Shown: in pieces, positions 1 to 35,806 of the stretch | How positions within the stretch are numbered: position 1 is the first letter of the stretch | Layout: each line of letters starts with the position of its first letter | NCBI GenBank assembly: GCA_016872175.1 | Contig: VHBA01000025.1 | Span: 1-35,806 of the forward strand | DNA length: 35,806 nucleotides | Direction of reading: 5' to 3' | Source of the DNA: Sphingomonadales bacterium | Lineage (GTDB): Bacteria > Bacteroidota > Bacteroidia > NS11-12g > UBA955 | The notes under the pieces: generated by a model | Told to the model about the DNA's origin: nothing | Seen by the model: the letters and a program-made list of their open reading frames with translations, nothing else | Databases searched by the model: none | Made by a program: the position numbers and the translations under genes

Positions 1-6
1 CTTTAG

Positions 7-80
7 TGCACGCGTAGGGATTCGAACCCCAAACCTTCTGATCCGTAGTCAGATGCTCTATCCAATTGAGCTACGCATGC
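7..80 (-). tRNA. tRNA-Arg (anticodon ACG)
   Basis: The minus strand folds into a full cloverleaf of 74 nt. The 7-bp acceptor stem is GCATGCG/CGCGTGC (one G-U pair), the D stem is GCTC/GAGC, the anticodon stem is TCTGA/TCAGA around loop CTACGGA, and the T arm has loop TTCGAAT. The anticodon is ACG, read as Arg (CGN codons, with A34 normally edited to inosine). The discriminator base is A, and CCA is not encoded because ACTAAAG follows. A -7/-33 promoter lies about 35 bp upstream on the same strand. Confidence 0.97.
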
Positions 81-114
81 ATTTTTCCGTAATGGAAATC
101 CTTCAAAAGGGCTG

Positions 115-145
115 CAAATATACTCAAAAATTTGCAATGTTTCAA
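115..145 (-). promoter_or_regulatory. Promoter of the tRNA-Arg gene (Bacteroidota type)
   Basis: Reading the minus strand, TTG (145-143) is followed by a 20-nt spacer and TATATTTG (122-115). This matches the Bacteroidota housekeeping sigma consensus TTTG-N19-21-TAnnTTTG. Transcription would begin near 109, leaving a leader of roughly 30 nt before the mature tRNA 5' end at 80. Confidence 0.6.
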
Positions 146-166
146 GTGGAGCGTGTGCAATCCGTT

Positions 167-174
167 TATCTTTG
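167..174 (+). promoter_or_regulatory. -7 promoter element of cutC
   Basis: TATCTTTG matches TAnnTTTG exactly and ends 12 nt before the ATG at 187. A clear -33 TTTG is not visible at the expected distance. The in-frame TTG at 172 sits inside this element, which argues against it as the start codon. Confidence 0.5.
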
Positions 175-186
175 TGGCTACCACAA

Positions 187-849
187 ATGCCCGCCATTGC
201 CGAAATATGCGCCTTTTCTGCCGAAGCGGCTATCATGGCCCTAAGCGCAGGTGCGCCCAGAATTGAACTCTGCGATGCGCCCGAAAAAGATGGTGTTTCA
301 CCCCCGGAAGCTTGGTTTCGAATAATCCCGCCTCATCAGCACGCCCAACTGGCCGTAATGGTGCGTCCCCGTGGGGGCAGTTTCTGTATGTCAAATGATG
401 AAGTGGAAATCATGGAACAGGAAATCATTCGCCTGCGTACCCATCAACAAGCCGGTGCCGTGGTTTTTGGTTTGCTCACGCCCAAAAATGAAATCGATGT
501 GCCTGCATGCGAGCGTCTTCTCAAAGCCGCGGCTGATTTGCCCTGTGTGTTTCACCGTGCCTTCGACATCGTTCCCCATCCCGAAAAATCCCTGCAAATC
601 CTCATTAATCTGGGCTTCCAGCGCCTGCTTTGTGGTTTGCCCCTGACTAATCTCATCAAATTAAAAGAAATCGCCAGTGGCCGCATCACCATCATGCCGG
701 GCGGGGGTGTGCGTTCGCACAACGTAAAATCCTTTCTGGATGCAGGGTTTACCGAAATGCACAGCTCAGCCCGCACCGGCGGCTTGCTGCCCGATCCCAA
801 CGAACTCAAACATATCATAGCTGCATGCAAAGGTTCATCGTCCTTTTAA
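187..849 (+). CDS. cutC: CutC family protein (copper homeostasis)
   Basis: The 220-aa product is a CutC TIM-barrel protein. The N-terminus MPAIAEICAFSAEAA, followed by RIELCDA and a DGVSPP segment, matches the family opening (E. coli MALLEICCYS...RVELCAAP...GGLTPS). Downstream the family segments VMVRPRGG, FHRAFD and MPGGGVR are visible. CutC is traditionally linked to copper tolerance in E. coli, but its biochemical role is unsettled, so the functional name should be taken loosely. ATG 187 is chosen because it gives the conserved N-terminus and lies just after a -7 element. The end overlaps the next gene by 25 bp, so the two are probably co-transcribed. Confidence 0.9.
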   Translation: MPAIAEICAFSAEAAIMALSAGAPRIELCDAPEKDGVSPPEAWFRIIPPHQHAQLAVMVRPRGGSFCMSNDEVEIMEQEIIRLRTHQQAGAVVFGLLTPKNEIDVPACERLLKAAADLPCVFHRAFDIVPHPEKSLQILINLGFQRLLCGLPLTNLIKLKEIASGRITIMPGGGVRSHNVKSFLDAGFTEMHSSARTGGLLPDPNELKHIIAACKGSSSF

Positions 850-3104
850 CTACATTCTTCTGCCTGATTGCTTTATCTGCGCAGGAACACAGGGCCATTA
901 AACCCAAAAGCTGGCTGTTGCAAACCTTTCAGCCCGGTCCGGGCAATACCCTGGCCTACAGCGGCGAGTGGCAGGAAGTTCCCTACACCGCTTCCATCAA
1001 TGAACTCATCGATGCCGGTTACCGGTTTTTGGATTCATCCGGTATGCCCATCAAAGCCAATGAGGTTGAAAACCACTATTGGCGCTATCGTGCGGAACTG
1101 CCCGAAATGGCTGAAGCTGCAAAATTTAAAAACGTAGCTTTTCGCATGGCAAGTCCCGAGCCGGCTGCGGCATATCTTCTTAACGGACAGCAAATAGGCG
1201 TGGGACAATCCACACAATTGCCCATTTTAAATATTATCCCAACATCGACCCTTGCGGGCGAAAATTCCTTGTTTATTGCCCAGTTGCCCTCACTGAAAGA
1301 TGCCGCCAAGTTGTATTTTCCGCTCTCCGGCAGCACCGAATGGCCCGCCGACAATGATACCGCAAACCCCAAAGGTTCCGTGGTGTTGCGAAAGCCACCC
1401 GTGCAATTTGGTTGGGATGTGGCACCACGCCGCGTTTTAAACGGCCTCGGTTCCGAACCCGAATTCATTCCCTTCGATAACATGCTGGTGGTGGATGTCT
1501 TTACTACCGTGGATTACAAGCCCGGAAACAAGGCCAAAATCAACCTGCATTGGGTTATCCGTGCCGATTCTGCCATTGATATTCAACTAAGGGCCGGCAT
1601 GAACAGCAAATCTGTTGTGGATACGCTCATGCGCTTGTCTGAAGGGCAACAGGAATACATCATGTCCTTCATCCTCGAAAATCCCGTTTTATGGCAACCC
1701 AATGGGCAGGGATGGCACCATCTGTACAAGTTAGACTTGCTCGCCACACACGGCCGCGAGCGGTTTATGAAAGAGCTCACTTTCGGCATTCGCGATATAC
1801 AACTGGAACGGGTGAATGACAACAAGGGCGAGTCATTTAGGTTCATGGTGAATGGAAAACCCGTTTTTATGAAAGGGTCCAACCTGCTTCCCCAGCAAGG
1901 GTTTCACAGCGAGGAACAACGTAAAAAACTTTGGGAAGGCCCCAACAGCCTGGTAAATCAAATGGCTGTTGCCGGCTACAACATGCTGCGTGTTTGGGGT
2001 GGCGGCGGGCTCATGCCCGAATCCTTTTACAAGCAGTGCGATGAACTCGGCATTCTGGTATGGCAGGATCTGATGTACAGCGGAACGGTTTATCCCTACA
2101 ATGGTTTTTGGAAAAACCGCGCTTTGACCGAAGCCGTCTCTGTTTGGAAACAAACCCGTCAGCATCCCTGCATGGCGCTGTATTGCGGTAACAATGAGAT
2201 TGATGTGGCGCTGAAACACTGGGGCTGGGATAAAACCTACAGTTGGGATTCTACCGACAAGGCATTCATGCAAGATCAATACCGGCAAATGTTCGAGGAA
2301 GATTTCTCCCGCATTTTTGAGAAAGGGAATGTCAACTACCTGCCTTCCAGTCCGGTGAGCAACTGGGCACCCGAAACCGAAATGGCCCGCGGTGATAACC
2401 ACCTTTGGTACGTGTGGCACGGCGAACGTCCCTTGCAGGATTTTGATACCAAAATTCCGCGTTTTGCCAGCGAATACGGCCTTCCTTCATGGCCTTCGCT
2501 GGAGTGCGTGCGCAAATATTTTGGCAGCGATAAACCCGAAAGCCGCATGCTGTCTTACAAAGGACTGAAACTGCTGAACGGATACATGGTAACGGAATTT
2601 GGCGCTTTGCCCAAAGATACGTTGTCTACCATTTTGCTATCGCAATACCTACAGGCACGTGTATTGGTGAGGGCTTACAGGGCACACAAAAATGATTCAA
2701 ATTGCGGTGGAAGCCTTTATTGGCAAGCCAATGATATCTGGCCCGGTATCACCTGGAGTACTGTTGATTTTATGGGCAACAAAAAAGCGGCCTGGTATCC
2801 GATATGGCGGGAGTTTATCGGGGTTACTAATTCATCGTTCAATCCCAAATTGGACAAAAGCTATCTTAAACAGGTCAAGTTTACCGCAAAGCGCAAAGGT
2901 GATTACTTAACCATCAAGGTGGGCAAGGAATGGCTGATGGGGCTGATGATCCTGAAAGACGTCAAATTGCTAGATATTATTGGCAATGTGGTGGATTTGT
3001 CACCCGGAACTACGTACAAGGTGCTGTTGCCCGAGAATATTGGCGAGATTCAAATTGCCACGGCCTGGGGCCTGCTGAATGGTCAGGGCTTGCTGCCCAA
3101 ATGA
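825..3104 (+). CDS. Secreted GH2 family beta-mannosidase-like glycoside hydrolase
   Basis: The 759-aa protein starts with a Sec signal peptide of about 20 residues ending in ALSAQ, so it probably acts in the periplasm or outside the cell. GH2 architecture follows: an N-terminal sugar-binding domain with WRYRAELP near residue 88, an Ig-like middle domain, then the catalytic barrel with FMVNGKPVFMKGSN (340-353) and GYNMLRVWGGG (384-394). The likely acid/base is Glu458 in GNNE and the likely nucleophile Glu550 in FASEYG; both are in family context. Closest in character to exo-beta-mannosidases that release mannose from beta-mannosides or N-glycan cores. It is shorter than usual (often 820-900 aa), with a reduced C-terminal beta domain. 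Its last 22 bp overlap the tail of the GH20 gene on the other strand. Exact substrate is inferred. Confidence 0.88.
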   Translation: MQRFIVLLTTFFCLIALSAQEHRAIKPKSWLLQTFQPGPGNTLAYSGEWQEVPYTASINELIDAGYRFLDSSGMPIKANEVENHYWRYRAELPEMAEAAKFKNVAFRMASPEPAAAYLLNGQQIGVGQSTQLPILNIIPTSTLAGENSLFIAQLPSLKDAAKLYFPLSGSTEWPADNDTANPKGSVVLRKPPVQFGWDVAPRRVLNGLGSEPEFIPFDNMLVVDVFTTVDYKPGNKAKINLHWVIRADSAIDIQLRAGMNSKSVVDTLMRLSEGQQEYIMSFILENPVLWQPNGQGWHHLYKLDLLATHGRERFMKELTFGIRDIQLERVNDNKGESFRFMVNGKPVFMKGSNLLPQQGFHSEEQRKKLWEGPNSLVNQMAVAGYNMLRVWGGGGLMPESFYKQCDELGILVWQDLMYSGTVYPYNGFWKNRALTEAVSVWKQTRQHPCMALYCGNNEIDVALKHWGWDKTYSWDSTDKAFMQDQYRQMFEEDFSRIFEKGNVNYLPSSPVSNWAPETEMARGDNHLWYVWHGERPLQDFDTKIPRFASEYGLPSWPSLECVRKYFGSDKPESRMLSYKGLKLLNGYMVTEFGALPKDTLSTILLSQYLQARVLVRAYRAHKNDSNCGGSLYWQANDIWPGITWSTVDFMGNKKAAWYPIWREFIGVTNSSFNPKLDKSYLKQVKFTAKRKGDYLTIKVGKEWLMGLMILKDVKLLDIIGNVVDLSPGTTYKVLLPENIGEIQIATAWGLLNGQGLLPK

Positions 3105-4660
3105 GGCGCGTAATTCACACCTATCGCTTTTAGGCGCTGCATATCGGCGGGCAGGCGGTTTTTGAAGTTGTCAAAATTCCCGCCGTGGCCTGTCCACAAT
3201 ACTTCTGATAGTGCTGCCGCCCGCGGCCAAACCATGTATTCCACATGCGCTTCGCTTTCCATGTATTCTGTCCATACGTTGCCCTGGGCGCCCAGGACAA
3301 AGTGCCTCAAACTGCTGTCTATGCCTTTTGAAATGGGCTGAAATTTGTACACCATTTCCAGTGAGTTGAAGCCGCCAATGGCAATGGGTTCGGTGCTGTC
3401 TTTACTCTGGTAGTGATCGAAATAGCAGGGTTTTCCGGGCGTCATAATGGCATTATGCCCTTGTTTTGCGGCGGCTTCAGCGCCTTCGGTTCCGCGCCAG
3501 CTCATCACGGTGGCATTCGGTGCCAGTCCGCCTTCCAGTATTTCATCCCAGCCAATAATGCTGCGCCCTCTGGTATTCAGCCATTTTTCCATGTGCTGCA
3601 TAAACCAGCTTTGCAGTTCGTGTTCGTCTTTCAATCCCTCGGTTTTGATGCGGTTCTGGCATTTGGGGCATGTTTTCCAGCGGGTTTTCGGACATTCATC
3701 GCCGCCAATATGTATGTATTTCGAAGGGAACAGTGTCAGCACTTCCGATAGCACATCTTTCAGAAAAGCGAGCGTGGAGTCATTTCCGGCACAATACACA
3801 TCGTCAAAAACGCCCCAGCCCTTGGCAACTGAAAAGGGACCGCCGTTGCAACTCAATTGCGGGTAAGCCGTAAGCGCAGCCAGCGAATGTCCGGGCATTT
3901 CTATTTCAGGAATCACGGCGATGTAGCGCTGACGGGCATATTCCACAATATCCTTCACTTCATCCTGCGTGTAAAAACCGCCGTAGCGCAAGGAATCAAA
4001 GCGCTGTTCCGCATAGCGGCCTTTCTGGCTTCCGTTGCGCCAAGCGCCAACTTCCGTGAGTTTCGGATATTTCTTAATTTCAATGCGCCAGCCCTGGTCT
4101 TCGGTTAAATGCCAGTGAAATACATTGTACTTGTGCATGGCCATCGCATCGATGTAGCGTTTGATGAAGGAAACGGGGAAGAAGTGGCGGCAAACATCCA
4201 AATGCAGACCGCGGTAGGAAAAATCAGGCTGGTCTTCAATGATCACGCAAGGCAGGGTAAAGCCCGTCACGCGGGTTTGTGCCCAATCTGGAGGCAGCAT
4301 CTGCCAAAGCGTCATGCAGGCGCGGTAAACACCGGTATCGGTATAGGCGGCAATCCGTATCTGCTTGGGCGTAATGCTGAGTTTGTAATATTCCGAATGA
4401 TAGCCCGGGATTTTGGGAAGCGCCGTTACGCTGATATCGGCCTTGCCGGTACTGCTTTCTTTATACTGATGCACCAGTCCCCAAAGGGTTAATTTGCAGG
4501 GTGTGTTTGCAAATGCCGGTGGGCAGTAAAACGACATTCCCGCTTTCCACGTAAAGGTTTTACTCTTTATCTCCATCTTTTTGGGAGCCGGAATCAGGTC
4601 GGGCAGCTGGGCAAAGCCAAGCAATGGTGCCAGCAGAGCTATGAACAAGCCTCTTTTCAT
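3083..4660 (-). CDS. Secreted beta-N-acetylhexosaminidase (GH20)
   Basis: The 525-aa protein has a signal peptide (about 18 residues, ending LLGFAQ). A GH20b-type N-terminal alpha/beta domain (about 20-145) is followed by a TIM barrel starting at FSYRGLHLDVCRHF. The catalytic pair Asp321-Glu322 is in HIGGDECPK, and FHWHLTEDQGWRIEI and PEIEMPGHS are further GH20 signatures. Such enzymes remove terminal GlcNAc/GalNAc from chitin fragments, N-glycans or muropeptides, using the substrate acetamido group as nucleophile. The start is 2 nt after the stop of the CDF gene, so it is the last gene of the odhB-CDF-GH20 unit. It runs tail-to-tail into the GH2 gene with a 22-bp overlap. With the neighbouring mannosidase it could process N-glycan-like chains; that pairing is inference. 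Confidence 0.93.
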   Translation of the reverse strand: MKRGLFIALLAPLLGFAQLPDLIPAPKKMEIKSKTFTWKAGMSFYCPPAFANTPCKLTLWGLVHQYKESSTGKADISVTALPKIPGYHSEYYKLSITPKQIRIAAYTDTGVYRACMTLWQMLPPDWAQTRVTGFTLPCVIIEDQPDFSYRGLHLDVCRHFFPVSFIKRYIDAMAMHKYNVFHWHLTEDQGWRIEIKKYPKLTEVGAWRNGSQKGRYAEQRFDSLRYGGFYTQDEVKDIVEYARQRYIAVIPEIEMPGHSLAALTAYPQLSCNGGPFSVAKGWGVFDDVYCAGNDSTLAFLKDVLSEVLTLFPSKYIHIGGDECPKTRWKTCPKCQNRIKTEGLKDEHELQSWFMQHMEKWLNTRGRSIIGWDEILEGGLAPNATVMSWRGTEGAEAAAKQGHNAIMTPGKPCYFDHYQSKDSTEPIAIGGFNSLEMVYKFQPISKGIDSSLRHFVLGAQGNVWTEYMESEAHVEYMVWPRAAALSEVLWTGHGGNFDNFKNRLPADMQRLKAIGVNYAPHLGSKP

Positions 4661-4662
4661 GG

Positions 4663-5598
4663 TTAATCAAATGAACCCACGGTGCGGCAGTCTTCGCAGT
4701 CGTCGTGGTGTTCGGTTTCCGTTTCCACCGTGGCATGCTGAATATTCAGGTGCTGCCAGGCGTGTTTCAGTTCCTTTTTCAGGTGGTGCACATCGTCGTA
4801 GGAGAGCCCTTCTTTGATGAGCAAGTGGGCTGTAAGCGCATTGCGCGTGGTACTCATGGCCCAGATATGCAGGTGGTGAATATCGCGCACGCCGGGAACG
4901 GCCAGGGCTGCCTCACGGATTTTATCGGGATCGATGTTTTGCGGCACGCCGTCCAAAGACAGGCGCATGCTGCTTTTCAGCAAACCCCAGGAACCCACCA
5001 CTATCACACCGCAGATGAGCAGGGAAATGATGGGATCAATCTGGCTGATGCCGGTCCAGCTAATGAGAAAACCACCAATGACCACCGCAGCCGATACGCC
5101 AGCATCGGCGGCCATGTGCAGGAATGCCGCACGGTTGTTCAGTTCCTTGCCTTTCATAAATAGCAATGCGGTGGCTGTATTGATAACAATGCCAATGCCT
5201 GCCACCATGCTAATGCTTTGCCAGTGGGGTGTTTCGGGGTTGTAAAGTCTTGTAACGGCCTCATAGCCGATAGAACCCACCGTCAGCAAGAGTAAAATGG
5301 CGTTTGCCAGTGAAGCCAGGATGGTGCCTTTGCTATAGCCGAAGGTATAGTTGGCGTTGGGTGATTTTGCCGCCATGCGAAATGCCAGCAGGGAAATGGC
5401 CAGTCCGGCTACATCGCCCAGGTTATGGCCTGCATCGGCCATCAGGGCCAGCGAATCGGACCAGTAGCCATAGAGAAACTCAATCACCACAAAGGCCGCA
5501 TTCAGCACAATGGCGAGAATAAACGCTTTGGTGTTCATGCTGCCCTGGTAGGCGGCATGGGAGTGGTTATGATCGTGGTGATGCCCGTGGCTGTGCAT
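4663..5598 (-). CDS. Cation diffusion facilitator (CzcD/ZitB-like Zn2+ exporter)
   Basis: The 311-aa inner-membrane protein has a His-rich cytoplasmic N-terminus (MHSHGHHHDHNHSH), six predicted transmembrane helices and a C-terminal cytoplasmic domain. The A-site residues are in helix 2 (ADAGHNLGD: Asp55, His58, Asp62) and helix 5 (HMAADAG), giving the HD-HD set typical of zinc/cadmium-transporting CDFs. The C-terminal HDDCEDC may add a metal ligand cluster. The protein would act as a Zn2+/H+ antiporter exporting divalent metal. It lies 12 nt after odhB and 2 nt before the GH20 gene, so it is probably co-transcribed with two genes of unrelated function. Metal specificity is inferred from motif type. 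Confidence 0.92.
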   Translation of the reverse strand: MHSHGHHHDHNHSHAAYQGSMNTKAFILAIVLNAAFVVIEFLYGYWSDSLALMADAGHNLGDVAGLAISLLAFRMAAKSPNANYTFGYSKGTILASLANAILLLLTVGSIGYEAVTRLYNPETPHWQSISMVAGIGIVINTATALLFMKGKELNNRAAFLHMAADAGVSAAVVIGGFLISWTGISQIDPIISLLICGVIVVGSWGLLKSSMRLSLDGVPQNIDPDKIREAALAVPGVRDIHHLHIWAMSTTRNALTAHLLIKEGLSYDDVHHLKKELKHAWQHLNIQHATVETETEHHDDCEDCRTVGSFD

Positions 5599-5610
5599 CG
5601 TTGTTGTGTG

Positions 5611-6867
5611 TTACAGGCCCAGCACGTTTTCTTCGGGGCGTTTACCGTCCAGCAGCATTTCGGGGTTTTCCAGCAGGGTTTTCACGCGAACCAGGAAACT
5701 CACGCTTTCGCGGCCGTCGATGATGCGGTGGTCGTAGCTGAGGGCTAAATACATCATGGGGCGGATGACGATTTGTCCGTTTTCCACCACAGGGCGTTCC
5801 ACAATGTTGTGCATGCCCAGAATACCGCTTTGGGGCGGGTTGATGATGGGTGTGCTCATCATGCTGCCGAAAACGCCGCCATTGGTGATGGTGAAGGTGC
5901 CTCCGGTCATTTCTTCAATGCTGAGCTTATTGTCGCGGGCTTTGGTAGCCAGGCGTTTTACTTCGGTTTCTATTTCGGCCAGTCTCAGGTTTTGGGCGCT
6001 GCGGATAACGGGCACCACCAGGCCTTTGGGGGCACTCACGGCAATGCTGATGTCGCAATAGTCGTGGTACACGATTTCTTCGCCATCGATGCTGGCGTTC
6101 ACGGCGGGCCAGTCTTGCAGGGCAATGCACACGGCGCGGGTAAAGAAGCTCATGAAGCCCAGCCCAATGCCGAATTTCTCTTCAAAGTTCTTTTTGTATT
6201 TGGCCCTCAAATCCATGATGGGCTTCATATTCACCTCGTTGAACGTGGTGAGCATGGCGGTTTCGTTTTTAGCGGCTACCAGGCGTTTGCTCAGGGTTTT
6301 GCGCAGGTTGCTCATCTTCTCGCGGCGGGCATTTCTGCCGGTGGCTTTGGTAGTGCCTGCTTTGTTTACACCCAGTTTCACGATGGCTTCCAGGGCATCC
6401 AGCTTGGTGATTTTGCCATTGCTGCCGGTACCGGAAACGCTTTCGGGGGCAATGCCGTATTCGGCGAGCAGCTGGGCTGCCACGGGTGATATAAGCACAT
6501 TGGAAGCCACGGGAGCCGCTGCGGGAGCGGGCTTGGCTTCGGTTTTTGGTTTTTCTACAGCGGCGGGCGCTTTGGGTTGTTCGGGAGCAGCTTTTGGAGC
6601 GGCTGCTTTGGCTTCGGCGGGTCTGGCAGCCTCGGTATTGATTACTGCGATTACGCTGCCCACGGGGATGGTATCGCCCACGTTGCCGATGAGTTTTTCA
6701 ATAACGCCGGCTTTTTCGGCGTTCACTTCAAAGGTTGCTTTGTCGCTTTCAAATTCTGCGATGGGCTGATCCATTTCCACCCATTCACCTTCTTTTTTCA
6801 GCCAGTTGGCAATGGTTACTTCGCTAACCGATTCGCCGGGGGCCGGTACTTTGATTTCTAAAGCCAT
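5611..6867 (-). CDS. odhB: 2-oxoglutarate dehydrogenase E2 (dihydrolipoyl succinyltransferase)
   Basis: The 418-aa E2 component transfers succinyl from lipoyl to CoA in the TCA cycle. It has one N-terminal lipoyl domain with the lipoylated lysine in [10 protein letters not shown] (Lys43), an Ala/Pro/Lys-rich linker, a peripheral subunit-binding domain ([14 protein letters not shown]...[10 protein letters not shown]) and the catalytic domain ending in [12 protein letters not shown] (His380, Asp384). Single-lipoyl architecture and the [13 protein letters not shown] segment fit the succinyl- rather than acetyl-transferase. The frame is open back to 6909, but ATG 6867 gives the canonical [13 protein letters not shown] start and lies 8 nt after a TAACTTTG promoter element. 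The E1 gene (odhA) usually found next to odhB is absent on either side. Confidence 0.95.
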
Positions 6868-6875
6868 TGATAGGG

Positions 6876-6883
6876 CAAAGTTA
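6876..6883 (-). promoter_or_regulatory. -7 promoter element of odhB
   Basis: On the minus strand TAACTTTG (6883 to 6876) matches TAnnTTTG and ends 8 nt before the odhB ATG. A TTTG at 6910-6907 could be the -33 element, although its 23-nt spacer is slightly long. It implies that odhB has its own promoter. Confidence 0.5.
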
Positions 6884-7129
6884 GGGAATTTTTGTTGTGG
6901 CGTAAACAAAGAATGGCGGGGGTATGAAAGTGTTCAAAAAACAGGTCGGGTTACGTTTGGAGATTTTTGGGGTGGGTTGTATTATTGTGAGAGGAAACCC
7001 AACGGAGTTGCACTAAAAATAAAACCATAGGCGAAAATATATGCAATTTTGTTGCGCCAATAGGGAAGTTATTTGCCCAAAGAAATCAATAAATGTAAAT
7101 CGAATTAAACTAACACTGAGATATAGGCC

Positions 7130-8206
7130 ATGAAAAGAACAGTAATAACAGGAACTGGGAGTTATATCCCACAAATAATTAAAACAAATAGAGATTTTAC
7201 GGTCCATGATTTCTTTGATGAAAATAAAACAAGAATAGAAATAGATCCATCAATTGTTGTTGAGAAATTCAGACAAATTACAGGCATTATGGAGAGGCGT
7301 TATGCCAGTAAAGAAATGAATGCCTCCGATATTGGAACAGTTGCTGCAAAAATATCTATTGAAGAGAGTAAAATAGATATAGAAACATTGGGGCAAATTA
7401 TTGTTGCACACAATTTTGGGAATGTAGTTAAACATACAATTCAGACAGATATTTTGCCAGCACTCGCCTCTAGAATAAAGCATAACCTTAAGATTAAAAA
7501 TCCGTATTGCGTTCCCTACGACATTTTATTTGGATGCCCTGGATGGATTCAAGGATTGATTCAAGCAGACGCATTTATGAAAGCAGGGGTTTCCGAAAAA
7601 TGTCTAGTGGTAGGTACTGAAACATTAAGCAGAGTTTTGGATGTTTACGATAGAGATAGTATGATTTTTTCTGATGGCGCAGGAGCTTGTGTTGTTGAAT
7701 ACCAAGAAGTAGACGATTATAATGGAAGTGGGATATTAAGTACTGCAATTCAGTCGCACTGTGGAGAAGAAGTGGACTACTTATATTTAGGAGAATCTAA
7801 TTTCCCACATTCCGATCCTCGGTTACGTTACATAAAGATGAAAGGTAGGAAAATATATGAATATGCAATAAAGTATGTTCCTTCTGCGATGAAAGAATGT
7901 CTTAACAAAGCAGGTTTAGAAATCAGTGATGTAAGTATGATATTTATTCATCAAGCGAATGAAAAACTGGATGAAGCAATAATTAAAGCTTTTTATAAGT
8001 CTAACGGGGTTTCCAGTGTGCCAGACAATATTTTACCAATGAATATTCACAAACTTGGAAATAGTTCTGTAGCAACGGTCCCTACTCTTTTTGATATGGT
8101 TAGAAAGGGGCGCCTTGAAGGATTTTCCTTGAAGCCTGGTGATATAGTTTTATTAGCCTCTGTTGGTGCAGGGATGAATATTAATGCTGTATGCTATAAA
8201 ATTTAA
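7130..8206 (+). CDS. FabH-like 3-oxoacyl-ACP synthase III family protein
   Basis: The 358-aa protein has thiolase-fold ketoacyl synthase III features. The N-terminus is VITGTGSYIP, the candidate nucleophile Cys136 is in LFGCPGWIQG, His274 in IFIHQAN and Asn311 in KLGNSSVATVP, so the Cys-His-Asn triad is complete. FSDGAGACVVE (180-190) is also family-typical. It is longer than housekeeping FabH (about 320-330 aa), with insertions near 20-40 and 100-125. It may prime fatty-acid synthesis or make a specialised acyl or secondary-metabolite product. It stands alone, with no ACP, FabD or FabF nearby. Its AT-rich codons (AAA, ATA, AGA, TTA) differ strongly from its neighbours, pointing to recent acquisition. 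The exact substrate is unknown. Confidence 0.88.
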   Translation: MKRTVITGTGSYIPQIIKTNRDFTVHDFFDENKTRIEIDPSIVVEKFRQITGIMERRYASKEMNASDIGTVAAKISIEESKIDIETLGQIIVAHNFGNVVKHTIQTDILPALASRIKHNLKIKNPYCVPYDILFGCPGWIQGLIQADAFMKAGVSEKCLVVGTETLSRVLDVYDRDSMIFSDGAGACVVEYQEVDDYNGSGILSTAIQSHCGEEVDYLYLGESNFPHSDPRLRYIKMKGRKIYEYAIKYVPSAMKECLNKAGLEISDVSMIFIHQANEKLDEAIIKAFYKSNGVSSVPDNILPMNIHKLGNSSVATVPTLFDMVRKGRLEGFSLKPGDIVLLASVGAGMNINAVCYKI

Positions 8207-8283
8207 TTTATCCTTACAATAATAATTTTAGCATTAGCAAGTTGAAATCACCAATATATTTTGGAGGTTAAATATTTTGCACA

Positions 8284-8301
8284 TTTTTAAAATTTTAAAA
8301 A
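8284..8301. repeat. 18-bp perfect AT-only palindrome
   Basis: T5A4T4A5 reads the same on both strands. It lies in the AT-rich flank between the FabH-like gene and the DUF2851 gene. It has no GC pairs, so it is a weak hairpin and not a convincing terminator, and chance is likely in such AT-rich sequence. Confidence 0.4.
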
Positions 8302-8353
8302 CAAATAAAAATCTACATAAAAAACTATCTTGCCACGTAAAACCAAACCCACC

Positions 8354-9646
8354 ATGCAGGAGCACTTTTTGCATTTTCTTTGGCAATACGGGCTGTTTGA
8401 CACCCAAAACCTAAGCACCACCGACGGACTTGCCATGTGTCCCGATTACCGGGGTGTGCACAATGCCAACAGCGGCCCCGATTTCTCTGAAGCCCGCATT
8501 CGCATTGGAAATATGGATTGGGTGGGGCAGGTGGAAATACACATAAACGCCTCCGACTGGCTGAAACACAACCACCAAACCGACAAAGCCTACGACAATG
8601 TAATCCTGCATGTGGTACTCTACCACGATACGGATATTTTCCGCACGGATGGCTCCCTCATTCCTTGCCTGGAACTGCGCAACCGCATTCCCGCGGGCTA
8701 CCTGCAAACCTGGCAAACCCTCAGCCAGAGTTTGGCCTCCGTGCCATGCGAACCGCATCATCCGCATACTCAAAGTGCGGCCGTGCTGAGCATGAAACAC
8801 CGCGCACTTGCCGAACGTATGTGGCAAAAAGCAGGCAGGGTGCTTTCCATGGGCAATGCTACCCAGTTTCACTGGGAAGAGATGCTTTACAAACTCATGG
8901 CGCGCTACCTGGGAAGGTTGGTAAACGGCGATGCCATGGAATCCCTTACCAGCGCTGTGCCTTACAACCTCGTTCAAAAATACCGCTACAATGCCCAACA
9001 AAAGCAGGCATTGCTGTTCGGGCAAAGCGGACTGCTCACCGCCGCACACAAAGATGATTACGCCAAACAGCTTTTTGCTGAATACCGCTTTCTGCAAAAG
9101 AAACACAACCTGCAGCCGCTGCCGGCATCCGTATGGAAGTTTGGCCGATTGAGGCCCCCGAATTTTCCCACCCTGCGCATCGCGCAGTTATCGGCCATGC
9201 TGGAGCAAACCGGCCTTTTCCAGGCCATGATGGAATTGGATTCGGTTGGAGAACTCAAATGCTTGCTGCGTCAAAAGCCCCATCCCTACTGGGAAACCCA
9301 CTACCGCTTTGATTACGAATGTGCGCAACGCTCCGCCACCGCCGGCGATGATACCCTGGAAGGCCTTATCATCAATGCTATTCTGCCTTTGCGGTTTGCC
9401 TATGCCCAATACCACAACGATACGGCGCTACAGGAAAAAGCCCTGGATTTGCTGTCGGCCTTGCCGCCCGAATCGAACAAAATAACCCGCAGCTGGCAGG
9501 AGATGGGTTTTGAAAACAACAATGCCTATGACAGTCAGTCTTTATTGGGTTTGCAGCAATTGTACTGCGAAAAGCGCCGTTGCCTGGAATGCAGCATTGG
9601 TCAGCGCCTAATTAGAAATGAGGAAAAATTCCCTGCATTGAAATAG
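8354..9646 (+). CDS. DUF2851 family protein
   Basis: The 430-aa protein belongs to the DUF2851 family, which is common in Bacteroidota and has no established function. Recognisable parts are the N-terminal MQEHFLHFLWQYGLFD, then GVHNANSGPDFSEARI, WVGQVEIHINASDWLKH and YDNVILHVVLYHD, and a C-terminal CX2(R)RCLECSIG segment (YCEKRRCLECSIG) that may bind metal. No signal peptide is seen, so it is probably cytoplasmic. The frame is also open from TTG 8330, but ATG 8354 gives the conserved start. TTG 8330 lies in a degenerate -7-like TATCTTG (8326-8332), which argues against it as a start codon. The gene begins just outside the AT-rich island and has normal local composition. Confidence 0.85.
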   Translation: MQEHFLHFLWQYGLFDTQNLSTTDGLAMCPDYRGVHNANSGPDFSEARIRIGNMDWVGQVEIHINASDWLKHNHQTDKAYDNVILHVVLYHDTDIFRTDGSLIPCLELRNRIPAGYLQTWQTLSQSLASVPCEPHHPHTQSAAVLSMKHRALAERMWQKAGRVLSMGNATQFHWEEMLYKLMARYLGRLVNGDAMESLTSAVPYNLVQKYRYNAQQKQALLFGQSGLLTAAHKDDYAKQLFAEYRFLQKKHNLQPLPASVWKFGRLRPPNFPTLRIAQLSAMLEQTGLFQAMMELDSVGELKCLLRQKPHPYWETHYRFDYECAQRSATAGDDTLEGLIINAILPLRFAYAQYHNDTALQEKALDLLSALPPESNKITRSWQEMGFENNNAYDSQSLLGLQQLYCEKRRCLECSIGQRLIRNEEKFPALK

Positions 9647-9656
9647 AATCCTGCGG

Positions 9657-9664
9657 TAATTTTG
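9657..9664 (+). promoter_or_regulatory. -7 promoter element of lhgO
   Basis: TAATTTTG fits TAnnTTTG and ends 11 nt before the ATG at 9676. A TTG at 9638-9640 is a possible -33 element, but its 16-nt spacer is short. It marks the likely start of the lhgO-sprT transcript. Confidence 0.45.
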
Positions 9665-9675
9665 CACCCAATATT

Positions 9676-10872
9676 ATGCAAGCAGATATTGTGGTGGTAG
9701 GCGGAGGCATTGTGGGCCTCTCAACTGCCTTGAAAATCAAGGAAAAACAACCTGCACTGAACGTGGTGGTGCTGGAAAAGGAATCCGATATTTCTTCGCA
9801 CCAAACGGGCAACAACAGCGGGGTGATTCACTCCGGTATTTACTACAAACCCAGCAGCCTGAAAGCGGAAAACTGCATCCGCGGCTACCACATGCTGCTG
9901 GAGTTTTGCAAAGAGCAGGATATTCCCGTTGAACTTTGCGGAAAGGTAATTGTTGCCACCAAAGAAGACGAACTAGGACAGCTTGAAAAGCTTTACCAGC
10001 GTGGCGTAGATAACGGCCTTGCAGGACTGAAATACCTGACCGAAGCCGAGATAAAAGAGCGCGAGCCTCACTGCTGCGGTATCAAAGGCATTTTTGTGCC
10101 GCAGACGGGCATTGTGAATTACAAACTTGTTTCCGAAAAAATAGCCGCGAAGTTTATCAGCCTTGGCGGACAGGTACTTACTTCCCACAAAGTGACCGGC
10201 TTGGAAGCCCAGGCGGGACGCGTGGAAGTGAGCACTCCCAAACAAACGTTTGTTTGCAAACTTATGGTGAACTGTGCAGGCTTGTATTGCGATAAAATCG
10301 CTGAAATGGCCGGGCAAAACCTCGATGTGCGCATCATTCCTTTCCGCGGCGAATACTACAGCATCAAGCCCGAAAAGGCGCACCTGGTAAAGAACCTGAT
10401 CTATCCCGTTCCCGATCCCAATTTCCCCTTTCTGGGCGTGCATTTCACCCGCAGAATTACGGGTGAGATAGAAGCAGGTCCCAATGCTGTGTTTGCTTTC
10501 CGCCGTGAAGGATATAAACGCACTTCGTTCAACTGGTCTGAATTCTGGCAAAGCCTGCTGTGGCGAGGATTTAGGAAAGTTGCGCTGAAATACTGGAAAA
10601 CCGGACTTGGCGAGTATTACCGCAGTTTCTCCAAAGCGGCCTTTACTAAAGCCTTGCAGGGACTGGTGCCCGAAATAAAGGAAGAAGACCTGGAACCCGC
10701 AGGTGCCGGCGTGCGCGCACAGGCCTGCGACAAAGACGGCGGACTGATTGACGATTTCTACATCCGCGAAGCACCCGGTTGTGTGCATGTGCTCAACGCG
10801 CCATCGCCTGCCGCTACAAGCAGCCTAAGCATCGGCGATACCATCAGTGAACTGGCCCTCAAAAATTTCTAA
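9676..10872 (+). CDS. lhgO: L-2-hydroxyglutarate oxidase (FAD-dependent)
   Basis: The 398-aa enzyme is a DAO-family flavoprotein that oxidises L-2-hydroxyglutarate to 2-oxoglutarate, a metabolite-repair reaction. The dinucleotide-binding GGGIVG is at residues 9-14, with the acidic strand end VVLEKE near 31-36. The family signature HQTGNNSGVIHSGIYY (42-57) is present, as are FRGEYY and FPFLGVHFT. Near the C-terminus AGAGVRAQ and the LNAPSPAATSS segment complete the FAD/substrate site. Length agrees with the family (about 400 aa). In E. coli LhgO passes electrons to quinone; here the acceptor is inferred. The stop overlaps the next start (TAATG), so the SprT-like gene is translationally coupled. 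Confidence 0.93.
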   Translation: MQADIVVVGGGIVGLSTALKIKEKQPALNVVVLEKESDISSHQTGNNSGVIHSGIYYKPSSLKAENCIRGYHMLLEFCKEQDIPVELCGKVIVATKEDELGQLEKLYQRGVDNGLAGLKYLTEAEIKEREPHCCGIKGIFVPQTGIVNYKLVSEKIAAKFISLGGQVLTSHKVTGLEAQAGRVEVSTPKQTFVCKLMVNCAGLYCDKIAEMAGQNLDVRIIPFRGEYYSIKPEKAHLVKNLIYPVPDPNFPFLGVHFTRRITGEIEAGPNAVFAFRREGYKRTSFNWSEFWQSLLWRGFRKVALKYWKTGLGEYYRSFSKAAFTKALQGLVPEIKEEDLEPAGAGVRAQACDKDGGLIDDFYIREAPGCVHVLNAPSPAATSSLSIGDTISELALKNF

Positions 10873-11489
10873 TGTCTGAAAAGCAACAACTGCTGGCTGT
10901 TCTGAAGAAGTACCTACCTGTTGGTACGGAAGAATACGCCACCGAATTGTTGCTGCGCCATCGCATTCATTTGCATATCAAGCGGCCCAGGCAAACCAAA
11001 TACGGGGATTACCGTCCGCCTGCCGCCGGAGAGAACCATCGCATCAGCGTAAACAAAGATTTAAATCCTTATGCGTTTCTCATCACTTTTTTGCACGAAG
11101 TGGCCCACCTGCTGAATTTTGAAAAACACCGCGGCCGCGTACAGCCACACGGGCAGGAATGGAAATGGTTTTTCTGCGAGGTGAGCACTCCCGTTTTTCA
11201 GGATAGCGTGTTGCCGCAGGATGTGCACCTTTCCCTGAACACGTATTTATCTAACCCCAAAGCCAGCAGCTGCAGCAGTCCGCAACTGGTGCGTACCCTG
11301 CGCAAATACGACGCCGATACTACCTGGGTTTTGGTGGAGGAAGTGCCCGCCAACACGGCCTTTGAAACCAAAGACGGACGCACTTTTGTGAAAGGCGAGC
11401 GCATGCGTACCCGCTATCGCTGTGTGGAAGCGTCTACCGGCAAGGTTTTTCTGGTGCCCGGACTTATGCAGTGCCGGTTGAAAATATAA
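10872..11489 (+). CDS. SprT-like zinc metallopeptidase-fold protein
   Basis: The 205-aa cytoplasmic protein has the zincin motif HEVAH (75-79) with a third candidate ligand His93 in the following HGQEW, the SprT/Spartan arrangement. Upstream, TKYGDYRPP and HRISVNKDLN fit the SprT-like N-terminal region. The C-terminal part (about 120-205) has few cysteines (C172, C202 region) and no clear zinc ribbon, so it is not a full Spartan homologue. Eukaryotic Spartan cleaves DNA-protein crosslinks; the bacterial substrate is unknown. It starts on the stop of lhgO (TAATG) and ends 38 nt before the GT2 gene. Confidence 0.85.
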   Translation: MSEKQQLLAVLKKYLPVGTEEYATELLLRHRIHLHIKRPRQTKYGDYRPPAAGENHRISVNKDLNPYAFLITFLHEVAHLLNFEKHRGRVQPHGQEWKWFFCEVSTPVFQDSVLPQDVHLSLNTYLSNPKASSCSSPQLVRTLRKYDADTTWVLVEEVPANTAFETKDGRTFVKGERMRTRYRCVEASTGKVFLVPGLMQCRLKI

Positions 11490-11512
11490 TCACGCCTTTG
11501 GGTTTGTTTAAT

Positions 11513-11520
11513 TAGTTTTG
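11513..11520 (+). promoter_or_regulatory. -7 promoter element of the GT2 gene
   Basis: TAGTTTTG matches TAnnTTTG and ends 7 nt before the ATG at 11528, implying a very short or absent leader. No well-spaced -33 TTTG is seen. Confidence 0.45.
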
Positions 11521-11527
11521 CTGTGCA

Positions 11528-12244
11528 ATGTCAACACTTTCCATTGTTATTCCGGCCTACAGCGAAGGCAGAACCATACACCTGATTCTAGATAAGGTGA
11601 AGGCGGTTTCGCTGCGCGACCAGATTGCCAAAGAGGTGATTATTGTGAATGACTGTTCCAAAGACAACACCGAGGAAGCCATTCAGGCCTATATGGCCGC
11701 CAATCCTGAACTGAATATTCAGTACTACAAGCATGAGGTGAACCAGGGCAAAGGCGCAGCCTTGCATACCGGTATTAAAAAAGCGACCGGCGATTTTGTG
11801 ATCATTCAGGATGCCGATCTGGAATATGATCCCAATGAATACAACATTCTGCTGCAGCCAATATTGGACGGTTTTGCGGATGTTGTTTACGGAAGCCGTT
11901 TTATGGGCGGAAATCCCCACCGCATCCTGTTTTTTTGGCATTCACTGGGTAATAAAATGCTCACTTTTCTGTCAAATATGTTCACCAACCTGAACCTGAC
12001 CGACATGGAAACCTGCTACAAGCTTTTTCGCAGGGAAATCATTCAGGGTATCCAGCTGAAAGAAAAGCGCTTTGGCTTTGAACCGGAGGTTACCGCCAAA
12101 ATATCCCGCGTTCCCAAAATCCGGATTTATGAGGTGGGCATCAGCTATTACGGCCGCACATACGAGGAAGGCAAAAAGATCGGCTGGAAAGACGGGTTCA
12201 GGGCTATCTGGTGCATTTTGAAATACAATTTCTTCAGTAAATAA
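11528..12244 (+). CDS. Glycosyltransferase family 2 (DPM1-like)
   Basis: The 238-aa GT-A enzyme begins with [14 protein letters not shown] and has [12 protein letters not shown] (37-48), [12 protein letters not shown] and the metal/nucleotide-binding DAD (95-97) in [20 protein letters not shown] and [12 protein letters not shown] are typical of the dolichol-phosphate mannose synthase-like subgroup. It has no C-terminal membrane helices, so it is a soluble or membrane-associated transferase. It probably moves a sugar from a nucleotide donor to a polyprenyl phosphate or glycan. The next gene, 37 nt downstream, encodes a UDP-galactopyranose-mutase-like flavoprotein, suggesting a shared surface-glycan role. 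Confidence 0.9.
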
Positions 12245-12281
12245 ATTAAAAATCCCTATCGCTGTTGGTTTTTAGGTGGAT

Positions 12282-13838
12282 ATGAGCAACAAAAAACACG
12301 CAGTGATTATTGGAGCAGGACCTGCAGGGCTCACCGCCGCGTTTGAGTTGCTTTCGCGAAGCGAAGAATATGATGTAACGGTGCTGGAATCCTCCACATA
12401 CATGGGCGGAATTTCGCGCACGGTGAATTACAAGGGAAATCGCATGGATATTGGCGGACACCGCTTTTTTAGCAAAAGCGACCGCGTGATGCAGTGGTGG
12501 CTCAGCATGATACCCATAGAAAACGGCGCATCGCATGCCCACATTCATTACCACGGCAAAGAAGCCGAGGTTTCAGGCGCCGAAGCCGATCCAGACAAAA
12601 CCCATCTGGTGATGCTGCTGAGAAACCGCCTGAGCCGCATTTATTTTCTGGGTAAATTCTTTAGTTATCCCGTTTCGCTAAACCTTCAAACCCTGAGAAA
12701 TCTGGGTGTTGTGCAGGTTTTTAAGATTGTTTTCAGCTACGCTAAAATACGTCTGTTTCCGCGCAAGCCGGAAGTGACGCTGGAAGACTTTATCATCAAC
12801 CGTTTTGGCAAGGAATTGTACCTCACATTTTTTAAGGATTACACCGAAAAAGTATGGGGTTTCAAGTGCAATGAAATCGCCAAGGACTGGGGCGCACAGC
12901 GGGTTAAGGGTCTATCCGTGAGCAAAGCCATGGCGCATGCGGTAAAGCAAATTCTGCGGCGTAAAAAGCCGGTTGATATTGGACAGAAAGGCACAGAAAC
13001 CTCGCTGATTGAAAAATTCCTGTATCCCAAGCTGGGGCCGGGACAAATGTGGGAAAGGGTTGCCGAAAAAGTGCAGGAAATGGGCGGTCGTATTTTGGTG
13101 GAGCATAACGTTGTAAGGCTGGATGGATCGCCACAGGGATTGAACACTGTTTGGGTAAAAAATGAAAAAGGTGAGACCGTAGAATTCAAAGCAGACCTGG
13201 TTTTCAGCACCATGCCGGTGAAAGATTTGTTTGTGGCATTTTCGTTTGAAACCGATGAGCAGGTGAGAAATATAGCTACAGCGTTGCCTTACCGCGATTT
13301 TATCACGGTGGGATTGCTCTGTAAAAAGCTGAAACCGGGAACGCTACAGGATAATTGGATTTATATACAGGAGCGCGACGTAAAAATTGGACGCTTACAG
13401 ATATTCAACAACTGGAGCCCTTATCTGGTGGCCGATGCCAATACTACCTGGCTGGGACTGGAATATTTCTGCAATGAAGGCGATGCCCTGTGGAGCCTAT
13501 CCGATGAGGATTTCAAGGCCATGGCGGTTAAGGAAATGGAGAAGATTGGTTTGCTGTCTGCAGAAGATGTGCTCGATAGTACCCTCATTCGGATGCCAAA
13601 AACCTATCCCGCGTATACCGGATCCTACAGCGAGTTTCAGCGGGTGATTGACTATGTAAATAACATGGAAAATCTCTACCTAATTGGCCGAAACGGCATG
13701 CACAAATACAACAATAGCGACCACAGCATGCTCACGGCCATGACGGCGGTAGACAATATCCTTTCAGGTATTGGCAGTAAAGACAACCTCTGGCAAATCA
13801 ATACCGAGGAGGAGTACCACGAGGCGAAGAGCGAATGA
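12282..13838 (+). CDS. FAD-dependent oxidoreductase, UDP-galactopyranose-mutase-like
   Basis: The 518-aa protein has an N-terminal Rossmann FAD site ([19 protein letters not shown] at 11-16), an acidic ribose-binding residue in VLESS, and [16 protein letters not shown] as in UDP-galactopyranose mutase and related amine oxidase-fold enzymes. The C-terminal [20 protein letters not shown] closes the FAD site. It is longer than classical UGM (about 370-400 aa) and belongs to the group often annotated only as NAD(P)/FAD-dependent oxidoreductase in polysaccharide loci, so mutase activity is not certain. ATG 12282 is preferred to GTG 12276, which would add two residues ahead of the canonical start. 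The 3' end overlaps the opposing Ycf48-like gene by 41 bp. Confidence 0.85.
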
Positions 13839-14871
13839 TTTCGGCTTCCCGCTGCACTTTCAGCAAGTCTTTTAACCGAATGCGCGCAGATGCTTTTCCG
13901 CTAATCCAGAGATAATTGCCGCGGATGCTGCAAACATTAAAACCTTGCACATAAAACAGGGGTTTCCAGTTTTTGCCGCCATCGGTACTGTAATCGCTGC
14001 CGTTGGGGCCCGTGCAAACCCATATTTTACCGCGTTTGTGTGCGCAAATGCCGCTGCGGTAGCCATTGGGCATGGTTTGGCAGGGTGTCCAGGTGTGGCC
14101 GCCATCGGTGGTGTAACAGGCTGTGCTGTCTTTTTCGTTGGGTTTGTAGAATGAACCACCCACGGCCACGCCGGTATAGTTGCGGTGCAGGTAAAATCCA
14201 TAGGCGCCTCCTGCTTTTTGCTGTTTGAAAGGCAAACGGCTGCGATAACGAATAAAATTGCCGGAAACACTGATGAACATACTTTTCTCATCCAGGATGG
14301 GAATGGCGCAGTAGTTGTGATTTCCCGTCCACTGCACGTTGCTTCCCGATGCTGCAAAATAGGAAGAGGCGCTGTCGGGCTGAAACCCTTGTTTATAATA
14401 GCTTTCGCGGTCTTTTGCAAATAGGAGGAAGGCCTTAAGTGAGTCGTTTTTGAGCACGTTTTTTGCGTGGATTTGGTACATTTTTTGATGCAAAATGCCG
14501 TCGCCAACCAGAATGAGTTTACCCTTGTAAACATCCATGGCGTCCAGAAAACTGCCGGGCCGGTAATCGTGGTATATTTCTTTCCAGTTTTCTCCGCCAT
14601 CACGGGTAATGAGCACCACGCCGCTGTCGCCGCTACTCATGGCCATGGCTTGGTTTCGGCTGAAAGCGTGTATGTCGCGGAAATCTTTTCTGTCATAGCC
14701 TTTGGGATTGAGGTTTTCCCAGGTCTTTCCCCCGTTGACCGTTCTTATAATTGTGCCTTTGCTGCCTGAAACCCAGGCGGTTTTGCGATTTACAACCGAT
14801 AAGCCCCGATAGCTTTGTGCATGGCCCAAAACAGCAAATAAAAAAAAGCTGATAAATCCGAAAAAACGCAT
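13798..14871 (-). CDS. Exported Ycf48/BNR-like beta-propeller protein
   Basis: The 357-aa protein has a signal peptide ([19 protein letters not shown]) and repeated Asp-box or BNR-type motifs: [34 protein letters not shown] and [11 protein letters not shown]. These repeats build a beta-propeller as in Ycf48/HCF136 and sialidase-like domains, but no catalytic residues are evident. It is probably a periplasmic or cell-surface protein of unknown binding role. ATG 14871 is chosen; TTG 14880 is also open but lies next to a degenerate -7 element (TATTTTCG at 14888-14881). Its last 41 bp overlap the end of the opposing flavoprotein gene. Confidence 0.82.
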
Positions 14872-14960
14872 TTTGTGCAACGAAAATACGGGCTTACCGA
14901 CAATGTGTAAAAACCGGTTGTGTTTTTTAGTTGTTTATCGTGAAATTGCAGTCGTAAATT

Positions 14961-15746
14961 ATGAAACCGATAAAAACCATTCAGGACTATCTGAACGCTG
15001 GTGAAACCCCCGAAATTTTGTTTTGGGTGGGTTGTGCCGGAAGCTTTGATGAGCGCGCGCAGCGGGTTTCAAAGGCCTTCGCATCTATTTTACAAAAAGC
15101 GGGTATCAAATTCGCCATCCTGGGCACCGAAGAAGGTTGCACCGGCGATCCTGCCAAACGCGCAGGCAATGAGTTTCTGTTTCAGATGCAGGCCATGCAA
15201 AACATAGAACTGTTGAATGGTTACGGTATTCAAAAAATCGTAACGGCTTGCCCGCATTGCTTCAATACCCTGAAAAATGAATATCCTGCTCTGGGCGGTA
15301 AGTACGAGGTCATTCACCATACCCAGTTTATCAACCAGTTGCTGGAGGACGGCCGTCTGGCCATAGAAGGCGGGCCTTTCAAAGGCAAGAAAATTACGTA
15401 TCACGACAGCTGCTACCTGGGCCGCGCTAATGGCGTGTATGAAGCGCCCCGCATGGTGATTGAACGCCTGGATGCTGATCTGGTGGAGCTGAAACGCTGT
15501 CGCACCAACGGATTGTGTTGCGGTGCCGGCGGTGCACAAATGTTCAAGGAAGCCGAAGCGGGCAAAAAGGAAGTGAATGTGGAACGCACCGATGATGTAT
15601 TGGAATCAGGCGCTGCGTTGCTGGCGGTGAATTGTCCGTTCTGCATGACCATGCTGCGCGACGGGACCAAGCACTTTGAAAAAGAAAACGAGATTCAGGT
15701 GCTGGATATTGCCGAGCTGGTAGACCAAAGCACCGTCAATTCATGA
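14961..15746 (+). CDS. CCG-domain (Fe-S)-binding protein, HdrD/LutA-like
   Basis: The 261-aa cytoplasmic protein has two cysteine-rich units related to heterodisulfide reductase subunits B/D, GlpC and LutA. Unit one has Cys25, a degenerate CTG (Cys60) and CPHC (97-100); unit two has Cys151, an intact CCG (186-188) and CPFC (225-228). The intact unit can hold a non-cubane 4Fe-4S cluster or similar site. Such proteins usually work with a ferredoxin-like 4Fe-4S partner in electron transfer, but no partner is encoded here. Its stop overlaps the next start (ATGA), giving a coupled three-gene unit with a small conserved protein and an MFS exporter. The electron donor and acceptor are unknown. Confidence 0.87.
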   Translation: MKPIKTIQDYLNAGETPEILFWVGCAGSFDERAQRVSKAFASILQKAGIKFAILGTEEGCTGDPAKRAGNEFLFQMQAMQNIELLNGYGIQKIVTACPHCFNTLKNEYPALGGKYEVIHHTQFINQLLEDGRLAIEGGPFKGKKITYHDSCYLGRANGVYEAPRMVIERLDADLVELKRCRTNGLCCGAGGAQMFKEAEAGKKEVNVERTDDVLESGAALLAVNCPFCMTMLRDGTKHFEKENEIQVLDIAELVDQSTVNS

Positions 15747-16234
15747 GTGTAGCCCATTTGTCTCCCGGTTCACGCGTTTGGTTTTTCATTGCCGACAGGC
15801 CCCTGAATGCTAACGAAGCCTCGCAGTTAAACCAGACAATGACCGAATTTATCAGCGGCTGGAAATCGCATGACAGTGCGCTTTCGGCGGGTTTTGAGTT
15901 GCGCTGGAATGCCCTGCTCACCGTGGCGGTGGATGAATCGGTGGAAACTCCCTCAGGATGCAGTATAGACAAGGTTTTTAGGCTGCTGACGGATTTTACG
16001 GCAGCAACAGGCATCGATTTCCTGAATCGCCTGCTTTTGCTGGTTCCTGAAGGTGAATCCGCGAATGTTTACACCCGACAAGCAGCGACTGCCGCCATTG
16101 AATCCGGGGAACTGAATGAAAATACACTTGTAGCAGATGTGATGCACACCCATCTGGAAACCTATAATGCACAACCTTTGCAGTCATTTCGCAACCACTG
16201 GATGGGCAAACAGCTACTCAAACAAAACGCATGA
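15743..16234 (+). CDS. Conserved Bacteroidota protein (often mislabelled ABC transporter ATPase)
   Basis: The 163-aa protein resembles a small family widespread in Bacteroidota whose database label, 'ABC transporter ATPase', is not supported by any Walker motif. Visible features are RVWFFIADRPL near the N-terminus, FISGWKSHDSAL, DESVETPSGCSID around the middle, and an FRNHWMGKQLL tail. No signal peptide or membrane segment is seen. It overlaps its upstream neighbour by ATGA and its downstream neighbour the same way, so all three genes are translationally coupled. Function unknown. Confidence 0.8.
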   Translation: MSVAHLSPGSRVWFFIADRPLNANEASQLNQTMTEFISGWKSHDSALSAGFELRWNALLTVAVDESVETPSGCSIDKVFRLLTDFTAATGIDFLNRLLLLVPEGESANVYTRQAATAAIESGELNENTLVADVMHTHLETYNAQPLQSFRNHWMGKQLLKQNA

Positions 16235-17451
16235 AAGATAAACGTATCTTAACCCTTTTTCTCACCATTTTCATTGACCTGCTGGGCTTTGGAATTATCA
16301 TTCCCATTTTGCCGGTGGTTACCAAAAAAATGGCGATTCAATCAGGGTTGCACCTGGATGCGGATGTAGCCGTTGGGCTTACCATGGGTGTGTTTTCACT
16401 CATGCAGTTTTTGTTTTCGCCCATCTGGGGCTCGCTTAGCGATAAAATCGGTCGCAGGCCCATTATTTTGGGTAGTATACTGGCAACAGCCGTGGGATAT
16501 GTGATGCTGGGTGTCAGCAATGCCTTTATCATCCTGTTTCTGGCACGGCTGGTAGCCGGAATTGGGAGCGCCAATATCAGTGCGGCACAGGCCTATATTG
16601 CGGATATAACACCGCCACAGGAACGGGCCAAAAGAATGGGCCTGATTGGTGCGGCATTCGGACTGGGCTTTGTGTTCGGGCCACCGATTGGCGGCGCCCT
16701 GTTTGCCGCAGGCGGACTGATGTGGGTGGGTTTTGCCACTGCATCGCTGTGCGTGCTGAATTTCGTGATGGCCTGGTTTACCCTGCCCGAAAGCTTGACA
16801 CAGAAAAATACCGAGCGCCGTTCGTTCATTTCATCTTTCACGGGATTAAGACACGTATGGAAGGAAGAAATTCTGGGTGAACTTTTCATTATCAATGTTA
16901 TATACATTGCGGCTTTCAGCATGATGCAGGTTAATGCTTCCGTGCTCTGGAGCGAGCATTATCATCTCACCGAAAAGCAGGTAGGATATATGTTTGGATT
17001 CATTGGCGTTTGCAGCGCTGTGGTTCAGGGCGGCCTGATTGGTACCATCCAAAAAGTGGTGGGATTGCAGCGTATGTTGCTGTTCGGCTGTCCCATTGTG
17101 GCTGTGGGACTTTCCGTCATTCCATTGCCTTCTCAGGATTGGTTTGTTCCGGTGCAGATTTGTGCCGTGATGTGCCTGGCAATTGGCAACGGCATGCTCA
17201 TGCCCGCGATTAATTCGCTGGTTTCGGCCAATACCCCTGCACATGATCAGGGCAAAACACTGGGCCTGCTGCAAAGCACAGGCTCGCTGGCGCGCTCGGT
17301 GGGTCCGGTGGTGAGCGGATTTTTATACAGTATTGGTTTTATGTTGCCCTATATCAGTGCGGGTGTGCTGATGATGCTAAATTTGTTGCTGGCTATGATG
17401 CTGGTTTCAAAATTGCGTTCCCAAACAAAAGCCGCTGTTTCTGAAAGTTAA
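16231..17451 (+). CDS. MFS transporter, TCR/Tet-type exporter
   Basis: The 406-aa inner-membrane protein has about 12 hydrophobic helices. It opens with LTLFLTIFIDLLGFGIIIPILP, cut here to the TetA/MdtG-like first helix, and carries the MFS motif A GSLSDKIGRRPI after helix 2. AGIGSANISAAQAYIADITP and the helix-5 stretch GAAFGLGFVFGPPIGG (motif C) identify the proton-antiport exporter group. It would export a small molecule or drug in exchange for protons. It starts inside the stop of the preceding gene (ATGA). Substrate is not predictable. GT4 follows after 14 nt. Confidence 0.9.
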   Translation: MKDKRILTLFLTIFIDLLGFGIIIPILPVVTKKMAIQSGLHLDADVAVGLTMGVFSLMQFLFSPIWGSLSDKIGRRPIILGSILATAVGYVMLGVSNAFIILFLARLVAGIGSANISAAQAYIADITPPQERAKRMGLIGAAFGLGFVFGPPIGGALFAAGGLMWVGFATASLCVLNFVMAWFTLPESLTQKNTERRSFISSFTGLRHVWKEEILGELFIINVIYIAAFSMMQVNASVLWSEHYHLTEKQVGYMFGFIGVCSAVVQGGLIGTIQKVVGLQRMLLFGCPIVAVGLSVIPLPSQDWFVPVQICAVMCLAIGNGMLMPAINSLVSANTPAHDQGKTLGLLQSTGSLARSVGPVVSGFLYSIGFMLPYISAGVLMMLNLLLAMMLVSKLRSQTKAAVSES

Positions 17452-17465
17452 GCAAACTTCTAAAT

Positions 17466-18743
17466 TTGAAAAAGCTGAAGGTACTTCATATCAATGCATC
17501 ATCTGAAGGGGGCGCGTCGGTTGTTGCGCAGCGACTCAATGAGGCCTTGAATGAATCAGACCTTGTTTCATCCAAACACCTGGTTTTTTCCGGTAAATCA
17601 TACAGCGGAAAATCAAAATGGGGCTACACGTTGCTTTCGAATACGCCTTGGAAGCGTTTCACCGCATTTTTACGTCATGCGCTGGATAAACTGGATTTTT
17701 TAAGATTTGAGGCGGATAAATCCATTCGCTTTCAGTTTAGCCATGCTTCCATGGGCATGGATATTAGCAAACATCCACTGGTTCAGGAGGCTGATATCAT
17801 TCATCTACACTGGGTGCACAAAGGGTTTCAGTCTTTTGCAACGCTGGAAAAACTATTGGCTTTGCCCAAGAAATTCGTGTGGACATGCCATGACTTGTGG
17901 CCGGTAACCGGAGGTTGCTACTACAATTGGGGTTGTACTAACCATGAAACAGGCTGCGGTAATTGCAAATACCTGAAAAAGCCGGCTGCTGATGATTTGT
18001 CTGCAGAGCTTATACAGAGAAAAATACACCTTTGGGGTAACAATCAGATTCGTTGGATTACGCCCAGTCGCTGGCTGGCCGAACAGGGCAAGAATAGCCT
18101 CGTTATGCGAAATAACAAGCCCTTTGAGGTAATCCCGAATCCAATTGATACAGTCGCTTTTCATCCATTAACCGAAGAGGAACGTGCAGCATTGCGCTCA
18201 AAATATGGATTGAATCCAAATTTGCCGGTTCTGTTGTTTTCTGCTGCCTTTCTGGGCAATCCGGCCAAGGGGTTCTCCCATTTTATTAATTTTTGTTCTT
18301 CCCTGCACCAATCAGGTTTTGCCTTTCATGCATTGATTTTAGGCGACAATAAAGGGCAGGAGCTACAGTTAGATTTTCCGTTTATCCATTGGGGTTATGT
18401 TTCCGATGCCGATAACATAAAACACGCTTTCATCCTGAGTGATTTGTATGTGATTACTTCTGCTCAGGATAATTTGCCTACTACGATTATGGAAAGTTTG
18501 TCGCTGGGCACACCGGTAGCCGGCTTTAAAGTAGGTGGCATTCCTGAACTTGTAGACGAGGGATTGAATGGGTTTCTGGCAGAATCAGGAGATACGGCGG
18601 GTCTGGCTGAAAAAGCGGCTTTGTTTTTTCAGGATAAGGCCAAAAGGGAGGCATATAGAAGCAGCGCAAGAAATAAGGCTGTCACTACCTACGATACCGC
18701 AGTAATCGCAGCAAAATTTGCAGCTGTTTATCAGAATTTATAA
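17466..18743 (+). CDS. Glycosyltransferase family 4
   Basis: The 425-aa enzyme has a GT-B fold. The N-terminus is KVLHINASSEGGASVVAQRL, the donor-binding domain contains NPIDTVAFHPL and LLFSAAFLGNPAKGF, and the C-terminal E-x7-E-like region is MESLSLGTPVAGFKVGGIPE. The Cys-rich segment GGCYYNWGCTNHETGCGNC is typical of a capsule/LPS GT4 subgroup whose members begin MKVLHIN. No ATG is available: TTG 17466 gives MKKLKVLHIN and CTG 17475 would give MKVLHIN. TTG 17466 overlaps a promoter-like TAAATTTG (17461-17468). It lies 14 nt after the MFS gene, so read-through is also possible. Confidence 0.88.
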   Translation: MKKLKVLHINASSEGGASVVAQRLNEALNESDLVSSKHLVFSGKSYSGKSKWGYTLLSNTPWKRFTAFLRHALDKLDFLRFEADKSIRFQFSHASMGMDISKHPLVQEADIIHLHWVHKGFQSFATLEKLLALPKKFVWTCHDLWPVTGGCYYNWGCTNHETGCGNCKYLKKPAADDLSAELIQRKIHLWGNNQIRWITPSRWLAEQGKNSLVMRNNKPFEVIPNPIDTVAFHPLTEEERAALRSKYGLNPNLPVLLFSAAFLGNPAKGFSHFINFCSSLHQSGFAFHALILGDNKGQELQLDFPFIHWGYVSDADNIKHAFILSDLYVITSAQDNLPTTIMESLSLGTPVAGFKVGGIPELVDEGLNGFLAESGDTAGLAEKAALFFQDKAKREAYRSSARNKAVTTYDTAVIAAKFAAVYQNL

Positions 18744-18749
18744 AACAAA

Positions 18750-18773
18750 CAGGGCGACATTTCTGCCACCCTG
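18750..18773 (-). terminator. Intrinsic terminator of the dcw cluster
   Basis: On the minus strand CAGGGTGGC-AGAAAT-GTCGCCCTG forms a 9-bp stem (two G-U pairs) with a 6-nt loop, followed by TTTGTTTT. It lies 35 nt after the ftsZ stop. In the plus-strand RNA the two G-U pairs become C-A mismatches and no U-tract follows, so it should act only on ftsZ-side transcripts. Confidence 0.75.
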
Positions 18774-18808
18774 CCTGTAACTAAACGTATGAAAATACAA
18801 GATCTTTA

Positions 18809-20149
18809 TTAATCTACATTATCATGAAGATGCCGATTGGGCTTCACGAGGTGGTCTACTTCTTCGGTGTTTTCGGAGATAGTCATTCTGGAAACCTGAT
18901 TATTATCGCTGGCAGGCGCCTGAAACAGTACTTTTTCTCTGCGCAGATATGCTGGTGTTTCCAACGATTCCAGCGCATTTTCCCTTGACAGGCGAGAGGG
19001 TTCCAGGTTGCGGAAGTGTTCGTGTTCTTCCAAACCCGGTTGTTGTACCGGGGGTGCTTCGGCCACCGCTTCATCAAAAGAGATGGGCTGAGCCAGTTTG
19101 CCAAAACCGTCTTCATTCTGGATTTCCTGATTTACAAAAACCTCCGGAGCGGATACCACACGCTGGGGAGTCGACGATACAGGAACTTCAAAGCCCGTGG
19201 CAATCACGGTAATGGAGATTTCTTCTGACAGTCTTTCATCGTGGGTAATGCCCATTTTCAGATGTGCCGTATTTCCGGCTTCCTGCTGCAGGTATTTTTT
19301 TACCCTGGCGGTTTCGCCCATGGTGGGTTCTTTGGAGCCATAGGTAATATTTACCAGCAGGTGTTTGGCTTTGTTGATACGTGTGTCGTCCAGCAGGGGG
19401 CTGTCCAGTGCAAGTTTGGCAGCTTCTTCAGCCCTGTCGGGTCCGGTGGCTACGCCCGTCCCCATAATTGCCCTGCCACTTCCGCTCATCGCGGTTTGTA
19501 CATCTTTAAAGTCTACGTTGATGGTACCGGCTTTGGTAATTATTTCTGCAATGCCTTTGGCAGCCGTACACAAGATATCATCTGCTTTGGAAAACGCCTG
19601 GCGCACGGGCAAATCGCCGTACATTTCCACGATCCTATCATTGCTGATGGTGAGGAGCGCATCTACATGGGGTTTTAGGTTATCTATACCCTGCATTGCC
19701 TGACCGATTCTGTCGGGGCCTTCATCGTTGAAAGGAATGGTTACGATACCTACAGTAAGTATGCCCAGTTCTCGGCTCACTTGTGCAATCACGGGCGCAG
19801 CGCCTGTTCCTGTTCCACCGCCCATGCCGGCAGTTATAAATACCATTTTAGTATTGCTGTTCAGGAGATCCTGAATCTGTTGCTGGCTTTCCAGGGCGGC
19901 CATTCGGCCCATTTCGGGCTCAGAGCCTGCTCCCAGTCCTTCGGTGAGCTGCAGTCCCAGCTGTATGCGGTTGGGTACCGGACTGTCAAGCAGTGCCTGT
20001 GCATCCGTATTGCATACGTAAAATTCTACTCCCTCTATTCCCTGACGGAACATGTGGTTTACGGCATTGCTTCCGCCTCCGCCCACGCCAATTACCTTGA
20101 TAATGGCTCCTGTCATGCGGATTACATCCGGTTCAAAATGTGATGGCAT
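18809..20149 (-). CDS. ftsZ: Cell division protein FtsZ
   Basis: The 446-aa tubulin homologue polymerises into the Z-ring. The GTP-binding GGGGSNAVNHM (23-33), tubulin signature GGGTGTGAAP (110-119), PFNDEGPDR and the T7-loop NVDFKDVQTAMSGSG are all intact. A long variable linker (about 335-440) contains PAYLRRE, and the protein ends RHLHDNVD, as in Bacteroidota FtsZ, where this tail binds partners such as FtsA. It starts 18 nt after ftsA and is the last gene of the dcw cluster; a minus-strand terminator follows. Confidence 0.98.
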   Translation of the reverse strand: MPSHFEPDVIRMTGAIIKVIGVGGGGSNAVNHMFRQGIEGVEFYVCNTDAQALLDSPVPNRIQLGLQLTEGLGAGSEPEMGRMAALESQQQIQDLLNSNTKMVFITAGMGGGTGTGAAPVIAQVSRELGILTVGIVTIPFNDEGPDRIGQAMQGIDNLKPHVDALLTISNDRIVEMYGDLPVRQAFSKADDILCTAAKGIAEIITKAGTINVDFKDVQTAMSGSGRAIMGTGVATGPDRAEEAAKLALDSPLLDDTRINKAKHLLVNITYGSKEPTMGETARVKKYLQQEAGNTAHLKMGITHDERLSEEISITVIATGFEVPVSSTPQRVVSAPEVFVNQEIQNEDGFGKLAQPISFDEAVAEAPPVQQPGLEEHEHFRNLEPSRLSRENALESLETPAYLRREKVLFQAPASDNNQVSRMTISENTEEVDHLVKPNRHLHDNVD

Positions 20150-20167
20150 ATCTTTATTCTTTCTTTT

Positions 20168-21547
20168 TTATGATTCGTTTGTGAAATCTTCTCCGTCCTT
20201 CATCCAGTTTTTAAAATCATTCATGATTTTACCACCAAAATTACCGCCCCAGTTTCTTTGAAAAAATCCGGGTTTTTCCTGCTGCTGTTCATTTTCCTGA
20301 GGCGTTTCGGCAATGGCTTCAGGTTTTTCGTTTACGGGCTTGGGAGATTCCGCTACCAACAGAGTATTTTCCGGCACATTAAATCTGGCTGAACTTTCAA
20401 AACCCCGCAGCACCAAACCAATGCCTGTGGCAAACATAGGATTTCTGACTTCGTCTATCATTCCTTTTCCGAGACGCTGTCCGGGTGTTCCAATGTGCAC
20501 CTCCAGCGCAGTGTGGAATGAGACCAGCTGGGTAATATTGGCCAGCGAAGATCCGCCGCCGGTGAGAACTATACCGCCCGCCAGACGATTTTTCATAGTA
20601 GAAACCTCAATTTCATAGTTGATGCGCTCAATAATGTCTTCCATGCGGGCCTGTATAACCTGTGCTATGGCAAAGCGGCTGATTTCTTTGTGTTTGCGAC
20701 CGGGTAGTCCGGGAACCACAACCACTTCATTTTTCATGCTTTCCGTAGGGTAGCAGCTGCCATAGTTAACCTTAACGATTTCGGCCTGTTCAGGCAAAAT
20801 TCCGAACGCTTCCTTCAGATCTTTGGTGATTCGATCACCACCAATGGAAATAATGGCAGTGTGGCGGATAGAGCCGTCTTCAAACACGCAGATATCCGTG
20901 GTGCCACCACCAATGTCGATTAGAGCAACACCGGCATCCATTTCGGCTTGCGACAATACAGCTGAGGCCGAGGCATATGGCTCAACAATCAGATCGGCTA
21001 CTTCCAGTCCGGCGCGTTTTACGGCCTCAAAAATATGGCGGGCTGCAGCCGTTTGTCCGGTAATGATGTGGTAATTGCATTCAACGCGAACACCCATGCG
21101 GCCAATAGGATCCTTAACACCATCTTCATCATCAATGCGGTAATCCTGCGGCAACACGTGCAGAATTTCCACGCCGGGCTCCAGGGCAAGATATTGCATT
21201 TCCTGTTCCAGTTTATCCAGTTCTTCCTGTTTGATTTCTTCGTATGAATTGCGCCTCGTCAGTGTGCCACGGTGTTGCATGCTGCGGATATGGTGTCCTG
21301 CAATTCCCACAAAAACATTTTTTATGGCCACCTGGCTTTGTCGCTGGGCCTCTTCAACAGCCTCCCGTATGGCAGCTTCTGCCTTGCGGATATTGGCTAC
21401 CATGCCCCTTGAAACGCCCCCGGCACTGGCAGCTTTGCCCATGCCCAGCACGTTGATTTTGCCGTTTTCGGCCAATTGCCCAACAATGGCGCAAATCTTG
21501 GTTGTTCCAATGTCGAGGCCTACGATGATATCATTCTTTGAAGCCAT
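20168..21547 (-). CDS. ftsA: Cell division protein FtsA
   Basis: The 459-aa actin-like ATPase tethers FtsZ to the membrane. The phosphate-1 motif DIGTTK, phosphate-2 DIGGGTTDI and adenosine motif LTGGGSSL are present, and the SHS2/1C region (about 90-160) is intact. The C-terminal extension ends with an amphipathic-type segment rich in Trp/Phe/Lys (NWGGNFGGKIMNDFKNWMKD) likely to bind the membrane. ATG 21547 (MASKNDIIVGLDIG) is preferred and lies 16 nt after ftsQ; an in-frame ATG at 21577 would add ten polar residues and overlap ftsQ by 14 bp. Confidence 0.96.
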   Translation of the reverse strand: MASKNDIIVGLDIGTTKICAIVGQLAENGKINVLGMGKAASAGGVSRGMVANIRKAEAAIREAVEEAQRQSQVAIKNVFVGIAGHHIRSMQHRGTLTRRNSYEEIKQEELDKLEQEMQYLALEPGVEILHVLPQDYRIDDEDGVKDPIGRMGVRVECNYHIITGQTAAARHIFEAVKRAGLEVADLIVEPYASASAVLSQAEMDAGVALIDIGGGTTDICVFEDGSIRHTAIISIGGDRITKDLKEAFGILPEQAEIVKVNYGSCYPTESMKNEVVVVPGLPGRKHKEISRFAIAQVIQARMEDIIERINYEIEVSTMKNRLAGGIVLTGGGSSLANITQLVSFHTALEVHIGTPGQRLGKGMIDEVRNPMFATGIGLVLRGFESSARFNVPENTLLVAESPKPVNEKPEAIAETPQENEQQQEKPGFFQRNWGGNFGGKIMNDFKNWMKDGEDFTNES

Positions 21548-21563
21548 GTTTGTGTGTTGTGTA

Positions 21564-22400
21564 TTAGTGTTTATCATTTTGGACGGTATTTTCTTTTTTC
21601 TGTTCAGTTATATTGACACTTTTGATGCCTACTATCTGTCCGCGGTATTTTAGGCTGATAGTATGGTACTTATCCCAGCCTGTGTTTCGCAAGCCTTTCT
21701 CGTAGAACTGGCGGAGGTTTGCGAACTTTTCTGGTAGATTTTCGGCGTCGCCTGTTACAATGCTATGCTTTCCTACCCTGGGAACCAAGATCAGGTCACC
21801 GGAGTTATCTACATGGCATTGTTCAAATTGTGCGTTCCACAAAGGATTAGCATCAATAAATATGGATAATTTCAGCAATTGTTTCAGCATGGCTGATTTT
21901 GCCTGAACGGATTCAGCCAGTTTTTCAGTGATATTGCCCGTTGCCGGTAAAACATCCGGAGCGTGTTTGCCCCGGTAAGGTATTTTAAAACCTGCTGTGT
22001 CCATGAAAAAGGTTTCTCCGGCAGTATTGGTAACCCTTACAATGGGTTTTCGCTGCACGATTTGTATTTTCATTACCCCGTCAAGACTGATATATACCTG
22101 TGAAGACTGGATATAGGGCAAAGATTTTAATGTTGTTTCCAGCTTGGTGAGGGAAATCTGCGATGCAGCCTTGCCCTTAGGGTTTCCGCAGGTGCGGTTC
22201 ACAATATTGAATACATCCTGCTCATTGAGGAAAAACACACCGCTATCAGGGAGTATAACAATGTCTATTTTCTCAATATTCCTGTTTTTCCCTGAATATT
22301 TTAGTGCACCCCAGACTGCGAAAAGAGTGACAAGAAGCCCTATCAGTATGCTGAACAGCCAAACCCTGGATTTGCTGATATTTTCGAATTTAAATCCCAT
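21564..22400 (-). CDS. ftsQ: Cell division protein FtsQ/DivIB
   Basis: The 278-aa bitopic protein has a short cytoplasmic N-terminus, one transmembrane helix (about 13-33) and a periplasmic part with a POTRA-like domain (IDIVILPDSGVFFLNEQDVFNIV) followed by the beta domain. It links FtsL/FtsB-type proteins and the FtsW-FtsI synthase to the divisome. Sequence conservation in this family is low, so the position between murC and ftsA is a main part of the evidence. It overlaps murC by 11 bp. Confidence 0.93.
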   Translation of the reverse strand: MGFKFENISKSRVWLFSILIGLLVTLFAVWGALKYSGKNRNIEKIDIVILPDSGVFFLNEQDVFNIVNRTCGNPKGKAASQISLTKLETTLKSLPYIQSSQVYISLDGVMKIQIVQRKPIVRVTNTAGETFFMDTAGFKIPYRGKHAPDVLPATGNITEKLAESVQAKSAMLKQLLKLSIFIDANPLWNAQFEQCHVDNSGDLILVPRVGKHSIVTGDAENLPEKFANLRQFYEKGLRNTGWDKYHTISLKYRGQIVGIKSVNITEQKKENTVQNDKH

Positions 22401-23805
22401 GGTATATTTCTTTAATTACAGGTACAAGTCTATCTATGTCACCTGCTCCAAGTATCAAAAGCAGAGATGGTTTTGTTTTTTTAATAAATTCAATTACTTC
22501 CTTGTTTTCCATTCGTTTTTTTGCAGAATTTTTCATTTTATCCAAAAGCCAGTCGGAAGTAATTCCGGGAATTGGCAATTCTCTGGCAGGATAAATATCG
22601 AGTAAAATGGGGTTGTCGAGTTTATCCAGACTCTCAGCAAAACCGTCTGCAAAATCACGTGTTCGTGTGAATAGATGGGGTTGAAATATTCCGGTAATGG
22701 CTTTGTTTGGGTGAAGTGCCTTTACTGAACCAATGATCGCATTCAGTTCCTGCGGATGGTGAGCATAATCATCAATCACGATGTAATCAGGCGTTTTTAC
22801 CACATATTCAAATCGGCGCTTTGCCCCGCGGTAACTGCTTACCCCACTTCTTAAATCGGCTTTCAGGATGCCAGGCAGATTTAAGCATGCAGCCACCGCG
22901 GCGGTGGCATTTTCCACGTTGTGAAAACCGGGAAGTCCGGATTGCCATCCGGGAAGTGTTTTGTGAATGTTTTCATTTGAAATTGTAATGTCAAAATGAA
23001 ATGTACCTTCCGAAGTTATGATATTATTGCAGGCTACAGACGGAACCACATTTGCCTGGGTACCGTATGCCGTGCACTGTATTTGTGCTGGCCAGGTTTC
23101 CTTAAGTGAATGGTGGTAGATAATCTGCCCGCCTGATTTTATCTTCCCTGCAAAAATGCGAAACGCTTCGCGAAAGGCTTCTTCGTTTTCGTAAATATCC
23201 AGATGATCAGGGTCGATAGCTGTAATGATCGCAGTATCAGGATTTAGTCTGTGAAAACTTCTGTCAAATTCATCTGCCTCTAAAATGATTACAGGCTTGT
23301 CAGGGAAAATTTCCCTGCCCGAGGTTTGGTTAATGTAATTGGTGCCGTAATTGGCTGAAATGCCTCCTAAAAATGCAGCGAAATTCACATTGCATTCATA
23401 CAGCAAATGGGCAATGAGCGTGGATGTGGTGGTTTTGCCGTGGGTGCCGGCCACTGCAATGCAAAATGCGTCTTTGCTGATGATGCCGAGTACCTCACTA
23501 CGCTTGTAAAGGCTATATCCGTTATCGCGAAGGTGATTCAGCTGAATGTGGTCTGCAGGAATGGCAGGCGTGTATACCAACAGCACTGATTCGGGTGAAG
23601 TGGCTATGCAGGATGGCAGTGTAGCTATGCTGTCTTCAAATGTGATGTCTACACCTTCTTTCTGTAGCGCGTCCGTGAGCTCTGATGGCGTTTTGTCATA
23701 GCCCGAAACGACAATACCGCGCGATTTCAGGTATCGGGCGATGGCGCTCATGCCAATGCCTCCAATGCCTAAAAAGTATGCGTGTTTAATTTCGTTCAGG
23801 TTCAT
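22390..23805 (-). CDS. murC: UDP-N-acetylmuramate--L-alanine ligase
   Basis: The 471-aa cytoplasmic Mur ligase adds L-alanine to UDP-MurNAc using ATP. The N-terminal Rossmann part has FLGIGGIGMSAIARYL, the ATP loop is GTHGKTTTS, the central domain has EADEFDRSFHRL and the C-terminal domain has DDYAHHPQEL. All are diagnostic for MurC. It overlaps murG by 4 bp and ftsQ by 11 bp. Confidence 0.97.
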   Translation of the reverse strand: MNLNEIKHAYFLGIGGIGMSAIARYLKSRGIVVSGYDKTPSELTDALQKEGVDITFEDSIATLPSCIATSPESVLLVYTPAIPADHIQLNHLRDNGYSLYKRSEVLGIISKDAFCIAVAGTHGKTTTSTLIAHLLYECNVNFAAFLGGISANYGTNYINQTSGREIFPDKPVIILEADEFDRSFHRLNPDTAIITAIDPDHLDIYENEEAFREAFRIFAGKIKSGGQIIYHHSLKETWPAQIQCTAYGTQANVVPSVACNNIITSEGTFHFDITISNENIHKTLPGWQSGLPGFHNVENATAAVAACLNLPGILKADLRSGVSSYRGAKRRFEYVVKTPDYIVIDDYAHHPQELNAIIGSVKALHPNKAITGIFQPHLFTRTRDFADGFAESLDKLDNPILLDIYPARELPIPGITSDWLLDKMKNSAKKRMENKEVIEFIKKTKPSLLLILGAGDIDRLVPVIKEIYHGI

Positions 23806-24881
23806 GAGGTGATTAGGTTTTTAATTTCAGCTACTATGGCAGTGGTGGCATTAGGTCGGGCAACCTGCTTCAGGGCTTTTTGCATGCTTTCAATGAGGTG
23901 TTTGTTACCAAGGGTTTCAATGGCTTTGTTAACCAAGGTATTCATGGCATCTGCATCCTTTACCATTAAAGCTGCGCCCAGTTTGCTGAACTGCAGTGCA
24001 TTTTTAGTTTGGTGGTCGTCCGTAACATTGGGTGAAGGGACCAGCAGGGCAGCCTTGCCGCAAACGGCTATTTCAGCCATGCTCAGGGCTCCGGCCCGCG
24101 AAATAACCAGATCCGCGGCTCCATAGCCGTATTCCATTTCACGTAAAAATGTCATGGCCATTATCCCGTTTCGGCCTTCGCTTTCTGCAGTAAAGTTCTT
24201 TCCTGTTTGCCAGATAACTTGAATGCCTGCCTTTTCCAGCTGATTCAAACCTTTTTGAATGGCCAGGTTTATGCTTTTTGCACCCAGGCTGCCTCCGGTT
24301 ATAAACAGAACGGGCTTATCGGGGTTTAATCCAAAAAATTTGCAGGATTCAGATTTATTTCGTATATTAGATAGGTTTTCTCTAACAGGGTTGCCGGTAA
24401 ACCGTACTTTTTCCCCCGGAAAGACCGTTTCCATATCAGGGAATCCGGTACAAATAATGTTAACGCGTTTTGCCAGTATTTTGTTGGTAAGTCCGGCAAA
24501 GCCGTTTCCTTCCCAGATAAGGGTCTTTTTATCCATGCCTGAGGCCGCATATAAAACAGCCAGACTAGCGTATCCGCCTGTGCCAATAACACAGTCGGGA
24601 TTAAATTCTTTTATTATCGTTTTCGACTTAAAATAAGCCTTTATAAATTTCCACAGCACCAGCAGATTTACTGGGCTGATGGCTCTTCTCAGTCCCATTA
24701 CATCAAGGCCAATAATTTTGAAGCCTTCCTGCGGAACTTTTTCCATTTCCATGCGGTTGCTGGCACCCACAAACAGGATGTCACAGCCGGGATATTCCTG
24801 TTGCAGCAGTTGTGCAACAGCCACCGCCGGAAATATGTGTCCGCCGGTGCCACCTCCCGATATGAGGAACTTACGCTGCAT
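23802..24881 (-). CDS. murG: Lipid II synthase MurG (GlcNAc transferase)
   Basis: The 359-aa GT28 enzyme transfers GlcNAc from UDP-GlcNAc to lipid I on the cytoplasmic face of the membrane. The N-terminal glycine-rich loop GGGTGGHIFPAVAVA (9-23) and the second loop TGGSLGAKSIN are present, as are the UDP-GlcNAc-binding region around SRAGALSMAEI and the DDHQTKNA segment. The gene overlaps ftsW by 11 bp and murC by 4 bp. Confidence 0.97.
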   Translation of the reverse strand: MQRKFLISGGGTGGHIFPAVAVAQLLQQEYPGCDILFVGASNRMEMEKVPQEGFKIIGLDVMGLRRAISPVNLLVLWKFIKAYFKSKTIIKEFNPDCVIGTGGYASLAVLYAASGMDKKTLIWEGNGFAGLTNKILAKRVNIICTGFPDMETVFPGEKVRFTGNPVRENLSNIRNKSESCKFFGLNPDKPVLFITGGSLGAKSINLAIQKGLNQLEKAGIQVIWQTGKNFTAESEGRNGIMAMTFLREMEYGYGAADLVISRAGALSMAEIAVCGKAALLVPSPNVTDDHQTKNALQFSKLGAALMVKDADAMNTLVNKAIETLGNKHLIESMQKALKQVARPNATTAIVAEIKNLITS

Positions 24882-26040
24882 TCAGTTTTTCTTTTTCTTC
24901 TTTAATGGTTCGGCTTACACTTAGGATTACGCCGAATGCGATGCTATTAAACACTAGGCTGGTACCGCCCATACTCACAAGCGGAATAGTCAAGCCCGTA
25001 ACGGGCAGCAGCCCAACAGCAACCCCCATATTTACAAAGGCCTGAAAACTCATGCTCAGGCATAAACCAAGAGCCAGCAAGGCTCCGAATGCCTTGGGGC
25101 TCTCAACCACAATTCGGATGCAGCGGAAAATGAGGATGAGGAAGAGCAAAACCATACCTGCACCGCCCACGAAACCGTATTCTTCCACGATGATGGCGTA
25201 AATAAAATCTGAGTAGGGGTGTGGCAGATAATTGCGCTGGGTGCTGTTTCCGGGACCTTTTCCGAACAAGCCCCCTGTTGCAACGGCTATTTTAGATTGC
25301 AGTTGCTGATAATTGCTTTCACCATTGTCTTTGCCTGTAAAGGTTTCAATGCGTTTTTTCCATGTGGGAATGCGGCTGTTACTCATGTTTTCTACATTGA
25401 TATTAAGCAGAATTACCACCATCAAGCTGAAAATAGCGGCTCCGGCAAATCCTAGCAAGGCCAGATACTTAAAATTGATGCGTCCTATAAACAGTAGCAT
25501 ACAGCAAGTGGCGAAGACCAGCAGGGCTGTACTGAGGTTTTCGGGTGCAATGAGGGTTACTACAATGATGATGACAATCAGGATGTTTCGAAAAACCTTG
25601 AAACTGTCAATCTCTTCTTGTTTTTTGCTCAAATACCGGGCTATATACATAATCAGAAACAGCTTTGCCATATCGCTGGTCTGAAATGTAATGCCCAGGC
25701 CGGGTATAGGCAGTACTCGGGTGGCATTGTTAATTTCACTGCCAATGGCCAGTGTTATTATCAGTAAAACAATTGAAATCCAAATGAACAGTTGCGATAG
25801 CCGGGAAAAATATTGGTAATTGATAAGATGGCAGAGGTACAAAAAGCCAAAGCCAATAAGCAGAAAACCGGTGTGACGGAGGAAATAGAATTCGGTGTTC
25901 CCGCCCTGCTTACTGAATGCCAGTCCGCCGGTGGAGCTGTAAACAGCCAGTATGCCTACCAGCGAAAGGATAATCACGATGGCCCATATCCATGGGTCAC
26001 CACGAAAAATCTTGCTGAATTTACTGCCTTCTGCGCTCAT
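24871..26040 (-). CDS. ftsW: Septal peptidoglycan glycosyltransferase FtsW
   Basis: The 389-aa SEDS-family polymerase has about ten membrane helices. It polymerises lipid II at the septum with its partner FtsI. Family landmarks are the GKGPGNSTQRNYLPHPYSDF loop, which contains the conserved H-P-Y-S-D-F region, then AIIVEEYGFVGG, and the final LVSMGGTSL helix. It begins 3 nt after murD. Confidence 0.96.
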   Translation of the reverse strand: MSAEGSKFSKIFRGDPWIWAIVIILSLVGILAVYSSTGGLAFSKQGGNTEFYFLRHTGFLLIGFGFLYLCHLINYQYFSRLSQLFIWISIVLLIITLAIGSEINNATRVLPIPGLGITFQTSDMAKLFLIMYIARYLSKKQEEIDSFKVFRNILIVIIIVVTLIAPENLSTALLVFATCCMLLFIGRINFKYLALLGFAGAAIFSLMVVILLNINVENMSNSRIPTWKKRIETFTGKDNGESNYQQLQSKIAVATGGLFGKGPGNSTQRNYLPHPYSDFIYAIIVEEYGFVGGAGMVLLFLILIFRCIRIVVESPKAFGALLALGLCLSMSFQAFVNMGVAVGLLPVTGLTIPLVSMGGTSLVFNSIAFGVILSVSRTIKEEKEKLNAA

Positions 26041-26043
26041 GTT

Positions 26044-27381
26044 TTAGAGTTTTCTTACGGCTTCCTTAAACTGCCTGCCGCGGTCTTCGTAATTGTCAAA
26101 CAGGTCGAAACTAGCACAGGCCGGTGAAAGCAATACACAATCTCCTTTTTGGGCAAGACGGCTAGCCACATGCACGGCCTCCTTGGCGCTGCCTGTGTTG
26201 ATGATCATATCCACATCATCCTGAAATGCCTGGTGGATTTTGATGTTGTCGAGACCCAGACAAATGATGTACTTTACTTTTTCTTTCACAAGCGACTTAA
26301 GCTCCTTGTAGTTGTTGCCTTTGTCAACGCCGCCTGCAATCCAAACCACAGGCTTGTCCATGCTTTCGAGGGCATACCATGCGCTGTTTACATTAGTGGC
26401 TTTGGAATCGTTGATGTATTCTACGCCATTGACGCGGTTTACATGCTCAAGACGGTGTTCGGCATTTTGAAAGTTGCAGAGGCTTTCGCGGATGGTTTCT
26501 TTGCGAACGTCGAGAAGGCTGGCTACCACGGCAGCGGCCATGCTGTTGTACGTGTTGTGAATTCCACGCAGTGAGATTTCTTCCATATTGATGGTCATTG
26601 TTTGTTTGTTGTTATTGATAAAGAGGGTGTTGTTTTCTACATAAGCGCCCTGATTACAGGCTTTAGTAATAGATATGGGCAGGGTATTCGCCTCACCGGT
26701 TTTCATGCCGAAATACTGCATGCTGATGGGGTCGTCCTGGCAATAAATAAAATAGTCAGATGCCTGTTGGTTGCGGGTGAGCCTGTATTTACTTGCGGCA
26801 TAAAGCTCCATTTTGTATTCATACCTGTCCAGGTGGTCAGGTGTGATATTGGTAAGTACTGAAATATGAGAACGGAATTTGTAATTACCATCCAGTTGAA
26901 AACTGCTTACTTCCAGCACATAAATATCATGGTTTTCTTCGGCTACCTGCCTGGCAAAACTCTTGCCGATATTGCCACCCAGTCCTACATTGAGGCCCGC
27001 ATTTTTGAGAATATGATGCGTAAGCAGGGTCGTGGTGGTTTTGCCGTTGGTTCCGCTAATGCACACCATTTTGGCATCGGTATAGCGTCCGGCAAATTCA
27101 ATTTCTGAAATAACGGGAATTCCTTTTTTCATCGCAGCCTGAACCATGTGTGCCTTGTCGGGTATACCGGGGCTCTTTACCATTTCATCGGCTGATAATA
27201 TTTCAGATTCTGTATGCTTGCCTTCTTCCCAGCGCACCCCGATTTTTTCCAGTTCATGGCGGTAGTTTTCTGCAATTTTGCCCATATCGGATACAAACAC
27301 GTCCCAACCTTTGGACTTGGCCAAAACAGCGGTTCCCGTGCCCGATTCGCCTGCTCCCAATATGACAAGTTTTTTGTTCAA
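26044..27381 (-). CDS. murD: UDP-N-acetylmuramoyl-L-alanine--D-glutamate ligase
   Basis: The 445-aa Mur ligase adds D-glutamate to UDP-MurNAc-L-Ala. Features: N-terminal ILGAGESGTGTAVLAKSKG, ATP loop SGTNGKTTTTLL, ITPDHLDRY, NDSKATNVNS and IAGGVDKGNNY, the last two typical of MurD. Cytoplasmic. Its start overlaps mraY by 4 bp. Confidence 0.97.
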   Translation of the reverse strand: MNKKLVILGAGESGTGTAVLAKSKGWDVFVSDMGKIAENYRHELEKIGVRWEEGKHTESEILSADEMVKSPGIPDKAHMVQAAMKKGIPVISEIEFAGRYTDAKMVCISGTNGKTTTTLLTHHILKNAGLNVGLGGNIGKSFARQVAEENHDIYVLEVSSFQLDGNYKFRSHISVLTNITPDHLDRYEYKMELYAASKYRLTRNQQASDYFIYCQDDPISMQYFGMKTGEANTLPISITKACNQGAYVENNTLFINNNKQTMTINMEEISLRGIHNTYNSMAAAVVASLLDVRKETIRESLCNFQNAEHRLEHVNRVNGVEYINDSKATNVNSAWYALESMDKPVVWIAGGVDKGNNYKELKSLVKEKVKYIICLGLDNIKIHQAFQDDVDMIINTGSAKEAVHVASRLAQKGDCVLLSPACASFDLFDNYEDRGRQFKEAVRKL

Positions 27382-28511
27382 CGCAGTTTCAGCAATGCAA
27401 TGGATACAAGTACCAGAATGATAGTTACCAGCCAGAAGCGAAGGGTGATTTTACTTTCAGGAATATTGAGTTTCTGAAAATGGTGATGCAATGGACTCAT
27501 TAAAAAAATCCTTCGTCCTTCTCCGTATTTCTTTTTGGAGTATTTAAACCAGCCCACCTGTAATACCACACTTAAACTTTCGGCAAAGAATACACCACAC
27601 AAAATGGGAATTAGCAGTTCCATTTTGATGATAATGGCTACAGCTGCTATAGCACCACCCAAGGCGAGGCTTCCTGTATCGCCCATAAATACCTGTGCGG
27701 GGAATCCGTTGTACCACAAGAATCCCAAACATGCACCTATGACGGCAGCCAGGAATACAACTACCTCGCCACTTTGTGGCACATAGATTATGTTCAGGTA
27801 TTCGGCCAGTTTTACGTTACCCGCTGCATATGCGAGCACGCCGAGTCCCAATCCTACAATGGCTGTGGTTCCTGCTGCCAGTCCGTCGATGCCATCTGTG
27901 AGGTTCACCGCATTGGTGACTGCCATACAGATGAATACAATAACAGGCAGGAAAATAAACCAGGCATTGTTTGCTCCCGGTATAAGGTTAGAATAATTGA
28001 GTCTGTGGCTGGTGATGGGAAGGTTTGTTTCCAGCGGAATATTTGCTTTACTATGGGTGTAGTCTATAGCAACGGCAATTACCACCCCAAGTAGCAGTTG
28101 ACCTACCAGTTTGGTTGTGGCTTTCATGCCTTCCTTATTCTTTTTGAAAACTTTTATATAGTCGTCAATTGCGCCGATAGTGCCCATCCATATTGTACTT
28201 ATCAGCATTAGTATTACATAGACATTGTCTATTTTAGCCAGCAGTAGGGTGGGGATGATGATGGCCAGCAAAATTATAATGCCGCCCATGGTAGGTGTCC
28301 CTTTTTTCTGAAGTTGTCCTTCCAGCCCCAGATTGCGAATTTCTTCCCCAATCTGCTGCCTTTGAAGCCAGCGAATAATGCGTTTGCCAATCAGTAAAGC
28401 AATCAATAGGCTCATAATACCTGCCATGCTGGCCCTGAAACTGATGTACTGAAAAACACCGGCTCCGGAAACGTTGATGCTGTCGAGGTATTTGAATAAA
28501 TAGTATAGCAT
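27378..28511 (-). CDS. mraY: Phospho-N-acetylmuramoyl-pentapeptide transferase
   Basis: The 377-aa integral membrane enzyme forms lipid I by moving phospho-MurNAc-pentapeptide to undecaprenyl phosphate. Catalytic Asp116-Asp117 are in AIDDYIK; NAVNLTDGIDGLAAG, FMGDTGSLALGG and the MSPLHHHFQ loop are intact. KKGTPTMGG (69-77) is also diagnostic. It starts on the murE stop codon (1-bp overlap, TAATG). Confidence 0.98.
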   Translation of the reverse strand: MLYYLFKYLDSINVSGAGVFQYISFRASMAGIMSLLIALLIGKRIIRWLQRQQIGEEIRNLGLEGQLQKKGTPTMGGIIILLAIIIPTLLLAKIDNVYVILMLISTIWMGTIGAIDDYIKVFKKNKEGMKATTKLVGQLLLGVVIAVAIDYTHSKANIPLETNLPITSHRLNYSNLIPGANNAWFIFLPVIVFICMAVTNAVNLTDGIDGLAAGTTAIVGLGLGVLAYAAGNVKLAEYLNIIYVPQSGEVVVFLAAVIGACLGFLWYNGFPAQVFMGDTGSLALGGAIAAVAIIIKMELLIPILCGVFFAESLSVVLQVGWFKYSKKKYGEGRRIFLMSPLHHHFQKLNIPESKITLRFWLVTIILVLVSIALLKLR

Positions 28512-29974
28512 TATGTGTTGTTTTGGTTAAATATTGATTTTACGATAGCCTTGTCATCAAATGGGTGTTTAACACCCTTGATTTCCTGGTAGGTTTCATG
28601 ACCTTTTCCGGCAATGAGGATTACGTCACCTGGCGCTGCCAGTATAGTTGCAGTGCGAATGGCTTCCTTTCGGTCGGTAATTTTTAGCAGTTTTTTGTAG
28701 TACTGACCTTCCACACCGGCCTCCATCTCTTGGATAATGGCGTCCGGATCCTCGTCTCTGGGGTTATCGCTGGTAAAAATGACTTTACTGCTGAGTCTCG
28801 CGGCAATTTTACCCATTTCAGGTCTTTTTGTGGTATCGCGGTTGCCTCCGCATCCCACCACAGTTATAAGCTGAGCATGGTTGCCCCTGATGTCATTAAT
28901 GGTTTTGATAACATTTTCCAATGCGTCTGGGGTATGAGCGTAATCCACAATGGCGGTGATTCTGTCAGGTCCGTTAATGGCTTCAAACCGGCCGTTTACC
29001 CTGCCAGCTTTAGTGAGTGGCAGGATAATGTCTTCTTCACCGGAAGTAAGAAGGAATGCAGCTCCATAAACTGCTGCCAGGTTGTATGCGTTGAAAGCTC
29101 CCACCAGGTTTACCCAGGCTTCCTTGCCATCGAGTTTTAATTGCATTCCCTGAAAATCACTTTCCAGGATTTTAACGGTGAAATCGGCACCGCTTTTCAT
29201 GGCGTACGTGTAGCGCGCTGCTTTTGTGTTTTGCAGCATGATCATTCCATTGCGGTCGTCTTTATTGGTGAGTGCCCATGCGGTGGCGGGCAGGTCATCA
29301 AAAAACTGCTTTTTAGCCTTTAGGTAATTGTCAAAGGTTTTATGGTAATCCAGATGGTCGTGAGAGAGATTGGTGAAAACCGCACCGGTGAATTCCAGTC
29401 CGGCTATTCTGCGCTGGTGAATGGCATGCGAACTGCATTCCATAAAGCAATAGTCACAATCCGCTTCCACCATCTGCGCCAGCAATGCGTTCAATCCTGC
29501 TGCATCGGGTGTGGTGTGTGTGCTGGGGATGATTTCTGTGCCAATTCTGTTTTCTACCGTAGATACCAATCCACAGCGATATCCCATACCGGTGAAGAGT
29601 TCAAACATTAGCGTGCTGACGGTGGTTTTTCCGTTGGTTCCTGTTGTGCCTACCAGTTTTAGGGTTTGGGTGGGTTCACCATAAAACATGTGACAGGCAA
29701 TACCCATGGATTCAGCAACATCATCTACCAAAATATAGGTAACACCTTCTCTGGCCTTGTCAATCTTGTTGGCGAGAATTGCAGTTGCACCATTATCAAT
29801 GGCTTTGTCAATAAAATCGTGCCCATCGGCATGGGTTCCCGGCATGGCGGCATAAAAAAAGCCTTTTCCCGCCTTGCGGCTGTCAATGCAAACCCCATTT
29901 ATGACAACATCGCCTTGTCCGATAACTTTTATCGGTTTAAGTCTGTTGATGATATGTTGTAGCGAAAATGTCAA
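28511..29974 (-). CDS. murE: UDP-MurNAc-tripeptide synthetase MurE (meso-DAP type)
   Basis: The 487-aa Mur ligase adds the third residue of the stem peptide. The ATP loop is TGTNGKTTVS (111-120), with ECSSHAIHQRRI (179-190) and DYAHTPDALENV (344-355). DNPR at 403-406 is the signature associated with meso-diaminopimelate specificity, so a DAP-type peptidoglycan is predicted. It overlaps ftsI by 4 bp and mraY by 1 bp. Confidence 0.97.
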   Translation of the reverse strand: MTFSLQHIINRLKPIKVIGQGDVVINGVCIDSRKAGKGFFYAAMPGTHADGHDFIDKAIDNGATAILANKIDKAREGVTYILVDDVAESMGIACHMFYGEPTQTLKLVGTTGTNGKTTVSTLMFELFTGMGYRCGLVSTVENRIGTEIIPSTHTTPDAAGLNALLAQMVEADCDYCFMECSSHAIHQRRIAGLEFTGAVFTNLSHDHLDYHKTFDNYLKAKKQFFDDLPATAWALTNKDDRNGMIMLQNTKAARYTYAMKSGADFTVKILESDFQGMQLKLDGKEAWVNLVGAFNAYNLAAVYGAAFLLTSGEEDIILPLTKAGRVNGRFEAINGPDRITAIVDYAHTPDALENVIKTINDIRGNHAQLITVVGCGGNRDTTKRPEMGKIAARLSSKVIFTSDNPRDEDPDAIIQEMEAGVEGQYYKKLLKITDRKEAIRTATILAAPGDVILIAGKGHETYQEIKGVKHPFDDKAIVKSIFNQNNT

Positions 29975-32091
29975 AACGGTTCCAGTTTCAGGTGTATTTC
30001 CGTGATTTTTGAAAGTGCAGTGCCTGCGGGTATGCTTTGTGATACTACGTGGCCGTAGCCTTCGCTGCTCACGGTTATTTTGTTTTGTTCCAGCCAGACT
30101 ATAACGTCGCGAAGCCCCATGCCTTTAAAATCAGGCAATTGACCTTCACGGATTGTTGACGACTTAAGCAATACGGAAAACCCCTTTTTTTCGCCGGTTA
30201 TCCATTCACTTTGTTTGTTACTATCGAGTGTAGAGCTGATGTTCAGAGTATTCAGTACCTGACGGGTTTTTACACTGTTACCTTTCAGGATGGATGGCAT
30301 CTGGGGGTCGCCGTTTGCTGCCGCTACAGGCTGTATTTTTAGCGAGCTGCTATAGATTTTATCGGCTATGTCTTTAAACACCGGCCCGGCCACCAAAGCT
30401 CCGTATATGATGCCTTTTTTTGGTTCGTTGATGACAACAATAATTGTATATTGGGGATTAGATGCCGGGAAATAACCTGCAAATGAGGCTTTATAGCTGC
30501 CATCTTCATAAGTTTTTCCTTTGGCGATTTTTGCCGTGCCTGTTTTACCCGCTACTGAATAGTTTGGGTTTTTCAGGTTCGTTGCCGTTCCGTGGTCAAC
30601 CACTCCTTCCATCATACTTTTCAGGGCTGCCAGGGTTTTGTCGCTGCATATTTTTTCATTAACGATTTCAGGGGCTATGTTTTTAATAAGTCTTCCTTCG
30701 TGTCTGATTTCACTTACCATGTAAGGCCGCATCATTTTGCCATTATTGGCAATTGCATTATACAACATCAGCATCTGCAACGGCGAGATTTTTGTTTCAT
30801 AGCCTATACTCATCCAGGGCAGGGTAGTGTTGTACCAGTTCTTTGATTTTTTAGTTTTAATGAGCGGATTATTAGGGGTTTGTATGTCAAATTCTGGTTT
30901 AAAATTTAATCCAAGCCGCAATGCATGATTGACAAATTTTTCAGGTTGCTTGCCGAAGTGTTTCAGCACAAGTTTGCTGATGCCCACATTGCTGGATTTT
31001 TCGAAGCTCTCCTGCAGGGTAAGTATGTTTTTATTGGGTTTGGTGGCATCTTTCATGGTTTCTCCAAACATTTTTACTTCACCGCCCTGCACATTTACAC
31101 TGTCGGTTGGTTTGGCATAGCCGTCCTCAAGCAATGCCATTGCCGAAACCAATTTGAAAGTAGACCCCGGTTCTTCAAACTCATTTACAGCATAATTAAG
31201 TACTTCCTCATATCCGCCTTTTTCATTGCGTTTCAGGTTTGCCATAGCTTTAATGGCACCCGTTTTTACTTCCATTACTACAGCACATCCATGGTCTGCT
31301 TCGTTTGTGGCTAATACCCTTTGCAATGCATTCTGCGCCACGTCCTGAAGGTTTACATCGAGCGTGGTTACGATATCGTAGCCATTCACGGGATCCTTAA
31401 TTTTTGCATTTTCCATAGGACGCCAGATATTTCCGGGCATTCGTTTTTCCATGCGCTGTCCGTTGGTGCCTCTTAAAAGGCTGTCAAATGCTCCTTCCAG
31501 GCCCACATACACACCATCCTTGCTGTAACCAATGGTTCTTTTGGCAAGGTCACCCATGAAATACAGTCGTTTTCCCTGTTCGTCAAACCAAAAACCGCCT
31601 TTGAATTTTCCTTTTCTAATAAGAGGCCAGTTTTTAATCTTTTTTATAACATCATAGCCCTGGTCTTTCACAACCAGCGCATATCTTGATTTGTTGTTTT
31701 TTAATTGGGTGAAATAGTTCTTCCAGCCGGCCTGATTTTTGTCTTTAAATTCAGTAGCCATAAGTAAAGAGAGGCTGTCAATGTACTTCCGGAAGGTGTC
31801 TTTGGTCAGGCCATCTGCCATGGCATCAAAAACGATGTTGTAGCGGGGAACCGATGTAGCGAGTAAGCTGCCATCTGCCGCATAAATATTGCCGCGTATG
31901 GCCTTGACATCAATTGTACGTGTGTTTTTTTGCTGCATTTCCTTGCTGAATTCTTCATCAGATCCAAGTTGCAGCCTGGCCGCTGCGAATAATACGGAAA
32001 ACCCAAATACCAAAACAATCCCGAATACGAGATATGTCCTGAGCAGAATGGCCCTGCGTGTATTTACCCTAGCGTTTTCCTGCTTTGACAT
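29971..32091 (-). CDS. ftsI: Penicillin-binding protein FtsI/PBP3 with C-terminal PASTA domain
   Basis: The 706-aa class B penicillin-binding protein cross-links septal peptidoglycan. It has a cytoplasmic tail, one membrane helix (about 17-40), a dimerisation region and a transpeptidase domain with SxxK (Ser310-Lys313), SSN (366-368) and KTG (516-518), all intact. A C-terminal PASTA domain (about 635-706, with LPDFKGMGLRDVIVWLEQN) follows, as in many Bacteroidota and Gram-positive PBPs but not E. coli FtsI. The start overlaps ftsL by 23 bp. Confidence 0.95.
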   Translation of the reverse strand: MSKQENARVNTRRAILLRTYLVFGIVLVFGFSVLFAAARLQLGSDEEFSKEMQQKNTRTIDVKAIRGNIYAADGSLLATSVPRYNIVFDAMADGLTKDTFRKYIDSLSLLMATEFKDKNQAGWKNYFTQLKNNKSRYALVVKDQGYDVIKKIKNWPLIRKGKFKGGFWFDEQGKRLYFMGDLAKRTIGYSKDGVYVGLEGAFDSLLRGTNGQRMEKRMPGNIWRPMENAKIKDPVNGYDIVTTLDVNLQDVAQNALQRVLATNEADHGCAVVMEVKTGAIKAMANLKRNEKGGYEEVLNYAVNEFEEPGSTFKLVSAMALLEDGYAKPTDSVNVQGGEVKMFGETMKDATKPNKNILTLQESFEKSSNVGISKLVLKHFGKQPEKFVNHALRLGLNFKPEFDIQTPNNPLIKTKKSKNWYNTTLPWMSIGYETKISPLQMLMLYNAIANNGKMMRPYMVSEIRHEGRLIKNIAPEIVNEKICSDKTLAALKSMMEGVVDHGTATNLKNPNYSVAGKTGTAKIAKGKTYEDGSYKASFAGYFPASNPQYTIIVVINEPKKGIIYGALVAGPVFKDIADKIYSSSLKIQPVAAANGDPQMPSILKGNSVKTRQVLNTLNISSTLDSNKQSEWITGEKKGFSVLLKSSTIREGQLPDFKGMGLRDVIVWLEQNKITVSSEGYGHVVSQSIPAGTALSKITEIHLKLEPF

Positions 32092-32431
32092 GATTTTCGA
32101 TTTTTACGGGTGGTACATTCAGTTCTTTCAGCCCCCCGGCTTCCACTTTTTTAGCAATCTCACTCTGTTTACTCGCATTGGTGATCTCGCTTTCCAGGCT
32201 GATTTTCTCGCTGTGCAGTTCTTTAAGTTCTTTGATTAGTTTGTCTTTGGCTCTCAGCGCTTTGTTTGCATGGTGCTGGTTGTAGATGTAAAACAACATG
32301 AGTCCAAATGCCATGAGCCCAAATTTCACCCACGACCAGATACCTGCAGTTTCCTGCTGCTCTTGGCTTTCAGGCTGGGAATGAACTGAGGGTTCATCGG
32401 TTGACTCCAAGGGTTCCATTTCTGTGTTCAT
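32069..32431 (-). CDS. ftsL: FtsL-like cell division protein
   Basis: The 120-aa protein has an acidic, Gln/Ser-rich N-terminal tail (1-30), one transmembrane helix (about 34-51) and a periplasmic coiled-coil (about 55-95, rich in Lys/Glu/Leu heptads), which is the FtsL layout. Primary sequence conservation is minimal, so the call rests on topology and on its position between rsmH and ftsI. It overlaps rsmH by 4 bp (ATGA) and ftsI by 23 bp. Confidence 0.88.
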   Translation of the reverse strand: MNTEMEPLESTDEPSVHSQPESQEQQETAGIWSWVKFGLMAFGLMLFYIYNQHHANKALRAKDKLIKELKELHSEKISLESEITNASKQSEIAKKVEAGGLKELNVPPVKIENHVKAGKR

Positions 32432-33330
32432 CGTTTTACTCCTATTCTCATTTTTGCACTGCGTGCCCGGTTGTTTGCATTTATCTCAAGGTCATCCGGT
32501 ACTATCGCTTTATTGGGTTCGGGGTCAAAGGGGCGTTCAACATTGCCATACATGTCGGTTTGTCTGTCACCATCAAAATTTCCTGTTTGAAGAAAGTTTT
32601 TTACCATGCGGTCCTCGAGACTGTGGTAACTGATAACAACGAGATGCCCGCCACTGCCTATGCAATCTGCTGAAGCCTTAAGCAAAGCTTCCAAAGCCTG
32701 CATTTCCCCGTTCACTTCAATGCGCAGTGCCTGGTAAACCTGACTCAGGTATTTGGCCGGTGTGTTTTTGGGTGTGCATGGTGCTATTGTTTTCTTGAAC
32801 TGCTCGTTTGTGTATATATATTGTCCGGTGCGACTCTGGCAAATGATAGATGCGAGACGGCCTGCATTTGGGATTTCTCCCCACATTTTGAAAATGTGTT
32901 TCAGTTTGTCTTCGGGATACGTATTTATAATATCAGCTGCAGAGAGAACAGACTTTTTATCCATGCGCATATCCAGCGGACCTTCCAGGCGGTGGGCAAA
33001 TCCTCTCTCGCCCACATTGATCTGGTGCGATGAAATGCCAAGATCGGCCAGCATACCCGAAATAGGCATCATTTTGCCATAGCGCATGAACTGTTTAATG
33101 AACCTAAAGTTGTGGTTTATCAGTGTGAATCGCTTGTCGTCCGGGGCGTTGGCCAGGGCTTCATCATCGCGGTCGAAGGCAATCAATTTACCTTTAGCTG
33201 AAAGCTTTTTAAGAATAGCACGCGAATGCCCACCACCTCCAAAAGTGGCGTCTGCATAGACTCCGTTAGGGTCATGCACCAGTGCGTCAACACTGGGATT
33301 CAGCAGTACGGGTACGTGATATTCTTGCAT
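32428..33330 (-). CDS. rsmH: 16S rRNA (cytosine1402-N4)-methyltransferase
   Basis: The 300-aa SAM-dependent enzyme N4-methylates C1402 of 16S rRNA. The start MQEYHVPVLL with DATFGGGGHSRAIL (27-40) is the canonical SAM-binding opening. GILADLGISSHQ-type, RLEGPLDMRMD and VISYHSLEDRMVKNF segments follow. The frame is open back to 33489 inside mraZ, but ATG 33330 gives the family start and leaves a 25-nt gap to mraZ. The stop overlaps ftsL by 4 bp. Confidence 0.96.
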   Translation of the reverse strand: MQEYHVPVLLNPSVDALVHDPNGVYADATFGGGGHSRAILKKLSAKGKLIAFDRDDEALANAPDDKRFTLINHNFRFIKQFMRYGKMMPISGMLADLGISSHQINVGERGFAHRLEGPLDMRMDKKSVLSAADIINTYPEDKLKHIFKMWGEIPNAGRLASIICQSRTGQYIYTNEQFKKTIAPCTPKNTPAKYLSQVYQALRIEVNGEMQALEALLKASADCIGSGGHLVVISYHSLEDRMVKNFLQTGNFDGDRQTDMYGNVERPFDPEPNKAIVPDDLEINANNRARSAKMRIGVKR

Positions 33331-33355
33331 GTTGCATACGGTTTCATTCCAAACT

Positions 33356-33826
33356 TCATGGCTCTTTTCTGTTTCCCGATTGCTGCTGATGAAAGAATTG
33401 CGCCAGTTTGCTGAGTTCATCTGAATCCACCGAAAGCTCGGTTTCATAATTAGAACGGCTCCAGATTTCCACTTTGTTGCCATACGCACTAAGAACTACC
33501 TCATCAGTAAGTTCGGCGTATTCGCAAAGTTTTTTAGGAATCAGAACCCGCTGGGCGTTGTCAATCTGAACCAGGTTTGCACCGTTGGTGAAAATTCGTT
33601 TAAAACGGCGAATTTCAGGGCTCAAAAAGTCATCGACCGCGGTCAGCTTACCGGTTTCTTCCGACCAGTCTTCTCGGGTGTACAGAACGAGACACTTTTC
33701 AAATCCCCGGTTGACAACAAGTGTGTTTCCTGCGCTTTCAGGAAACTGCGCACGAAGCCTCGATGGTAAAGACAATCTGCCTTTCTCATCAAGCTTACAT
33801 ACATACTCGCCAATCAATCCGGACAT
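33356..33826 (-). CDS. mraZ: Transcriptional regulator MraZ
   Basis: The 156-aa protein has two AbrB-like half-domains: residues 1-77 with DEKGRLSLPSRLR (13-25), and 78-147 with DNAQRVLIPKKL (89-100). MraZ forms oligomeric rings and binds direct TGGGN repeats in its own promoter, repressing the dcw cluster in E. coli. Such repeats occur 38 nt upstream of this start (33864-33890), supporting autoregulation. It is the first gene of the cluster. Confidence 0.96.
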   Translation of the reverse strand: MSGLIGEYVCKLDEKGRLSLPSRLRAQFPESAGNTLVVNRGFEKCLVLYTREDWSEETGKLTAVDDFLSPEIRRFKRIFTNGANLVQIDNAQRVLIPKKLCEYAELTDEVVLSAYGNKVEIWSRSNYETELSVDSDELSKLAQFFHQQQSGNRKEP

Positions 33827-33863
33827 AGGTTTGGAATTCCGTCTGCTAAATAAAAACTAAAAA

Positions 33864-33890
33864 TCCCACTTTTTCCCACTTTTTACCCTT
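33864..33890 (-). promoter_or_regulatory. MraZ operator (TGGGN direct repeats) facing mraZ
   Basis: Reading the minus strand, AGTGGGA occurs at 33880-33874 and again at 33870-33864, an exact 10-nt period (TGGGA-AAAAG-TGGGA). A degenerate third copy, AGGGTA, lies one period further upstream (33889-33884). E. coli MraZ binds TGGGN repeats separated by 5 nt, which is the spacing seen here. Confidence 0.75.
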
Positions 33891-33902
33891 TTTAAACACC
33901 AG

Positions 33903-33911
33903 TTATCCACA
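33903..33911 (+). promoter_or_regulatory. DnaA-box match
   Basis: TTATCCACA is a perfect match to the consensus TTATNCACA. It sits 14 bp beyond the mraZ-side repeats. A weaker reverse match (TGTGGGTTA, two mismatches to TGTGGATAA) begins at 33936. A single nonamer can arise by chance. Confidence 0.4.
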
Positions 33912-33933
33912 TAACGGTATTAAATTCGGTTTT

Positions 33934-33954
33934 ATTGTGGGTTATTTTCACAAT
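33934..33954. repeat. Inverted repeat ATTGTG-N9-CACAAT
   Basis: Perfect 6-bp arms (33934-33939 and 33949-33954) are separated by 9 nt, a 21-bp dyad. The 15-nt arm-to-arm pitch would suit a dimeric regulator, but no partner is evident. Confidence 0.35.
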
Positions 33955-34015
33955 GAGATGATTAATTATTCAGCAAAAATAGTCAAAACCCTTGTAAATA
34001 CGATACTTTTTTAAA

Positions 34016-34032
34016 AGTGGGTGAAAGTGGGG
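34016..34032 (+). promoter_or_regulatory. Second candidate MraZ operator, facing the lipA-side genes
   Basis: On the plus strand AGTGGGT (34016-34022) and AGTGGGG (34026-34032) are spaced at 10 nt (TGGGT-GAAAG-TGGGG), the same pattern as the mraZ-side array but in the opposite orientation. The pair lies about 75 bp upstream of the -7 element of the 34119 gene. Confidence 0.55.
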
Positions 34033-34105
34033 TTAAAATTGTGTCTAAAATTCAGTTTTTGTCATATTGTGATGAAAATGGGAAAATCCACCTTCTCATT
34101 TTTAC

Positions 34106-34113
34106 TACCTTTG
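34106..34113 (+). promoter_or_regulatory. -7 promoter element of the 34119 gene
   Basis: TACCTTTG fits TAnnTTTG and ends 5 nt before the ATG at 34119, implying a nearly leaderless transcript. Confidence 0.55.
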
Positions 34114-34118
34114 TATAG

Positions 34119-34841
34119 ATGAGGATCTGGTTTTTCTTCATTCTCAGCCTGATGGCAATCTCTCTTTCAGCTCAGCCTGATGTTAGCCACTCCTTGGGTT
34201 TAGGGCTATCTCGGTTTGGTGTGTCCGCATCTTTTCGAAACGACAAAAGCCCCAATGCACTCAATACAGTCTCGATAAAGCCTTCAGGTTTTTATTTGGA
34301 TGCAGGTAATATTCAGCATCCCCGAGAGGTGGCTGTTGTGAATACTGTCTTCCAAAATGCAGGAACATATAAAGTAGATAAAGTGAATTATGTCTGGACT
34401 TTCCGGCCTGGTTTACTTTATACCTATTTACTGAGTGAAAGAACAGACAGAAGAGCAATCGGTTTGAATCTTACTTCCGGTCCGGGCATAACGCTGGCTT
34501 ATGTTTGGCCAGTGTATGTTACCATACTTCAGGTAGATCCCTTCGGAAACGAATATTTTACCAATGTGCGGTATGATCCTGACATTCACAAAACTACAGA
34601 AATTGCCGGTCGAGCCGGATTTTCTGAAGGTTTCTCCGAAGGTAAAATAATCCCTGGTTTAACCTGGCAGGGCGGGCTCGATTTTCAATGGGCTAATTAT
34701 CGCGGGGACGTAAACACGCTGACACTGGGTGGACGTGTGGAAGCTTTTCCTAAAAAACTGCCCATTTTACACAACGGTGTGCTCAATAAAAGTGTATTGT
34801 CTTCCTTTTATATTAATTTTGCATTTGGATTGGGAGGTTAG
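34119..34841 (+). CDS. Exported outer-membrane beta-barrel-like protein of unknown function
   Basis: The 240-aa protein starts with a signal peptide ([19 protein letters not shown]). The mature part alternates polar and hydrophobic residues in beta-strand fashion, is rich in Gly, Tyr and Trp, and ends with a strand finishing FAFGLGG, all typical of small outer-membrane barrels. A short internal duplication, GFSEGFSEG, occurs near residue 170. I do not recognise a named family. The -7 element 5 nt before the ATG supports the start. The lipA gene follows after 17 nt, so both are probably co-transcribed, away from mraZ. Confidence 0.72.
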
Positions 34842-34858
34842 TCCCACTGTTTCAAACC

Positions 34859-35737
34859 TTGCTGGAGTTACCTGTCATATCTGCCGAGAAAGAACGCCGG
34901 CCTTCCAAACCTTCCTGGTTGAAAATTGCTTTGCCTACCGGCGAAAACTATACACGGGTCAAGCGTATTGTAAAGGAGAATAAGCTTCACACTATTTGTG
35001 AGGATGGCCGTTGTCCAAATATGGGCGAGTGCTGGGGTGCAGGAACTGCCACCTTCATGATTCTGGGCAATATATGCACACGCAGTTGTTCATTTTGTGC
35101 CGTAGCCACCGGGCGCCCCACCGAATATGATATTGATGAACCATATCGTGTAGCCGAGGCCGTGAAGCTGATGGGGGTGAAGCATTGTGTGATTACTTCC
35201 GTAAACCGCGACGAGCTTAAGGACAAAGGTGCCAGTGTTTGGGCAGCCACCATACGCGAGGTGAAACGGCAGAATCCCGAAACCACGATAGAGACATTAA
35301 TTCCGGACTTTAAAGCACAATGGGATTTGCTCTACATGGTGCTGGATGAAAGGCCTGATGTGGTTAGCCACAACATGGAAACGGTAGAAAGACTTTACAG
35401 AATTGTAAGGCCACAGGCCAAATATAGCCGGAGTTTGGAACAGATAAAACGTACCGCCGAATATGGCCTCAGAACCAAAAGTGGTGCCATGATGGGTTGT
35501 GGCGAAACACCGGAAGAGGTGCTGCAACTTATGGATGACCTGCATGCAAATCAATGCCATGTGCTTACCCTGGGGCAATACCTGCAACCCACAAAAATGC
35601 ATTTGCCGGTCGCTGAATTTGTTCATCCCGATCAATTTAAAGCATGGGAAACAGCAGGGCTGGCAAAGGGATTCCTGCACGTTGAAAGCGGTCCTATGGT
35701 AAGAAGCTCTTACCACGCAGAAAAGCACGTGCTTTAA
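34859..35737 (+). CDS. lipA: Lipoyl synthase LipA (radical SAM)
   Basis: The 292-aa radical SAM enzyme inserts two sulfurs into octanoyl groups on E2 and GcvH proteins. The auxiliary cluster is held by Cys47, Cys52 and Cys58 ([12 protein letters not shown]) and by the C-terminal RSSY motif (282-285); the SAM-binding cluster is at Cys73, Cys77 and Cys80 (CTRSCSFC). All are intact. No ATG precedes these motifs. TTG 34859 is taken as start because it gives MLELPVIS, matching Bacteroidota LipA proteins that begin M(I/L)ELP. It supplies the lipoyl group that odhB in this window needs. It ends 69 bp before the window edge. Confidence 0.96.
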
Positions 35738-35806
35738 GCTGCTTCAGCCTATCCGCCAATTGTTTATGATGTAAGATACCTGTCATGATTTTGACATCAT
35801 TGAAAA

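Follow-up and report, generated by a model that had tools for sequence, protein, structure and literature searches.

The window, by which we mean the whole stretch of 35,806 nucleotides analysed here, carries one foreign gene, of the ketoacyl-ACP synthase III (KAS III) type, between two native genes. The best explanation overall, to which we give a probability of roughly 0.6, is a transferred enzyme of the KAS III fold that would perform a condensation feeding FAS II, with a less firmly held role in the cold. The features, in window coordinates, are as follows.

5611-6867, minus strand: odhB, for 2-oxoglutarate dehydrogenase E2; native gene on the left (543.7 bits with NCBIfam NF004309, cut-off 449)
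6868-7062, no strand: native odhB upstream region, aligning with G004, G001 (to 6987) and G005 (to 6948)
7063-8307, no strand: foreign insert of about 1.25 kb with one gene; congener flanks are unmatched between these points, and the ends are placed to within about ±10 bases
7130-8206, plus strand: the lone gene of KAS III type, encoding 358 aa (above the cut-offs of Pfam PF08545 and PF08541)
7535-7537, plus strand: codon of the catalytic Cys136, GCPGW motif, aligned to E. coli C112 (Cys in 104/104 rows)
7949-7951, plus strand: codon of the catalytic His274, HQANEK motif, aligned to E. coli H244 (His in 104/104 rows)
8060-8062, plus strand: codon of the catalytic Asn311, GNSSVAT motif, aligned to E. 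coli N274 (Asn in 104/104 rows)
8354-9646, plus strand: DUF2851 gene, native right neighbour (PF11013, 426 bits; 82% identical in G003)

Class of the window protein and extent of its subfamily

The window protein matched PF08545 and PF08541 at 66.4 and 52.3 bits (cut-offs of 24 and 26.6), and its AlphaFold2 model (pLDDT 93.5) had the FabH fold, matching 2ebd_A with Z 44.7 and an rmsd of 1.6 A over 308 residues. Cys136, His274 and Asn311 aligned with Cys112, His244 and Asn274 of E. coli FabH and were invariant in the family alignment (104/104 rows). With both domains, the triad and a FabH-type predicted fold, the protein is, by sequence and model, a member of the KAS III superfamily (thiolase fold). 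It shares these three traits with the FabH proteins of Aquifex (2ebd) and E. coli (1hn9), but it is 31-34% identical to them when aligned by structure, is about 40 residues longer than the E. coli enzyme and falls under both NCBIfam FabH cut-offs (TIGR00747, 182.6 against 292.1; NF006829, 194.9 against 249). Unlike FabH, its gene does not adjoin plsX or fabD. Vibrio cholerae FabH2 (4wzu, 4x9k and 5kp2, octanoyl-CoA structures), a named second KAS III, matched the fold with Z 43.3 and is 30% identical to the window protein; BioZ and PqsD also matched the model (Z 42.7 and 42.6).

Several positions differed from E. coli FabH throughout the family. R249 was replaced by K and I251 by D in 104/104 rows, F304 by V in 102/104, L248 by E in 100/104 and K214 by E in 97/104; the residue aligned with G306 was also replaced, and the position aligned with F87, which we take to limit the acyl pocket of FabH, was Leu, Val, Ile or Met in 104/104 rows. 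The position aligned with W32 was mainly V, E or I, the alignment being unsure there. The FabH of the same genome retains the E. coli letters at the compared sites, including W32, R249 and K214. We take R249 and K214 to help dock ACP, and W32, R249 and K214 to be CoA/ACP-docking residues; since sites aligned with docking residues are changed, the partner of the window protein could be a different one.

The NCBIfam DarB models did not match the window protein at E 0.001 and matched only 10 and 5 of the 48 members, weakly (best 1.8e-8), and the model PRK05963, presumably of BioZ type, gave 117 bits against a cut-off of 437. By sequence comparison, the window protein is placed as a lone member of a distinct, uncurated KAS III subfamily. 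A preliminary description of this DNA had called the enzyme specialised, which holds in the sense of a distinct subfamily and no further. Its other statements on the protein proved right, namely the intact Cys-His-Asn triad, the length greater than that of housekeeping FabH (358 aa against 317 in E. coli) and the absence of adjacent fatty-acid or polyketide partners, the neighbours being odhB and DUF2851. The count of FabH paralogues that it had proposed gave one further KAS III in the genome, the FabH (G000:C47), 30% identical to the window protein.

In a sample of the phylum (E 1e-60), the subfamily was present in 68/296 near-complete genomes and 35/140 genera. It was found in 71/147 genomes of the Chitinophagaceae-like family (that of G361, so taken as its member G195 yields the same protein as a Limnovirga soli locus) and in 98/100 genomes of the Weeksellaceae-like family (that of G081, so taken from its tree neighbour Empedobacter). 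A third, Flavobacteriaceae-like family (f6) was intermixed with named Flavobacteriaceae in the tree. Several genomes of the Weeksellaceae-like family (L188/L189 and similar) carried two subfamily copies, a near-universal one about 41-50% identical to the window protein and an extra one at about 51-56%, which sometimes adjoined a CSD gene. Three Bacteroidota plasmids also bear members. Two of these, from Spirosoma and Hymenobacter (WP_232563663.1 and WP_245127571.1), are 44-47.5% identical to the window protein over the full length and bear the generic RefSeq name 'ketoacyl-ACP synthase III' without a stated function; their neighbours differ from those of the window gene. Single-gene transfer is by itself ordinary. 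What is of note is that an enzyme which bears just this generic name on the three plasmids seen can now be given a role open to testing, in a subfamily that occurs in about a quarter of the sampled Bacteroidota genomes and in nearly all those of one family.

Proposed role and gene neighbourhoods

The likeliest chemistry, to judge from the active site, would be the loading of Cys136 with an acyl group, followed by a decarboxylative condensation with malonyl-ACP. Cys136 would take an acyl group from a thioester, His274 and Asn311 would support the decarboxylation of malonyl-ACP and the condensation to 3-ketoacyl-ACP, and the host FAS II would extend the 3-ketoacyl-ACP made by the window enzyme. 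That the extension would fall to the host FAS II would explain why no partner genes travel with the KAS gene.

A role in the cold was proposed because, in one large family, the KAS gene repeatedly adjoins genes of the CSD, RRM and DEAD-box types. In the Chitinophagaceae-like family, such a gene lay within 1.5 kb of KAS in 23/70 loci, against an expected share of about 1%; the 39 genes concerned are not independent hits, since CSD, RRM and DEAD genes cluster together. Of 72 places, 70 were used, G492 and G486 being dropped as partial. The control, forty pre-set 20-kb stretches from 20 genomes of the same family, held 2 such genes in 800 kb. As the CSD and RRM profiles came from few rows, some of them KAS neighbours, the base rate was repeated with Pfam models over 10 whole genomes, which held 12 CSD, 45 RRM and 37 DEAD genes (94 in about 47 Mb), again about 1% per locus. 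CSD genes occur about once per genome, yet they stood beside KAS in 12/70 loci. The binomial p of 2e-27 assumes independent loci and is not literal. Gene order varied: eight arrangements were counted for the nearest hits, and presence changed at least 13 times on the KAS tree. The Pfam models CSD, RRM_1 and DEAD were confirmed on example neighbours. RecQ-like helicases (L021, L035, L079, L202, L203, L212) had matched the first DEAD profile and were excluded by a rebuilt one (E <=1e-80). An earlier comparison of near and far ORFs (12/445 against 4/1062, p 2e-4) had relied on hits picked by hand, and the profile count took its place.

Linked loci beyond the 70 were L038, L045, L066, L074, L207, L251 (the same place as L188), L252, L259 and L261. 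The share was 4/30 in the Weeksellaceae-like family, 2/29 in the phylum-wide set, 4/68 among named loci (two of the four being Chitinophagaceae) and 0/27 in the Flavobacteriaceae-like family, while 47/70 Chitinophagaceae-like loci had no such link. No cold-shock genes were seen beside KAS, either in the window itself or in the gene's own clade (L012-L016), most of whose loci lie on short or truncated contigs. Because the link is weak outside the Chitinophagaceae-like family, we infer a cold role for the subfamily and only at a further remove for the window gene.

Our tentative proposal, which we hold slightly more likely to be wrong than right, is a cold-linked condensing enzyme feeding the housekeeping fatty-acid pathway and adjusting membrane lipids in the cold. 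It is conceivable, if rather doubtful, that this second KAS III works with the CSD, RRM and DEAD-box RNA chaperones and remodels membrane fatty acids when the temperature falls; if so, a single gene neighbourhood would join the response to cold at the level of RNA with that of the membrane. We are equally hesitant about such a cold-shock enzyme being near-universal in one family and having spread elsewhere by single-gene transfer and plasmids. With a cold link of this kind, Bacteroidota would have a branch of fatty-acid initiation reserved for the cold. In Listeria, according to one study, FabH is the main determinant of membrane fatty acids and the anteiso/iso ratio rises in the cold (PMC5013041); this FabH is the housekeeping enzyme, whereas the window gene is a separate, extra one. 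Another article (PMC5372230) names the DEAD-box helicase CsdA and CspA among cold-shock proteins. Among the matches listed, our search of open-licence papers surfaced nothing on the subfamily or on a cold branch of fatty-acid initiation in Bacteroidota.

The enzyme might instead be a second FabH that widens the choice of starter unit to branched or longer acyl-CoA, the cold neighbourhood being an accident of the layout of one family. The FabH fold and triad, the aliphatic residue or Met at the F87-aligned position and the lack of any cold link in the Flavobacteriaceae-like family are all in keeping with this. An accident would, however, hardly produce linkage in 23/70 loci, spread over eight nearest-gene arrangements and changing at least 13 times on the tree, and we consider this explanation unlikely.

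An enzyme of a secondary pathway outside FAS, condensing or transferring acyl groups as in the dialkylresorcinol, quinolone, olefin or biotin types, seems improbable to us. The substitutions at R249, I251, K214 and F304 and the fold matches to BioZ and PqsD would suit it, and so would a few of the neighbourhoods. In L033 (4012-9737, Taishania) and L032, the KAS gene adjoins a cluster of ammonia-lyase, methyltransferase, SDR, ketosynthase, ACP and acyltransferase genes, which resembles those for pigments or aryl lipids, the names being judged from sequence. In four genomes of the same order as the window (L003, L004, L006, L007), an HMG-CoA-synthase-like gene lies about 22 bases downstream of KAS, and the two possibly form an operon. 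No such partner was conserved across the subfamily, though, and the DarB and PRK05963 scores given above also speak against this explanation. Clustering the neighbours of the family loci revealed no conserved FAS partner but lineage-specific housekeeping genes (GcvP, PheT, a sorted secreted protein); in the Flavobacteriaceae-like loci, KAS stood by GcvP or other housekeeping genes. Short ORFs beside L015, L016, L038 and L045, of a size expected for ACP or dehydratase, did not read as such.

In 15/70 loci (L201, L234, L235, L237, L239, L242-L245, L281, L282, L292, L294, L302, L306), the KAS and cold-shock genes were also accompanied by an uncharacterised protein (about 84 aa), encoded mostly upstream and on the same strand. 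One example, L038:9732-9980, had no Pfam match.

A single foreign gene in the odhB-DUF2851 intergenic region

The left flank aligned with the congener G004 at 89.7% over window positions 5602-7060, the right flank was homologous to the congener G002 from 8315, and a joint alignment set the ends of the insert near 7062 and 8308. The foreign part is thus about 1.25 kb long and holds a single gene, within the intergenic region of odhB and DUF2851. The odhB protein is 92-93% identical in the congeners G003, G004 and G005 (in G003 over its first 162 residues, up to a contig end). The DUF2851 ORF opens at a TTG at 8330, and homology to G003 begins at the ATG at 8354.

The GC content of the KAS gene is 0.352, against 0.475 for the whole window, and its GC3 is 0.254, against 0.645 for odhB and 0.623 for DUF2851. 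All of the eight 1077-bp segments with the lowest GC on the contig (0.342-0.353) overlap the gene; away from the insert, the lowest value was 0.400 and the mean 0.478. Within the insert, GC was 0.32 upstream of the gene, 0.35 in it and 0.19 downstream. The AT-rich island with one gene reported by the preliminary description was therefore borne out by these values, and a foreign segment does lie in the interval that it gave, 6960-8330; the true extent is about 7063-8307, and 6960-7062 is native. Its remark that no mobile element was visible also agrees with our search, in which no transposase, integrase or terminal repeats were seen at the insert. The insert contained no further ORF of at least 100 aa and was not bounded by a repeat pair. 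A mobile element or target-site duplication was rejected, as the repeat search gave only short AT-rich pairs, none of them flanking the insert.

Comparison of the odhB-DUF2851 interval among relatives, as that description had suggested, gave three genomes without the insert. In the congener G003, odhB and DUF2851 stand head-to-head about 170 bases apart and the KAS gene is absent; this empty site is not base-exact because the interval of G003 has itself diverged. Two genomes from other genera, G013 and G007, showed the same adjacency without KAS. Overall, the KAS gene was present at 0/29 DUF2851 loci of relatives, and 3/29 showed the odhB-DUF2851 adjacency, most of the 29 having a flank of only about 1.5 kb with other neighbours showing. 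In G004 and G005, odhB and DUF2851 are on separate contigs, while G002 yielded no orthologue of odhB.

An assembly artefact, in which a fragment of another organism was joined into a draft contig, is very improbable. The host is indeed a draft genome of 91 contigs, and both best homologues of the protein sit near contig ends, but both flanks are native, belong to one ancestral intergenic region and align with congeners up to the junctions.

At the place of the KAS insert, the congener G002 has, upstream of its DUF2851 gene, a nucleotidyltransferase/HEPN-like pair (L136:2312-2954; assigned to these families by sequence). Given this pair, insertions may tend to occur in this interval. The sole Rfam match in the window was a tRNA at 7-80 (minus strand).

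Origin of the gene

The subfamily was carried by 0/6 congeners, 2/29 same-family genomes and 5/22 other genomes of the order. The best homologues of the window protein, L012 and L013, are 84% and 83% identical to it and come from genomes with a local GC of 0.33. For FabH, used as a yardstick, identity is 97% and 96% in the congeners G003 and G005, 77% in G031, of the same family, and 65% in both the L012 and the L013 genome. In G031 the order is reversed relative to L012 and L013, KAS being 51% identical. The odhB protein is 57% identical in the genome of L013 (G059), and the genome of L012 yielded no orthologue. BLASTN homology to L013 spans just the gene (7129-8206).

In a careful tree of 80 rows, which omitted 27 rows of a 107-row set, the window gene fell not with its two same-family rows but in a six-row clade with L012-L016 (support 100/99), five proteins from other, AT-rich lineages. 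Its grouping with the same-family L005 and L008 was rejected mildly (AU p 0.04, a long branch being involved). Against L012 and L013, pS was 0.69, which says that the exact donor is, by this measure, unsampled, and pN/pS was 0.14, which by the same measure shows a gene kept under purifying selection. These comparisons give good support to a recent single-gene acquisition, the donor being an AT-rich member of the Bacteroidota akin to the genomes of L012 and L013. The horizontal acquisition put forward in the preliminary description thus agrees with the absence from congeners, the empty sites, the higher identity of KAS than of FabH in 33%-GC genomes and the phylogeny that it had called for; the vertical synteny at equally low GC that it had named as contrary evidence was looked for and was not what we found in relatives. 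That an old gene was inherited vertically, lost by the congeners and left with low GC by chance is scarcely credible, for although the wide occurrence of the subfamily in the phylum (68/296) makes losses plausible, 84% identity for KAS against 65% for FabH, the donor-like GC and the empty site in a congener and two other genera speak against it.

Carriage by phages was rejected as the origin of the subfamily, the 21 matches in phage records all being below 60% identity (the eight listed at 25-30%, in unannotated records), as was carriage by viruses, the viral contigs having given 2 matches at 26-27%; no subfamily member was found in the phage records and viral contigs searched.

Three records in the locus set appear to be misnamed. 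L026 (CP034120.1, 'Glaciecola amylolytica' THG-3.7) has the Fluviicola gene order at the KAS locus, and its ribosomal protein S12 matches that of the Fluviicola loci L024 and L030 exactly; it is therefore probably a genome from the Bacteroidota filed under the name of a gammaproteobacterium. L027 and L036, from 'Sphingomonadales' MAGs, show the SDR-KAS-PheT order common to Chitinophagaceae loci and group there in the tree, and their names are probably wrong.

Follow-up and report, generated by a model that had tools for sequence, protein, structure and literature searches.

Few bacterial regulators of the division cluster are as widespread as MraZ. Accounts of how its ring-shaped oligomer acts on promoters differ, and depending on the species it has been described as a repressor or as an activator. 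The operator of E. coli reportedly consists of TGGGN boxes. In E. coli and in M. genitalium, MraZ acts as a repressor of its own cluster (PMC8475190), and a passage of PMC7761207 also cites an activator role in mycoplasmas. In the Mollicutes, the MraZ site is made of AAAGTG[T/G] repeats, and the only such site in the M. genitalium genome lies at the mraZ promoter (PMC8475190). In Burkholderia, the repeats are seven nucleotides long with 3-nt spacers, and MraZ did not bind the distal half of the B. cenocepacia intergenic region (-386 to -136) when this was tested (PMC7761207).

Compared to these systems, the mraZ locus described here carries two arrays of MraZ-type boxes, A and B. The operators of E. 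coli (P_mra) and B. cenocepacia (P_mraBc) are direct repeats of 10-nt period that lie close to the promoter on the mraZ strand and have a GTG/TGGG core (PMC7761207), which corresponds to array A. However, these operators have one array only and no inverted upstream array has been described for them. The Mollicutes site, with its AAAGTGG core and direct repeats, resembles the consensus of both arrays (PMC8475190), but a second inverted array has not been reported there in the literature covered. We found no description of an inverted second MraZ array in a limited literature search, in which E. coli MraZ was covered through citing papers. We regard the locus as a new variant, in which the protein and the boxes are known and the inverted two-array arrangement is not described in the literature covered. 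Looping bipartite operators are found at lac, gal and ara. If a loop exists here, the likeness would lie in two operator parts placed around one promoter, a length-constrained spacing and a bridging oligomer. However, lac, gal and ara use palindromes and another protein fold, whereas this locus uses repeat arrays and is not a member of that group.

In the window, which is the whole stretch of 35,806 nucleotides that was analysed, mraZ is followed by rsmH/mraW and then by division and cell-wall genes. Its product matched MraZ structures that are multi-subunit assemblies (PDB 9qlr, 9qlg, 9sx6 and 1n0e; E ~ 1e-19). The features around the intergenic region are as follows.

33356-33826, minus strand: mraZ (PF02381), which opens the division and cell-wall cluster.
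33843-33852, minus strand: TATTTAGCAG (TATTTAGCAGAC), an element kept by almost every member of the family, 12 nt downstream of array A.
33865-33879, minus strand: array A core, GTGGG-AAAAA-GTGGG, in the mraZ leader and in mraZ orientation.
33880-33911, minus strand: weaker boxes extending array A, family consensus TGTGGAwAA ... GTGGT ... AGGGG.
33974-33981, minus strand: -7 box TATTTTTG of P1, the proposed mraZ promoter; predicted start near 33969.
34001-34003, minus strand: -33 position of P1, TCG in the window and TTG in most relatives.
34017-34031, plus strand: array B, GTGGG-TGAAA-GTGGG, a second MraZ-type array, inverted relative to mraZ (predicted sites).
34078-34082, plus strand: single box ATGGG, at offset 51 and in register with array B, toward the divergent gene.
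34106-34113, plus strand: -7 box TACCTTTG of the divergent gene; predicted start 34118, one nucleotide before the ATG.
34119-34841, plus strand: divergent gene (omp), signal peptide and predicted beta-barrel, 240 aa, no Pfam family.
34859-35737, plus strand: lipA (lipoyl synthase), 17 nt after the divergent gene.

The plus-strand stretch that carries array B is AAAAGTGGGTGAAAGTGGGG. Its GTGGG boxes occupy 34017-34021 and 34027-34031, with TGGGT at 34018-34022 and TGGGG at 34028-34032. The sequence-only reading had noticed an opposite-strand pair with 10-nt spacing, which does exist and had been placed correctly to within 1-2 nt, and the single boxes that it named, GTGGG (33937-33941) and ATGGG (34078-34082), are present as well. 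It had also put both singles at roughly 10-nt multiples from the pair. ATGGG is partly conserved, at offset 51 from array B in four of seven congeners, and belongs to the extra boxes at offsets 21, 31, 41 and 51; GTGGG recurs in two of seven congeners and is probably a chance occurrence.

The pattern TGGGN6TGGG alone occurred twice in the window against 1.95 expected from shuffling, which is not significant. The fuller pattern AAGTGGGN3AAGTGGG, with at most one mismatch, had two matches in the 2.26-Mb genome, arrays A and B only, both upstream of mraZ; its reversed control had one match genome-wide. Exact GTGGGN5GTGGG was found four times in the genome, and the two copies besides arrays A and B both have unrelated linkers.

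Conservation was followed in 26 mraZ upstream regions of the same family, which became 37 loci once named genomes were added. An opposite-strand pair with period 10 and at least nine of ten core letters was found in all 37, compared with zero to five loci at the other periods (ten tested), and period 10 alone was specific. The second array noticed by the sequence-only reading accompanies the first in every close relative. Array B is the most constant feature of mraZ upstream DNA that is otherwise hardly alignable and has diverged almost to randomness. Furthermore, the two arrays, each read on its own strand, share one consensus including the A-rich linkers (GTGGGAGAAAGTGG). Array B has the tandem GTGGG/TGGGN boxes, the 10-nt period and the place upstream of a mraZ gene by which MraZ operators are recognized. 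As for boxes on the mraZ strand next to the promoter, array A fits, but array B lies on the opposite strand and upstream of the promoter, and is therefore a variant of the MraZ operator.

The weaker boxes next to array A include TGTGGATAA (33903-33911, minus strand), a perfect DnaA-box-like sequence just upstream of the array. TGTGGAWAA was present in 32 of 34 same-family loci, and in the clade with LHGEY-type mraZ genes TTWTCCACA occurred in the upstream region of 13 of 16, directly before array A in the alignment. Either a MraZ box that has degenerated or some link to DnaA could account for it. On the other side of array A, the element at 33843-33852 takes the place of the proximal -7 box TACTTTTG of family f2 and may be a decayed or special second promoter.

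On the mraZ strand, array B lies immediately upstream of P1, a conserved promoter of the Bacteroidota type (TTG-N19-TAnnTTTGC) that points at mraZ. TAnnTTTG stood 35-36 nt from array B in 29 of the 30 loci where it was found, usually with TTG 22 nt before it. In flavobacteria, TAnnTTTG at -12 to -5 is the -7 box of the main sigma factor, sigma-A (PMC9723704). P1 is therefore proposed as a promoter directed at mraZ, with array B at about -62 to -48 relative to its predicted start; the TCG that the window has in place of TTG counts against this reading. Array A lies in the leader, roughly 90-105 nt downstream of that start.

Arrays A and B stood 135-139 bp apart at 34 of the 37 loci; in genus g2 the gap was 127-129 bp. 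The 62-nt stretch that separates the -7 box from extended array A kept its length at 61-64 nt, with one of 73, and its median ungapped identity was 35%. This stretch keeps its length and not its sequence, so selection appears to hold the length. A pair of protein-binding sites that work together would require just such a constraint. In f1, where the B-A gap is fixed and the spacer diverged, sites for one and the same oligomer are predicted at a constrained spacing around a promoter, as in looping operators. A leader peptide between P1 and array A was set aside, as spacers of 61, 62, 63 and 64 nt are not multiples of three, and an RNA element was rejected, with no Rfam match in 33700-34300.

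We hold with moderate confidence that a bipartite MraZ operator with inverted halves flanks P1, that array B forms its upstream half, and that it serves autorepression, probably with array B bridged to array A. According to this model, array B would sit just upstream of the -33 element of P1 and array A in the transcribed leader in the opposite orientation. MraZ, as a ring-forming oligomer for such 10-nt repeats, most likely occupies both arrays and would thereby keep P1 down. The arrays would probably be bridged by MraZ across a loop of about 137 bp. If the DNA formed a hairpin loop, the two arrays, for all their opposite orientation, would point the same way in space, and this would suit one oligomer. 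In several genera, array B continues in register toward the divergent promoter, which may be affected as a side effect. For array B, MraZ binding, the loop and the sign of regulation are all things we infer from sequence comparison; DNA looping between A and B is plausible.

Similar layouts were found beyond the family. Array A was present in most mraZ genes surveyed across the phylum, and many Bacteroidota had array A without array B. A strict phylum-wide search for the two-array pattern gave 9 of 395 genomes; most of the others were misses, as exact cores were demanded, and the survey of mraZ upstream regions took its place. In that survey, 23 of 38 genomes of family f26, a member of another class of the phylum, had inverted arrays, where other periods gave 2.8 on average; in other families inverted upstream arrays occurred in 12 of 66 cases against 2.3. 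LHGEY-type mraZ genes had an inverted upstream array at 12 of 20 loci, and at nine of these the gap measured exactly 191 bp. In f26, arrays B and A have a TTGACA/TACATT promoter between them. In f26 and the LHGEY clade, array B is 100-190 bp from array A and has no fixed distance to a -33 element, and one mechanism may not fit all lineages. Helical phasing of the gap was not significant over all candidate arrays across lineages (p ~0.12 at 10.5 bp); in lineages with multi-species support, a subset picked post hoc, p was ~0.004-0.006 after scanning 10-11 bp.

Other sequences were noticed in these upstream regions. Family f2 (L067-L079) has a conserved block, CCGTCCATAAACGCTAAT and TACGGGAATTTATNCCAC, some 100-190 nt upstream of mraZ, and also a pair that resembles array B but is weaker, CCCACATTCTCCCC, upstream of the gene. 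In the f26 genus g88 (L135-L137, around 1555-1580), the TTGACA of the mraZ promoter has a near-perfect inverted repeat, TGTGGAAAACTTTTTCCACA, just upstream of it.

On the other side of array B, the product of the divergent gene matched no Pfam family, even with E values of up to 1 allowed. It begins with a signal-peptide-like helix, and its AlphaFold model is nearly all-beta with a beta-barrel fold (pLDDT 86.5). The gene is paired with lipA across the family, even where neither adjoins mraZ, and with a gap of 17 nt the two probably form one operon; any effect on omp could therefore reach lipA. The adjacency of mraZ, omp and lipA, which the sequence-only reading had made a matter for related genomes, is kept across most of the family. 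Since its predicted start lies one nucleotide before the ATG, the divergent mRNA may be nearly leaderless. The spacing from the -7 box to the ATG is the same in several congeners.

The arrays were then compared where the neighbours differ. In genus g2, omp-lipA is absent beside mraZ and the divergent ORF reads like a glycosyltransferase, as judged on its sequence, but arrays B and A are intact. Unlinked omp-lipA pairs in g2, in other f1 genera and in one f2 genome had no TGGG/GTGG period-10 pair within 1.4 kb upstream of lipA; the array does not travel with lipA away from mraZ, and lipA was rejected as the target of array B. In other families, array B is kept where the upstream gene is co-directional or unrelated. 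The f26 genus g101 has upstream genes that are mostly co-directional with mraZ, and therefore no divergent promoter to serve there. Array B persists in g2 without omp-lipA, is missing from unlinked omp-lipA and recurs in f26 and the LHGEY clade; it therefore follows mraZ. It probably helps MraZ to control the cluster promoter rather than the neighbouring lipoate gene.

The earlier proposal was that MraZ on array B, together with the boxes toward 34106, controls omp-lipA as well as, or instead of, mraZ, so that envelope and lipoate genes would be tied to division genes. We consider such a bidirectional operator rather unlikely, although part of the proposal has stood. Extra boxes lie upstream of array B at offsets 21, 31, 41 and 51 (10n+1), toward the divergent promoter: one class had a phase sum of 6.67, and none of the other nine exceeded 0.64. 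In several genera the array can extend in register up to that promoter. The divergent -7 box lies 43, 52-56, 64, 74 or 81-85 nt from array B and looks helically phased (p ~0.02, eight values); the adjacency of the three genes and the short omp-lipA gap point the same way. Through the boxes that continue in 10-nt register, an effect of MraZ on the omp promoter is possible. However, the distance to the divergent -7 box varies over 43-85 nt, whereas that to P1 is fixed, and the behaviour of the array in g2, at unlinked omp-lipA pairs and beside co-directional genes argues against service to lipA.

The fixed distance to P1 also bears on a purely activating role, in which MraZ at -62 to -48, a classical activator position, would contact RNA polymerase at P1 while array A represses or stalls transcription. 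The activator role in mycoplasmas cited in that passage of PMC7761207 agrees with it, but repression by MraZ is known from E. coli and M. genitalium (PMC8475190), array B of f26 and the LHGEY clade is far upstream, at no set distance from a promoter, and the fixed B-A gap would be left unexplained; we judge this role improbable. That array B arose by chance or serves an unrelated factor is strongly disfavoured and hardly credible: TGGGN6TGGG alone is expected about twice in the window, but the array stands out by its genome-wide uniqueness, its period-specific conservation in 37 of 37 loci and a consensus identical to that of array A. A bipartite inverted operator around P1 remains our preferred reading.

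Extended to much of the Bacteroidota, the proposal would be that MraZ bridges two inverted arrays that share a helical face and have 100-200 bp between them, so that the DNA loops around the division-gene promoter, with a divergent promoter within reach; we put this forward tentatively and with some doubt. A conserved and length-constrained inverted second operator offers a testable architecture, whether a loop or a bidirectional complex, that is missing from the E. coli, Burkholderia and mycoplasma models of MraZ.
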